From Patiria pectinifera (lineage: Eukaryota > Echinodermata > Asteroidea > Valvatida > Asterinidae): a stretch of DNA of 64,000 bases. This document shows positions 1-64,000 of this stretch, one piece after another. Position numbers and translations under genes: made by a program. The notes under the pieces were generated by a model. That model was given only the letters and a program-made list of their open reading frames with translations. It was not told the origin of the DNA and searched no databases. The stretch lies in the NCBI GenBank assembly GCA_029964075.1, contig CM057141.1, positions 10,540,001-10,604,000 on the forward strand. Direction: 5' to 3'. Within the stretch, counting starts at the first letter, position 1. Every line of letters begins with the position of its first letter.

Positions 1-3000
1 GAGACTGGTTCCGGAAGGAATACTGCCTCTGCCAGAGACAGCCGGAGGTCTCTTGATGGGAGAGGTCCCACCCCCTCGAGAAGTAGACAAAGAACATCTC
101 TGCTTAGGAGGAATGTAGGGAGGATCAGTAGATATGATGTGGAGGATGATGGAGATTGCTTTGAGACGCTTGCAGGCGCCGAGCGAGAAGAGGACTCTGA
201 TGAGGCTATGGAGATATCCCAGGATGCAATGCCTGTCATGACATCACACTCCCGGGCCCGAGGAATGCCGTGGCAGCATCAAACATCCACCAGGACAGGG
301 GAGGCATCCGATACCAAAGTTGGCAGGGATGCCACTCATGTGACAAACTCAGGAAACGGCACTGTAAGTAATCACGGTGACCATGTATCAGATGAGGATT
401 CTTACGATATTGAAGATGATGTCGTCAACATCTGCCCTTTGCAAAACAATCGTAGTGCACCAGAAGTAGATGTGGCAGATGCCCGTCACGCATACATGAG
501 TGCGATGTCTAGCATCGGTAGTGCAGCAACAAGAATTTCTCAGTGCCCAGCGGCAGCAAACTTGTCCAAATCGAAACCCACCAACGACGGGCCAGCTTTG
601 ATACCAGAGGAGGAATACACCGGAGGCAATGATTGGCTGGTCCAGGACGTCACGACCCAACCAAGCAAGCGCAAACGTATGGACGTGGACTACATGTTCA
701 GGAGAGCTGACGCCTCCCTCCCAGGTACATCCTCGCCAGGTCCTAACACAAGTCAGTTGAGGGCCTCCCAGAAGCCCTCATCGCTGAGTCGCAGGTCCAA
801 GAGATCAAGGCAACTGAAGTTGACCAACATGGGGACTGCTGTGGTGTCCAGGCATTCCAGAGAGGAGAGACGGGTACCCTCACCTCTCCTAGAGGAGGAA
901 GATAGTAGACCTGATTCAGAAATGGAATTCAGTCAAATGCAGGTTGGTGTTAATACTCCCTGAATTCGCTTTATGAATATGACTTAGCTGATTAAGATCC
1001 TCATCTGTCCAAATCTCAAGTGCACTAGTTTCAAAAGGCTCTGGAAAGTCATTTTGATAGAAGTTTCCTACTAATTTTCTTTTAATTAAACAGTAAAACA
1101 CTCCAAACTATAAGAATTTACTTGAAAAGGCTGTAAGATGTGTACTTGTAAAGGAAGTACGTGTGCAAGCTAAATTTCTCTTGTGATGAAAAAAAAAAAT
1201 CAAGTTAAAGCCAACATACTTGAAATCGCCATTATCTCGACGCTAGGACCTGGACGAGGCAAGATCAACTTCCAGACACCCAGAACCTTCCCAGGACCCC
1301 ACTCCAAGAGGAGACAACTGTCCGACGATAGACCAGCATCCTCCCGCAGCAGGAGCAGTCATGAGGGTCCGAGTCAAGATACAGGATAAGACGTTCCTGA
1401 TTCCGGTCAGGTAAGAGATACATTCTCTACCTTTACCCTATCCTTCCCAAATCCTCCAAAATCCTCTTTGCATAAGTGGAGGATTTTGAAGGATTGAGGC
1501 GATGTATGGCAATTATGTGTTGGTTGATTTTGGGGGATGCATCGCGTGAAGTCTGTATTGTTTAAGCTTAGACATGCATACATTTAGGCTTAGATTATAC
1601 TTGAAATCATCGGCACTGCCTCAACGTATTAACGGTGACTGTTGGAGGATTTTGAAGGATTTAGGCAGTGGTCACGTCTCCAATGAACAAACTCAAGAAA
1701 TAACGGATGATTTTTGAGGATTGAGGCTGTATCCATTTTTGACAGTGACAATTGGAGGATTTTGAAGGATTGAAAACTAACTGTTCTCAGCGATCATCAG
1801 GTCCAAACCATCGTTAGTAATGATTCAAAATTACTCTTTTCTTGGGAAAGACAGCAAACCAGGCTCAACAATTTCACAGGATGTTTCATACTCTTATGTT
1901 ACTTACAATGAAGTGAGACATTTCATAATATATTGGCAGTTTTGTTTTTGAGTGTCTGCAAATGATCCTATACGCCTTTAAAGTTTAAACAGTGCTGACA
2001 GGTGTTTATTAAGCGGTGGTTGAAGACCACCCACGTGACAGGCTCTCAACCAATTAGAATGGGTAAACTGTCTCAGATTTATAAATTTTGGTTGAAGGAA
2101 AAATACCAAGAGAGAAAGAGTTACATTGCCTTGATGTAATGATAGTAAGGCAGATTGATAAACAATATGATGGTGTTGTTCATTTAATGATAAAAGCATG
2201 GAATTTGGGACACAGTCAGAGTATGTCATCGAGATATTTGGCTATAGGGCCATCGCAGATTTGTCCTTTGAATAAAAATCATAGAATAAAATGCAATGAC
2301 TGCCATTTTGAAAATTTTGAAAATTTCTTGTTATCCTATGATATTTTTTTTTCAAAGGACAAATCTGGAATGGCCCTATAGCCAAATATCTTTCCCTTGA
2401 CACACTCTGACTGTTTGCCATTATTTCATGCCGAATTTCATGCCTTTGTCATCAAACTGAACGATCTTAATTATCATCAATCTGCTGTACTATAATGGCT
2501 TTGATGTCTTCCGTCCCTTAATATTCAGAGAAGCCAGAGATATGAGTTGGTTGTGCGAGGAAGCCTCCAAGCGATACTTCACCTCCTGCGGCCTGCGACC
2601 CAAGCTGGTCCTATGCACAGGGGAAGGGGCCATGTTCTCACCCGAAGACAGCATCACAGACCTACTGAATAATAATGAGGAGGTCAGTTTATTCTTGAAT
2701 ATTCAACAGATCTTTTGAGTAATTGTGATGCAGTTCTTTCATGAACATTCAACAAGAACATCTGACTAGGCGCATTATAATAACGTCAAAGTAGCACAAA
2801 GTAATCAACTAGAGCAGGCTTTGAACCACTGACCTCTGAATTACCGTACCAGTGCTCTACCAGCTGAGCTATCCAGCCCTATGTTGGCAGCTCCCCAGTT
2901 TTTCAATGTCTTTGTTCAAGGGGGCTAGTCAGAAGCCATAAACCCGTATATGCCAGGTAGCCAGGGATCACGCCCAAAGTCATGATGCAAGCAACATTAG

Positions 3001-6000
3001 CGATGCTGCAAAGCTGGGAAATAGCAAACAGGGATCACTCAGAAGAGATAGGTGTGTTAGTCCAAAAGGTCGCAGGTTCAAACGCTAGTGCAGTCAATTC
3101 CGTTCAACTTTTTATTAAGGGTTTAAGGGTAAATGAACATTGTCTTGATGAGCAAAGAATTATCCGATTGAACCAAGATTTGAGTCTAAGGCCTCTTGTT
3201 ATGTTGTGTAAATTGAGTTACATCAGAGTCCCTCTCTGAACCAATGACCTGCCATCGTTGTAGGACAGGCCATATAACCCATAAGCGTGCCCAAATTTTG
3301 AGAAGTCACTGTCTGGTTTTTTTTGCAGGTGATTGGTAAGGTGGAGTCCTGGGATCTCCCTCCACTCACAGAGCGGTACAAACGGGCCTGCCAAACTGCT
3401 CAAACTGGTTAAGTATTGCTTTCTTTAGGTTTCTACAAAGATAAAAGGGAGAGAAACACTCCTTTTTAATTAGAGCGAAGGCTACCACCCTGCAACAAAT
3501 AGCACAATTGAAATGGAAAGAGTATATAACACAGATACAAACGGACTTAAAAGGTCACAGTGCAAATCTAATAAAACTCTTTTTAAAAAAATTATTCTGG
3601 GTTTTGAAAGACACAAGCCAAGTATTAAAATTTGCATCACCCTGCTGCGTGAGATTCAAACCGGTCAGCTGACTTTAGCAAGCACATTGGTCAAATGGAA
3701 GGACGTGTGTCCCATCCAAATAATCTTGTCAAGTTTTAAAGGAAATGTACAACATTTGCTTTTGCTGTAATCTTCAAGAATAAATGGATTCAGAGGAATA
3801 GTATGTTAAAGCAAACATTGTTACACTGACTTGTTTCAGGTTTTGGGTTCGTAGATGCTGGAAAAACCAAGAAAACCAATAAGTTTCTTTTAGTCTGGTT
3901 CCCTGACCCCACTTGAGATGAAACTAAGCAATTTATAGATGTTGGGGAATTATAAGGTCATAGAATCAGTCTAGCTGGCTTGTACCCCTTCACAGGTGTG
4001 TTCTCTATTGCAAATGAAAAATTAGGAGCAGTTTTTGAAAAAATCCAGTTTTCTCCAACGCTGGTCGGCCGACCAGCGTTGGAAATTGATACAAAAATAC
4101 TACTTTACTTAAAACTATCCTCGTTATTTAAGAAATTAGGAAGTGCCATTTTTTTATTAAGTCTGTGGTAGTGTGTGTTGGATGTTTGGTATTTTCAACA
4201 ATCCAATGATATGTTTAGAAACATTAATTACATTTCTTTATTTTTGTGACATGCACCTTCCATAGCTTTCCAACACGTGGTTGGCAATAAGTGCCAACCA
4301 CTGATTGACAAAGAAAAGTCTATTGACTATAAGGAAATTCTATTGTTTTCTGAATGTCTTATCAGGTGAGCATCCCAAGATCCGCGGCTGCCTTCAACTC
4401 ACCCAGTCCACCCCAGGCACCCTGGACCTATCCAACGCTGCCCTCTCCCCTACCCATCTCACCCCGCTCTTCCTAGCCCTCCAGTGCCAGTACTCGCTGC
4501 GCAAGCTCCTGCTGCCCGGCAACCGCTTCGCCGACTCCGCCGTGCCCCCGCTGGTCGCCGCGTTGGAGAGCCTGCCCAACCTGGCCGTGCTGGATCTGAG
4601 CTGCAACGGGATCAGCCCCGAGGGATTAAAGCTAATCCAGGAGGGATTAAGTCAACGGTCTGGAGGGAGGGAGGCTTTGCAAGGACAGGGTAATCCCAAA
4701 CCACTACAGGTGTGATGATTTTTGGGTTTTAAAAACTATTTGGACAGTATTGTTGTCGAGTACATTTCCATGAGTATGAGTTCTTGTCATGAGTACCAGT
4801 ATAAGGCAATTTTTTTCTATGAGTACGAGTATGAGTACCAAAAAGATGTACTCGAGTAGGAGTAGGAGTATGAGTACAAGTACAACTACAAGTACAAGTA
4901 CGAGTACTACAATACTGGGATCGTCAGGGGGGCGGTAGGCTTCTGCAGATTTCAGGTCTCAGTTTCTGAAGCCACTTTTCGCTTTGTTCCGAAGCTTAAT
5001 CTTTGCTCTTCCAGACCCTCCGATATGCTTCAGTAATATCGTCAGATATTGTTCAGTGTTTATCAGATTTACAGTACAATGGTGAACAGCCACTCACTCT
5101 AAGAATGCTAAGCCAAATGTTTGGGGTTTTTTTCAGAAATGAAGCAGAATACTACAACTGAAAAAAGTCAAACAGCTTTTTTTTTTCAAGCTTTCATGTA
5201 TTAGTGCAAAATCAACATATTTGTCTTTGCGGTCAATTGGTTGATATAGACATGAACCCATTAGCACTTGTATTACATTGTACTACACTGTATTTACTCC
5301 TTGATGAAACCTTTACACCATAGAGTGCCAGGGCGGATTTGGGGCGATACAAGGAGTAACAGGCAGGGCTACAGGGACTCATGGGTTAAAGAATCAAAGG
5401 CACAAATGCAGAAAGAATCTTTAAATGAAAGTTGCTTTCCCCATGCTATTTTCAAGTTTTATCCTGAAAAATAACGTTATTCACCTTTGAATAAAACATC
5501 AACCAAAATAATTGGCCCAGAGGTTCAGTTACTGAATTATTGCATTACCATTTCAGAATTTGTGGCTGCCTGACAACATAATTCCATATGGACCAGGAGC
5601 CAGTCTGCTCGAAGCGGATCTGTTTGTGCCTAAAACAAAATACGTTCTTTTTCAGATGGTTGCAGACGTCCAAAAAAGGAAAAAGAGTGATTTTGTTGGT
5701 TGTTATAAAACATACAAGTTGAAAATTTATTAATTAATAGGGGGGAAATTTGTTAGAAGCACGTGGATGGCAACTTCAAAATGAAAAAGTTTCTCAACTG
5801 TTTTACTAGCTTCTGGAGATGCTAAATCTGAGCTACAATCCACTGACGGATGCCAGCGCCCCCTACCTCGCAGCCCTCATCAGCCACTGCAGCCTATTGG
5901 CCGAGCTGTCCCTGACCTCATGTGACCTGACAGCTAAGCTCTTCCAGCTGCACCGACGAGCGTTGACTGAGGCTTTCCAGGGTGCGTTGTGTTTCCTGAT

Positions 6001-8504
6001 ACACACTTTGAAATATGAATGGTTGATTGCAGCGCTCGCTGCCGTACCCAATTCAAACCAGCCAGTTGACCCTGGCAAGCGCAGTGGTCCGGTGATATTA
6101 AAACGTCTGCACTTATCCGCTCCCAAAGAAAGTACAGTTGGGGGTGACCGATCGACGCCATCTTGCCCGACTGCAATATTTTTCCGCGAAGAGTAGCCAC
6201 TGCGTGTACATACTACAAAATTAATCCCCTGGTGTACATGCGACACACACAAGGAACGGTGCGCGTGTCAACCAGCGAAATGTATGTGTCCCGCCCATGG
6301 GATGTCGTTGCTAGGTAAAAGGGCGCCCTCTTTTGTTGGCGTTCGGAACTTATGGGCAGGACAGGAATGCAATTGCAAGAATTCCGGATTTTTTCCTAAT
6401 TTGAGAAAACAAATCTGGGAATTCATCCCTTTGCAGGCCATAAAAATAGTTGCAGACAAGAAGAAAAATAAAAGAAAAAAGAAAAATGGTCATGTCATTT
6501 TTCAGCTATGGAAAAACAGTTACGCGTTGTTTGATCATAGCTCATGAGCCAATAGGAAAATTGGTTACGCGCTACTTGCTGTCATCGTGGTAATATAAAT
6601 GTGTAGTATATTTGATAGTTGCCCATCGTCTGATTGTAATGTCCTGCTGTCACGTCCTAAAACTTGTCTATGTCCACAGGGTCAAGTAACCTGCACACAC
6701 TCCGCGTCTCCCACAATGCACTGGGCTCGACGGGAGTGGAGCTTTTCCTGTGCTGCTTGACCCCTGACCTCGTCTCGTCTCTGGATCTTTCCTGTGTCAT
6801 CTCCTCAGCCGTGGGCAGCAATCTTACCAAGCATCTGTCATCTTACTTGTCACAGGTTGGATTATAACTGGGTGCCTACTCTGACAAGAAGTTTTTGTTG
6901 GGGGGGGGGGGGGGGCGGGGAGTTGCAACCAATGATTTTCTGCTTGAAAAATGTCCATTTTCCATTTGCCAAAGTCCTGAAATCTGTTTCAACCTTTAAC
7001 GATTAATAACGGTTTTACCTTCATTTCTTGTTTCGTGTAGTTAATGTCAACCTGGTTGAAGTGAACGAAATTTCCAAACAACAATAATAAAGTTATTTCT
7101 GGAATTTCAAATTTTACTAAATTAAAAGACATGTTTTTCTTCAAAAGCAAGATTTTCCACCTAAATCTCCACACAAAAAATGGATTTCAATTTTAGAATT
7201 AGAAATAGACTGTGCTTTTAAAATTTAGTCTGATCTGGCAGTATTTCATGCCCGTATGAATTTCTGTTTGGATTTTTCTATGTAGAGTTTAACATTTTTG
7301 TTAACTCTTTTTTTTTTCTTCAGCCTGATTGTTCACTGAAGGATCTTCATCTGTCGGGCTGTCATCTTAGTGACAATAACATCCTGGACATGACAAGGTA
7401 CGAATTACAATGAATTATAGTGCACTTCTCTCGCGCGATTTTGCGGAAGAAATTTGTCGTCACCTACACCTGTTGGAAGGGGCAATCTGGCTGCAATCTT
7501 TGCTAGTCCGTCATTCCACTGCTGGGCCAACAGCCCTACTTGCATAATTAATTTCATTTGCGTCTCTTTAAAATATTACCAGCTTTCCTTTCTAATTACA
7601 AACTTTCCCATACGTTTTCCATTGACCTACCGCTGTAGAATCACATTAGAATCGCGTCAACACAGCTTGTGAAATATTGTCCAATTTAGGCACGCAACTG
7701 GGAATTTAGAAAAAACGAGGAAATTCCAAGCCACACAAGACTTTGTACAGTGTTTTTCAATTTGTAATGGCATTCATGAGTATTAAAAAATAAACGAGGA
7801 AATTAGCAGATCTGAGGAAAAGTTGCATGCCTGCCAATTACATAATATACAAATGTATGCGGAACGTGCAAAATATGAGACAAACAAAACTTAGTGTACA
7901 AAAACTCCATATGGTTGTCTAGGGGGCATGGCTATCTCGCAAACGGTGATAGGTCAATTGTAATTCTTGGCTCAAATTTAAAGCTTATTATAATGCACTT
8001 AATGACTTCTGTTTGGGGTAGGAGCTCTCATTTGTTGCATTTTGTCTCATTTGTTGCATTTTGTCAAATCCAGCTCCAGTCCATTTCTTTGTTCAACTTT
8101 GACAAACAATTCTAATTGACTGTTTGCTATTCAGGTGTTTGTCAATCAGAAACCCCCTAGCCTCCCTCGACCTCTCAGCCAACCCACACCTCACCGAAGT
8201 CAGCATCTGTCCCCTCCTCCAAACCATCGCCAACTCGTCATCATCGCCCGCCCCGCTGGAGTCCCTCGACCTCTCAGGCTGCGGGTTCCAGACGCCCCTC
8301 TCCACCGACTTTCTGGCCAGGCTGTCCCTCCACCTGGTCAAGGACAGTCACAAGAGGGCGGGCTTGAAGAGACTACGGATGTGCGGGAACCAGCTGAGTA
8401 AGACGGATTTCGAGTTACTGATCGCAGTGTGGGAGGACGCTCACGGGGACGCTGCTATGCACAATGTGGATTCCGTTCGCTGTGAATTTGCCGTCCGAGA
8501 ATAG
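1..8504 (+). CDS. TONSL: Tonsoku-like protein (TONSL), C-terminal part; 5' end outside window
   Basis: TONSL with its partner MMS22L repairs stalled replication forks and reads new histone H4 in the nucleus. Nine exons: <1-942, 1247-1410, 2529-2682, 3329-3407, 4366-4709, 5810-5981, 6680-6855, 7324-7397, 8135-8504. Together they give 825 codons with every phase closing at a TAG. The first exon is open from base 1 and encodes an acidic, Ser/Arg-rich disordered linker with basic clusters ([16 protein letters not shown]). Exon 2 carries [14 protein letters not shown], the start of the ubiquitin-like domain, which continues through [11 protein letters not shown] and [17 protein letters not shown]. 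Exons 5-9 encode leucine-rich repeats ([50 protein letters not shown]). The order matches the C-terminal half of human TONSL; the TPR and ankyrin regions should lie upstream. The start of exon 2 is the least certain join: I chose the TAG before GACCTGG because it keeps phase 0. Confidence 0.93.
1435..1790. repeat. Dispersed repeat rich in GGAGGATTTTGAAGGATTGA units, copy 1
   Basis: Units of GGAGGATTTTGAAGGATTGA recur irregularly with spacers such as 'aaatcatcggcactg' and 'aactcaagaaataacggatga'. Matches 49840-50250 across its length and 28620-29300 in part. Confidence 0.7.
2137..2497. repeat. Large imperfect palindrome (about 360 bp)
   Basis: The inner arms pair almost perfectly (AGATATTTGGCTATAGGGCC at about 2231 with its complement at about 2373-2392). 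Outer parts pair more loosely ('cagattgat' at 2152, 'atcaatctgc' at about 2477). In a TONSL intron. Probably a foldback or MITE relic. Confidence 0.7.
2807..3095. mobile_element. tRNA-related repeat, family D, copy 1
   Basis: The complement of 2807-2880 contains GGATAGCTCAGCTGGTAGAG and GGTTCAAAGCCTG, an evident tRNA-derived unit. To its right lies a body with 'agccagggatcacgcccaaagtca' shared with 31650-31905. At the right edge a second tRNA-like box B (GCAGGTTCAAACGC, about 3073-3086) faces the other way. Confidence 0.65.
3738..4090. mobile_element. Partial copy of the TACAACATTTGC MITE
   Basis: Starts TTAAAGGAAATGTACAACAT and follows the family sequence to the palindrome CGCTGGTCGGCCGACCAGCG. 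The right terminal repeat is missing. In a TONSL intron. Confidence 0.65.
4745..4917. mobile_element. Short hAT-like MITE with GAGTAC repeats
   Basis: Left end CAGTATTGTTGTCGAGTAC, right end GTACGAGTACTACAATACTG; these are imperfect inverted copies, close to the ends of the 14564-15377 element. The 173-bp body is almost only GAGTAC/GAGTATGAGTAC repeats. No exact TSD remains. It lies in a TONSL intron. Confidence 0.7.
5468..5725. repeat. Dispersed repeat, family F, copy 1
   Basis: Shares with 44240-44515 the blocks 'gttattcac.tttgaat', 'attggccca', 'atggaccaggagccagtctgct', 'tctgtttgtgcc' and 'ataaaacatacaagt'. Fragment at about 8738-8802. Class unknown. Confidence 0.6.
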
Positions 8505-8924
8505 CTTGTCCTCCAGTCAGTTCCTCAAAGTTTGCATACCCTATTGGCTCTGTGCGCCAACAAAGAGGGCGCTTTTGAGAGCTGTGGATGGGACACACAG
8601 CGTGTGTCTACTGTACTGTACTGGTTCGCGTGCAAAGTATGCACGACTACCTGAATGTGCCACAGCGTCTCCACGAGAGCGTCAGGCGTCGTGCGAATAC
8701 GTTCAAATTTAAGTTGCGATGGTCTCCTAGACTAATCCCTGCCCCCAATAACTTTGGATCATTTGAAATATGCAGTGGATGGACCAGGAACCAGTCTAGG
8801 TCTCCCCAAACTCTCCTTTTCCAGCCGTTGAAGAGGGTACTTGTGCACAACGCCCATCGTAATAATTATTTACTTCATCTTGCTTAAAGACACGTAGAAA
8901 CATTGGTAATTACTCGGTTACGAG

Positions 8925-9180
8925 GAGTCAGGTTAGCATAAGCGGTACTTTCCTCGCCTTCCACCGCTGTGACCCGGGTTCGAATCCCACCCTGGTCTAC
9001 ATGTGGATTGGGTTTTCAGTCCCTACCTGATTATGTGGGTTTTCCCCAGAATATCCTTCTGGGCTTTTCTTCCCACCTCTAAAACTGTAATTTCTTCTTA
9101 TTGTCTTCTCTCCACAGGTTTGCGAGCTACAGTACCTAGGGTGCTTTTGAGGAATCCTTGCTTTCATTACCAGAAATAAT
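8925..9180 (+). mobile_element. tRNA-derived SINE, family A, copy 1
   Basis: GAGTCAGGTTAGCATAAGCG (box A-like) and GGGTTCGAATCCC (box B) head a body with 'tgtgggttttccccagaatat' and 'gcttttgaggaatccttg'. The tail is AT-rich, with TAAT repeats. It matches 48805-49066 throughout. Confidence 0.8.
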
Positions 9181-10295
9181 TAATAATAATAATTGAAATA
9201 AACAATCGCTGAAAGGTAATCGCTGAAGAGGTATTACAGAAAACACCTTTAATACCTCAGTGTACCTTTAATCCTAACCCTCCAAAATCAACCAGTTTGG
9301 GTATTATGCAAGAGGAGCAAAGCAATAGACCTTTATAATGCTGCCACCATTTCAGTCATGTTCCCTGTATCCAATAACAGTACTGAATGATAATGGTTGT
9401 GCAAAAAGGAACCAGACTATTTTTTCTTACAGCCTTATTTTGGTTACGTTGATTTGAATGAGAAAAACGTTCCTGTCCAGCGGTTAAATTGTTGAACCTT
9501 TGAAAAGGTTCCTGGCAAAAGGAAATTGAAAGTTTTGAATAAAGTAAATTTTGCACTGCCATCAAACTAATGTGTCTGTCACATTATACCAGTAATGCAT
9601 TCTTTCTAATTAACACTCCTCTTTTTAATTATATTTTAGAAAGTACTGATACTTGGCATTGCAGAGATAATTATGTTGCATTGATCCAAAAAGGTCAACA
9701 GCAATATATAATGTTGAGCTTTGTCAGCGTTCCACAGAGTGTGGAAATCCTTACAAAGCAACGTAGGAATGTCTGGTAAATTTGACAATAAATGTTTTTT
9801 TCAAATTTAAGTATTCAGTATCCCTATTTTTTTTCAATTTATGGATTGTTTTATATACATGTAGGAAAATACAAGCAAGGACCAACTCCTAATTTGCATT
9901 TCTAATGCAATTGTTTTTATTTATACTAAAATATTCATGCAAGAAAAGTAGTTTCTCTTTCAAAATTTAGAAATTGTAAATTAACCTGTTATCAATAAAT
10001 TCTTCCATTAGAACAATGACCATCCTTTTTGTATCTTCTTTGAAAATAATATTTGACCTAGAAAACTGCAACTGGCCACTCAATGGAAGCACATGATACA
10101 TGTAGCAATACTCATTGTGTGGCATTAATAAAAATTTCAGACTGGGTTTCTTCCATTTTTGGAAGAAATTGAAATTCTAAGGACATTTTAAAAGAAAAAG
10201 CTCTGCATATAGATAAATTTAGCACTTTCAACCCTGATAAGTAAAACCAAAATTAAGCTCAAAAAAAAAATTAAAACAAACCACAAGCCCACGGA

Positions 10296-10878
10296 GGCCC
10301 CCTTCAATGGCGAAAACATTGTGTTTGCTATTGTTCAGACAATCCAACTCGGGGGCATATTCGAAACCTTGTTCTTGTGTTGAATGAACACAAGAGCAGG
10401 GTTCCGAATAACAAGAACCAACACGCAGTGTTCACAAACAAGATTCTCACTCCCACATATCGAGGAGTAGATGAAGAACGTCAAGGACAAAGATACCGGA
10501 ACTTGTGATAAAATTGGTGTATAAAATTGAAAGCGTTCATTCAATGCAGGAGCAGTAACGATAAAAAAAAATGTTCGTGGTTATAGAGTGGGCTTGTCGG
10601 CCTTGTATTCGCCAATTTTCAGAGCTGCTTCTAGATTTAGATTATTTTCAAATTAATTCAATTATATAATTAATTCAATTAATTGTCCCTTCTTTTCATT
10701 CTGCGTTTTGATAAGGCAGCGGCCATGTAGAATTTTCACCCAGCTGCAATCCACTCCGCGTTTGTAATTGGCAACCTAAAAACACTGTGCGTGGGTCACT
10801 GGAGAACAGGGTTTGGAATACGCCCAGGGGTTACTTTGTGCAATAGGGTTCACAAAGTTTTCTCCATTGAAGGGGGCC
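10296..10878. mobile_element. Inverted-repeat element with a second element nested inside
   Basis: Outer ends GGCCCCCTTCAATGG and CCATTGAAGGGGGCC. Inner ends GGGCATATTCGAAACC (10353) and GGTTTGGAATACGCCC (to 10825). A small GGCCCCCTT relative is at 39033-39144. Confidence 0.7.
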
Positions 10879-10949
10879 CTCATGCGTGAGTGCACACTGC
10901 TCATTTGCCTGGATATTTAACTGGGATGCAGGATTTCAAACCAAATGCT

Positions 10950-11110
10950 TATAATAATTTGGGAGGCTAATCATCCTTACTCGCTGCTGAATTGCCAAGG
11001 ACGCGGCTACAACGTGGTCGGGCCGCTGGCACGTAAAGGCGCCTATGGCTGCCGGCCACATCGACCCATATATGACCACGGAGCACAGCCTGAGATCAAA
11101 AGTGTTTGAT
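10950..11110 (-). mobile_element. tRNA-derived SINE, family B, 3' part in reverse
   Basis: The complement reads like 63065-63225: TATGGGTCGATGTGGCCGGC, then 'gtagccgcgtccttggcaatt' and 'gattagcctcccaaattatt'. Confidence 0.75.
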
Positions 11111-11419
11111 TTTTCTTATGAACCCATTAGTCTCTGAACCGCCCAAGACCGCCCTGCCCATTACTCCCTGTACCGTCCTAAACCCCCCGAGCACTCAGTG
11201 GTTTTTATGGATTCTTCAGTGATCGAATACAATGTAAAAAAAAAAATGTAAAAATAATCAAATTCTAATAATCAAACTTTAAAAAAAATTGTCAGTTGGA
11301 ATTTTTTATATTTTTTTTAGCCCCTCTGGGGTTCTTAAGAATACTCTCATAATTCAAAATTTTGCATACCAAGGCTATATAGAAGTCACTATTTTTTCTG
11401 ACTTTGTCAGAAGCAGTTA

Positions 11420-14400
11420 TTACAACAAACTGTTTTGATTGGCTGAGGAGTCCAGGAAGATTTCGGCGTGCTGGTTGAATTCCTCAGCGTATCGCATGTG
11501 TAAGTTGTGCTTCCCTTCTGGCATCATCAGAACCCTGAGAAGGAGGTTAAGATACCAACAGATAAAGGTCAATCAGCCAATTACATGGAGCCATGTTAAT
11601 TGTTTTCGTTTTGCAGGAAGAAAACTTAACTTATTGGTGATCCGTGGACAGAACTACAAAATGGTGTTTGTGTTTAAATTCCGTAACTTGAAAAGTAGAT
11701 GAGTAATTCGAATGAATCTTGTACTAAAAGAAAGCTCATTGATTGGGCTTTCATATCCTAGATTTTGATAGTGCTATATGCAGATCTTTATTAAGAAAAT
11801 GGTCCTGCCATTTGGATTTCCTTGTTTTTTTACTCACCCTGTATGGACACAAAGACGCTTGAATGTGCATGGAGATTTATATTTTGGCATGCCTTCAGAC
11901 CATTCTTGCTTTGAACATGAGCCCTGCTCACCTTTGGTTTGTGTATTTCTTCAGTATATATGACTAATTTATTGGGGGGTTTTTTTTGGGGGGGGGGTGG
12001 GTTTGATGTCTACAGATCAGGGTTTTTGTCTGCATTTATTTATAATTGTCCAAGCCCTTGAACTGAATAAAAGGGCATTGCTGAAGTTTTATAGTTTTAC
12101 ATAAAAATAGCTTACAATGGGTACAAAACATGCCCAAGCCAAGATACTGAAGAATAGTCTTCAACAGGCAACCTACTAGTCTATGAATGATAAAATCTTG
12201 AATGACAAAAGCATGGCAGCTATTGACCAATCAACAGGTGCAGCCAAATGTCTGCTCTAAATGACATCACAATTTCTAAAGGTGGCTCTGATTGGCTGGC
12301 ACATGGGGTCGCATCAAATTTACACGCACAGATACATCAGATGGTCGTAGCGTGGCTCGGCACACGTGAAGGTCTGATCTTGGGACTAGCAACCTACCTG
12401 GATCCTCTGATGTGCTGGTTCAGGAAATATGGGTGTTCTATAGGCACCATGGGGTCCTTCTCGCCGTGGATGATCAAGGTCGGGCACGTTATCCTGCGGC
12501 AATCCGCCATGCATATATCGGTGCGGTTCTCGGTGCAGATGGTTCGGATGCCGTCAATCCAACCACTCCATAGCTTCTGGAAGTACTCTGCGCCGTACAT
12601 CTCCACCATTGGAGCGCGCATTCTCTCGCTCCACTTGGAGATGTCTCGAGTTGCTGAAAAGTTTGGAGAAAAAAATTCAATCCAAAACCATTTTTGTGCT
12701 CACAAACATGTGGTGAACTGATGATAGGATTAGCTTTGTAGTTGAGTCTATCGCAATAACAATGTATGGTGCTTATATAGCGCTTTCCACCAAAGGTAAG
12801 TTTCAAAGGACTTCACAATTATCACCCCTGTTCATCAGGCCAAGAGACCACTTTTCTGCAGCCGAGATCAGCAATCTGGTCTCTTCCCTCACAGATACCC
12901 ATTTATACTCCTGGGTGGGGAGAGACAAGTGTTGTAAAGTGCCTTGCCCAGGAACACAAGCACCATGTTCCCCGTCGGGGTTTGAACCCGTGTACCATGG
13001 CACGACAAGTCCTCTCTAAAGCAAATCACAAGTATCGAGGATGAACAATAACAAAGGAATGCCTTTGTCATAGTTCATCTGAATAACTTGCGACTTGACT
13101 TTAGACTAAAGGACTTGTGATCGACTTGCAATTGACTTGTGATACACTTGTGAGGACTTGAGAGGACATGCGAGGACTTACAGGGACCTGTGAGGACTTG
13201 CAAGGACTTACATGGACTTGTGAGGACTTGCGAGGACTTGTGGGGACACAACTACAACACTGGATAGAATATAATGAGGGACAAATGAGGACTTCAAAGA
13301 AGTGACTAAACTGACAGTAGAGCCTGGGACATGTTAGCAAAAGTTCCATTGGCAATTTTTCCTGGCTAACAAAATTTGTGTAACTTTATGCTATAAGTAT
13401 TACTGATCTTCTTGCTAATAAAACAAATATTATCTTTTGGTTTTTCAAAGACAACGTCCTTAACAGGCCGTATTAAAAACATGTATGAAATGACACAAAT
13501 TTCAGCCCAAGCAAAAATGCGGGTAGACACTGAATTTCAAATCAAAAAGAATTCAGTGTTTGATCTGTACCTTCATAAGCCTCTATGTCCTTGTCCGTTA
13601 CATATGCATTTCCTCCCCATACTAGCAGTTTCTGCACGTGATCGGGGTAGGTTGCCGCTATGATGATGCCTATGATACCACCGTCACTCCAACCCAGCAC
13701 CGAGTAACGATCATGTCCAAGAACCTACAACCATAAAGTGGTCACATTAGTCAAATGCTGATTTGCCAATACGCAGTCTAACGGTTGCCAAGGCTTTGTA
13801 TCGTACGTTGATAAGCAAAGTTAATCCAATTATGTAACTGGACACCAGTGGCTTATTTCCGGACCTTTGACAATGGGCACGCGCTTGCGAATGCGTGCAC
13901 AGGCTTACACATTTTATGAATCTTAACGGCGACGAAAATAAACCATAATTAATCTATTTGTTGATTAAGTGTTGGGAGAAAACTGGGGGGGGGGGGTGGT
14001 GGCAAGGAAAAACCTACCCAAGCAAGCAAATGCCCAACCTACATAAGCAAGCAAATGCCCCCCGTAGCGCCACCACTGCCACTTGCTAAGGGCAGCCCAC
14101 TACATACACCAGGTCTAAATGGATGCTGGGGCTAAGACTTGATCAAATGCAACAAGTTAATGATGAAACTAGCTGATATACCACGCCTGACACCTTTGTT
14201 TTTAATGTCAACAACTTAATTTATCCGTATGTCTCAATAACAAAGACACTAGTCTTAACTGGGCAGTCAAAATGGCATTAAAGTAGACGTCAGTTGAGTG
14301 AAAGGGAGCTGCTCTAAATCCTATTTTATGTCAATCATTTGCGGTAAAGGAAATGAGCTCCATTTAAAGTAAACAATTGCATTATCGTTGACGGAGGCTG

Positions 14401-17400
14401 TTTGCTGGTGTTGTCCCAATGACAGGCTGATCACTAACTTAGTCTCAATATAAGGCCATCAGATGTGTATCTACGTGCTCACGTTGAGTTTGCTATCCAG
14501 GGCACACACTGGCAGTGCATCGTCGGCGCAGAGGATATGCGTTCCAATATTGTTATCAATATTCAGTGTTGTAGGACTCGGACTCGGGACTCGGACTCGA
14601 GTCCGGACTCGAGTCCTTTTTTCAAGGACTCGGACTTGGACTCGAGTCCTTTGCTCAAGGACTCGGACTCGGATTCAGACTCGGACCCCAAGGACTCGAG
14701 GACTCGGCTTCGAGTCCGGCTCGAGTCCGGCAAAATCGGGTCTTTTTTAGGTGTTTTATTTCAATTATTTTATGTCTTTCACCTTGATTTGGTTTTGCTG
14801 TGGAACCGAATTCCGCAGTTCTGCCGCTCGCAAAAATAACTTGCCGATTGATCAATGATCAATTGATTCATTCCAACCTAACAGTTATGCTATTTACAAG
14901 TTTTTTAACCTTTACTGTAAGAAAGGGAAATAAAGAAAAGCAACAAATGTGAAGAATAATTACTGAAGATCATATGCTAATTGTAATTGTCACTTTACTG
15001 TAGTATCTGCGTCAATATCTGTAAGCTTCTACGCATACTAAGGTAAAAGTTAATGCAAGTTTTTTTTTTTTAATGTACATTATAAACATAATGAATGCAT
15101 TGCATAGTGCATACAGCCAAAACCATTACCCCTTCTCTATCACCTGACATTTGATAGTGACATTTTGAAAACGTTAATATAGTATTGGTGAACCGCGACT
15201 TGAATTTGATACATAAGGACTCGGACTCGGACTCGAGTCCTTTTTTCAAGGACTCGGACTCGGACTCGGACTCGGACATCAAAAATTGACAAGGACTCGG
15301 ACTCGGACTCGAGTCCTTTGCTCAAGGACTCGGACTCGGACTCGGACTCGGATGAGGAGGACTCGACTACAACACTGTCAATATTGTTATCTTGACATGA
15401 ACATTCACCGCAGACCTACTTGGTGTGTGAGAAGCTTCATATCTTGTAACTGCCGTCTCCAAGCACTAACGCTGAATATACCCAAATAATTGTGTAAATT
15501 ACTGGGAAAAAGCTTCCTGTCGGCTTGGAGCTCATACCCATTAGTATATTTGATGTACTAGTTATATCATCAATCTGAAGCAACTTTCAACTGCAATTTG
15601 TTTGGAAGGATTCTCTCTTCAGAAAATGAATGCTTCATCGACAGATCCTTTGGCCGTGTCCCCGCTCTTTGTCGCTTTCCGTAATTGTTTCATCAGCTTC
15701 CTTGGATTGCTGATCATAGCTGGAAACATTCTTTCCATTGTCGTGACTCGTCGCGTACCAGACTTGGCAGACAGTACTAAGATCTTGATGACATCTTTGG
15801 CAGTAGCTGACCTCACAGTTGGCTGTTTGACAGCAGTTAGCGTCGTAGCTTCGGCTATGAACCGCTGGCCCTTCGGCGATGTTGCTTGTCACGTTTTCAC
15901 CATTGTGACAATGACAGGTTTTTTTGTGTCAATATTTTCCCTCATCTGTTTGAACATTGAGCGCTATATTGCCGTCACCCGACCCTACAAGTTTTCTGTG
16001 TGGTGCTCCCGGCGTCGTGTTATTATCAGGGTCATTTTATCAACAACTGTCTTCTGTGTTCAATCATTTCAATAAGCCTATTTCGAGTACATGCCCAGTA
16101 TTTCCAAGCTTCAGCTGTATGTTCTGTCGCAAATAATTCTCCAGTTTTAAACATTTTGGTCCTTCTATTCTTTTGCATAATTCCAGAGTTTATCATGACG
16201 TGTACATACTATCGCATCATTAAGATCAGCCGAGAGCATGAGAAGCGAATCAACCAAAACGATCCCAACAACAAAAACAACATTCGGGACAACAAAGCTC
16301 TGAAGATGTTCGTTGTCGTCACTCTGGCTTTTGCAGTTTGTTTCACCCCACAAATGATTACCAGAACCATTGTGGCTCACACCAATGTGGAGATTGCATA
16401 TTGGCTTCACTTTATGGTGACGTGGCTAGTTACATCCAACAGTATCTGCAATGTTTTCATCTACTGTCTGTTCAATCGCTCCTACCGTCAGAAAGCCAAG
16501 AAAATCATCATGAACAGATTACTCTTTTGCAAAAGTTCAGTGGAGCCTGTGAACATTCCAGTTTAAAGGGAAAGGTAGCATCGCAGACCCCCCTCCCCCA
16601 ACTTCAATTTGTTTACATTCCCTGAACAGGACTCCTGACAATGACAATGGCTTATGGGGCAGAGACATGGGCAACAACCAAAGAGATGGAACAAAAATTG
16701 ATAACACCACAGAGAGCTATGGAAAGGAGAAAGCTCAATCTATCATTACGGGCCAAAATCAGACAAACCGTCATATATGACAAAATACAACGTTCAAAGA
16801 TGTCATAGAGAAGATCAAGGAAATGAAATAGAGATGGGCAGGGCACCTAGCAAGAAGACAAGACACCAGAATAGACCAAGTGACACACAGAATGGCAACC
16901 AAGGACAGGCAGAAGAAGAGGTAGACAATAAAGAAGATGGAGAGATGAAATCACCACATACAAGAACACGGCAACATGGAGTAGAATGACAAACAGAAGA
17001 GAATGGAAACTGCTTGAGGAGAGCTTCATCCAACAATGAATGATCACAGCCTGATGATCATGAATGTGGACAGGACTCCTGAAGGCCTGCTTTTTGAAAA
17101 AGTTAAACATGTGTCCGTCGAGAATCACCGTTTTTACACCTTTGATCTCACTCTTGCACCAGTATAAGAGGTTGAAGAAAACTCTGTTTAAAATATCACA
17201 AGATATTAGATTGTGCCATATTGAGTGTTTTGCTGGTGAAATACTCAGGTTATTATGAGAGAAAAAATTGACGGCTTTTCCCATTTCGAGACTGATCATT
17301 GCTAGTTAACATGTTTGAGAACATATCTTTTAATATTCAGTGTTGAGTCATTAGCAACATAGTTCGAGGCATTGAGCCTTGTTTTGGGTAGACATAGTGA

Positions 17401-17461
17401 GGGTTTCGCATCGATGTATATTTTTTTGATGAAAGCCAATGTGCCAAGACTAGTTGGTTGG

Positions 17462-17499
<38 letters not shown>

Positions 17500-20400
17500 G
17501 ACATTTGTAAAGCACCAAAATCGTTTTATTTTCCATTCAATTCACTGTACCTACAGGGGTATCCCTATTTCCTTCAATTTGCGGCCTCATCAGTTGCTGG
17601 ATTCAGGTGGCCTCATAGTAGCAGCAGGTAAGTGAATTGAATGGGACATAAACAATTTGATTTTATATAGACTTACAAGCCTCATTTGGATGGGAGTTGT
17701 TGCTCTAACCCTAAAACAAGTATATCAATGATGTTGTCGTAGGATTTCTCCCTTGATAAAAACTTGGAACCATTTTTTCTTTATGATAAGCGGGGGAGGC
17801 ATTTTAAATTCAAGTAAAAATAAACTTCAACTGCCACCCACGCCCCACATTATATGGTTGCAATATCGTGTGTCAGTACAGTAATTAATGACAAGTAGTG
17901 TACACAAATTGCACAGAATATTGTCAATGTTCAATCAAAAGCTATTATCGATTAAACAGGGCAATCAAAATTGCATTACAGTGGGTGGCAAAATCTCATT
18001 TTGTCAATTACTTCAGGACAGGAATTGTGCTGCATTTGAAGCCAAACTTGAAGTTGATCTTTACACAATAGCAGATGTCAATGCAGCAATCAAAATTGCA
18101 TTATCAGCGACGTGCATATGACAGGCTGATTACTTTTGTAATTTTTAATATAAGGCCATTAGATCCAGCGTTTTGCAGTTGAGTTGATGAAACACTCAAT
18201 CATGTATGACACAAGGGAATCTTGTTCCAACAAAACAGAATCACAACGATTCTGCGAATGAGTATTCAACACAGACCTAGATGGTGTGAGAGAAGCTTTC
18301 ACAGTCTTGTTACTGCCATGGACAAGAACCAATGGTGACTCTACCCAAGTAATTTCTGTAAACAAAAACCCAATTTTCCTTTCAGCTTGAAGTAAGAGCA
18401 GTTAGCCATTCAACTATTTGGTATACTGTTTCTATATTGCATCTGAAATCAATTTTAACTGCAATTTGGTTGAAAGGATTCACTCTAGAAAAGGGGAGCA
18501 ATTGAAAAGGGAAAAATGAATGCTTCATCGACAGAGCCCTATTTTGCCAAGGTCACCCCAGACTACTGTTTGGTGAACGCTGTTGTAGAACGGCCAAGTA
18601 GAACACGTAAATGGAACCCCTACGTTGAAGCCGCTGACCTCGCACAGTCTTGCCTCGCAGAATAGCCAACACAGAGGGCGGCCAGGTAGTCAACGTGAAA
18701 GCGCACACGACGGCGATTCCTGTGCAAAAACGCAGTCATGAAAAATCGACGAAACGGATCGCCGGTCCGTACGGAAAAATTAGGACGACTCGAAGTGTCC
18801 GACCCAAAAGGGCAATTTCTATAGATGAATACGTCTCCACAAGATTTTCACGAAATAGATATATGGATTTACTCAAGAACTAGGAACTTCCAAGGTGGGT
18901 TGATCTGTCGCAAATGGAAGAGTTTTAGAAAAGGGATATTAAGTCCAAATTTCAGCCAAGGAAATTAATTCTGGTTAAAATAAGAGCATTTTGAAACTTC
19001 ACTTTCAAACTCGAAAACTTTACTACACGAGAACAAAGAAATGTCTCCACAAGAATACAAATTTCAGTATGTGTGCACACACACACACACCCCCCCCCCC
19101 ACACACACACACACCGTCGTGTTTTACTATACGCCTGAGGACAACCTATTGTGTTTCCCTTTGACCCTCTAATAACACTTTCCCATAGACTAAGCACATA
19201 ACCGTACAATCGAGGACCGGTTTTAACAATAGGCACCGTCGTCCGAGGATCAAAGGCCCCTTTGTGCTCCTTTTGTTGTCTGTCCTCGAGCGTAATACAA
19301 TACAAGAGCACACACACGGACGGACAAGGCAGAAACAGTATGCCCATTCGGCTTTGCCGGCAAGGCATAACAAATTAAAGTTCTAGTTTTAGCAAAGACC
19401 TACTTCGACTAAGGCATGATTGTTGATTGTTTAAAGCTGCGTCCTTAGCGCGTGCTCTTCAACAAATTTAGTTGTTTTATTCCTTTTGATAAATCTTAAA
19501 CTTGTATGCTTCATTCCAACCACAAAAGCTCCTGTTTTCCTTCTTTTTTTGACATAAGCAACCCTCTGAAAAGAAGCTTTTTGTTTTGGGCACAAACAGA
19601 TCTGATTTGCGGGCAAACTAACTCCTGATCCCTATATTATCGCTACTGATTTTACGGTGGGGACCAGCCTACCCTGCGAGAACGGAATTATTGTCTGGCA
19701 GCCAATAATTCGAAATTGTAAAGTAATAATTCAATAACTAAACAAGGGTTTAGATGTATCATACAAAAGTAAAATTGACATGACTGCGTGTGGAGGTGAG
19801 TTCAGATGTGCCTTTCCTGTTTGACCAATGTTTGTCAATATTCAGAAAAACAAGGGTGACGAAATGGGGGCAATAATACATGTAGATCCTTCACTCACGG
19901 ACATGAGACTGGCTGCGTCTTTTGAATCTCTCTGGAAGAAATCCAGTGGGAAGTCTCTATCCGGAGGTCTGGACTTGCCGTAACCTCTAGGATCATACGT
20001 CACCAGCGTGTACTTGTCCTTGCTCAAGCCCTCAAACTGTGGCCCCATATCTTTCCGGCCCGATCCTACAGGAACAAATATAGGTTTTACAAATCAGGAA
20101 CTCGAAATCCCTTGGTATTTCACAGGGTTGCCTAATCAGGATTTTTCACTTTTTATTCTGTGGGGAAGAGTTAAAACAAAAAGTTCAGCATGAAACCCTT
20201 ACAATGGGCGATTCCTTTCAGGGCTTTTGTTTTCTTTCTCCTTTTTTTTTTGGGGGGGGGGTTAATTCTATTTTTTTCATAAACTGTTTTCATGCTTTCT
20301 TTTGCCAGGCTTTCTTTTGCCAGGCCACACACGACTGGTAATATGGCTATGATTTACAGGTTATGGGTAGGTTTTATACATTTAATGTACCACAAAGAAA

Positions 20401-23400
20401 AGATTACATCAAATGCCAATAAAAAGCTTATCTTGTAACAGCATCATGAACGAGAGATTCCCATGGAGTTTTCACAATTTTGTACTTTATCGCACATTTC
20501 CGCCTTGCAGAGCTCCAGATCACATGGAAGGTTAAACCTTCTTTGCATGGGCGTCAATCGGTGGGTGACTGGGAAGACAAGTCCCCCCCTTACCCCCCCA
20601 GTTTTTGAAGTGGGGGATATCATATTGTTTGTCCCCCCCCCCACTTTTTTCGTCCCCGAATAAAAATTGTAGCCTACTCTACTGATTCTATAGCTCAGAA
20701 TAGCTGATTCAATAACTCCAATAACTTGAAAATGATGTTTAAAAGATGATATTTTACTAAAAAGAAATTGGTTTTAGTGGTCAGAAATTGCCTCAGAACA
20801 CACCACAGTGTCTAGAATCCAAAATTTTTCAGGGCCCTTAAGCGGGCCATGAACCCACACCGTTAGGGCTTCGCGCTCGCATTAGTCCCGATCAAGGTAT
20901 ATCCCCCCCCCCTTTTGTGAAGCAATTGACGCCCTTGATTCTTTTTAAAATCAGAGAGTGCATACCCACCGAGAGCTCCAGGCAGCAGCAGCACTGCATG
21001 GTTCCCCTTGCCTGTCTGGTCATAGTGCAGCTCAACACCATTCACTGCTACTTTACTTCCCTCACTGCAAAAAAAAAAAATACAATTGAGACAACGGTTA
21101 TGAAATATTAATTCTAAAGCCATTTACAAATGTTTCCAATTGGGTGAATTCCTGAATTGGGTCATTCCTTGTCAAGTTAGGTTATGATGAAATTGAAGCC
21201 CATTAGTTCATTGGAGGTTGTGTTTTTTATTCCTCTGGACATGGGAGAAGCCAGTAGGTATTTTTGTCAAGTGTTTTGCGTACTTTGGGCAACTTCTGAG
21301 GTGAATGGTCTGCAAAACTAAGTTTTGTTCGTTACTTTGGTTTGTTGCAATTGAATGCTGGGTAGCACATGTGGTGTAAATCAGGCCAATCTTTGTAATT
21401 TTTATTGAAGATTTAGGCCCATGAAGAGATCGAGGTCATCCAAGAGCTATGATCTAAAGATAACTAAAGAATTCATGAAATCATTGTCGCTTGAACAAGT
21501 GGCTGTTGTACAATCTAGTGATGCCGCTAGATTTAGCACTGGTCCCAGACCTGTGGATGGCTAAATATGCTAAATATTAAAATAAAAAAACATGTCAAAT
21601 GGTTCTTAAAGTTTTGCTGAACGTTTACAAAATTTAATGCAAGCTGGCCTGTATCTAGCCCAGGTTGGACTCCGTTGTGTACACGCAACGGAGTCCAGGG
21701 TATGAATCTCTCCTGCCACAGCGTAAAAAAACCCACATTTTTTGCATAATTTTACCTGACGGAGGAAGCTGAAATTTCGCTTACATATTCCTTTTGTCCA
21801 GAATTGTGCCTGCGCTGGGTTTAGGAAAGGCAAATATGTCCGCGGGCGGCGTGTTTACCGAAAATAAACTACAATCCCACACTTTCGTTGAAAAAAATTT
21901 CAGTACGAAATCCCCGTGTGAAGATTACGCATGGATGCTTCGTTCTCGAAAAAACGTAGTCCTAGGATCATTCATATGGGTATCCTACCACCGAAAATTT
22001 CGCCCTCTACCGGCGCGCGACTCCACGACTCCATGCCTCCACGGCTCCGCGCCTCCACGGCTCCGTCACGTCCAGTGCCCCGTCACAAGGGCACCCTCCC
22101 TTCCTTGAGAAGACAAGTGCTTTCGCTGTACTTAGCACTTTTTGCGTGTCTGTATATTATTGTACTTTATGCCCACTGACCCCATCTGTTTCCATACTTA
22201 CCGGTAGACCTAGATAATCAATTCCTGACATCGTTTTTCTGACGGCATTACTCTAGTCCTATCCTCACATCACCGGCCTCGATCCAAGGCTCCAAGTTCA
22301 TAAAAAAAAAACTTGCTCTAGCGTTGCCCTGCATTCTATAGTTACTCCGACCTCGCTGTTGAAGTCATGCTGCGTGACGGAGACTCTCAACATGGTGGAT
22401 AAGTCGGTACAACTATAGGATACAGGGCCACTCCATTCTATATCCGCGCATCCATGGCTGCGTGGATGCACAGTTGGTTTTCTATAGCGCACTCTTTAAA
22501 ATTTACTTCATACCCACTCAGCATCCGCGCATCCAATAAAGCGCCCTCTATTGATTAAAATTTATTTCATGCCCACCCCGCATCTGCGCATCCACACATC
22601 CAGGCTTCCAATAACATGCCATCTATTGAGTATTGATTAAAATTTACTTCATGCCCACCCCGCATCCGCGCATCTGCGCATCTGCGCATCCACGCATCCA
22701 AGACGGAATGAGTGGGTAGGTTGGGGTTGGTTTTAGATAGGGAAATAAAGTAGTGGGTCCTATAGGATAAATAAAGTAGAGGGTCCTGGGGTAAATAAAG
22801 CGCCCTCTATTGATGACTTCATGCTCATCCACCCCGCATCCGCGCATCCGCGCATCCACGCATCCAAGACATCCCAAGCCGTGTCACTCGGTATATACAC
22901 TACGTACTTGTCAATAATCCCTCTCTATAGCGCCCTCTATTGATCACAATTTACTTCATGCTCATTCACTCTTTATACCGCCCTCTATTTTTTTTTATAC
23001 ATCTACGTTCATACCGTACCTGCGTATGCATAGGCATGATAGGAGAAGTCTCATAATACCAACGTTGCTTCGTTCTCAAAAGAGTGCCATTCTACTCAAC
23101 GACCCCATTCCGGTAATCCTTACTTTTATAGTTTTACTAGGACCCCGTTCCTATATAGGAAGGGAAAGACTCACCAAAACAATTGACTAAATGACACTCA
23201 AAATTGACATTCTCATATTTCTTGACACATCGGAACAATTGGCAATGACACCTTCTTGAATATCACTGTCCTAGAACTAGTATGAGGCTCCACGGAGCCT
23301 CAAACTCATACTGTACTCAGTCATAGTTCTAGCATGTCTAGGAGTAGTCACTTGTCAGAATTTCTTTTCATCACAAAATACCTGAATTTACCTGGACATG

Positions 23401-23495
23401 TTTCTGGCAACTACTCTTCGCAAACTCACACCACCAGCTTTAGCAACAGTGGACACATTCCCGCACTTTGACGAGAAACAAAGCAAAAATGCCAT
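11420..23495 (-). CDS. BPHL: Biphenyl hydrolase-like / valacyclovir hydrolase (BPHL), mitochondrial-type serine alpha/beta hydrolase
   Basis: BPHL-family enzymes hydrolyse amino-acid esters such as valacyclovir and homocysteine thiolactone. Six exons on the minus strand: 23392-23495, 20970-21064, 19899-20065, 13571-13724, 12398-12653, 11420-11534. They total 297 codons (296 aa; human is about 291). Exon 1 starts MAFLLCFSSK and is Arg/Ser-rich with almost no acidic residues, fitting a mitochondrial presequence. The mature part opens with KVAVNGVELHYDQTGKGNHA and an LLLPGALG oxyanion-side loop, followed by YDPRGYGKSRPPDRDFP. The nucleophile elbow is GWSDGG (Ser135), the acid is in IIHGEKDPMVP (Asp241) and the histidine in PEGKHNLH (His268), so the triad is intact. 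The gene shares a 213-bp upstream interval with PDCD5 and converges on TONSL. A dead GPCR and several transposons lie in the intron between 13725 and 19898. Confidence 0.94.
12764..13012 (-). mobile_element. SINE with MIR-like core, family C, copy 1
   Basis: On the plus strand it reads 'gcttatatagcgctttcca', 'gttcatcaggcc', 'gtgccttgcccaggaacacaag' and GGGGTTTGAACCCGTG, so the tRNA-like head is on the minus strand. The CTTGCCCA..GGTTTGAACCC arrangement recalls vertebrate MIR. It matches 41068-41336. Confidence 0.7.
13087..13262. mobile_element. One-ended hAT-like fragment with GGACTTG repeats
   Basis: About ten GACTTG/GAGGACTTG units end at ACTACAACACTG, the same terminus as the element ending at 15377. 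No matching left end is visible, so this is probably a truncated copy. It lies in the last part of the BPHL gene, between exons 5 and 4. Confidence 0.6.
14564..15377. mobile_element. Non-autonomous hAT-like element with GACTCG subterminal arrays
   Basis: Termini are CAGTGTTGTAG and CTACAACACTG (inverted). It is flanked by the exact 8-bp duplication TCAATATT (14556-14563 and 15378-15385). Eight-bp TSDs and CAG/CTG ends are hallmarks of the hAT superfamily. Both inner flanks are arrays of GGACTCG with GGACTCGAGTCC palindromes (14571-14730 and 15215-15365). The 480-bp core is AT-rich and non-coding. Confidence 0.88.
15626..16566 (+). pseudogene. Rhodopsin-family GPCR, intronless, broken by one frameshift
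   Basis: The ATG at 15626 starts MNASSTDPLAV with an N-glycosylation site (NAS). TM1 has the GN pair (LLIIAGNILS), TM2 LAVADL, ECL1 RWPFGDVAC, and TM3 ends ERYIAV rather than DRY. The frame is lost at about 16057, within TM4, and resumes in another frame at SIISISLF. TM5 follows with CIIPEF, TM6 with FAVCFTP and TM7 with NVFIYCLF in place of NPxxY; the reading ends KSSVEPVNIPV and TAA. Position 3.32 is Thr, not Asp, so it is not a normal amine receptor. One base change would restore the frame, so it is either a young pseudogene or an assembly error. It is nested in a BPHL intron on the opposite strand. Its style fits the large single-exon GPCR expansions seen in echinoderms and other invertebrate deuterostomes. 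Confidence 0.8.
16639..17069 (+). mobile_element. 5'-truncated non-LTR retrotransposon (3' end of reverse-transcriptase ORF), dead
   Basis: Broken reading frames give MAYGAETWATTKEMEQKL, then TPQRAMERRKLNLSLRAKIR, and later HTEWQPRTGRRRG and REWKLLEESF. This is the typical C-terminal part of endonuclease/reverse-transcriptase proteins of LINEs. Several stops and shifts interrupt it. The 13-bp ACAGGACTCCTGA occurs just before (16626-16638) and just after (17070-17082), a clean target-site duplication that fixes the boundaries. Confidence 0.75.
17463..17497. repeat. (CAAT)n microsatellite
   Basis: About eight CAAT units (caatcaatcaatcaat). In a BPHL intron. Confidence 0.9.
18080..18560 (+). 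pseudogene. Truncated duplicate of the GPCR locus (upstream flank plus first codons)
   Basis: Sequence here matches the flank of the GPCR. It shares 'atataaggccat' with about 14448, the block around 'cagacctagatggtgtgagagaagc' with 15410-15435, and the start itself, 'aatgaatgcttcatcgacag', with 15625. The translation gives MNASSTEPYFAKV and then similarity stops. The copy therefore has the promoter-side region and start but no receptor body. It lacks the hAT-like element at 14564-15377, so that insertion postdates the duplication or was not copied. Confidence 0.65.
19075..19113. repeat. (CA)n and C-run microsatellite
   Basis: CACACACAC, a C-run, then CACACACAC. In a BPHL intron. Confidence 0.9.
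20549..20934. mobile_element. MITE with GGGCGTCAAT ends
   Basis: Inverted ends GGGCGTCAAT and ATTGACGCCC; C-runs near both ends and 'agtccccccc' blocks resemble the other GGGCGT elements in the window. No clear TSD. It lies in BPHL intron 2. Confidence 0.6.
21664..21698. repeat. Small perfect hairpin
   Basis: GGACTCCGTTG, an 8-base loop, then CAACGGAGTCC. In BPHL intron 1. Possibly the core of a palindromic MITE. Confidence 0.7.
22017..22075. repeat. Short CTCCACGGCTCCGCGC minisatellite
   Basis: Four imperfect units of CTCCACGGCTCC-type sequence in BPHL intron 1. Confidence 0.6.
22497..22990. repeat. Tandem repeat of GCGCATCC and a longer unit
   Basis: Clusters of GCATCCGCGCATCCACGCAT alternate with 'gcgccctctattgat' and 'acttcatgcccaccccg'. 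Several irregular periods. In BPHL intron 1. Confidence 0.75.
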
Positions 23496-23708
23496 TTTCT
23501 TGTAAAAATTAACAACGACCAGCTACCAGACGACCGATCCCCAACTACCGACTTCGCGATCGGCCGGCCTTCTTTCTATTTCACCACAGCGCCCTCAAGA
23601 GTCTTCTGCGCTCGGGATCGTCGCGTCGACGAACAACCAGTATTAACGTGACACTGTAGCAAGTTGTAGGGTTAATTGACAGTTTTACGTACTTTTTAGC
23701 AAATTGCC
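23496..23708. promoter_or_regulatory. Candidate bidirectional promoter BPHL / PDCD5
   Basis: Only 213 bp separate the two divergent start codons. The part next to BPHL (about 23520-23640) is rich in CpG (cgcgatcggccggcc, gatcgtcgcgtcgacg), unlike the AT-rich surroundings. I see no TATA box in a convincing position. Both 5' UTRs must lie inside this interval unless non-coding exons exist elsewhere. Promoter function is inferred from geometry and composition. Confidence 0.7.
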
Positions 23709-26700
23709 ATGGCTGATAGCGATCTTGAGGAAATACGTGCGAGGCGACTTGCTGAATTACAGCAGCAGTATGGGGTATGAAAGTTGCAGCAATTTTATAA
23801 CATTCTTTTGTGTTGTCCGGAAACTGGCAATGGCTATCGTGGCGTATGCGCTACTCGGCGCCGCACAGCCCCGCCCCATATGGGGGGGGGGGCTGGGTAA
23901 CCGTTTTAGCCGATTTTCGGCTAACTTTGACAGATTTTTTTGTTAAAAAATGAGTTTGACAGAAAATTTGACAGAATCGATTTTTTGGGGGCAGATTTCT
24001 GGCCGAACATGCTGAATGCTGCAAAAATGGTTTAAAAAAATTGTGACAGAAAAACACGTCAAATTTGACAAAAATGGTAGGCCCTACATTTGTTTAAAAA
24101 AGCTTCAATCTTTTCAAACAAACCTTGGCTGGTCTAGGTCGAGGTTCACTGGGAGTGGGAACCAGACTTCATCATGAAGCAACCGCGTTAATTTAGCCTG
24201 AAATTTACGCAATTTCATAACATCTTTCATACAGGGCTCTGGACTGGAGTGCTCTAAAAGGTGCCCACTTTACTCACAGTTTCCAGCAAATTTCTCCAAA
24301 AATTCCACTGGAGCAAAGAAAATGTCCTCAGTATTTCACCAACCAAGTTTGCAGACTGAATTCAATTTTTAAAGGAGACTTTTCTTCAATATTTTGCACA
24401 TGAGAGGGAAGTCAAGTGATTTCTAAATGGGGCTGTCGAGCGCAATTTGAGTCCCCCACGCAAGTTTAAACTTGCGCGCGCAAGTTTAAACTTTCGCGAG
24501 GGACTCCTGAAGCACGCAAATTACACCGCGCCATTTTAATTTGCGTGCGCAAGTTTAAACTTGCGCAAAGGCGATCGCAACCTTCTTTTGCGGGCGGGAT
24601 TTTCATTGATGAAGAAATTTTTTTTCAAAACAGGAGTACATGGAGAAATAATGGAATAAATGAATGAATAAAGAAATAAATAAAAAGGGGAATTCAATTA
24701 GCGTCAATGAAAAGAAACATTGAGATTTAGCAGTGCTTATCATATCAGAGAAGTTGTTTAAGGGTACGTGGGGGCGGGGCCAGGAAGGGTATACCGGGCA
24801 AGCAATCACTCAACTTAAGCACACTAGCGGCGATTGCTTGGAAAGTGTACTGAAGTTGTTCAAAAATGGAGACCAGCTTCAAGTTTTTTGCTTTGTAAAC
24901 CTAATTAGCATTTTATTTATATTCTTGAATGTAAATAAATCATAATTTCCTAGGTGTACCCGCTGTTAACGTAAAAAGAATGATCATGATCCCTTCAATT
25001 GTTCAAGTTTTGACATTATACTAATCATTTACATTATTTTTAAATGCTTATGTATTCTACAATTAAAAAAGTACTTACTCTTTAAAAAAAAATACTAATT
25101 AATTTAACAATTAATAAATTGTACGGTACAATAATTCATATTGTTTTTAGAAATACTTGCATTTTCGAGCGCTGTGAACACTTCAAAAATGCATAATTTG
25201 AAAAAAAAAATAATGAATGCATTACCTATTTAATTAATTAATTAAATATATTACTTTAATAAATATTTTTTATTGCAGGCTCAATAATTCATATTAAAAA
25301 ATGTTTACAACTTAAAAACGCTATGCATATAAAATGGTAATTATTTTAAAAAGTAAATAAATTTGCAAATGATTTAATTAATGAATTTAATCAAATGTTA
25401 AAAAAAGGCATTAAGGCATTGTCTCCCGAAGCTCAGTGATGCTATTAAATCGGAGAAAAAATCTGCTTTAAAAATAATGTTACAATCATATCTGCATGAG
25501 CATACCCAGGGGCAAAATAGTTTAGCGGCTCTGTATGCGTGGCCGGGAAATTCTATGCAGTGCGCAAGTTTAAACTTGCGTGCGCAATTTGTAGCAAGGA
25601 AATGAATGTGCGCGCAAGTTTAAACTTGCGTGCGCGCAGGTTTAAACTTGCGCGCGCAAGTTTAAACTTGCGCGGGGGACTCACTTTGCGCTCGACAGGG
25701 CTAAATACTAGACTGGTACATGTCCAACCACAGTCCAACTATTTGAAAAGACTGTTTTCTTCATTCAGTGTCAATAGTCTGGTGGCTTGACTATGGAGAA
25801 ATGTGTAGTAAATTGAGACTAGTGCCCACCTCATGCCACATGTTTTTTTAAATTCTTTTGGCATGGTTGATTGATGCAGTACTGAAGCTGTGTTGGACTG
25901 GTTGTTTTAGGTGCAAGTCTAGTTTCTTGTTTTGCATGTTTTCAATACCTTAAGTTTTGGGACTCTCATACAGAGTATTGAGAGTCCCAAATTTTCGGAC
26001 TGAACATCTTTATGTGACTATAGATTGTTTATAATGTAATTTCCATAGGCATAATTTCCATAAAGGGAATGTACAACATTTGCTTTTCCTGCAATTTTCA
26101 GGAATAAATGGATTTGGATTTATATTAGTATTGTTATAGCAAATATTGTTAAACTGACTTGTTTCACTTTTTGGGCTTGTAGGTGCTGGAAAAAACCAAG
26201 AAAACCAATCATGTTCTTGTAGTCTGGTTCCCTGGCCCCACTTAAGATGAAACAGAGCAGTTTATAGACTTTGGGGAATTGTAAGGTCAGAGAATCAGTC
26301 TAGCAGGCTTGTACTCCTTCACAGGTGTGTAATACGTTGCAAAGAAAATGCGGAATAACTAAATTTGAAAAATTAGGACCAGTTTTTGAAAAAAAGCCAG
26401 TTTTCTCCAACGCTGAAAATGTCAGCACACCAGGAGCTACGATTTTACAAGATGCTTTAGACTGTCATTGCCTCACAATCTAGTGAGGTATTTCGTGATA
26501 ATTTGATCATTTCGTTTTGTGATGTTTGCAAATGTTGTATCTTCCCTTTAATTAGGGCAATACTACAAATCTGCATGTGAGTTTAAGTGTTTATAGTGTA
26601 TTTCGAGTAATTCTGGGGAATTTGGCAGATTTTTGATAAATCCAACAGATATTTGAATTGCATTTAGCAGAATTTGGCCATGACCTTACGGTCACCTGAG

Positions 26701-29700
26701 GGGGGGGGGGGATGGCGAGGAGTTCTTCTTACCCGTGCAGTGCATGCAGTGTGGTGCTGGCCCCGGTTCAATAACGAAAACGATCGGTACCCAGTTTATA
26801 TACAAATACACTGCCTTATTTTTATCTCTTGAATTTAGTCTTGGTTTGGAGTTCCTGTAGAGTAGGTCTGAAATTCTTTGAAGTTCTTTTCATCTTTTTT
26901 GTGGATCTTCAAATATTATTAATTGGCAGAGGTGGCAGCAAGTCATTTTTTGCAATCCCAAGTCAAGTCACAAGTCATTGTTTGCAAGTCCAAGTCAAGT
27001 CACAAGTCATTAGGTCCAGTCACAAGTCAAGTCACAAGTCACTAGGTCCAGTCACAAGTCAAGTCACAAAGTCATTTGGTCTAAAACAAGTCAAGTCACA
27101 AGTATCTTTGTCCAAGAACACGTCAAGTTGCACATTATTTTGTCCAGCTGTAAAAGCTAAAAGAATTAACCTGGCGTCAACTTACGAGTTATTTTGAACA
27201 TGCCTCCTTAATTCCCCTTTTTCAATGTGTTGCAATTACTATTCTTGTAGTTTATCACATGTCTGTCGGATATTAGCCCTTTGTATACTTTAATAAATTT
27301 ACTTTACATTGTAGAAATAAATGTTGAGATGACCGTGAAAAAAAGACTCCACTCACTCGATTACATGTAGTATACTAACACTTTATTGTTCAATTTACAT
27401 ACTAAACGCCTAATAATAGGTAAGGCTATCCGGTATTTTACTACATGCAATTGACAAAGGCCTGCTTTCTTTTCATGAAAGGTTCCTTTCAAAGTTTGTT
27501 CAACCAATACATTAAGCAAGAGACAATTAGTAATTGAAAACTGTAGTTTGTTGTGACAGTCTTATTGAAAACTTTTGAAACTAGTGGGAACTATTCATTT
27601 TACTGGATTCAGTCACTGAGGTCTATTTTCTAGAATGAAAAAGCTAATTAAAAGTATAATAGCTTAATTAAAGTGTATTCTGACTTGCGTTGGTAACAAG
27701 TCATTTTTTGCAATCCCAAGTCAAGTCACAAGTCATTGTTTGCAAGTCCAAGTCAAGTCACGAGTCGAAGCTGGTATTTACAAGTCAAGTCACAAGTCAC
27801 AAAAATAGCGACTCGAGTCCGACTCGAGTCCAAGTCACATGACTCGAGTCAGCAACTCTGTTAATTGGGAATGAATGTTGCAACCTGACGCTGCTTTTTT
27901 CTTCATAAATCATCTCAATGAAGGTCAGTCATTTCAAAAATGATAATTAGAAATTTTTGTTGACTCTCCATAGACTTTGTACACAACGGCTGAAGTGGCG
28001 TCAGGCTGCAACATTCTTTCCATTAATTGGAATGCAACTCCTATGCTATGAAGTTGTCATGCATGATGTAAGGCCAAGTAAAAAAAAAATGTTAAGCGTC
28101 CTGGTTTTGTTTTGTTTTTAAAGGAGGAGGAGGTGGGGCCTTTTATTTTATAATGTTAAATTATTTTTTGTTTTCAAGATGGCCACCATTCTAATTTTTG
28201 TAATTTCTGACAACCGTTAGTTTTTACACCGATCAACATTCAAAACACAAAAATGAAACAGACATGACAAGCGAAATAAACATTTAGGCCTACAAAGTGG
28301 TTTTTATAGTTTTGAAAAAAATTTGCAACCTGATGCTACTTCTTTCTTCATATATGATCTCAATGAAGGTCATTCATTGCAAAAATGATGATAAGACATG
28401 AGAAACATTTACAATTTTTTTAAGAAAATTTTCTTGACTCTCCATAGACTTTGTGACAATGGCACAAGTGGCGTCAGGTTGCAACCTGTTTTTCCATAGT
28501 TTTGTTTAGTTTGCAGCACGCTTTTACAAGAATTTTAAAAACACAGCAGTACATGTAGATTTCTTTATTTTTAGTAAATGGTAAAGGCGTTGTAGGAACA
28601 CAAATTCAACAAACTTTTGGTGGCATACCATGTCCCTAACCCACCCCAATCCTCAAAAATCATCATTGCGGTTTTGGAGGATTTTTCAGGATTGAGGATG
28701 AACAATGTGTTTGAGAAACACGAAAATTTCTGAGGATTGAGGATGAATGCATTCTGCGAGGCAGGACTGTCTGACGATTTTGAAGGACTGAGGCGCTGGC
28801 AGGCGCGGTTCTAGAACCAATATTTTGGGGGGGCTAGCACGGTGGATCAAAAAAATTTTCAGGGAGGCGTGCTGAAATGTTGACCGGTTATTTTTTCCAG
28901 ACACTTAGGCCTCCGAAAATCAATTGGGGGCTCATGCCATATTTTCAATGGGAAGCGCCAATAAATCCTAAATTCATTCACAATATTTTAACTAATGCAC
29001 CCTTGTCACAGCTATTTCTTCTTTAGGGGGAGACCGTTCACATACTGTACATCACAATCACAATTTTTTACGGAATTTATTTTGGGGGGGCTAGGCAACA
29101 TTTTTGGGGGGCTACAGCCCCCCCCTAGCCCCCGTAGAACCGCGCCTGGGCGCTGGGTATCCTTTATTTGAACATGAGTCACAATTTTGGGATGAGGAGG
29201 TTTTTGGAGGGTTGACAATGAATGCATTTTGAGGCAGGACTGACGATTTTGAAGGATTTAGGCGTTGTTGCAAAATTTTGGAGGATTGAGGATGGTTCCT
29301 AGCAAAAAGGGCCTAGGGGGTTAGGGTTAGCTAAAGATTCATCTAGGTTTGCTGAGATTAAGAGCTTGTCTTTATGCATATTGACTTCTTTACCTCGACA
29401 AGAAAAAAAAAGAGAGAGAGGAAAGAGAGCAAGAGAAAGGAGAAATTAAATCGTGACACTTGATGTGACTTTTGATCAACAATAAATATCTGAATTGACT
29501 TCACGTCTGTGACCATAAATCCATGCAACACAAACACGAACATTCATGACTGCCATGCATTGTCTTTCATTCAACTAATGACCCAATAAAAACATTAGAT
29601 TTATAGGTAGGCTATGCAAGCCACCAGATAAGAGATCAAGGATTAAGATCGCAGTACTTACATCAAAGTTACATGTACTCTGCAGATTTGCTTACGATCT

Positions 29701-32700
29701 TGAAGAAAATGAAATTTTTAGTGCTGAATTTCTTTTTCTAGTGAACCCTCATTCAGTTGGGGTTCGGCTTGACATCATTTTTCCGAACATTGGCTTGGTT
29801 TGGGTTCGGCAGCATATTATGACGTCAACACACTAATTGCTGCGGGAGTATACCTTCGTGCATAAGAAACACGTGGCCGCTTGGTCACTTAGTCCATGAT
29901 CCACCGTCAAAGCTGGTTTGGATTTGAGATTGCAGGGTCGACTGCACGATGTGGAAAGTGACCGATAGAGTCTAAAATTAGGGGTTCTGACTCGCAAGTA
30001 TTATATTTTCTGATGGATCGGTCGAAATTTTGCTGTCTTTTTTTCAAAAAATAGAAAAATTCAAAAAAATCCAAGCTGTCGGCAAAAAGGAAGCGGCCGC
30101 CGGCCAGGCAGGGACGCTAAACATGTATTTTTGTTTATTTGGCCTATTAGGTAGGTGAAGAATTTGAGGGATTATTGTATTTCCTTTTTTTTTTAATACA
30201 GGGTCAGGGACAGGGACAGGATCCCAATGCCAGGAAGGACCAAGAAGAGGCTCAGAAAAGGTACGCTACACAAACTCAAAAACCCAAGGCACTTTCTGAC
30301 ATGGAACTGCTAGGCGCAATTGATGGATTTTGTATTGAACTATCACTCAATTGCACAGAAATACAAGTGCATGTCATCAGTAGATTCCATCAGAAATGTC
30401 AGACTTTACTTCCCTTCTTACAAACTATCTTCCAGTGGCGTGAATTTGACAGAAAAGGCGATCAACCGATGGCAGCGCGATTGACAAATGGTGCTACGAT
30501 CAACTGATTGCGCAACGCAATTGGCCAATAGCGCAGCACAATGCGGGCAATAGCACAGATCCACGGATTGTACCCAACAGAACCATCTTTGAAATCCTTC
30601 AAAATGCTCCGCTCTCCCGAAAACTAATGCCACGTCCTCAGAATTTACCATTTCAAGAAGCATCAGGACCGATGTAAAAGAACATGTAGCTAGACACTGC
30701 CTTTTGTAATCCTGCCAAATCCTCCAATACCAGGTTGGCTTTGGAAGATCTGGAAGGGGTTTTCTTTTAATTAAGGGGAACATACAACATTTGAAAACAT
30801 CAAAAAACAAAACTAACAACTTATCACGAAATACCTTCCTGGAGAATGACAGTCTAAAGCATCCTGTAAAATAGTGGCACCTGGTGTGCTGACATTTTCA
30901 AGAAAGTGTTGTTTTTGTTTCAATTTCCAGTGCTGGTCGGCTGACCAGCGTTGGGAAAAAACTGACTTTTTTCAAAACTGCTCCCAATTTGTCATATTTA
31001 GTTAGTCCACATTTTCTTTGCAATCGATTACACACCCGTGAAGGGCATGGGCGTCGCGAGGGGGGGGCAAGGGGGGGGCACTTGCCCCCCCCCCCCTGGA
31101 AAAGCCAAAAAAAAAAAAAAAAAAAAAGGAAGGAAAAAAAAAAGAAAAAAAAGAAAAGAAAAAGAGGCGCGACGACAAAGTGGTGTTAATTTAATGCGTT
31201 GGGGGGGGGGGCAAAATGTCCCTGCCCCCCTCTAAAACTGATAAATCGAGAATGTGTTAAGAAATACAAGCATTTTTTGACAAATTTTTTTTTTGCCCCC
31301 CTCTAGAAAAAATCCTGGCGACGCCCATGGTGAAGGGGTACAAGCCAGCTAGACTGATTCCCTGACCTTACAATTCCGCGACATCTATAAATTGCTCCAT
31401 TTCATTTTAAGTGGGGTCAGGGAACCAGACTAGGAGAACATAATTGTTTTTCTTGTTTTTTTTAGCATCTACGAACCCAAAACTTCAAACAAGTCGGTGT
31501 AACAATATTGGCTATTTTTCCATTATGAAAATTACAGCAAAAGCAAATGTTGTATATTCCCTTTAAGTTTCAAATAAACCACAATATTGAAACTGACTAG
31601 GTGCATTTTAATACTTTTTGACTTATTTTTTTAAGTTGAACAAAGAAATTGCCTGGAGCGGGGTTCGAACCTGCGACCTCTGGACTACCGTTCTGTCGCT
31701 CTACCAACAGAGCAATCCAGCTAGATGTTGGTGGTTCCCCATTTTGTCAACATCTTTGTTCAAGACGTTTGCTAGTCAGAAGCCGTAAAACCCAGATGCC
31801 GTGTACATGTAGCCAGGGATCACGCCCAAAGTCACGATGCTAGCAACATTAGCAATGCTGCTAACCTGGGAAATAGCAAACAGGAATCACTCAATGAGGA
31901 TACGGCTTTTAATTACAAATTTTCAAATAAACCACAATAATAATTTCACTAATTCTAAAGAATACTAGTATGCTACCAATGGTGTTTAACACCTTTAAAC
32001 AAATGCACATGTCTTTAATATTTTTTTTATTTTTTTTTATGAATACATGAAAGTGTAGTGTTCTCTTTTTAGTGTTAACTCCTCATTATATTTGTTTTCT
32101 AACGATATACAATGTATCTTGCAGGCAGGAAGACATGATCAACTCTATTCTTTCTCAAGTGCTGGATCAGAATGCCCGAGCAAGATGTAAGTTTGGGCCA
32201 GGGCTTAGAACAATTGTTATTACACATATAATAATTGTTTATGAATGCAATGGTAAGAATAATTTCATTCAGTGAAGATGGAATGTTCCATTTGTCATAG
32301 AATATTCCATCTGCCACTGAATGAAATTATTCTGTCCATTGCACGAAAGTTAAACATTCATTATTTGGAAATACAATGCCAGAGTAAATCCTCGTCATCT
32401 GATTGGTAATATTGTGAACATGTAATGAAACTTTTGTTTGACATGGAACAGAACTTTTGTTTTTGTGGTGCGGCCAGGTCGTGGATTGAAACGAAAAATT
32501 CAATGACATGTGATCAACGACCCACCAACTGACCAATCAGATGATTGGGATTTATTCAGGGGTTGTATAAACGCCGTTGTTGCACCGTTGGAGTGTTAGT
32601 CTTCATTCTAGTCAAACAAATTTCTTTTCTAAGTTTCTTTTCAAACGCGCTAGGGTTGCCATTTGCATAATTTTGAAGCTAGCGAGGGACCTGATAACAC

Positions 32701-35700
32701 ATAGTGGATTGTCGTATATATTTTATGCGGCGCTAGCCTTTTGTTGAAAACTTGGCCCCGAATGTGATGCTTGCAATACGCATGGACAAGGCCAAAAACT
32801 GCTGCTGATTCAGATGTAAACATATGGTGTTTTTTCAGTAGTGGGATTAAAATCCGGATATTTTAATATTTGGTTAGAGTTCCACTATTCGCTTTAAATT
32901 TTGAAAACCAGAAATTCAAAACTAATTAAGCCTTCTGTTTTTCAGTGACACAGGCTAAAGAAAACGACTATGGAACATCCCCAAATTTGCTCCATGGTCT
33001 AGCAGTCTTCTTGGTTCATGAATAGCCTGCCCATTTGACTGATCACAGTTTGGTTTCCACCCAATTTGTTTCAACATTACAGCTCTGCATCCGATTTCAC
33101 GAAACTCATCTTAAAATACGATGCATTGCAGCGCTGCGACGCATCGTATCCCTACAATGCGACGCAAAGTAGCTATCAGTTTACCGTCGCAGCTGCGACG
33201 CGTCCTGCGATCCATTTCACAAAACACATCGTAAGTGCGACGTGTCGTATGTGTATTTATAGCACAATACGGTGACTGTTGCATGTATTTATTCAGTATA
33301 CAGTAAATAGTCGTCTGACAGTCAACAAACAGTCGTCGGATCTCCGCTCCAAAAGTTTTTAAAACGTAAAACAAAATGGCGAACGTGTGATACAGTTTTA
33401 ACGGAAAATAAGCCCACGGTAAACTGATAGCTACTTTGGAATTTAAACTGCAATGTACCAGGCTAGTTCATAATTATTCAGTGCATTTTCCTTTTGCAAC
33501 TTTACACACATTGTCTCGGTATTATAGTCTCGCTTATGTAACTTTTATGGCATAAAACTGGCTGAGAAAAGGACGCTTCTTTATTTCGCAATGACCATCA
33601 GTCACGCCGTCACTTGTGACATGTTTTAAGCCGTTGTTAAGGAACTTACTACGTGTTCAACACATCGCAATGTGAGCTGAAATGGAATGTACAATGCAAT
33701 GCGAGTTGCTATGTGTTTCGTGTCGTAACTCGGGTTGCAACATGTCGTAGCGCTTCGTGAAATCGGGCCCTGAAGTGTTATTGTAAAGGCCCAGTGGTCA
33801 TTGAATCCCGCAGATTATACCCAATTATCATGGAGGGCATTGCATGCCGCACCTCACTCGTCACTTCTTTCTTTCTTTTTGGTACGATGTGAGCTGAATG
33901 CATGGGAGCTTCTGGTGAAATCAGATAACCGTTATTAGTTTTAAAAAAAAAAAAAAAGGGTAACCGGATTTTGAAATCTCCGATTTATCCCACTTCTAAT
34001 TTTTATCTTTTTCACTTTTTCACTTTTTCACCATAAATTTAAACGTGGACTTATCTTTGAAACTAGATCCAACAATCTAAAACATGAATTTTGGGCAAAA
34101 TCTGGCTGTATGCACCTTTAACTATTCTCTTTGTGACAGTAAACAGCATTGCCTTAGTCAAACCAGAGAAAGCCAAGATGGTGGAGAGGATGTTAATACA
34201 AATGGCTCAGACAGGACAGCTACCAGGACGGGTGAGTAGCAATAGTCTGGTAATATATGGCACTCTTCAAAAGGTACAGAGGATCATTTGCTTGTTCTGC
34301 AATTTTTTCACTTGAAGCAACAAAACTGCTCAAAGGTACTACAGTGAAACACCGCTATAATGAACACCACTATAACAAACATTTGGCTATACGAACATTC
34401 CTTTGGCTCCCAAAATAGTAAATGTTATTATAATGCACAATCACCAGGGCTTGCCTTTATTTTTTCTGAGAGTAGCCCACCAGGCTTGTAAATTGTGTTT
34501 TTTACTAGCCCGCAGTAATTTTTACTAGCCCATGAAATGTTTGAAAAATACATAACCATTAAAGCAGGTTTAATATTGACTACTGAGAAGGTTGACTTTT
34601 GTTCATGGCTAGAAATCACTGTCGCTGGTAGTGCAGGGCTTGAATCATGAAAAAAGGCACTAGACAGCAGGTCTAGTAACTGAAGAATCTTACTGGACCT
34701 GAACTATTTTTACAAGACCTGTGTCATAAATAAGAAAAAAAATAACATTTTGCACTACATGTATGTGCGAGTCATCCGTTTCGTGTGTGCTCTTGGCTAG
34801 TTCCCCAGGAAAATTAGTCTTTCTCTTGCCAGCGGGCACAGCAGTCCTTCATTTAAAAAAAAATCCAGGAGAGCTATAAATCGCTCTCCTCAAATCTTTG
34901 AGGAGAACAAATGGACTTTAAGGAGAGCGATTTGCTCTCCTTAATATCCACGTTTATTTTCTTTAATCACATCTGAAAAACAAGGAACGTGCACATGTTT
35001 TTAAGTAGCCCGCCGGGCAAGTTGAGAAGTGGTTTTTACTTGCCCGCAGCAGTTTTTACTAGACAATGTACGCCGGGCTAGCGTTAAGGTCGAGCCCTGA
35101 ATTCACTATTACGAATTACCACTATAAGGAACATTTTTATGGACCCCATGGTGTTCGTCATAACAGCGTTCTACTGTGAACCTTCTTGAGAAAACAGAGA
35201 AAACACGTGCACAATTGAGTTTTTGGTCTCATGGCTGGATTCTGTTGCTAAAGTGTGCCCATGGGCACGTTTTTTTTACAACCTCCTTTAATTATTCTTG
35301 TCTTTTTGATCAAACTGATTCTGGCAGAATGATTTCACAGGGTATTTGGGACTACATGTAGTCCTATTTTCACTATGAACCAGCTTTTTTCTCAGTAAAT
35401 CGGAAGGTGCATTTCCCACATGCCTTTCTTAATATTGCGTATTGAGAATTGCAAAATTTAGGCAGCAAAAAAAATGCAAACAAAAGTGCGAAACACGTCA
35501 GTCCAATCTAATACTTCAAATTCGAATCAGTTGGTTTTCAATACAACTTGCAATCATTTGGTTTCCACTCAATTGTACATATGGCTGTTTAAAAACTCTT
35601 GTTAAATTCCAGTAAATCCATTAGTCACTGTACTGCCCCAAAGCACCCTGCCTGTTACTCCAGATACCACCCCAAACGGCCACTGCACCCAATACAGTGA

Positions 35701-37817
35701 CATTTGTAATCAGGGGCGTAAATCCCGGGGAGGATGGGGGTATATATCCCCCCCCCCCACACTTTTTGACCAGGGGGGATGGGCTATTGAATCATCCCTC
35801 CCCCCTCTTTTTGTGATGAGAAAAAAATGCGGATTTTGAGGTATTTTCCGACTGTCCCAACAACTAAAATATAATCAATAGCACTGAAAAGTGAAGAAAC
35901 AAAGTACAAAAGCTGTAATACATATACATCTTTATCCTGAAGAGCGCCCTAGTATAATGTGGTGTCCAACCCCCCCCCCCCCCCACCCCCGCTTTTCGAA
36001 TTTCCACGGCCCCCACTCGCCATCAAGGATTTACGCCACTGAATGTAATAATACTCCTCAATCTTTGCATCAACCCTTTTTTGGGGGGGTTAGGTTTCCC
36101 ATTGAAGGTTTGCTTTTAATAGTGAATGCTCTGTGTTCCCCAAACTGGAGTTTTACTTCTAAATTTGGAAAGAATGTTGCAACCTGACGCTGCATTTTTC
36201 TTCATATATCATCTCAATGAAGGTCAGTCATTGCAAAAATGATGAAAAGACATGAATATGGGACTATTTCCAATTTTGTTAGGAAATACTTTAGACTTTG
36301 TAACTAACATAGACTTTGTAACTAACATAGACTTTGTACGCAACCGCTGAAATAGCGTTAGGTTGCAACATTCTTTCGCTATTTTCTAATTCTGGATATG
36401 AGTCACTTCATCTTGGACTGAAATGTTGAAAGACTCAATTTTCTCTTTCTATATTTAGATTGGAGAGGATCAACTTAAGGGCCTGCTGGAGAAAGTCAGC
36501 ATGCAGACACAGAGAAAAACTAAAATCAATGTAAGTAGTAGACAATTACAACCGAGAAGTAGTGCGAAACTGCTGGTCCCTCGGTGTGGGCTGATTTGCC
36601 TACCTGACCCAACCTGAAGCTAGCAGAGGGAGGTAGTCAAAATCAGCCAATATCGAGCACCAGTAATGTTGCACTTCTTCCCCGAAAAACCATATTCTAT
36701 TTGTTTTGTAACACCTCGTACATATTTTAGTTTCATTCTCAAAAACGGGGAAAAATCCATAGACAATTCATCTAATTGTTCGTCTATCGTACGGATTGTA
36801 GTATGGAACCACAAGCAACAAAACATATCTTGGGGTACTACTTCCCTGGTAGTACTGTCAAAAGGTAAAGGTTAAGGTCCCATAGCCGTTACCGGCTGTA
36901 GGAGCAGTGGGATGTTAGAGGTCTACTGCGTCTTGGGCGCGGCATATGAGTGGCGGGGCCCAGTCCTCTCCTCTCGCTGTCTTATCTTCCCTGAACGAAT
37001 CAGGTACCCATTTTACTGTTGGGTTGTCAGAGAGAATGTTCCAGTTTTTGATCCGAATGGGATTCGAACTGCAAACCTTCCACTCTGTAGCTCCATGCTC
37101 TAACCGCTCGGCTACAAGGCCCCTCTGGTAGTACTGACTGGGGCCCAATTTCATTGATTGTGTTTACTGTTGGCAAGAAAACTCCATGCTTAGGCCAAAA
37201 AAAAAAGTCTCCGGTTTCTGGTATGCGCGCGCGTCGCCGTAGCCATGCGCTTCAGCAAAATGAAAAAGTTTTTTTTTCAATGAAAGATGATGTCTCAAAA
37301 CCGCCAAACTCACTGGTTTGACTGGAATCCTGGTGCTGCACAATTTTAACGTGTTTTTAGAGGGGGCTATGATCGAGAATAAGCTTTATGTGGCCTCTCT
37401 GGATTCCCGTATATTTGCACTAAGTTTAGTCGGGCACCATTTGCAGTCATCAGCCGACATTTGAAGCAAAAAAATCAGGTTAAAAAAAAAATGCCGCGTC
37501 GCCGCACCACTTTTTGGGCAAGCTCCATACCAGAAACCGGAGACTTTTTTGGGGGGGGCCTTATGGTCAGCATGTTTCATGGGTTAGCGAGGAATTTTGG
37601 CTTATGCACATGCATACATCACATAGCTAGGGATTATGTGCTTACAGGGTTAGCACCCTTCCTTGAATTTGGAACAAACTGCTTGTCCAGTATTAAGAGT
37701 TCAAATGATATTGTAAAGCAGACAGTAACACAAAAGTAATGACTTACTTTCTGTTGTGTCGATTATTCCTAGTTTGACCGAAGGCGAGTGATGGACTCTG
37801 ATGACGATGACTACTGA
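23709..37817 (+). CDS. PDCD5: Programmed cell death protein 5 (PDCD5)
   Basis: PDCD5 is a small helical DNA-binding-type (TF-19 family) protein that promotes apoptosis through TIP60/p53 and binds the chaperonin CCT. Six exons: 23709-23774, 30202-30260, 32125-32186, 34140-34231, 36459-36530, 37773-37817. All GT-AG joins close in phase and give 131 aa (human 125). Exon 1 reads MADSDLEEIRARRLAELQQQ. Exon 3 gives ILSQVLDQNARAR, exon 4 IALVKPEKAKMVERMLIQMA, exon 5 KGLLEKVSMQTQRKTKIN, and exon 6 ends FDRRRVMDSDDDDY and TGA. This is the conserved core plus the acidic tail with final tyrosine. Exon 2 carries a short GQ repeat (GQGQGQD), which accounts for part of the extra length. It is 14 kb long for a 396-bp coding sequence because the introns are filled with transposons. 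Confidence 0.96.
24433..25698. mobile_element. Inverted-repeat element built on a GTTTAAAC-centred 20-bp palindrome
   Basis: Termini CTGTCGAGCGCAA and TTGCGCTCGACAG, each followed inward by GAGTCCCCC and several copies of the palindrome GCGCAAGTTTAAACTTGCGC (24462-24575 and 25558-25672). The 1-kb core is AT-rich and non-coding. No convincing TSD. It lies in PDCD5 intron 1. Confidence 0.75.
26061..26550. mobile_element. MITE family with GGGAATGTACAACATTTGC ends, complete copy
   Basis: Left TAAAGGGAATGTACAACATT and right AATGTTGTATCTTCCCTTTA are inverted; the ends are compatible with a TA target. The body includes 'tggttccctggccccactt' and 'ggcttgtactccttcacagg'. Related copies lie at 3738-4090 (3' truncated), 30771-31566 (reverse, interrupted) and 45681-45990 (partial). 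Confidence 0.75.
26937..27860. mobile_element. Non-autonomous hAT-like element with AAGTCA subterminal arrays
   Basis: Begins CAGAGGTGGCAG and ends AGCAACTCTG. It is flanked by an exact 8-bp duplication TTAATTGG (26929-26936 and 27861-27868). The interior begins and ends with arrays of CAAGTCAAGTCACAAGTCA; the left array spans about 26950-27130 and the right about 27698-27845, ending in GACTCGAGTC units. The central 570 bp are AT-rich with no coding signal. It lies in PDCD5 intron 1. Confidence 0.88.
27873..28016. mobile_element. MITE with GAATGTTGCAACCTGACGC ends, copy 1
   Basis: Left GAATGTTGCAACCTGACGC and right GCGTCAGGCTGCAACATTC are inverted. The body has 'atctcaatgaaggtcagtca' and 'ctccatagactttgtacaca'. 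Copies 2 and 3 are at 28323-28486 and 36172-36373. It begins just after the TSD of the hAT-like element at 26937-27860. Confidence 0.78.
28323..28486. mobile_element. MITE with GTTGCAACCTGACGC-type ends, copy 2
   Basis: TTGCAACCTGATGC and GCGTCAGGTTGCAA ends with the same body as copy 1, including 'ctccatagactttgtgacaa'. Confidence 0.75.
28620..29300. repeat. Dispersed GGATTTTGAAGGATTGAGG repeat, copy 2, interrupted
   Basis: Contains GACGATTTTGAAGGACTGAG, GGAGGATTGAGGATG and 'tagcaaaaagggcctaggggg', as in copy 3. A hAT-like MITE (28800-29148) is inserted in it. Confidence 0.7.
28800..29148. mobile_element. hAT-like MITE with CAGGCGCGGTTCTA ends
   Basis: Inverted ends CAGGCGCGGTTCTAGAAC and GTAGAACCGCGCCTG are flanked by the exact 8-bp duplication GGCGCTGG (28792-28799 and 29149-29156). 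G-runs and C-runs sit just inside each end. It is inserted inside a GGATTTTGAAGGATTGAGG-type repeat in PDCD5 intron 1. Confidence 0.85.
30771..31566. mobile_element. Reverse copy of the TACAACATTTGC MITE, interrupted by a nested MITE
   Basis: Runs opposite to the 26061-26550 copy, from GGGGAACATACAACATTTG to GCAAATGTTGTATATTCCCT. It contains CTGGTCGGCTGACCAGCG, matching the palindrome at about 4061-4079 of another copy. It is split by the 31046-31329 element. Confidence 0.7.
31046..31329. mobile_element. MITE with CATGGGCGTCGC ends, nested in another repeat
   Basis: Inverted ends CATGGGCGTCGCGAGG and CCTGGCGACGCCCATG with exact 8-bp TSD GTGAAGGG (31038-31045 and 31330-31337). The body is G-, C- and A-homopolymer rich. 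It interrupts the inverted-repeat element at 30771-31566. A solo end of the same family (CTGGCGACGCCCATG) is at about 38811-38826. Confidence 0.85.
31650..31905. mobile_element. tRNA-related repeat, family D, copy 2
   Basis: Antisense tRNA-like unit (GGGGTTCGAACCTGCGACC, then 'gctctaccaacagagcaatcc') followed by the same body as 2880-3060 ('gtagccagggatcacgcccaaagtc', 'gctagcaacattagcaatgctg'). In PDCD5 intron 2. Confidence 0.7.
32252..32341. repeat. Hairpin MITE (AGAATAATTTCATTCAGTG)
   Basis: AGAATAATTTCATTCAGTG and CACTGAATGAAATTATTCT are exact inverted copies, with GATGGAAT/ATTCCATC inside. In PDCD5 intron 3. Confidence 0.75.
33080..33775. mobile_element. MITE with CCGATTTCACGAA ends
   Basis: CATCCGATTTCACGAAAC near 33090 pairs with TTCGTGAAATCGGG near 33768. 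Inside, CGGTAAACTGATAGCTACTT at about 33417 is the exact complement of a stretch at 33167-33188. Internal CGACGC and 'gcgacg' units repeat. In PDCD5 intron 3. Confidence 0.65.
34342..35176. mobile_element. pogo/Tigger-like element with another element nested inside
   Basis: Left end CAGTGAAACACCGCTATAAT after a TA, right end GCGTTCTACTG: inverted and of the CAGT(A/G)..AAC pattern of pogo/Tigger ends, with 'aacacc' and 'ggtgtt' conserved inside both. A second unit (about 34446-35098), with CAGGGCTTG and AGCCCTG ends and 'tactagcccgcag' repeats, fills the centre. It lies in PDCD5 intron 4. Confidence 0.65.
35711..36041. mobile_element. MITE with CAGGGGCGTAAATCC ends
   Basis: Inverted ends CAGGGGCGTAAATCC and GGATTTACGCCACTG. 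Flanking 8-mers tttgtaat and aatgtaat match in six positions, consistent with a decayed 8-bp TSD. Long C-runs lie inside. It is in PDCD5 intron 4. Confidence 0.7.
36172..36373. mobile_element. MITE with GAATGTTGCAACCTGACGC ends, copy 3
   Basis: GAATGTTGCAACCTGACGC and GCGTTAGGTTGCAACATTC ends. The 'catagactttgtaactaa' stretch is locally triplicated (about 36288-36340). Confidence 0.75.
36868..37140 (-). mobile_element. tRNA-derived SINE, family E
   Basis: The minus strand begins GGGGCCTTGTAGCCGAGCGG, then TTAGAGCATGG (box A) and GCAGTTCGAATCCC (box B), followed by a GC-rich body. In PDCD5 intron 5. Only one copy seen. Confidence 0.65.
37193..37560. mobile_element. MITE with AAGTCTCCGGTTTCTGGTAT ends
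   Basis: GGCC, an A-run, then AAGTCTCCGGTTTCTGGTAT; at the other end ATACCAGAAACCGGAGACTT, then T/G runs and GGCC. Located in PDCD5 intron 5. Confidence 0.75.
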
Positions 37818-38147
37818 GCCAAGTCCCATTGCTGTGGATTTTCTATCCTTCAAAAAACCTTCCGATTCCAAAACTTTGCAAATGTAAAATATGAGGGTTT
37901 TTTTGTTTTAACATGACAACACAAAGTTTGCAGTAGTATTCCCAGGGGCATCGTCAGACGGATTTTTAGGGGGGCGGGACAACAAATATGCAGTCTTATG
38001 CTGAAAGGTAGCAAGGATTGTTTTCCCGCGAGCTGGCCTTTGCAAAATGAAAGGGGGTTAGACACCATCCGACTACTGGGCGCGCTGTTCAAAGCGGACA
38101 TTCTTGGACACTATTGGACAATAGGTGGCTCTGTTCGTTGCAGCATA

Positions 38148-38556
38148 TTTGGCCAAGTTCACACAAGAACTATTGTTAACCATAGTTTGACTTAGTCCAT
38201 ACTCTGTCTAGTCGACGATGGTTGGACTACGCAAGTCGACTATTTGGAACCAGCCTACTTGGCCTGGTCGCATCGCTGGTTACCAATAGCCTCGTTTCGT
38301 TACTTAAGTGCAGAGGGAACCATGGACAAGAGATTAAACGTAGCGAGTTGTACGACCCGCTGGTGGGCCTCGGAGATATCTTCCGGTTCATTCAACAGGT
38401 CAAAGAACGTAAACAATCCAAACATACTCGTGACTGCCCTATGTTGACAGTGGTTCGACTAGAGTCATTCGCACTTGAATGTTACAGCGCATGCGCACTA
38501 TTTGACGCCAACCAACCATTGGTTGACTAATGGTTGTTGTGCCAACTTGCCCTTTG
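38148..38556. mobile_element. Imperfect inverted-repeat element
   Basis: GGCCAAGTTCACACAAGAAC at the left resembles the complement of 'gttgttgtgccaacttgcc' at the right. GTCAACC/GGTTGAC and 'gtcgac' units recur inside. Confidence 0.55.
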
Positions 38557-39032
38557 CTTATGGACACATAATTTGCCGATGGTAGGATGATGTTGCCTAC
38601 AAAAACGATTAATCAATAATGATGAAATACTCAGAAATAAAAAGGAAAAAGGGGGAAAAGAGGTGCGAAGCCATATTGCCGTTAATTTGATGGGGGGTAG
38701 GGCAAATGCTCCACCACTCACGCTCGGAAAAATGATAAATTTAAGTTAAGAAAAAAGTTAAGGAATTTTGGCGAAAAATTTACTTTGCCCGACCCCCCCT
38801 CCTGAAAAATCCTGGCGACGCCCATGCAGACCTTTGAAATATGGTTAGTTATTTAACACATTTTGGCAATCTTTGAACGAAAGTGCACCTTTAATGAATG
38901 GCAAGAAGGTGACTTCGCAGTTGAGGACAGCTTGTTTAAACTGACCAATGCATACCGTTGTGATTCTAGCTTGTTACAGACGCTGAAGTAGGTTTTGACA
39001 AATACGGGCACGTGATCACTTGACACTCACAC

Positions 39033-39144
39033 GGCCCCCTTTGATGGACAAACCATTGTCCATGCTATATTGTACAAAGCAATGGCCCTGTAACTGATTA
39101 CCTGAACAATAGCTAGTACAATGCCTTTGCCATTGAAGGGGGCC
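39033..39144. mobile_element. Small GGCCCCCTT inverted-repeat element
   Basis: GGCCCCCTTTGATGG and CCATTGAAGGGGGCC are inverted; it shares ends and the 'tagctagtacaatg' type core with other copies. A diverged relative may lie at about 59690-59850. Confidence 0.65.
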
Positions 39145-39878
39145 TTCATGATAGCGTGCCCAGATTGGTTGATACCTTTGAACGACTGTTGTGAAGGTAA
39201 TAGTCAATTCCATCCGAATAGCGGAGATGTCTAGTATTTTAGTGCTGTGTAACATTGCCACGGTAATGTGCTTGTATCCTGTCTGATTAGTTATTCCTCA
39301 AGTTGTCTTTGACAAATGCTAATTGGCTTTTGTTTCTTTACTTTCAAAATCTCTTTTTGAGTGTGAGCATGTAGAATTAGGGTGTGGTCTCAATGCAGTG
39401 TTTTATATAAATGTAATATATGTAAGAATAAAAAAGTCATTTTTATGCAAATGACTGAAATGTTAAGAGCACATTTAGAGGATACTTATTGCATCATTTA
39501 TTGCAAAGGAATTTTTCTCACATGCCCGATTAAAAATGAAATGCCTCTAAAAACAATGATCATATCTAGAACAGATATTAAACGCATAAACAATTTGACA
39601 TAGCTAATAGAACTCTAAACAGATAATGCAGTTCAATTCAGGTTGTGTTGACGTTATGTCGACTAAGCCGTGTCCACATAACGTTTTGCCCTCTCTGGAA
39701 AACAGGTTTAGAGGCATTTTCAGGTTAGGGTTATCCGTCGCAGAATGAAGAGAAACATTCAAGGAAATCAAAAAAAAATTCATGGTTGAAAGATTTTTCA
39801 GTGTAAGTAAAGTTATTTTTGTACTGAGTTTTCTTAACTACACGAAAATAATGGAATGTCCACAAAGAGTATGTAAAA

Positions 39879-40151
39879 TAGGCCATCAGCCTAGGTCCAA
39901 AATTTTGGCAACCGGTATCAAATGAGGGGAATAATCGTCATAGCGATTTTTGGCAAGGTATACACCTCCAGAGTTCGAAAATATGTGATAGCATTGCAGC
40001 AGTGGCAGCTTTTAAGGTGTTGTCACCCTTTTTTTCAAAATGTCCATCAAAATGCTTGTTACCACTCTAGGGGCGATATACCTTGCGCATGCGCACTATA
40101 ACCATTTATGCCCTGATTTGATACTGACCAAACCCCCAAGCTGATGGCCTA
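39879..40151. mobile_element. MITE with TAGGCCATCAGC ends
   Basis: TAGGCCATCAGCCTAGG and AGCTGATGGCCTA are inverted; inside, GGTATCAAATGAGGG pairs roughly with CCTGATTTGATACTG. Confidence 0.65.
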
Positions 40152-40644
40152 AAACAAACATGCCTGTTCTGACAGGGCTAAATTTTAAAAATAACTAAAA
40201 GCCCTGAGCAATGGTTTGTGATTTTGTTAGGATGAAACTTCCAGCCGAATTTTAACTAAATATATATACATCAGTTGCAATCCATTACTCCTTTTAGCGA
40301 TGGTCCAGTCTAACTATAAAGTCATATATGTTTTCCGGCAAGCTGCACAACTTCCACCAAAATGGGGAAAAGCAAACCTTATCAAACCACTTACATGCAC
40401 ATAAGATAATTTGCTTTTCATGCGTTTTGTTCGTTTCCAATTATAACACCACTCAAATTCCAAACAGGAATGTTCAAAACCTACCCGGTTGAAGTTTACT
40501 CTCAGTGGATATATTTTTACACTTTTTTCAAGAAAACAGAGAAAACCATGCTTGACCTTATGATCACGAAACGCGATTTCGTTAATAGCACCCTTGACTT
40601 AAAAAAAATCAGTCAACCGACTGAATGTTGGAATCTCCTACATT

Positions 40645-40650
40645 TTTATT
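40645..40650 (-). terminator. Possible CLPTM1L polyadenylation signal
   Basis: AATAAA on the minus strand, about 230 bp downstream of the CLPTM1L stop codon. The hexamer is common by chance in this AT-rich DNA, so this is only a candidate. Confidence 0.35.
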
Positions 40651-40879
40651 TTTCCAAATGAACAAAGTTACCAGTACAATCTTTAATCCAAGTAAGCTTT
40701 TTGATAATAATTTTGGGGCCCCTGAAGAGTAACTTGGCGGCTGCTAGATTTTTGACTGCCCCCACCCGCAACCCACAAGCAAAACCCTGCGGTATCCACT
40801 GACCATCCTCATTATCAGATGCCACGTTTATCATTCTGAAAGGCACGTTGTATTTCAAATCCTAGGAGTTTTCTTGGCC

Positions 40880-43800
40880 TTAGTCCGTGTGTTCCTTTGC
40901 ATCGTTCACGTTTCCCGTCACTGCGTCTTTTTTTTTCTCAAACGACATGCCGTACTCGTTGACTCTGCTCTTGTCAACCGGATACAACCTGAACAATCAA
41001 AGAAGCAAGATGTTGATTTACTGTAAAAAGTTCATTCTTGTAAAAATTATCAAATTAAAAATAACTTGTAATGCTTATATAGTGCTTTCCATCATATCAA
41101 CAATCTTAAAGTAATTTACAATTATTCCCCATTCATCAGGCCCTCACAGGTGCTCAGTGGACCGTGGGCCCCCACTGGCTCCATAGGAAAGTGCACGTGT
41201 AAACAAAAAGTTGACGTCATCAGTACAGAGGTTTATTGTAGTTAAGTGGCTTGCCCAAGGGCACAAACACCATGTTCCTGGCAGGGTTTGAGCCCACACA
41301 CCATCGTACATGAGTCAAACACCGTAACCACTGTAGGGTTCAATATCTGGTGTGATTCAAATGTGCATTTTTTTAGGGAAAACTTTAAAGCTGGACAAAA
41401 ATCTTTCCCTGCTAGGAAGGTCAAGCAAGGTGTAATTGACACCTGCCTGTCAATCAAACGGTGCATATTGACCAATCAGATCACAATATTTGGTCAGGTG
41501 ACCCCAGACTCATTCACAAGCCCTATGAGAGAGAGGTGGGTGTGGCTTATGGCCAAATCCAGATCAGTTCTGTTCTACTGGCACAAATTGATTTTTTTAA
41601 GTCCTGTGTGATTTAGCTTTTTCCTACTACTTTAGGGAGCGTCTCATAAGTTGGAACGCTCGGAACGTTCTCACTGGAACGGCTTGTTCCCAAACTGGAA
41701 CACGGGACCGTTCCGTTGGAACGGCAAAATCCCTTTGCGAGAACGGTCCAGCGGAACGGCCGAAACATGCCGTATTGCGCTGCCAGCCGAGCGCTGTCAG
41801 CATATATCGCGTTCTATTGCGCGTTCCAGCGGAGCGTTCCCAGCATATCGCGTATACGATGGCCCAGTTTCGAATATTTGTCCATATTGCGTCTGGAAAA
41901 ATGGCGTCGCGATCTCGGGGAAACCGTGCATCACTGAACAGGTTTTGCTTGTTTTTGAGGATTTATATATAATATTTGGACGCGATTGTGAAATTTCTGT
42001 GATGGTTTGGGTAAATAGTTCAACACAAGGTACAAGTGAGCGTTAATGCAGATGGAATCTTGGTAAATCTAATGATGTAAATATCGTTTCTGAACCTCAC
42101 ATCGCATGTAATCGCTACGCTATGGTGAGTGTGTATTCACGTCAAAGTATGCTTGTGCAAGAACATTTTTTTTTTTAATAATACTTTGATAATGCGTACT
42201 AGATTAAGGGAAATCTCCCAAAAAAATCGTAGATAGAGGAGGGGTGAGGGGATTTCGAAACATATCAAGTGAATTTATGTTAAATATGTTCGATTACGAA
42301 ACACAGTGGCTATTGTTACAGCAGATGTGAAGTTCTCTGTTGAAATTTCGCCCTGAACTTTTACATCGCTACGGTGATTGTGTATTCACGTTTACAATTA
42401 ATACAGGGCGCATGTTTGTTATATGCAAAAGGTTTGCTGAAATCACCCGACAAAATAACGAAGAAGAAACAAGGATAAAAGCAGAGTTTACTATTGACGA
42501 TGTTCTTTTTGTCAGACAAAATCTACGTTTGAACATATAAAACTCTGACTCCGCGTCCTGCTGCACGGACGGACTCACGTATACCCGAGCGCGAATACCC
42601 ATCCGTGCAGCGTTCCGTCGGGAACACTGTGTTCCCTCCCCGTTCCAGCTGGACCGCAGCTCGGTGCGTTCCCTTCAAGCCGCGGAACGCACCCGCGTTC
42701 CATTGGGAATACGGCACGTTCTCGTTGGAACGCCTGGCGTTCCTACAGAACGTTCCATTGGACCGCGAACGTTACCGACTTATGAGACGCTCCCTTACTT
42801 TGACGAATTACTTTTCCTCAATTTTAAAATCTTACCATCGTTGGTACAGGTACAGGACAAATACGATATCGTCACGGAAACAGGCCAGACGATGAGCCGT
42901 TGGCATGGTGATGATAAAGGCAAAGACGTCGTCAATAAACGTATTGAAGGCCTGAAAGTATATTGGAAATTGCAAAAGAAAGTTATCAGATATGTGTGAT
43001 TTGTTTGTCACAACAAATTGTTCTGGTCAAAAACAGATCTGTTTAATTGCTGTTAAAATATAGATCTAGAATTCTTTTCTTTTTTTTGAAAAGGGACTTT
43101 TCTAGGCAAAATTATGCCTATTTGCTGTTCCCGACATCTAATAGATGACAACAGACCAACTGCCTGTTAAATAAGTTTTTGAGTTATGCATTTCATGAGC
43201 TGATAAACCTCAACAATCATACAAAAAGAAAAAATTACAGATTAAAACTATCACAGTTTCTTTTCATCATGTAGGATTGTAAATTTCCAAATATAAATTT
43301 TTTTTAAAATATCACCCCATTTTTTTCTTTTAGGGGGGGGGGGGTGTATCTCTATTCTCACTGGAGAATTTTGAATCTGTGGAAATGATGTAATGCCAGA
43401 TGGAAGGGGTCTTTGACCAAAACAACATTATATAAATCAAACATCACACAAGTGCCACACAAAATAAATACCTTCAAAAAGGAAAAGGTTTAATTTTGTA
43501 AAAGTCAAAGTTTTCACGTCATTAAAAGTCAGTCGTTCTCACCTTGTACATAAATGCCCTCCATGGTAAATGAGCCACAGATTTAAACTGTAAACAGAAG
43601 AAAGGAAACGACAAAGATTAAAATTGCTGCAAAACTGCTTATTGACTGGATCAACCTGAAGTACACAAAAAAGTCAGAGGGCCTACTAACGTTGGATTGT
43701 AGCAGGATCTTTGACAAAGGTCTTTTTTTTAAATTAAAGGTCAGAATGTTACAATGATTTTCTGCCACAAGTTAAAATAAATTTCAATGGTTTAGGTGAA

Positions 43801-46800
43801 AAAAGAGGAAAAACTGATCATTGCCTTCCTTTTCCCAGTAAACAATATACATTTCTGAACTCTGCTTTTGTGTTCAAAAACCTTTGAATTTTCTGATAAG
43901 ATTTGAAGGTTTGCCAGGTGAAGTCATGAATAAAAATAAATTTGCAGTTGTACTATGTGAGGAGAGATCTCTCGTTCCCTGAATTTTTTTTTTCTCAGAA
44001 CCACACACACTCACAAAAAGAAATTTCTCGTGAGTTGGTGCAACCAGGAACTTCAATATTAGGTTTTGCCCTTCACTGACGTATAAACACTGTATAATTA
44101 GTGTGTTATCTCCCGAGTGAAAGTCGGGGGGGGGGAGGAAAAACAGGAACTTACAACAAATTTCCCAGTGTTACAACAAATTACAACAAATTTCCCAGGA
44201 AAAGTAGATTTTTTTTTAATTGCTATTCTTCCAGCAGTACAAAAGTTATTCACTTTTGAATGAGACATGGTAAAAAAAATTGGCCCATGTTTAGTTTTTG
44301 AAATATTACTTAACGCTCAACAATAATTTCATTCTCATGGGGTAGGCTGGTACCTGCCCAACAATCAGTATCGATAATGTATGGACCGGGAGCCAGTCTG
44401 CTTGCAAAGTAAGTCTGTTTGTGCCCCAAGGAAAAAAAACACCTTTTTCTTCAGAGGGTTGCAGACCCACCCCAAAGAAAGGCTTTTTTTGGTTGAAATA
44501 AAACATACAAGTGGAGCAGAACCGTGAAGCGTTTTGAATGTGAGAATGATCTCGTAAATGACTTATACTTCAGATTCATAAATACCTGAGACAGTTTACC
44601 CATTCCTATTGGTCAAGAGCCAGTCACATGGGTGGTTTCAAACCGCCGGTAAAACACTGGCTGGTTTTGAACACAATTCCTGTGTGCTGCGCCACATCGT
44701 GCATTACATGCCATGCGCGCCAATTTCCATATAAGGAGATTTTTTAGCATTACACGCGAGGCACATACCATAGACATGGCAAGAGGGGTGTCTCACAAGA
44801 CATGCAGTAAATTGTTGAACAAAATGGTTTTATATTTGTGAATTTTGGACTTGCTTTGACTTTTTGACCGAAAGATACTTATGCGTTCAGCTCGGGCCAT
44901 CATCGGCGACCAGGTCCCTAGCCGGTTTTAAACATAAAAGCACATATTTATTCCCTTATTTAAAGAGGAACTTCTTGCTTGACCTCACCTTGTAGTTGAC
45001 AAATAACTGTGGTAGCATGAAGAGAAAGCCGAATGCATAAACACCGTTGACTAGACTCTTAATGAGCCATGAATACCAGCTACAAGAGAAAAAACGATCA
45101 AATTTTGGGAAAATTGATTAATACATCTACCAAAAACTTTGTTACACTGACATAGAAATTGACAAAAAAACACTAAAAAGGAAAATTCTGCAAAGGTTTT
45201 TGAATAGCTATGATAAAATTTTTTTGAGTATTTGTGGGTGCTTCGGCGACATGCAACTATAAAGCATGAGTAAGATGATCGAGGGTAAATTTTTCAGTCG
45301 AGAGACCACTGCGCGAACGACTACAGACCAGCCTTTACACAAGTGAAACTTCTACCTCTTGTGGGGCACGTAGAGAAGGGAGTACACAGCACCGGCCAAA
45401 CACAGCGGGTACAGGACATAGGACAGGTATTGCATGGCCTGTGAATCTATCTGTTCAGTCGCCTTCTCGGAATCTGTCGTTGTGCCAAACGATATGCTGG
45501 GTTTGATACCGGTGAAGGACAGTTGGACTTTGAATGCCTTTTTAACTTTCCACATCTGTGGAAGTCACAAAACAAGAAGACAAGAAAAGAGTTATTATTT
45601 ATTTTATTTTCAATTAAAAGAGCATACCATCAGTTCAACATGATTCTTTTAGGCCGGGTGGTGGAATATTGCTCCTTCCTAAAAGTAATATACAGCATTT
45701 GCTTGTGCTGTAATTTTCAGAAATGGACGGATTTGGGGGTTAGCATTTTATAGCAAATATCGATCCACTGGCCTGTTTAAAGTTTTGTGTTCATGGATGC
45801 TGGAAAAAAAACAAGAAGAAATGCTGTTCTTGTAGTCTGATTCCCTAACCCTACACTTCAGACGAAAGGGGACAATTTATAGACATCAGGGAATTGTCAG
45901 GTCAGAGAACCAGACTAGCTGGCTTATGGCCATTCGCAGGTATGTTGCAAACAAAATATGGAACCACGCGGCATGTCCCAGCCACAGGCATTTTGAAAGT
46001 TGTAAATCACACCCTCTCTTGCTCCTGCATAGAGCCTTTCCTCAAATTTGCTGTTGTATTTCTACTTACTTCAATGACAGTACCTATACCAGCCGGTATG
46101 AGAATAAGCAGGCTTGTGTCCTGATCCAGTAGGTACAGAAATATGATGATCTGGCTCAAACCACGCCATACAACTATACAAACAAATGAGAAAGATAATA
46201 CAACTTACAACCAATATCAAACCAGCGCTCACAATAGTGTCAGTTGACCTTACCATTTTGGCAGACATCTCATTGTTGCCCCCAACTATAGCAATGCCCC
46301 CAACTGTAGATTGGGGAAAATGAAAAATCCAAAACAAAAATACTGCAAGTTAAACTTGTGCGATCCCCCTGGCATGCTGGCAGCATTTATACAGTCAGTT
46401 AGTAAGCACTATTTTCAGTTGACCTAACCAAAATCAACAATGACCTCATTTGATACCTAGATGACCTTTGACTCAAATGTCTCAAGTCATCTGAAGTCCC
46501 CCTACCCAAAGATTATTGTCACCACGTTTGGTTGAGATAGAAGTCTGACTTTTCATATGACAGCACTTTTCAGTTTATGTATAATCCAAAACAACAATGA
46601 CCTCATGTGATCCCTAGATGACCTTTGACTCAAATGTGTCAAGTCATCTGAAGTCCCCCTACCCAAAGATTATTGTCACCAAGTTTGGTTGAGATTGAAG
46701 TCTGACTTTTCATATGACAGCACTAAACAGTTGACCTAACCAAAATGGAACACACAGACACACAGAAGGAATACACTATCGCAAGATCCCCCTTTCTTGG

Positions 46801-49800
46801 CTTACAGGCCAGAGGGGCAAAAACCGGCAGAGGATTTGAGGGTCGCCGAGGGCCCAGAGCAATGTAGGGTCAACTGAACCCTACAGCACAAATAAATGGG
46901 GTTAACTTGGCCCATTATGTAGGCCACATGCATGAAACGACTCCCAGTGAATAGCCATTCTGAATCAACTGAACAGAATTCGGTGTTCTCTGTCTTGTTT
47001 TCTGTCAGTTTTGTTGACAAAACGTGTCAACATGTCACCTGTTCTTGTGGAGAGACCCGCCATGGTGTTTCGCTTTCTCCAATACGAGATGTCGTTCTTG
47101 AACGCCAGGAAATCAAACAGCAACTGCAAAAGTGATGACAGTCAATAAACTGTTAAAGTCTTTTGACACCTTGGGAGTCGGACGCCAGGGGCGTATCCGG
47201 GAATTTTTGCTAGGGGGGTTCAGGCCCGTCAGGTTTGTTGTATGTCTGATTGTTGCGGACAGGCGGACATAAATGCAGCACGTTACTGATGCACTTACTG
47301 TTATAATATTTGTTTATTTAGGTGTTGGGGGGGGGGGGGAGGGAGGGGTTTCGACACCCAAACCACCCCCCTGGACCCACGCCTGGACACTCTTCGAAAT
47401 TGAAAAAAAAAAATTCCAAAATGACCGGAAAAAAAAAATTCCCACGGTTTCTGGATTATGCATCAGAATAGCAGTAAAACCCTCTCACATGTATTATTCA
47501 CACATAGGGCTCACAAAGTGCCGCAAATAAATATTGAGTGAACCTTTCCCAAGGCCTGGCCCAAATTCCCCAGATCTTGGGGAAACCCCAAGGAGTTGCC
47601 ACTCATTAGACGGGGACACTTGCAATATAAAAACAACTTTTGATTTCAAATGTTAAAGGTTTCATAACACTTGTACTCCCAACTTAAACAAGAGTAGCTC
47701 TGGTTGGATCACACACACACAATTCAAAACTCACATGAAACATTGATATAACAACAGTCAGTGCCAAAAGGTAGAGACCACTGTCTGTGAACAGGGACAA
47801 GACTTCTTCGGTGTCTTTCTCGCCAAAACCTGCAAGGAAAAGAAGAAATATTCATGAGTACTCGAAGGTTTGAACCCTGCCTCAATCTTCTTCTGCTTCA
47901 TACTGCAAAAAATCTAGCACTATCAGATATTTAAAGTTGCAAGCACGAGGTAGCTGGCAGACAAGAATTAGTAGTTCGCTTAGATTTTGAGTCAGGGACC
48001 GACCAGCTTGACTCTGTCTTAATGAACTCTGACATTAGTCAATTATGAGCAAGTTTGTGTAAAGACCATTTGTCGACTAGTGGTTGATTACTGTCGTGAC
48101 TTGCGCCGTGCACTAGCAGCGATGTGTGAACGGCTCTAGTCAAACGCTGGTCAAAACATCATCAAGACACGTCTTTGTTCCTGTCTCCCAGCTGTGCTTC
48201 AACCTGAATTCTCCAGGGCATTTTGGCTAGAAACCCTGCCAAACCAAGCAACATGCAACACTTGTCTTTTAAGTGACAAGCCTGCCCAGTCACTGTAGCA
48301 ATCCATCAGGCCAAACGTCTCAAGGACATTCTGCCTCAGAGTCTGTGGTCACCAAAGGCAGCAGGATAGAACTGTGGCATTGCTCAATGGGACTGGCTCT
48401 CATTGTTTCCAGATCTAGCATTTATGCACTGGTGTGGGTAGCTGAATGCATCACAGCGCACCAGACTTTTCCACCTGATGAACTGTGTTGCATTTGGCAG
48501 GGTTAGGTTAAGATGCAATGCAGTCGTGCCCTGAGCTCCTGTTCTCAACTAGAGTAGTCCAAGCATATTCGTTTTTGCCTGCCACTTGGTTAGTAATGCC
48601 AACTTAGGGCGCTCTAACTGATAATGGTGAGAGGACTGACCTAGGCCCTGCATCATCTTCACGGATTGCTCAAGGGTTGAGTAGAGTCTGAGCCAGCCGA
48701 TGGAGATAGGGCTGTACAGGATACGCAGGGGCATCTCCACAGTGCTTGCATTAATGGGCTGTAAAAGATATACCACAAAATACACAATATTTACACAATT
48801 GGGGAGTCAGGTTGGCGCAATGGTTCTCTCCTCACTTTCCACCTTTATGGTCCGGGTTCGAATCCTGCCCTGGTCCACCAGTGGATTGAGTTTTCAATCC
48901 CTGCATGATTCCGTGGGTTTCCCCCAGAATATTCTTCTGGGGTTTTCCTCCCATGTCTTGAATTGTAATGTCTTCTGCATTGTCTCCTCTCTACAGGTTT
49001 CTTCAGGCTTGCTAGCTACAGTGCCTGGGGCACTTTTGAGGAATCCTTGGTTTCATTACCAAAATCTGTTGCTAATGTAAACATTTTGAAATCACCTTCA
49101 ATATTTGTTTTCTTTCCGATGCTCCATTTCGGGTGGCATAATTTCACAGGGTATTTGATACCAGTCCTATCTTCACTTTGACCAAGATTCCTATATTCTT
49201 CACTTTGAGCAAGATTCTGGCAGGTACTTTTCCGGATAATTGCAAAGGATCCTACGTGGTTTTTAATCATTATCTTCTGTCAACAGGTTTCATCATACAG
49301 TGTAATGAAATCGCTTGAGGAATCCATGGTTCTCCACAACCAGAACTTTAAAACGATTATTTACAAAAAAGATGTTCCCACAAAATTGGTTAACCACCAC
49401 GGCCCATTGAATTAAGTTGCACACTATGAAAGTTTTCGAGTCTTGAACTAGATGTATATATAAAAGCACTGAGCTCACCTTTAATTGTTTGCTTTTATGC
49501 ACCAAGTTGTTGATAAATAACATTGGTAGGTATTCCCCTCGCTGGGTTAATCTAAGATCAAAGAGAAATAAAAGGTTTGTTAATAATCAAAATACCTCAA
49601 ATCTTAAAAATATAGGAACACTGTTAATGACTAATGCAAATCGCATTCCCTACATTTGTGATCTTAACTGCAAGTCTCTATAAATCAAATCAAACATTAC
49701 ATACAATGACATTAACCTCAGTTGAATTCCTATACTCCATTTAAACATTTTGAAAGATTTAAACAAACAGCAAAAATCAGGATTTTTCTGCTGGGTTTCT

Positions 49801-52008
49801 GAAAGAAAGGGCACTGACTATGCTATATTAACCCTAAACCTCCCCAGTCCTCCATCAATCGGGAAAATTTTGAGTATTTTGGAGGATCGAGGCTAAATTT
49901 CTTGAAGAGCGAGATGATTCTGAGGGATGCACAAAATTGTGTCGAGGTCTTAGGCTGTACTTTTGCATTATTTATGTTCAGCCATGTTCATATGTAAGGC
50001 TAGGTTATACTGGATGTCTTCCGCACTACTTCTGGATATCATCCGCACTGTTTCAATAGTGTGAAAGCTGGGGATTTTGAAGGATTTCGAGGGATTGAGG
50101 CGGTGATCACCTCCCACTGAACAAATTCAAGAAATAACAGATGATTTTGGAGGATTGAGGCAATATCCAATTTTTACATGGAGGCAGTGGATGATTTTGA
50201 AGAATTGACAATGCATCCTAGCAAAAAAGACCTAGGGGTTTATAGGGTTAAAAAACAGGACATTATAAAAAGGACATTAAACCCAACATAACGAAGGAAG
50301 GGTTTTGGAAATTGAGAAAAATAGACTTCCTTAGTGAACAACCACAGTTAAATCCACATCTTGGCATTATCTCAAATGGTTATTAAAAAAATCTTTGCCA
50401 CGGCTGATTTTCTTTACCTGACATACTGTAGGAGTTCTTGCGGCACAGCTTGTCGATTCATCGAAAGGTGATCCTGCAGAACGCTGATGACCACCTTGGT
50501 TTTCCAGTGTGTGACTGGCACTTCACTTGACGTATTTTCCTGGAAATTATTATTATGAAGGTATTATCAAAAATTCAAATTGAGGCGACCCAAAGGCCAA
50601 TTAAACATTAAAATTGAGATTGTTGGGTAGCATGGGTTGCACAGTGTGTAAAGCGCTCACCTCTCACCAACCACTGTTGCCCGGGTTCGATTCCTGGCTC
50701 GGTTTATATGTGAGCACAGATGTTCGTTGATTCTTTCCTGTGCAAAATTCAACACTTTGATCTGGCTGTGCTCCTGTTAAGACATCAGTCATATTGCGGT
50801 TGCCTAATGTGCCTCAGCTTTACATGCCTTACACTCGACCACACTGTAGCTGCGTCCTTCGCAATTCAGCTTCTGCCGCGTGAAAGAACAATATTAGCAA
50901 AGGACTCATCTGCAAAGAACCAGGACATTTTAAGAAAAAAAATATAAGACTCACATTGCTGCTTTCGCTGAGGAGATTGAATTCCTCCAATCTGGGCGGG
51001 GCATACTTGGTGAGGGGGGCGGACTGGTAAGTGGCGAGGCTACTGCGAAAGGGCGACTCCCCTCGTGGATGCACAAAAACGTGCACAAATAATGTTCCAT
51101 TGTTCCGGGTTTTCCGTGGTATTGTTACATTGACTGATCTGAAAAACAAATGAAAAATGTAAAAAAGAATGATCAGTCAGCAAATTGTTGGCCCTCCCTG
51201 CAAATTGGTCTAGCGACGTCCCTGCTATAGCAACTAACCTCTTTCTTACCTGTCAAACTCTCCATCGATGGTGAAGTTGTCGTACTGTGCAACAAGACTC
51301 ATGTCTTTCTCATTCAGTTCCCTTTTCAACTTCACGGAGGTGTAAAGACTCAACTGCGACGAGAAAACGAAAGATATTCCACAGAGATTAGTTTTTTGTT
51401 TTGATCCCGTGTGCAGTTTTTGCAAGCAGCGGGTTACGGCAAAGTCAACTTTTGAAATTTTGAACACCACCTTATTACCAAAAGCAAAAATGTATTTTCA
51501 ATTGTATAGGCTCTGTGCACAATTACCCCCTCAACAATAACCCTAACCCCCTAAGAGTTCATTTGGAGTACAGTACCACATACTACAAAGTACTACAAAA
51601 ATTATTTGGCAGGTACCCAAATACTAGAAAATACTATGATGAGTGTTCACTTATATATATAAGTACTGTATACTACACTACAGTTACTACTAGTATTTTT
51701 TTTGTAGCGTTAGGGTGGGAGAGTTGGGGGAGACGAGGAGGCCAATTGGAATGCACTGCCGACGAGCAGGCTGACGCTTACACAAAGACGCCGTGGTTTT
51801 GTGCACATTCACGCCACATGCGCACTTTTACCTGCAACTTTGGGTTCCGACTGATGTATGGCGTAATGCATGGTGACGAACCCTTGGCGCTCGCCGGCAC
51901 GCACTGCTCCGGGTTGAAGAGTTGAAACATCAATATGGAGACGTGAATGAGGTAAGCCACAAACAGACCAATCACTGCATAGTTGATGATGGATCCCACA
52001 GACGGCAT
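40880..52008 (-). CDS. CLPTM1L: CLPTM1-like protein (CLPTM1L / CRR9), multipass ER membrane protein
   Basis: CLPTM1L is an ER lipid scramblase for glucosaminyl-phosphatidylinositol in GPI-anchor synthesis (known for the human protein). Fourteen minus-strand exons: 51832-52008, 51250-51353, 50955-51138, 50418-50539, 49479-49551, 48641-48758, 47735-47829, 47039-47123, 46070-46173, 45356-45555, 44989-45079, 43543-43587, 42836-42951, 40880-40988. They total 541 codons (540 aa; human 538) with all phases closing. Residues about 9-31 form an N-terminal membrane anchor. The lumenal part includes VNVTIPRKTRNNGTLF, and conserved blocks follow: LLFDFLAFKNDISYW, LLILIPAGIG, QAMQYLSYVLYPLC, NGVYAFGFLFMLPQLFVNYK, FIDDVFAFIITMPTAHRLAC. 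The C-terminus reads LYPVDKSRVNEYG and ends KEHTD. A 1.16-kb transposon sits in the last intron, 41 bp from the exon-13 donor. Confidence 0.96.
41068..41336 (-). mobile_element. SINE with MIR-like core, family C, copy 2
   Basis: 'gcttatatagtgctttcca', 'attcatcaggcc', 'gtggcttgcccaagggcaca', GGGTTTGAGCCCACAC, then 'accgtaaccactgta', the complement of a box A-like head. In the last CLPTM1L intron. Confidence 0.7.
41635..42794. mobile_element. PIF/Harbinger-like non-autonomous element, 1160 bp
   Basis: Perfect 17-bp inverted ends GGGAGCGTCTCATAAGT, flanked by the 3-bp duplication TTA (41632-41634 and 42795-42797), as in PIF/Harbinger elements. Subterminal regions are dense in GGAACG/CGTTCC units in both orientations (for example GTTCCGTTGGAACGGC). 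The middle has a short internal direct repeat around GTGTATTCACGT (42131 and 42380). I find no transposase. It lies in the last CLPTM1L intron. Confidence 0.8.
44240..44515. repeat. Dispersed repeat, family F, copy 2
   Basis: Same blocks as 5468-5725 in the same orientation, with 'gggagccagtctgcttgcaa' and 'cagagggttgcagac'. In a CLPTM1L intron. Confidence 0.6.
45681..45990. mobile_element. Partial, diverged copy of the TACAACATTTGC MITE
   Basis: Shares 'atacagcatttgcttgtgctgtaattttcag' and, further on, 'ttataGACATCAGGGAATTG' with the other copies. In a CLPTM1L intron. Confidence 0.6.
46425..46735. repeat. Two tandem copies of a roughly 160-bp unit
   Basis: 'caacaatgacctcatttgat' through 'gacttttcatatgacagcact' is repeated almost exactly at 46591-46724. 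The flank has 'gatccccctggcatg' and 'acacacagacacacagaagg', as in LINE 3' regions, but this is only a hint. In a CLPTM1L intron. Confidence 0.75.
48805..49066 (+). mobile_element. tRNA-derived SINE, family A, copy 2
   Basis: Same head (GAGTCAGGTTGGCGCAATGG, GGGTTCGAATCCTG) and body ('gtgggtttcccccagaatat', 'acttttgaggaatccttgg') as 8925-9180. In a CLPTM1L intron, antisense to it. Confidence 0.8.
49840..50250. repeat. Dispersed GGATTTTGAAGGATTGAGG repeat, copy 3
   Basis: GGGGATTTTGAAGGATTTCG, TGATTTTGGAGGATTGAGGC and 'agcaaaaaagacctagggg'. In a CLPTM1L intron. Confidence 0.7.
50636..50895 (+). mobile_element. tRNA-derived SINE, family B, copy 1
   Basis: 'gcacagtgtgtaaagcgctcacctctcacc' type head with CCGGGTTCGATTCC (box B), and an end 'gtagctgcgtccttcgcaattcagc' shared with 62923-63231. 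Confidence 0.75.
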
Positions 52009-52614
52009 AGTGGATGGTAGCGTCTGCTAGACAGTTTCTGTATAAGAGGATTAAATTTTAAGATTACTCACAATGTAACAGAGTCTTAGCAGCAATTTTT
52101 GTTTAGCATCATTCTAACTCAGACTGGGACCTTGAGTGCAGGAAAACATGCAAAACAAAATCAGGCCAACCTTACTAACTCTTTAACAGACAAAATTCTC
52201 AAAACTTTTCATGAGGCTTATGACATTAAGGTCCTCAGTATTTCACCAGCCAAGTTTGAGGTCTCAATTAAGCATTTTAAGGAGAATCTTCTTCCACATT
52301 TTGCCATAAAATCTAGCCTTTTTTTATTGGCATGTTCAAAATTATAAGACTGCATTTTCATTAGGGGTCCTACAGTATACTATACTGCCGATGTCATACA
52401 TGTATTCTAGGGGCACTCATCCAGATGAGAAGACAACCTACAACATTACACTTAACCCTCCTACATTCCTTTTCAAAATTTACCAGGTGTTTAAATGGAG
52501 GATTTAGACTCACGCCAAATAGTACGATACCATATGTTGAATATCCGCAGCCTTAATTTTGTAGGGGACATGCCAGCCAGGTTTTTGATTTATGACAGAA
52601 ATTATGGGGTAAAA

Positions 52615-52678
52615 CTAGCATGAGTAACTCCAGCTGACATGCTTATGATGAGCATGTCAGCTGGAGTTACTCAAGCTA
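52615..52678. repeat. Palindromic MITE, copy 1 (GAGTAACTCCAGC ends)
   Basis: CTAGCATGAGTAACTCCAGC pairs with GCTGGAGTTACTCAAGCTAG; the 64-bp unit is nearly a full palindrome. The same ends occur at 56171-56247. Confidence 0.8.
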
Positions 52679-52978
52679 GGTTAAAAAAGATCCACAATGC
52701 CGAGCATCAGGCCGAAATATTTCCATGAAAAAAAAAACATCATTTTACCAACTTTTTGTGCTCACATTTGTATGGACCTATAAAGTTTTCAATAGCGCGG
52801 AGTATGCAGTGCGGAGCGGGCCAGTGCATGCGATATGCAGTGTGCAGGGCTAGGTCTCCATGGTCTACACCAAAGATCCTAGTGCCGTAGCGCCGCTACG
52901 CAGCGCTATAGGATCTTTGGTCTACACCAAAGATCCTACGGCGCTATATTAGATCTTTGGTCTTTCCATCCACACAGT

Positions 52979-53781
52979 GCATGTGTTGTGCACTTTCTTG
53001 TCATTTGCGCAATCATAAGAATGTGCATGCGCATTCTTATGATTGCGCAACTGGATCCGAAAAAAAATATTCCAGATTAAGCACAAGAATGCGCAACAAG
53101 AGAAGCGATCTTTTCGATGCCGAGAACCGGCTGCATCCTCGTTCATTGATTAATTTTTGGGCTGTACTTATATAATTATACTGTGGAAAATAATTATTCA
53201 CTGGGGAAAAGACATAACAATATTAAAGGTTCGCTCGTACCCCCTGCCCTTTGCAGGGCAGGGGGTACGAGCGAATGTTAAAGGTAGAGATGAAAGTATT
53301 ATGCGTATTGGGGAAAATAATAAGAGACATAATAGTTTGGTGAAAAGAATTCTAAACAAAAACGTATAACGTGTTCCTCATTCACTAAACTAAACGAAGC
53401 ACTTCCCAGACTAATTCCCAGTCCTCTGTTATTACAAAACTGCCCATCGGGAGACAGAAAAAAGCAATAATAAACGGCTTTAATTGAATTCAAATTATCG
53501 TACTTCAACAGGTACAAAAGCATAGATCATTTTCTTTTCTCGTCATATGATTATTTCCCCTTTAACCTTAAATACGTTTAATTTAACATAATAATGCCGT
53601 ACAGTATTTGTTAAGATTGCGCAAAATTCATAAATTGCGCAAGTAATATTCCCACGCAATCTTAAGAATGAGCACTCATTCTTCAGATTGCGTGCTCATT
53701 CTTAAGAATACGCACTCGTTTTTAAGAATGCACGCTCATTCTTAAGATTGCGCAGCTTGCAAGAAAGAGCACAACACATGC
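52979..53781. mobile_element. Inverted-repeat element with GCATGTGTTGTGC ends
   Basis: Ends GCATGTGTTGTGCACTTTC and GAAAGAGCACAACACATGC are inverted, followed inside by TTGCGCAATC-type sequence. The right inner part has several AAGAATGAGCACTCATTCTT-like units in both orientations (53650-53755). The left part has a 46-bp palindrome at 53005-53050. No coding signal. Confidence 0.7.
53230..53275. repeat. Perfect hairpin, 21-22 bp stem
   Basis: TTCGCTCGTACCCCCTGCCC is followed after two or three bases by its exact complement, GGGCAGGGGGTACGAGCGAA. It lies inside the 52979-53781 element. Confidence 0.9.
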
Positions 53782-54052
53782 ATGCAGTGAGAAGTGCCAC
53801 TTAACTTGCCCCGCCGCGGCGACCGGCCCCGCATGCCCCGCGGCGCGGCCGGCCCGGCCCGCCCCGCTAAGCCAGATTGTATCCGGTATTTGACACTCAA
53901 CTTCTCAAGTCCTCTTTTTAGAAAAGTGACATTAAGGTGACGGTTTGCTTGACTTTAACAGTGACTATCATGACTGTATGGGTCTCTTCTAGTCTTATGT
54001 CTTTACCTCAAACCAGAAGTTGTATTTTTGTGAAAATTACCGTATGAAAATC

Positions 54053-54458
54053 CACCTGGCTCGCTCAAAGGTAGCCACGGATTCGGCCGGATTTCTGGCC
54101 GCGTATTCAACCGCGTATTATTCTAGCCGCGCATTCGCCAAATGAAAAAATATATATAATACATGCGGCCAAAGGAGATCTATTTCCAGAAAGATAACTG
54201 TCTTATCTATCTGGAAAATAGATCACCTTTTGCAGCATGTATTATAGATTTTTTGAATTTTGGCGAATGTGCGGCTGATCCAACCCCGTCCCCAGTGCTT
54301 ACTTTATTTCCAACCGCGTTTCCAATAGTAAAGCAGGTAGTGGTGGGCGCGTACTGCTCGACACCCTGGAGACGAGGTTGCGGCTGATCTGAATACGCGG
54401 TTGAATACGTACGCGGCTAGAAATCCGGCCAAATATGCGGCTACCTTGAGCCAGGTTG
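54053..54458. mobile_element. Element with long imperfect inverted repeats
   Basis: Left CCTGGCTCGCTCAAAGGTAG pairs with right CTACCTTGAGCCAGG; the arms continue for about 80 bp with GGCCGGATTTCTGGCCGCG and AATACGCGGTTGAATACG blocks. A second inverted pair (AGATCTATTTCCAG and CTGGAAAATAGATC) lies inside. It hosts the nested element at 54281-54380. Confidence 0.7.
54281..54380. mobile_element. Short MULE-like element (100 bp), 9-bp TSD
   Basis: Ends CAACCCCGTCCCCAG and CTGGAGACGAGGTTG are inverted. Exact 9-bp TSD CGGCTGATC at 54272-54280 and 54381-54389; 9-bp duplications suggest the Mutator group. It shares both ends with the longer copy at 57020-57529. Confidence 0.78.
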
Positions 54459-54795
54459 AATAGTCTGAAGTCTTGAGTCCTAGTACAAGATTGTTTTTTA
54501 TGTATTAACTTGCAGTAGATTACTGATGCTCGATGAGTGTGTACGTGCGTGCGTAGTTCGCGAGTGTTTTTGATCTGTTTAGCCTATATTCCTGATAATG
54601 ATATTCAATAGGTTTTAGTTCGCGTTTTTCCCCCTTCGCGTTTTTCCCACTTCTGACCAGAGAAGTCGTGTAAGTGACAAATGAAATGTGTTTTCAATTG
54701 GCTTTTGTGATTAACCACAGTGGTTAGTTTATGCATCATGTGCATGGAGCTATGCCTATTGAATTTTAGTCTGTAGGGCCTATGGCTATGTTACG

Positions 54796-56035
54796 CGCCA
54801 CTGCAAGTATATATGTTGCGGATTATTTAATTCGTTATTACGGATTATTAATTTGTTATTACGGATTACTAATTCGTTATAACGGATTATTAATTCGTTA
54901 TTACGGATTATTTAATTCGTTATTACGGATTACTAATTCGTTATTACGGATTATTTAATTCGTTATTAGGGATTACTAATTCGTTATTAACGATTATTTA
55001 ATTCGTTATAACGGATTATTTATTCGTTATTAACAGATTATTAAATTTGTTATTACGGATTACTAATTCGTTATTGCGGATTATTAATTCGTTATTACGG
55101 ATTATTTATTCGTTATTAACAGATTATTAAATTTGTTATTACGGATTACTAATTCGTTATTGCGGATTATTAATTCGTTATTACGGATTACTAATTTGTT
55201 ATAATGGATTATTAATTCGTTATTACGGATTATTTAATTCGTTATTACGGATTATTTATTCGTTATTAACGATTATTTAATTCGTTATTACGGATTATTA
55301 ATTTGTTATTACGGATTATTTAATTCGTTATAACGGATTATTTAATTCGTTATTACGGATTATTTAATTCGTTATTACGGATTATTCAATTCGTTATTAC
55401 GGATTATTAATTCGTTATTACGGATTACTAATTCGTTATTACGGATTATTAATTCGTTATTACGGATTACTAATTCGTTATAACGGATTATTAATTCGTT
55501 ATTACGGATTATTTAATTCGTTATTACGGATTACTAATTCGTTATAACGGATTATTTAATTCGTTATTACGGATTATTTATTCGTTATTAACGATTATTT
55601 AATTCGTTATTACGGATTATTAATTCGTTATTACGGATTATTAATTCGTTATAACGGATTATTTAATTCGTTATTACAGATTATTAATTCGTTATTAACG
55701 ATTATTTAATTCGTTATTATGGATTATTAATTCGTTATTACGGATTACTCATACGTTCTGAGTCATTACTCGGCAACTTAGTATGGCACAGGAGTGGTGC
55801 TGGTGTAAAGCAAACGTATGCAAACATAGCGCCGCCTAGCGGCGCTATATACATAGGCCCCTGGTCACGTGCTCTCCACTTGTGAGAACATCAGACTTAA
55901 TTCGTAATAACGAATGATATAATCCGTAATAACGAATTAATAATCCGTAATAACGAATTAAATAATCCATAATAACGAATTAATAATCCGTAATAACGAA
56001 TTACATAATCTGTAACATATATGCTTGCAGTGGCG
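54796..56035. mobile_element. Foldback-like element with tandem-repeat arms
   Basis: Ends CGCCACTGCAAG and CTTGCAGTGGCG are inverted. The left arm is about 930 bp of a 15-17-bp unit (ttattacggattattaattcg-type), the right arm about 115 bp of the same unit in reverse (aataatccgtaataacgaa). The 145-bp centre (about 55750-55895) contains its own palindrome AGCGCCGCCTAGCGGCGCT. No TSD found. Confidence 0.8.
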
Positions 56036-56170
56036 ATAATGGGCTTTCGTACTATGTACTCTTCAGAGTACATACAGTGTCAGTGGATAAGCCTATGGCC
56101 GGCGCCGGTTTTGTAAACGTTATTTTTACTGAGGCCTTTTCAGATTGGTTCATAGGGCTCTTAGCTTATA

Positions 56171-56247
56171 TAGCTTGAGTAACTCCAGCGTCGATGCTTA
56201 TCGCATAGGCCTAGTCCTAAGCATTGGAGCTGGAGTTACTCAAGCTA
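56171..56247. repeat. Palindromic MITE, copy 2 (GAGTAACTCCAGC ends)
   Basis: TAGCTTGAGTAACTCCAGC and GCTGGAGTTACTCAAGCTA are perfect inverted ends around a 39-bp centre unlike that of copy 1. Confidence 0.8.
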
Positions 56248-56658
56248 CATCTTATTCAAGTTAATAGTACTCACATAGTCCTATGCCTGTGATCGGAAAA
56301 ACACATGATAAAGAGAGCCCACTAGCATGAGTAGCGTGAAATAAAGTCCAGGTTCCCCCCCCCCCCTCCAATCACCACCACCACTTTTAAAATTTGCACC
56401 AAGCTGCTTTGGGAAAATTTGTGTGGATATTCCCTTGGTGCCCAATATAAAAATGCTGGCCCCCCCCCCCCTCCCTGGAAAAAAATTCTTGCTACGCCAA
56501 CTGAACCAATGATGTAATTATATTACTGATCATCAGGGAAAGCATTAGCAAAATTAACCTTTACTAAAAGGAAATCGGGGCTGGCTAAATATCCTCTGCC
56601 TTTTTTTTTAAAATTTATTCCCCATCAGGTTTGACAGCAGAGATGCGAGAGTGATCCA

Positions 56659-59600
56659 ATGAGAATTGAGATGGGGGATGCAGGACAAAGCGGTTTTCAT
56701 TGGACATTACCTGAAGCTACAAATCGGCAAGTCACACAGATTGGGGCCTCAGCGTGTGGTGCAACAGCAGTTATAAACTCACTGGTACAAATAAATATGT
56801 TTCATCCTGGGGAGAAGATGAATTAATGCCCAGACCCCTACTTCTTGGACATTTCCCGCCCATTCCCAACCCCAACCCCCCTCCCCCATCCAAACCCTCT
56901 TGGAAAAAGTGCAGGGGAAAATAATGAAAAAAGCATAAATTTGCTGAATATTTCAAATTTTGTCCAAAAAATTTAAAAGTGTTACCCACCTACACTCTTT
57001 CAATGGCTACATTTTACCCCAACCTCCTCCTCAGTGCTTACTTAATTTCCAACCCCGTTTCCAATAGTAAGCCCTGGATAGGAAACTTTCTTTCTGTATC
57101 CTGATTCGATACCACAATTGGCTAGAAATTGATTTATATCGTGTACTTGGTGTTGTTATTCACAACATGCAGGGCGTGTTTTCACGATCATTCGTCCACG
57201 CCTTCTTAAAATATTCATTTCTTTTCCAAATTGTTCATATTAATATGAAATGTGATACTGAATATTGTCTTGTTAAGATCGTAACAGTTTAATTAAAATA
57301 AAACCGTGTTTTTTCGTAACTCATGCCATGCTCGTGCTACGACAAATTGATTCTGTTTTTACCCCAGACACTGCATACAAAAACAAATGCACATGAGACC
57401 CACAGGCAGGCACCAGACTATTCCTCATGCAAAAGTTCAAAAGTCTTGCACATGCAAATGATCCAATACCAGGGTGAGAGAGCAGGTAGTGGTGGGTGCG
57501 TACTGCTTGATACCCTGGGGACGAGGTTGATTTTACCCTTCTCTTAACACTTGCAAAACACAGTACAAATTAGGTCAAATGTCATCACCACATTTGCATT
57601 TAAGTTCAAACTTTATTCGAAAAAAACTACTGATAATAAGTCGCAACAAAATACCTGCCAACTGCAGTGTCTTTTGAAATGCTAATACATATTTTCCTTC
57701 TAGAAAGTGCTTAAGATCGACAAAGACCAAGAGGAGGTTGCAACAGCCGTCAACACCAGGCTGCGGGCCAACAACGTCCCCCTCACAGAGTACCTTTTCT
57801 CCAGGAGTGTTGCCGGAGTGACACACACCGACATCATCGAGGGCCTGGAGAAGGCATCCGGTGGAAAGATCTTCGCTAGATTCTTTCACCTCTACCCTAA
57901 GAGGGTAGTGGATTTACCCAGCTGGCTGGCCGGCTGGATTAATCTGGGTAATGGATGATTCGTCAAATGGTAGTTAGCCTAGTGACCTTGTTGTACCAAT
58001 CTGACTGACTGACTGACTCCCCGTCACTTGTGACCTAGACTGTTTGTAGACTGGTGAAGATAGCCGGGTTGTGCTATTGTATAGGATTGCCCCGTATCGC
58101 CAATGAATCGGTGAAATCTGATCCATTGTGTAGACCGGATGCATGAAAAGACTCCAAGTGGATAGCCATTCATCAGTTCAATAGAACTTTGTGCACTTTG
58201 GATCAGCCTAAAAGGGCCAGTTCATGCTCGGCAAAAGTTGAACACATTCCAGCGACTTTTCCCAGATGTCAACGTCGTCAACAGTCAAATGAAGTATGAA
58301 CTGGCCTGCACTAATTGTCTTGTTTTTATTAAGAAAAAAAAGTCACTTTCTAAAATCACTGTAGCGGCAATCAGTATAGATGTCACATAAATATTGAAAC
58401 CCACACAAAATTATCAATATACAAACCAAAAGAAATCCCTGGAAATCAATAAGCCATTTGCGATTGGCCTATACCCTTTGGGATTTAAATTTGAAAAACA
58501 TCTGGTACACTGACTTGCTCAGAATGCTTGGCACATTTTAACTTAGAATTCTCCAGACCAAAGACACGGTTGCTAATCACATGATTCGGGGCAAGCTCTT
58601 GCATAGTTACATAAGAGACGCTCAGCACCAATACATTGTTCCCAATGGCTGAGAATGGCACAAAGACACCAAACCATGCCGGAGCATGGGGTTGCTAGCA
58701 TAAGGTTTGCCCCGAATAACGTGATATAGTAACAGTCTCTTTGGTGGAGAGAGTGCAAAGTTAAAATGTGCAAAGCATTGGATAAAGTCAGCGTTCCAAA
58801 TTTTATTCATATTAATCTAGCAAATATTTGGCCAGTTCATATACTCAGCCAAAATTCGCGTAGCAAACTTGCAAAAGTTGAACACATTGCAGTGAAGTTT
58901 CGCTTGGCATGAAGTATGAACCGGCCTATACTGTACTAAGATTGTCTTGTCTTGTTTTTATTAATTAGATAGAAAAGTTACTTTCTCAAAGTCACTGTAT
59001 CAGCACTCAGTAAAGGTACACAAATATCCCAACCCACCCATAATTATCAATACAAACAAAAAAATCATATGCCAATTTTTTGTCTTGGTTCGTAGGAGTT
59101 GTTCCGATAGCAACACTCAATCTCCAGCATGTACCGAGTGGCGAGACCAACATTCCAGATGCTTGGCATCACCAGATGGTGTATGGCGTGACTAGCGAAG
59201 GCGTGCACATGTGCAACCCACTTACCGTGGAGACCATTCCCAACTTCATCAATTACGTAACCAGCGACTCGGTGCTGTTGGTAAATTTCCATTTGTTTTA
59301 GGCCTGGTTCCTGCTAATGGACACCGTGCACAAAAAGTAGATGGCGCTTTCTGACCACTTTCGAGAACCCAGTGGATGGGAGACACTGCATGCGCATATA
59401 AGCGCGTTCACACCGTTGATCGTGGACGTCCTATTGTCCCTCTTTTGTTTGTACGTATGCTGGGAATCGTGGACGATATTGTTCCCTTTCGTTCTCTGGA
59501 ATTTTTCGTCTACGGTTTAAAAAGATGAACACGCCCGTAAGGGTTGCGTGTATATAGCACGAACTATAAATTTTCTGAATGTGCACAAAACCGTAGCGTT

Positions 59601-61068
59601 TTTTGTATGAGTGACAGCTGCATCATCGGCAGTCCGTTTGATTGTCCCTCCCATGTGGTCTCCCCCAACTCTCCCCTTGTAACCGTTGAGGGTGTTCTTG
59701 TGCACGGAGTCCTCATACCAATCAGGGAGGCCACTCACGGAGGCCTCCAACAGTGGCGGAACATCGGGCCAGCTATTGTTCAGATAATCTGTGCAGGGGT
59801 ACGCAATAGCTAGCACAATGCTTTCGCCGTTGGGAGTGGGCGTGTGTGACTGTACAAGTACAGTGATACCATTTTGGTCATGGTCTACAGCAAAACTATT
59901 ACTAAAGACTTTGTGTATAACTGTAACAGAAACGTTCGCGTGCAAATAATGTATTTGTGATGTTATTTTCAAAGATTTGAATTCATTCAGTGTAAGAAAC
60001 TATTGGGATCGTTTTCATGTGAAAGTTTGACTGTTGCAGTCTCTCCAACAACTCCAGAGTCCAGTCAAGTAATTTGAAGTTATAATGTTTGCATATTTGA
60101 TAAGAAATACCAATTGGATCAACTTGAATGAATCAGGTTCCACATGACTCTAGAAGGCCTGTCTGAAACGGGTGACATTTGGCCATTTCACATTGGTTTG
60201 GTTATTCACGAAACCATATATTGGTGGGTAGGGTTAGCACTTGGGATTTGTACTTAATGTATCATATCCAGTTTCTCAAAAGTCGTATGACTATGAAGAC
60301 ACAAATTCACATTCCTCACAACACTAAATTTGTCTCTCTGAGAAAAGCAAGAATATTGGCTAATTGTTGAAGTGGAAGTCCTGTTGTCACCTTAAAGTCA
60401 TCCACAAACATCTTTCGTGTCCAAAATCATTTCATTTTAACAGATTCGCAGAGTAGATGTTATCAGTCGATGGCAAGAAGGCATGGATTTGTCTGTTCTT
60501 TCCCAAAATGATGATTCTGGATGGCGGGAAATGGACGTCGAAGGTTAGTGTAGAAATCTTGTGACTTGCTAAACATGCCTCACCATTAGTGCTTAAAGTG
60601 ACTAGAATGAAAACAATTTCTTGAGTAGTTTAGTTTATGTTGTAAATTTTGCCTGAAGTGATTCTTATTATCAATAAACAGTTTACGATTTTGTATGGTT
60701 TCCTTGCACAAGTCCCCACTCAACGGTCACAAAGGGAAGAGTTTGGGGCGACCACTGGGAGGGACATTCAAACACATTGCTGACGACGCAATGGTTATTG
60801 TTACACTCAATGCAAATGTTGCTATTGTTGCTAATGAAATTATTTCATTTCCTCTAACTCAGGCCAAGTCAAGAAGATGCTGAGTGAGCCAGAGCCCTAT
60901 AGCCAATCACCAGAGAGTCGACCAGCTGGGCTGCTTGCTGATTGGCTGTTCAAGAGTCACATTTGTATACCTGCCGCCTACCAGTCAGGCGTAACCTTGT
61001 GTGTGAGGAAGGATAACACTGCTGCTTACAGGCTGTTGATTGAAGAGCCAGAATTGGTCGTTGCGTAG
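56659..61068 (+). CDS. Uncharacterised 286-aa protein with C39/papain-like cysteine peptidase signatures
   Basis: I do not recognise a named family. Five exons: 56659-56784, 57704-57947, 59096-59280, 60444-60543, 60863-61068; every phase closes (287 codons). Exon 1 starts MRIEMGDAGQSGFHW after an in-frame TGA and holds GASACGATAVINSL, a Cys-Gly helix start like the nucleophile of C39/papain-fold peptidases (Cys33). Exon 2 carries NVPLTEYLFSRSVAGVTHTD, then FARFFHLYPKRVVDLPSWLA. Exon 3 has GVVPIATLNLQ followed by DAWHHQMVYGV (His148/His149) and CNP (Asn164), the spacing expected of the His and Asn/Asp members of such a triad. Exons 4-5 encode a tail ending EEPELVVA. No signal peptide or membrane segment is visible, so it is probably cytosolic. 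Peptidase activity is inferred from the motifs only; it could be an inactive relative. The final exon is followed by AT-rich DNA with AATAAA candidates near 62580 and 62693. Confidence 0.82.
57020..57529. mobile_element. Longer MULE-like relative (510 bp), 9-bp TSD
   Basis: Begins CAACCTCCTCCTCAGTGC and ends CCCTGGGGACGAGGTTG; exact 9-bp TSD ATTTTACCC at 57011-57019 and 57530-57538. The outer about 55 bp on each side match the 100-bp copy; the middle 403 bp (57072-57474) are absent from it. It lies in the first intron of the peptidase-like gene. Confidence 0.78.
58180..59070. repeat. Intronic tandem duplication carrying a GGCCAGTTCATA palindrome MITE in each copy
   Basis: 58216-58440 and 58829-59070 match: a MITE with GGCCAGTTCATA and TATGAACTGGCC (or TATGAACCGGCC) ends, followed by 'attgtcttgtttttatta', 'agtcactttct' and 'aattatcaatat'. 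Lies between exons 2 and 3 of the peptidase-like gene. Confidence 0.7.
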
Positions 61069-61254
61069 TTGAGGGGGAGGGGCAAGTTCAGGGTGGGGGG
61101 GGGCAAGATGAGACTTTGGGAGGGGCAAGCTGAGATTTGGGGATGGGCAGGGAACATTTCGGGGAGGAGATTCAGATATTTACAGCCAACAAATCATGAA
61201 TTGCACAATATAATATCAAACTCATCAATCATTGTCATGAATGATTTTGTCGGC

Positions 61255-61340
61255 CAGCCAACATTGAAAACAAGGTGGTTGAATGGCAAGACCTCTGCAC
61301 TAGAAAGTATGAGGTCCTGGGTTCAAATTCCACCTTGTAA
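61255..61340 (+). mobile_element. tRNA-like SINE head
   Basis: ACAAGGTGGTTGAATGGCAA (box A-like) and CTGGGTTCAAATTCCACC (box B). The ends ACAAGGT and ACCTTGT would pair as a 7-bp acceptor stem, but I cannot fold a normal anticodon arm, so a degraded tRNA or SINE head is more likely than a working gene. Confidence 0.5.
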
Positions 61341-62922
61341 AATGTTCTAGTATTTTGTAAATTGTTTCTTACAAGATGTCGGACAGCAGTGAGTGCCAGT
61401 TCTCTTAAAATTCAGTCGACTTTGCTTTTAAATTCAAATAATAGTAATGTTATATGTGTGTGCATCTGCTGTGCAGGTTTTTTGGGGGGAGGGTGTTAAA
61501 AAAATAGTGGTATTTAAATTACAAAATATAAATTTCAGGATATCACAGGAACCAGTTTGATGATTAAGTCAGATGAAACACTTGTCATAATTCAAAGTGG
61601 CTCTGCTATTCCACGATGTGATGCCTGATGTGCAATTGTATGATCTGGTCACCTCATGAGTATGTGTGACGAGATGGCTGCTTGGACATGTTAACCAATT
61701 GCCAGCTGTACTAAGTTGTTTCACATTGTATTATTCCTTGAAGAGTCGATAAAAACCATAGAGTGTGCCTGGTCGGTTTCAGGACGTTACAGTGCGTAAT
61801 AGGCAGGGTGGTTCGGGCATGTCAGTGACAAAAGGGTTTATAATATTTCTCTTAGAACGTTAAAATCTACAGTTTTGAATGCATGCACCGATGCTGAATC
61901 AGAGGGTCTAGTTATTCAAATTTCCCAAATTTTTCAAGCCAGCACAATTATGCGCCATCATAAATCTTGCCAAAACCGTGGTGTTCAAATGAGGATTGTC
62001 TTTCATGTTTATTTTCATCTGGTTATTTATACCCACATGCATGGAATTTTATATATTAATGCTTCGATATAATACTGTTTCTGTAATCCTTACACAAACT
62101 TCAGCAAAGTATTTAATTGGAGTATACAGTTGAAAGTAAAGTAAAGTAAAGCAAAGCATATGCAGGTTTAGGAGTTGAATGCAGTCGACTTTCATAAATA
62201 TAAACTATGTTGATACATGTACAAATTCTGGTTATAGTGAACATACAGCCTTGGCCAAACTGTACATTTATGTGCACAATAAATGGAACTGATGGTCCTC
62301 GTTCATACAAATTTCGGACATAAACATTTTTGTCAGGTCTGGTTGAGTTTATATTAACTGAAGTTGACTGTAGTGAAATAAGAGATATTGTACCGCTCAG
62401 TTTTTGTTCATTGGAAATGCTTTGAACTTTGTCGGTGTTTGAAGTTCCCCCTTCATTTTGGATACCCCTGTAGTTCTTGTGTAAATAAAATTGAAAAAGT
62501 GTGTACAGATTATATTGGGGTTTTTTTCAAAGATTATATTTTGCTCTTGTATTCAATGCTGTACTTTTTTTAAGGTAAACAATAAACATCAAATATTGTA
62601 CCAACAATTGTTGATGTTTGGTTTTTTTTGTTCATTTGGTTGGTTTATATTACATAAGTTTGACAACTAAAATGTTGTTGTTTTTGTAGTACAGCAAATA
62701 AACAGGAAACCATGCATAAATGGGGGGTGCACCCAGGTTTTCGAGGGAGGGGGTTTGCCATATTTTTCTGCATGATTTTCCTTCTTTATTCGGTCGGGGG
62801 GGGGAGGTGTTTAAACCCCTACCCCTGTAACCATATAGATCTGCCACTTCTAAAAGACATTTGCTATATGCATATGCCTTTCTTTCTGACCTGCTCAGCC
62901 TCTTACATTACACCATACTGAA

Positions 62923-63231
62923 AGGGTGGCATGGGTGGCTTGTGCGTAAAGCGCTCGCCTGTCACCAAGGTGATCACAAGTGAGTAGAGTTGTGCGTTGG
63001 TTCTCTCCTGTGCCACAAGGTTTTTTCTCTGAGCCCTCCGATTTTCCTCCCTCCGGAAAAATCAAACACTTTCGGTCTCAGGCTGTGCTCTGTGGTCATA
63101 TATGGGTCGATGTGGCCGGCCGCCATAGGCGCCTGAACGTGCCAGCGGCCCCACCACGTAGCCGCGTCCTTCGCAATTCAGCATCCCAGCTGTGAGCAAG
63201 AATGATTAGCCTCCCAAATTATTGTTATTAT
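62923..63231 (+). mobile_element. tRNA-derived SINE, family B, long copy
   Basis: Head GTGCGTAAAGCGCTCGCCTG; body with GATGTGGCCGGCCGCCATAG and TAGCCGCGTCCTTCGCAATT; ends 'cccaaattattgttattatt'. Box B is degraded. Confidence 0.75.
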
Positions 63232-63784
63232 TTATTATATTCAAGTGCTGGCGCATTGTAAAGTGTGTGCTTATTTCTTTGACGCTTTGTTACTTGAAAG
63301 TTCATACAGCATTCTCTAATTTTGGAAACAGCTTTTATATCGTTATGACCAGAAATGAATGGAAGTGATGCATATAGGTTAGAAGAAAAACAAAAAAGTA
63401 CATAATGACAATATAATTTTAACGCTTCTAAAAAGCACTGTCTTACTCTTATACATGTACTCTCTTTTGGAAGGCAATGTTGTTTTGGTGAGGTTTTTTG
63501 GGGGGAGGGGGTATTTTGCTCTTGATTTTTAATATCAGGCGCTTGAAACAGTCAAAACAAAAAAGCAGACGACGGCAGCTCAGCTGATCCTCTTTCAATG
63601 TTAATGTACTTTTATCTCGGAATCGTCGTAAAATTACTTACCAATCGTAGTTATTTGTAAATAAATATAATAAATCTCGAATACTAAAAATATTTTTAAC
63701 AGTAAATAACTTTGATATTGTTTTGAAAGGGTATAATTAGGAAATGATTAATTAAATTATACGAAATCGTCCGGCCTTCCCGCC

Positions 63785-64000
63785 ATGCCTCGGTTACTTC
63801 CGGCACTGTTACTTGCCAATTTCGTCCCCATAGGGTTGAGCAGTACGCTACCACAAGCTGTTAATTTTGCAAACGCGGTTAAAAATACAGTAGACCCTGG
63901 GAACAAGGTTAGTTGCACACGTACACACGTATTTTCGGTACAGAATTTCTGCACAACCGAGGCCGGAAAAACACCTCAAAATGGCCATCGAATTGTTCAC
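63785..64000 (+). CDS. First exon of an unidentified gene, possible signal peptide; truncated by window end
   Basis: An ATG in good context (cccgccATG) follows an in-frame TAA about 35 bp upstream and lies in a small CpG-rich patch after AT-rich DNA. The reading begins MPRLLPALLLANFVPIGLSS, a plausible signal peptide or membrane anchor, and continues TLPQAVNFANAVKNTVDPG. An AAG|GTTAGT at 63907/63908 is a good donor in phase 0, giving a 41-residue first exon. The frame also stays open to the window edge, so the end is uncertain. An alternative start, ATGGCCATCG, lies at about 63980 in another frame. Family not recognised. Confidence 0.4.
   Translation, partial: MPRLLPALLLANFVPIGLSSTLPQAVNFANAVKNTVDPGNKVSCTRTHVFSVQNFCTTEAGKTPQNGHRIVH

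What the first reader, a model, noticed from the sequence alone, without database searches (positions are those of the whole stretch)
56659..61068. Unfamiliar 286-residue protein with a C39/papain-like Cys-His-Asn arrangement
The five-exon model closes perfectly and joins a Cys-containing GASACGATA exon to a DAWHHQMVYG...CNP exon. Seen: the motifs and intact splicing. Known: C39 and papain-fold peptidases order Cys, His, Asn/Asp this way. Inference: an uncharacterised cytosolic cysteine peptidase or amidase. The Cys exon is short and only recognisable by splicing, so gene predictions may miss it and hide the catalytic residue.
Basis: partly seen in the sequence, partly recalled or inferred. 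Interest (0 to 1): 0.7.

Follow-up and report, generated by a model that had tools for sequence, protein, structure and literature searches.

The report
Divergent animal C39-like cysteine hydrolase gene
This animal gene appears to encode a lone, so far unnamed relative of the papain/C39 cysteine peptidases with a complete predicted active site, which is a modest but useful annotation because the standard family model libraries searched here do not recognise it.

Summary
The five-exon gene is real: 56659-56784, 57704-57947, 59096-59280, 60444-60543, 60863-61068, 286 aa. A search of its 613.5 Mb genome found only these exons. Pfam, NCBIfam and PADLOC give nothing at E 10; PHROGs gives one weak match. 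Against a profile of 34 bacterial Peptidase_C39_2 (PF13529) domains, residues 20-190 score 18.3 in global mode, above all 300 shuffles (maximum 14.6) and all 157 decoys (maximum 12.4). Most of that signal comes from the Cys half. Gln27, Cys33, His148, Asn164 and Pro165 align in register, which no shuffle of 300 achieves. Joining exons 1 and 2 lifts the local score from 12.7 and 8.2 to 22.7, supporting the splice. A modest AlphaFold2 model (pLDDT 52.6), guided by distant phage C39_2 proteins and so partly circular, has the C39 order of elements; its best PDB match is a C39-like peptidase. Best reading: a divergent C39_2-like clan CA cysteine hydrolase with an unassigned C-terminal extension.

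The parts
56659..56784 (+). Exon 1, residues 1-42: Gln27 (56737-56739) and the putative nucleophile Cys33 (56755-56757) at the start of the core helix
   Evidence: aligned to the conserved Gln and invariant Cys of C39_2
57704..57947 (+). Exon 2, residues 43 to 123/124: rest of the Cys helix, helical middle region, strand and helix before the His strand
   Evidence: join with exon 1 raises the C39_2 profile score
59096..59280 (+). Exon 3, residues 124-185: GVVPIATLNL strand, His148 (59167-59169), His149, Asn164-Pro165 (Asn 59215-59217), start of the last strand of the core
60444..60543 (+). Exon 4, residues 186 to 218/219: start of the C-terminal extension, no family match
60863..61068 (+). Exon 5, residues 219-286 and TAG stop (61066-61068): C-terminal extension, no family match

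Best explanation
The gene encodes a divergent clan CA (papain-superfamily) cysteine hydrolase, apparently single-copy, whose catalytic domain (about residues 20-190) is most like the bacterial/phage Peptidase_C39_2 group. Inferred mechanism: Cys33 at the N-terminus of the core helix is the thiolate nucleophile, His148 on the later beta hairpin activates it, Asn164 orients the histidine, and Gln27 together with the Cys33 backbone forms the oxyanion hole. The substrate carbonyl is attacked to give an acyl-enzyme, which is released by water (peptidase/amidase) or another acceptor (transferase). The C-terminal extension (about 190-286) would give specificity or binding. Shown: gene structure, profile match, in-register residues, compatible fold. 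Inferred: catalysis, hydrolysis rather than transfer, and the role of the extension.
For: Gene model and genome search. Global hhalign score of the core against the 34-sequence C39_2 profile is 18.3; 0 of 300 shuffles and 0 of 157 decoys reach it. The local score is 22.9; 1 of 300 shuffles and 0 of 157 decoys reach it. In the alignment Cys33 falls on the Cys present in 34 of 34 members, His148 on the His in 34 of 34, Gly154 on the Gly in 31 of 34, Gln27 on the Gln in 28 of 34, Asn164 on the Asp in 26 of 34 and Pro165 on the Pro in 19 of 34. MAFFT of the core with 12 phage C39_2 proteins puts Gln27, Cys33, His148 and Pro165 on invariant columns, and Asn164 on Asp (10 rows) or Asn (2 rows). All five in register: 0 of 300 shuffles; the four without Gln: 1 of 300 shuffles and 0 of 157 decoys. 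Guided model: pLDDT 52.6, pTM 0.47, with the core helix beginning at residue 32 and a His strand followed by an Asn strand. Of its 8 PDB matches at E <= 0.001, six are C39-type or phytochelatin-synthase-like by title; best is 3erv, E 3.8e-5, TM 0.57.
Against: No Pfam, NCBIfam or PADLOC match at E 10 (HMMER's filters drop most matches above 0.1). The profile signal comes mostly from the Cys half: residues 105-190 alone score 11.4 local and 2.9 global, about the mean of shuffles of the whole core, and exon 1+2 alone already scores 18.6 globally. The His-Asn half therefore rests on residue register and the model. In the first, full-length MAFFT alignment Cys33, His148 and Pro165 were in register but Gln27 was not, and the middle of the alignment is poor in all three versions. 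Single-sequence AlphaFold2 failed (pLDDT 32.5). The better model used C39_2 rows, so it is partly circular, and only 92 of 176 residues reach pLDDT 50. No orthologue could be found, so conservation of the triad in its own family is untested. An intact site does not prove activity.
Confidence: 0.75

Rival explanations
1. Same fold, but an acyltransferase or transpeptidase rather than a hydrolase: a phytochelatin-synthase-like or BtrH-like enzyme in which the acyl-enzyme is passed to an amine or thiol.
For: The local match to a two-sequence phytochelatin synthase (PF05023) profile is 22.9, reached by 0 of 100 shuffles, over residues 26-51. The guided model's third and fourth PDB matches are two chains of the Alr0975-glutathione acyl-enzyme entry (2bu3).
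Against: Global alignment to the PF05023 profile is worse than most shuffles (97 of 100 reach it). The BtrH_N profile is no better than shuffles (28 and 36 of 150 reach the local and global scores). No Pfam match to PF05023 or PF14399.
Confidence: 0.2
2. A papain-fold pseudoenzyme or scaffold: the domain is inherited but the protein now binds rather than cleaves.
For: Divergence from all profiles; inactive papain-like proteins exist in humans (androglobin, TINAG, TINAL; PMC10318531 passage).
Against: All four catalytic positions are intact in sequence, which is less likely to persist in a dead enzyme.
Confidence: 0.15
3. Not a papain-fold protein: the motifs are chance and the gene encodes an unrelated orphan protein.
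For: No family match; single-sequence model fails; a bare Q-C-H-N/D pattern occurs in 6 per cent of shuffles; the His half alone does not stand out in the profile test.
Against: Whole-core profile score and residue register beat shuffles and decoys; the stricter Q-CG-H-[ND]P pattern occurs in 0.039 per cent of 100,000 shuffles, although it was set after seeing the protein.
Confidence: 0.1
4. The gene model is wrong (mis-joined exons or a decayed gene).
For: Weak exon 1 donor; no RNA evidence; Met1 not certain.
Against: Complete open frame, GT-AG introns, GC contrast, and a domain match that improves when exons 1 and 2 are joined.
Confidence: 0.05

Closest known systems
Peptidase_C39_2 (PF13529), bacterial and phage C39-like peptidases; solved C39-like example 3erv
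   Same: Whole-domain profile alignment better than all controls in global mode; Gln, Cys, His, Asp/Asn-Pro in register; 2 of 12 phage relatives also have Asn at the third position; 3erv is the top structural match of the guided model
   Different: Not detected by the PF13529 model at E 10; has introns and about 95 extra C-terminal residues; lies in an animal genome
Peptidase C39 (PF03412), ABC-transporter leader peptidases (PCAT, ComA)
   Same: Local match 22.0, reached by 1 of 150 shuffles; structural matches 6mpz, 3k8u, 5xe9
   Different: Global match 7.6 is reached by 8 of 150 shuffles; no transporter part in this 286 aa protein
Phytochelatin synthase (PF05023) and Alr0975
   Same: Cys-helix local match; structural match 2bu3; discussed in the same cluster I section as C39_2 in PMC10318531 (passages)
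   Different: No global match; profile had only two sequences
Animal papain-like proteins GUCD1 (PF09778) and ACTMAP/C19orf54 (PF21646)
   Same: Human members listed in cluster I by PMC10318531 (passage)
   Different: Matches to these families lie elsewhere in this genome, on contigs C19 and C14; the window protein matches neither Pfam model

Membership tests
Papain superfamily / clan CA | Cys at N-terminus of the core helix, then His, then a polar third residue (Asn, Asp, Gln or Glu) | tested here: met
   Cys33, His148, Asn164 in register with C39_2; definition read in PMC10318531 section 6
Papain superfamily / clan CA | Papain-like fold | tested here: inconclusive
   Single-sequence model failed; guided model has the order of elements with modest confidence and is partly circular
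Papain superfamily / clan CA | Oxyanion-hole Gln upstream of Cys (papain spacing 6, recalled) | tested here: met
   Gln27 is six residues before Cys33 and lies on the conserved Gln, though not in the full-length alignment
Papain superfamily / clan CA | Cysteine-dependent catalysis | not testable with these tools
   Needs the protein
Peptidase_C39_2 (PF13529) | Score over the Pfam gathering cut-off of PF13529 | tested here: not met
   0 Pfam families at E 10 for the spliced protein; no match to PF13529 in the genome at E 1, read exon by exon. So it is called C39_2-like, not a member
Peptidase_C39_2 (PF13529) | Profile alignment over the whole domain better than controls | tested here: met
   Global mode 0 of 300 shuffles and 0 of 157 decoys; the Cys half carries most of it
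Peptidase C39 (PF03412) | Fusion to an ABC transporter | tested here: not met
   286 aa protein with no Pfam domain match at all; an upstream exon is not excluded
Phytochelatin synthase (PF05023) | Whole-domain match | tested here: not met
   97 of 100 shuffles reach the global score against a two-sequence profile; Pfam no match
BtrH_N (PF14399) | Profile match better than shuffles | tested here: not met
   28 and 36 of 150 shuffles reach the local and global scores
ACTMAP-like (PF21646) and GUCD1 (PF09778) | Match to the family model | tested here: not met
   No Pfam match; these families match other contigs
DUF3335 (PF11814) | Profile match better than shuffles | tested here: inconclusive
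   19 and 77 of 100 shuffles reach the local and global scores, but one of the 19 rows (L128) appears to be read on the wrong strand

The most novel reading that the evidence does not exclude
A previously unclassified animal lineage of the C39-like cysteine peptidases: a soluble single-copy enzyme with its own C-terminal specificity domain, distinct from GUCD1 and ACTMAP, that performs a dedicated processing step such as maturation of one protein substrate or trimming of small peptides, in the way ACTMAP serves actin.
Probability: 0.35. Interest if true: 0.6.

Novelty: new member of a known kind. Interest (0 to 1): 0.36.

Why it matters
The papain superfamily is very diverse and new families are still being assigned to it (PMC10318531, abstract). 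An apparently single-copy animal gene with all four catalytic positions, not seen by the standard models, is a candidate dedicated protease or amidase, and its annotation can be tested with one active-site probe experiment. It also shows that a catalytic residue can sit in a short coding exon with a weak donor, where automated models could lose it.

Tried and rejected
Direct homologue searches found nothing: PDB by sequence (one match at E 1.4, unrelated); genome contigs by six exact 8-residue patterns (45 stretches, none confirmed); IMG/VR in the same way (7 stretches, none confirmed); plasmids by tblastn at E 1; phages by tblastn (four places at E 1 to 3, judged chance); 398 genomes of the phylum of G005 (the tool itself warns that an empty answer without a positive control shows nothing). 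PHROG 29471 matched residues 119-188 at E 0.12 only and was not followed.

Degenerate DNA patterns for the Cys motif were scanned: ACGATA-x-x-N in viral contigs (0 stretches) and genome contigs (29 stretches), and CGATA-x-x-N-x-x in viral contigs (9 stretches). I translated all 38; the best phmmer E was 0.0013 within that set of 38 frames, and I judged all 38 to be chance.

Model coordinates were not in the box, so active-site distances were not measured. A profile search of PDB with alignment A6 hits 3erv at E 9.8e-39, but the 12 phage rows drive that, so it says nothing about the window protein.

Rows dropped: C39_2 profile used 34 of 40 loci (L049, L069, L075, L076, L078, L082 left out as partial, broken or weak); BtrH_N 9 of 10; PF03412 10 of 13; PF05023 2 of 3; PF11814 19 of 20 (one apparently wrong-strand). 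Several loci are in both the C39_2 and the PF03412 sets (for example G036:C8 and G036:C20), so those two profiles are not independent. Decoys were 157 open frames of at least 250 aa from L006-L034, cut to 171 aa or 176 aa; not all are proven genes. For the folded alignment, L114 (identical to L113 as printed) and L124 (broken frame) were left out; three alignments were made and only the last, A6, was folded.

Literature searches for a described animal C39_2-type gene (15 of 17, 15 of 664, 3 of 3, 9 of 9 and 10 of 46 papers listed) showed none that I recognised. I saw listings with abstract beginnings only, except PMC10318531 (outline, abstract, section 6, passages) and PMC13367750 (one passage).

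Full report
Observation. The window lies in a 613.5 Mb eukaryotic assembly of 1020 contigs. The five listed exons join into one frame of 286 codons and a TAG stop at 61066-61068. All four introns are GT-AG. Donors rank at the 86.9 percentile or higher of local GTs and acceptors at the 84.7 percentile or higher of local AGs, on a generic matrix that I wrote from recall, and exon GC exceeds intron GC. The exon 1 donor is the weakest donor. A whole-genome search with the protein returned only its own five exons. Whether Met1 is the true start is open, since the frame continues 8 codons upstream and acceptor-like sites lie just before it.

No direct relatives. Pfam, NCBIfam and PADLOC give no family at E 10, and PHROGs gives one unnamed family at E 0.12 over residues 119-188. 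PDB sequences, plasmids, phages, IMG/VR and prokaryote genomes gave no confirmed relative; the collection scans need exact 8-residue matches and would miss distant ones. No collection of eukaryote genomes was available, so orthologues in other animals could not be looked for, and the protein should not be called unique.

Profile test. I fetched PF13529 (C39_2) domains from prokaryote genomes and built a profile from 34 of 40 loci. Residues 20-190 score 18.3 in global mode; 300 shuffles have mean 3.7 and maximum 14.6, and 157 decoys have maximum 12.4. In local mode the score is 22.9, which 1 of 300 shuffles and 0 of 157 decoys reach. The global alignment covers the whole domain and puts Gln27, Cys33, His148, Gly154, Asn164 and Pro165 on the positions that are Gln in 28, Cys in 34, His in 34, Gly in 31, Asp in 26 and Pro in 19 of the 34 members. 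The signal is uneven: residues 26-110 alone score 23.0 local and 19.9 global, while residues 105-190 alone score 11.4 and 2.9, about the mean of shuffles. Other papain-superfamily profiles do less well. PF03412 scores 22.0 locally (1 of 150 shuffles reach it) and 7.6 globally (8 of 150). BtrH_N is not above shuffles. PF05023 matches only around the Cys helix (local 0 of 100 shuffles, global 97 of 100). PF11814 is not above shuffles, but that profile held one row that appears to be wrong-strand.

Second alignment. MAFFT of residues 20-195 with 12 phage C39_2 proteins found by a separate scan sets Gln27, Cys33, His148 and Pro165 on columns invariant in all 13 rows, together with Pro68 and Thr130, and sets Asn164 on Asp in 10 rows and Asn in 2. 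In an earlier full-length alignment Cys33, His148 and Pro165 were in register but Gln27 was not. The middle part aligns poorly throughout. Repeating the core alignment with 300 shuffles, Cys and His both fall in place in 10, with Asn/Asp in 4, with Pro as well in 1, and all five in none. Of 157 decoys, 8 have Cys and His, 1 also Asn/Asp, and none also Pro. The phage proteins match PF13529 in 12 of 12, while the window core matches no Pfam family.

The splice. The local match, residues 30-59, spans the exon 1-2 junction at residue 42/43. Exon 1 alone scores 12.7, exon 1 read through into the intron 13.0, exon 2 alone 8.2, an artificial exon 1 to 3 join 17.2, and exon 1+2 joined 22.7.

Structure. 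Without an alignment AlphaFold2 fails (pLDDT 32.5). With the 12 distant phage rows the core reaches pLDDT 52.6 and pTM 0.47. The order of elements, in full-protein numbering (core numbers plus 19), is helix 32-44, helices 51-64 and 83-93, strand 98-103, helix 115-122, strands 126-131, 148-156, 159-164 and 167-171, short helix 174-177, and strand 182-187. Foldseek against PDB gives 8 matches at E <= 0.001: 3erv (C39-like, E 3.8e-5, TM 0.57), 6mpz, 3k8u and 5xe9 (C39 domains of transporters), two chains of 2bu3 (Alr0975), 8z4h (PeiR, papain-like from recall) and 8ssm (a CDI toxin complex whose fold I did not check). Staphopain, calpains and cathepsins follow in the 50 listed of 536, with some entries whose folds I did not check. 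In BFVD the 4 matches at E <= 0.001 are an uncharacterised mimivirus protein, an uncharacterised phage protein, an unnamed entry and a phage protein named peptidase. Because the rows that guided the model are C39_2 proteins, this shows compatibility rather than independent proof.

Mechanism. In papain-like enzymes the Cys sits at the start of the core helix, and His and a polar third residue complete the triad (PMC10318531 section 6). The window protein has this with Asn as third residue, as in papain (recalled), and Gln27 six residues before Cys33, the papain spacing (recalled). I infer an acyl-enzyme mechanism. Hydrolysis of a peptide or amide bond is my first choice; transfer to another acceptor, as in phytochelatin synthase or BtrH, is not excluded. 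Residues 190-286 are unassigned. The modelled N-terminus shows no hydrophobic signal sequence by eye, but an upstream exon is not excluded.

Comparison. It is C39_2-like but fails the PF13529 cut-off, so it is not filed as a member. Matches to GUCD1 (PF09778) and ACTMAP-like (PF21646) families lie on other contigs and the window protein matches neither model, so it is not either of these. PMC10318531 (passages) treats C39, C39_2, BtrH_N and phytochelatin synthase together in its section on papain, cathepsins and others, and lists human GUCD1 and C19orf54 in cluster I.

Verdict. The fold and active-site interpretation is supported at about 0.75, and the enzymatic and cytosolic parts are untested. 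It is a divergent new member of a known superfamily with modest interest.

Noticed in passing
window 54819-55747 and 55898-56015: A long 21/43-bp tandem array (about 43 copies of the 21-bp unit) is followed after about 150 bp by a shorter array of the same unit in inverted orientation, just upstream of the gene; arms up to 118 nt and 91 per cent complementary. It may be a mobile element with inverted terminal tandem repeats.
   Followed up: partly
window 1-8504 (+): Exons of a leucine-rich-repeat protein (weak LRR matches in two frames); it reminds me of the C-terminal part of TONSL, from recall only.
   Followed up: partly
window 15554-16563 (+): A rhodopsin-type GPCR (7tm_1 E 9e-22 and 6.2e-11) read in two overlapping frames, so there is an intron, a frameshift or a broken copy near 16.0 kb.
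   Followed up: partly
window about 59600-59750 and 60700-60830: Introns 3 and 4 hold similar stretches in opposite orientation (conceptual GGTIKRTADDAA and GGTFKHIADDAM readings), possibly copies of an interspersed repeat (by eye).
   Followed up: no
window 2806-2878 (-): One tRNA-like match barely over the Rfam gathering score (30.4 against 29 bits).
   Followed up: no
residues 119-188 of the protein (exons 2-3): Weak match to PHROG 29471, a phage family of unknown function (E 0.12), over the His-Asn part; that phage family may also be C39-like.
   Followed up: no
G000:C19 at 19.456-19.458 and 19.516-19.518 Mb (outside the window): The PF09778 (GUCD1-type) matches come in two sets about 60 kb apart, so this genome may carry two copies of that gene or a local assembly duplicate.
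   Followed up: no
BFVD A0A481Z1V4 (not in the window): Best viral structural match of the guided model is an uncharacterised mimivirus (LCMiAC02) protein (E 1.0e-5).
   Followed up: no
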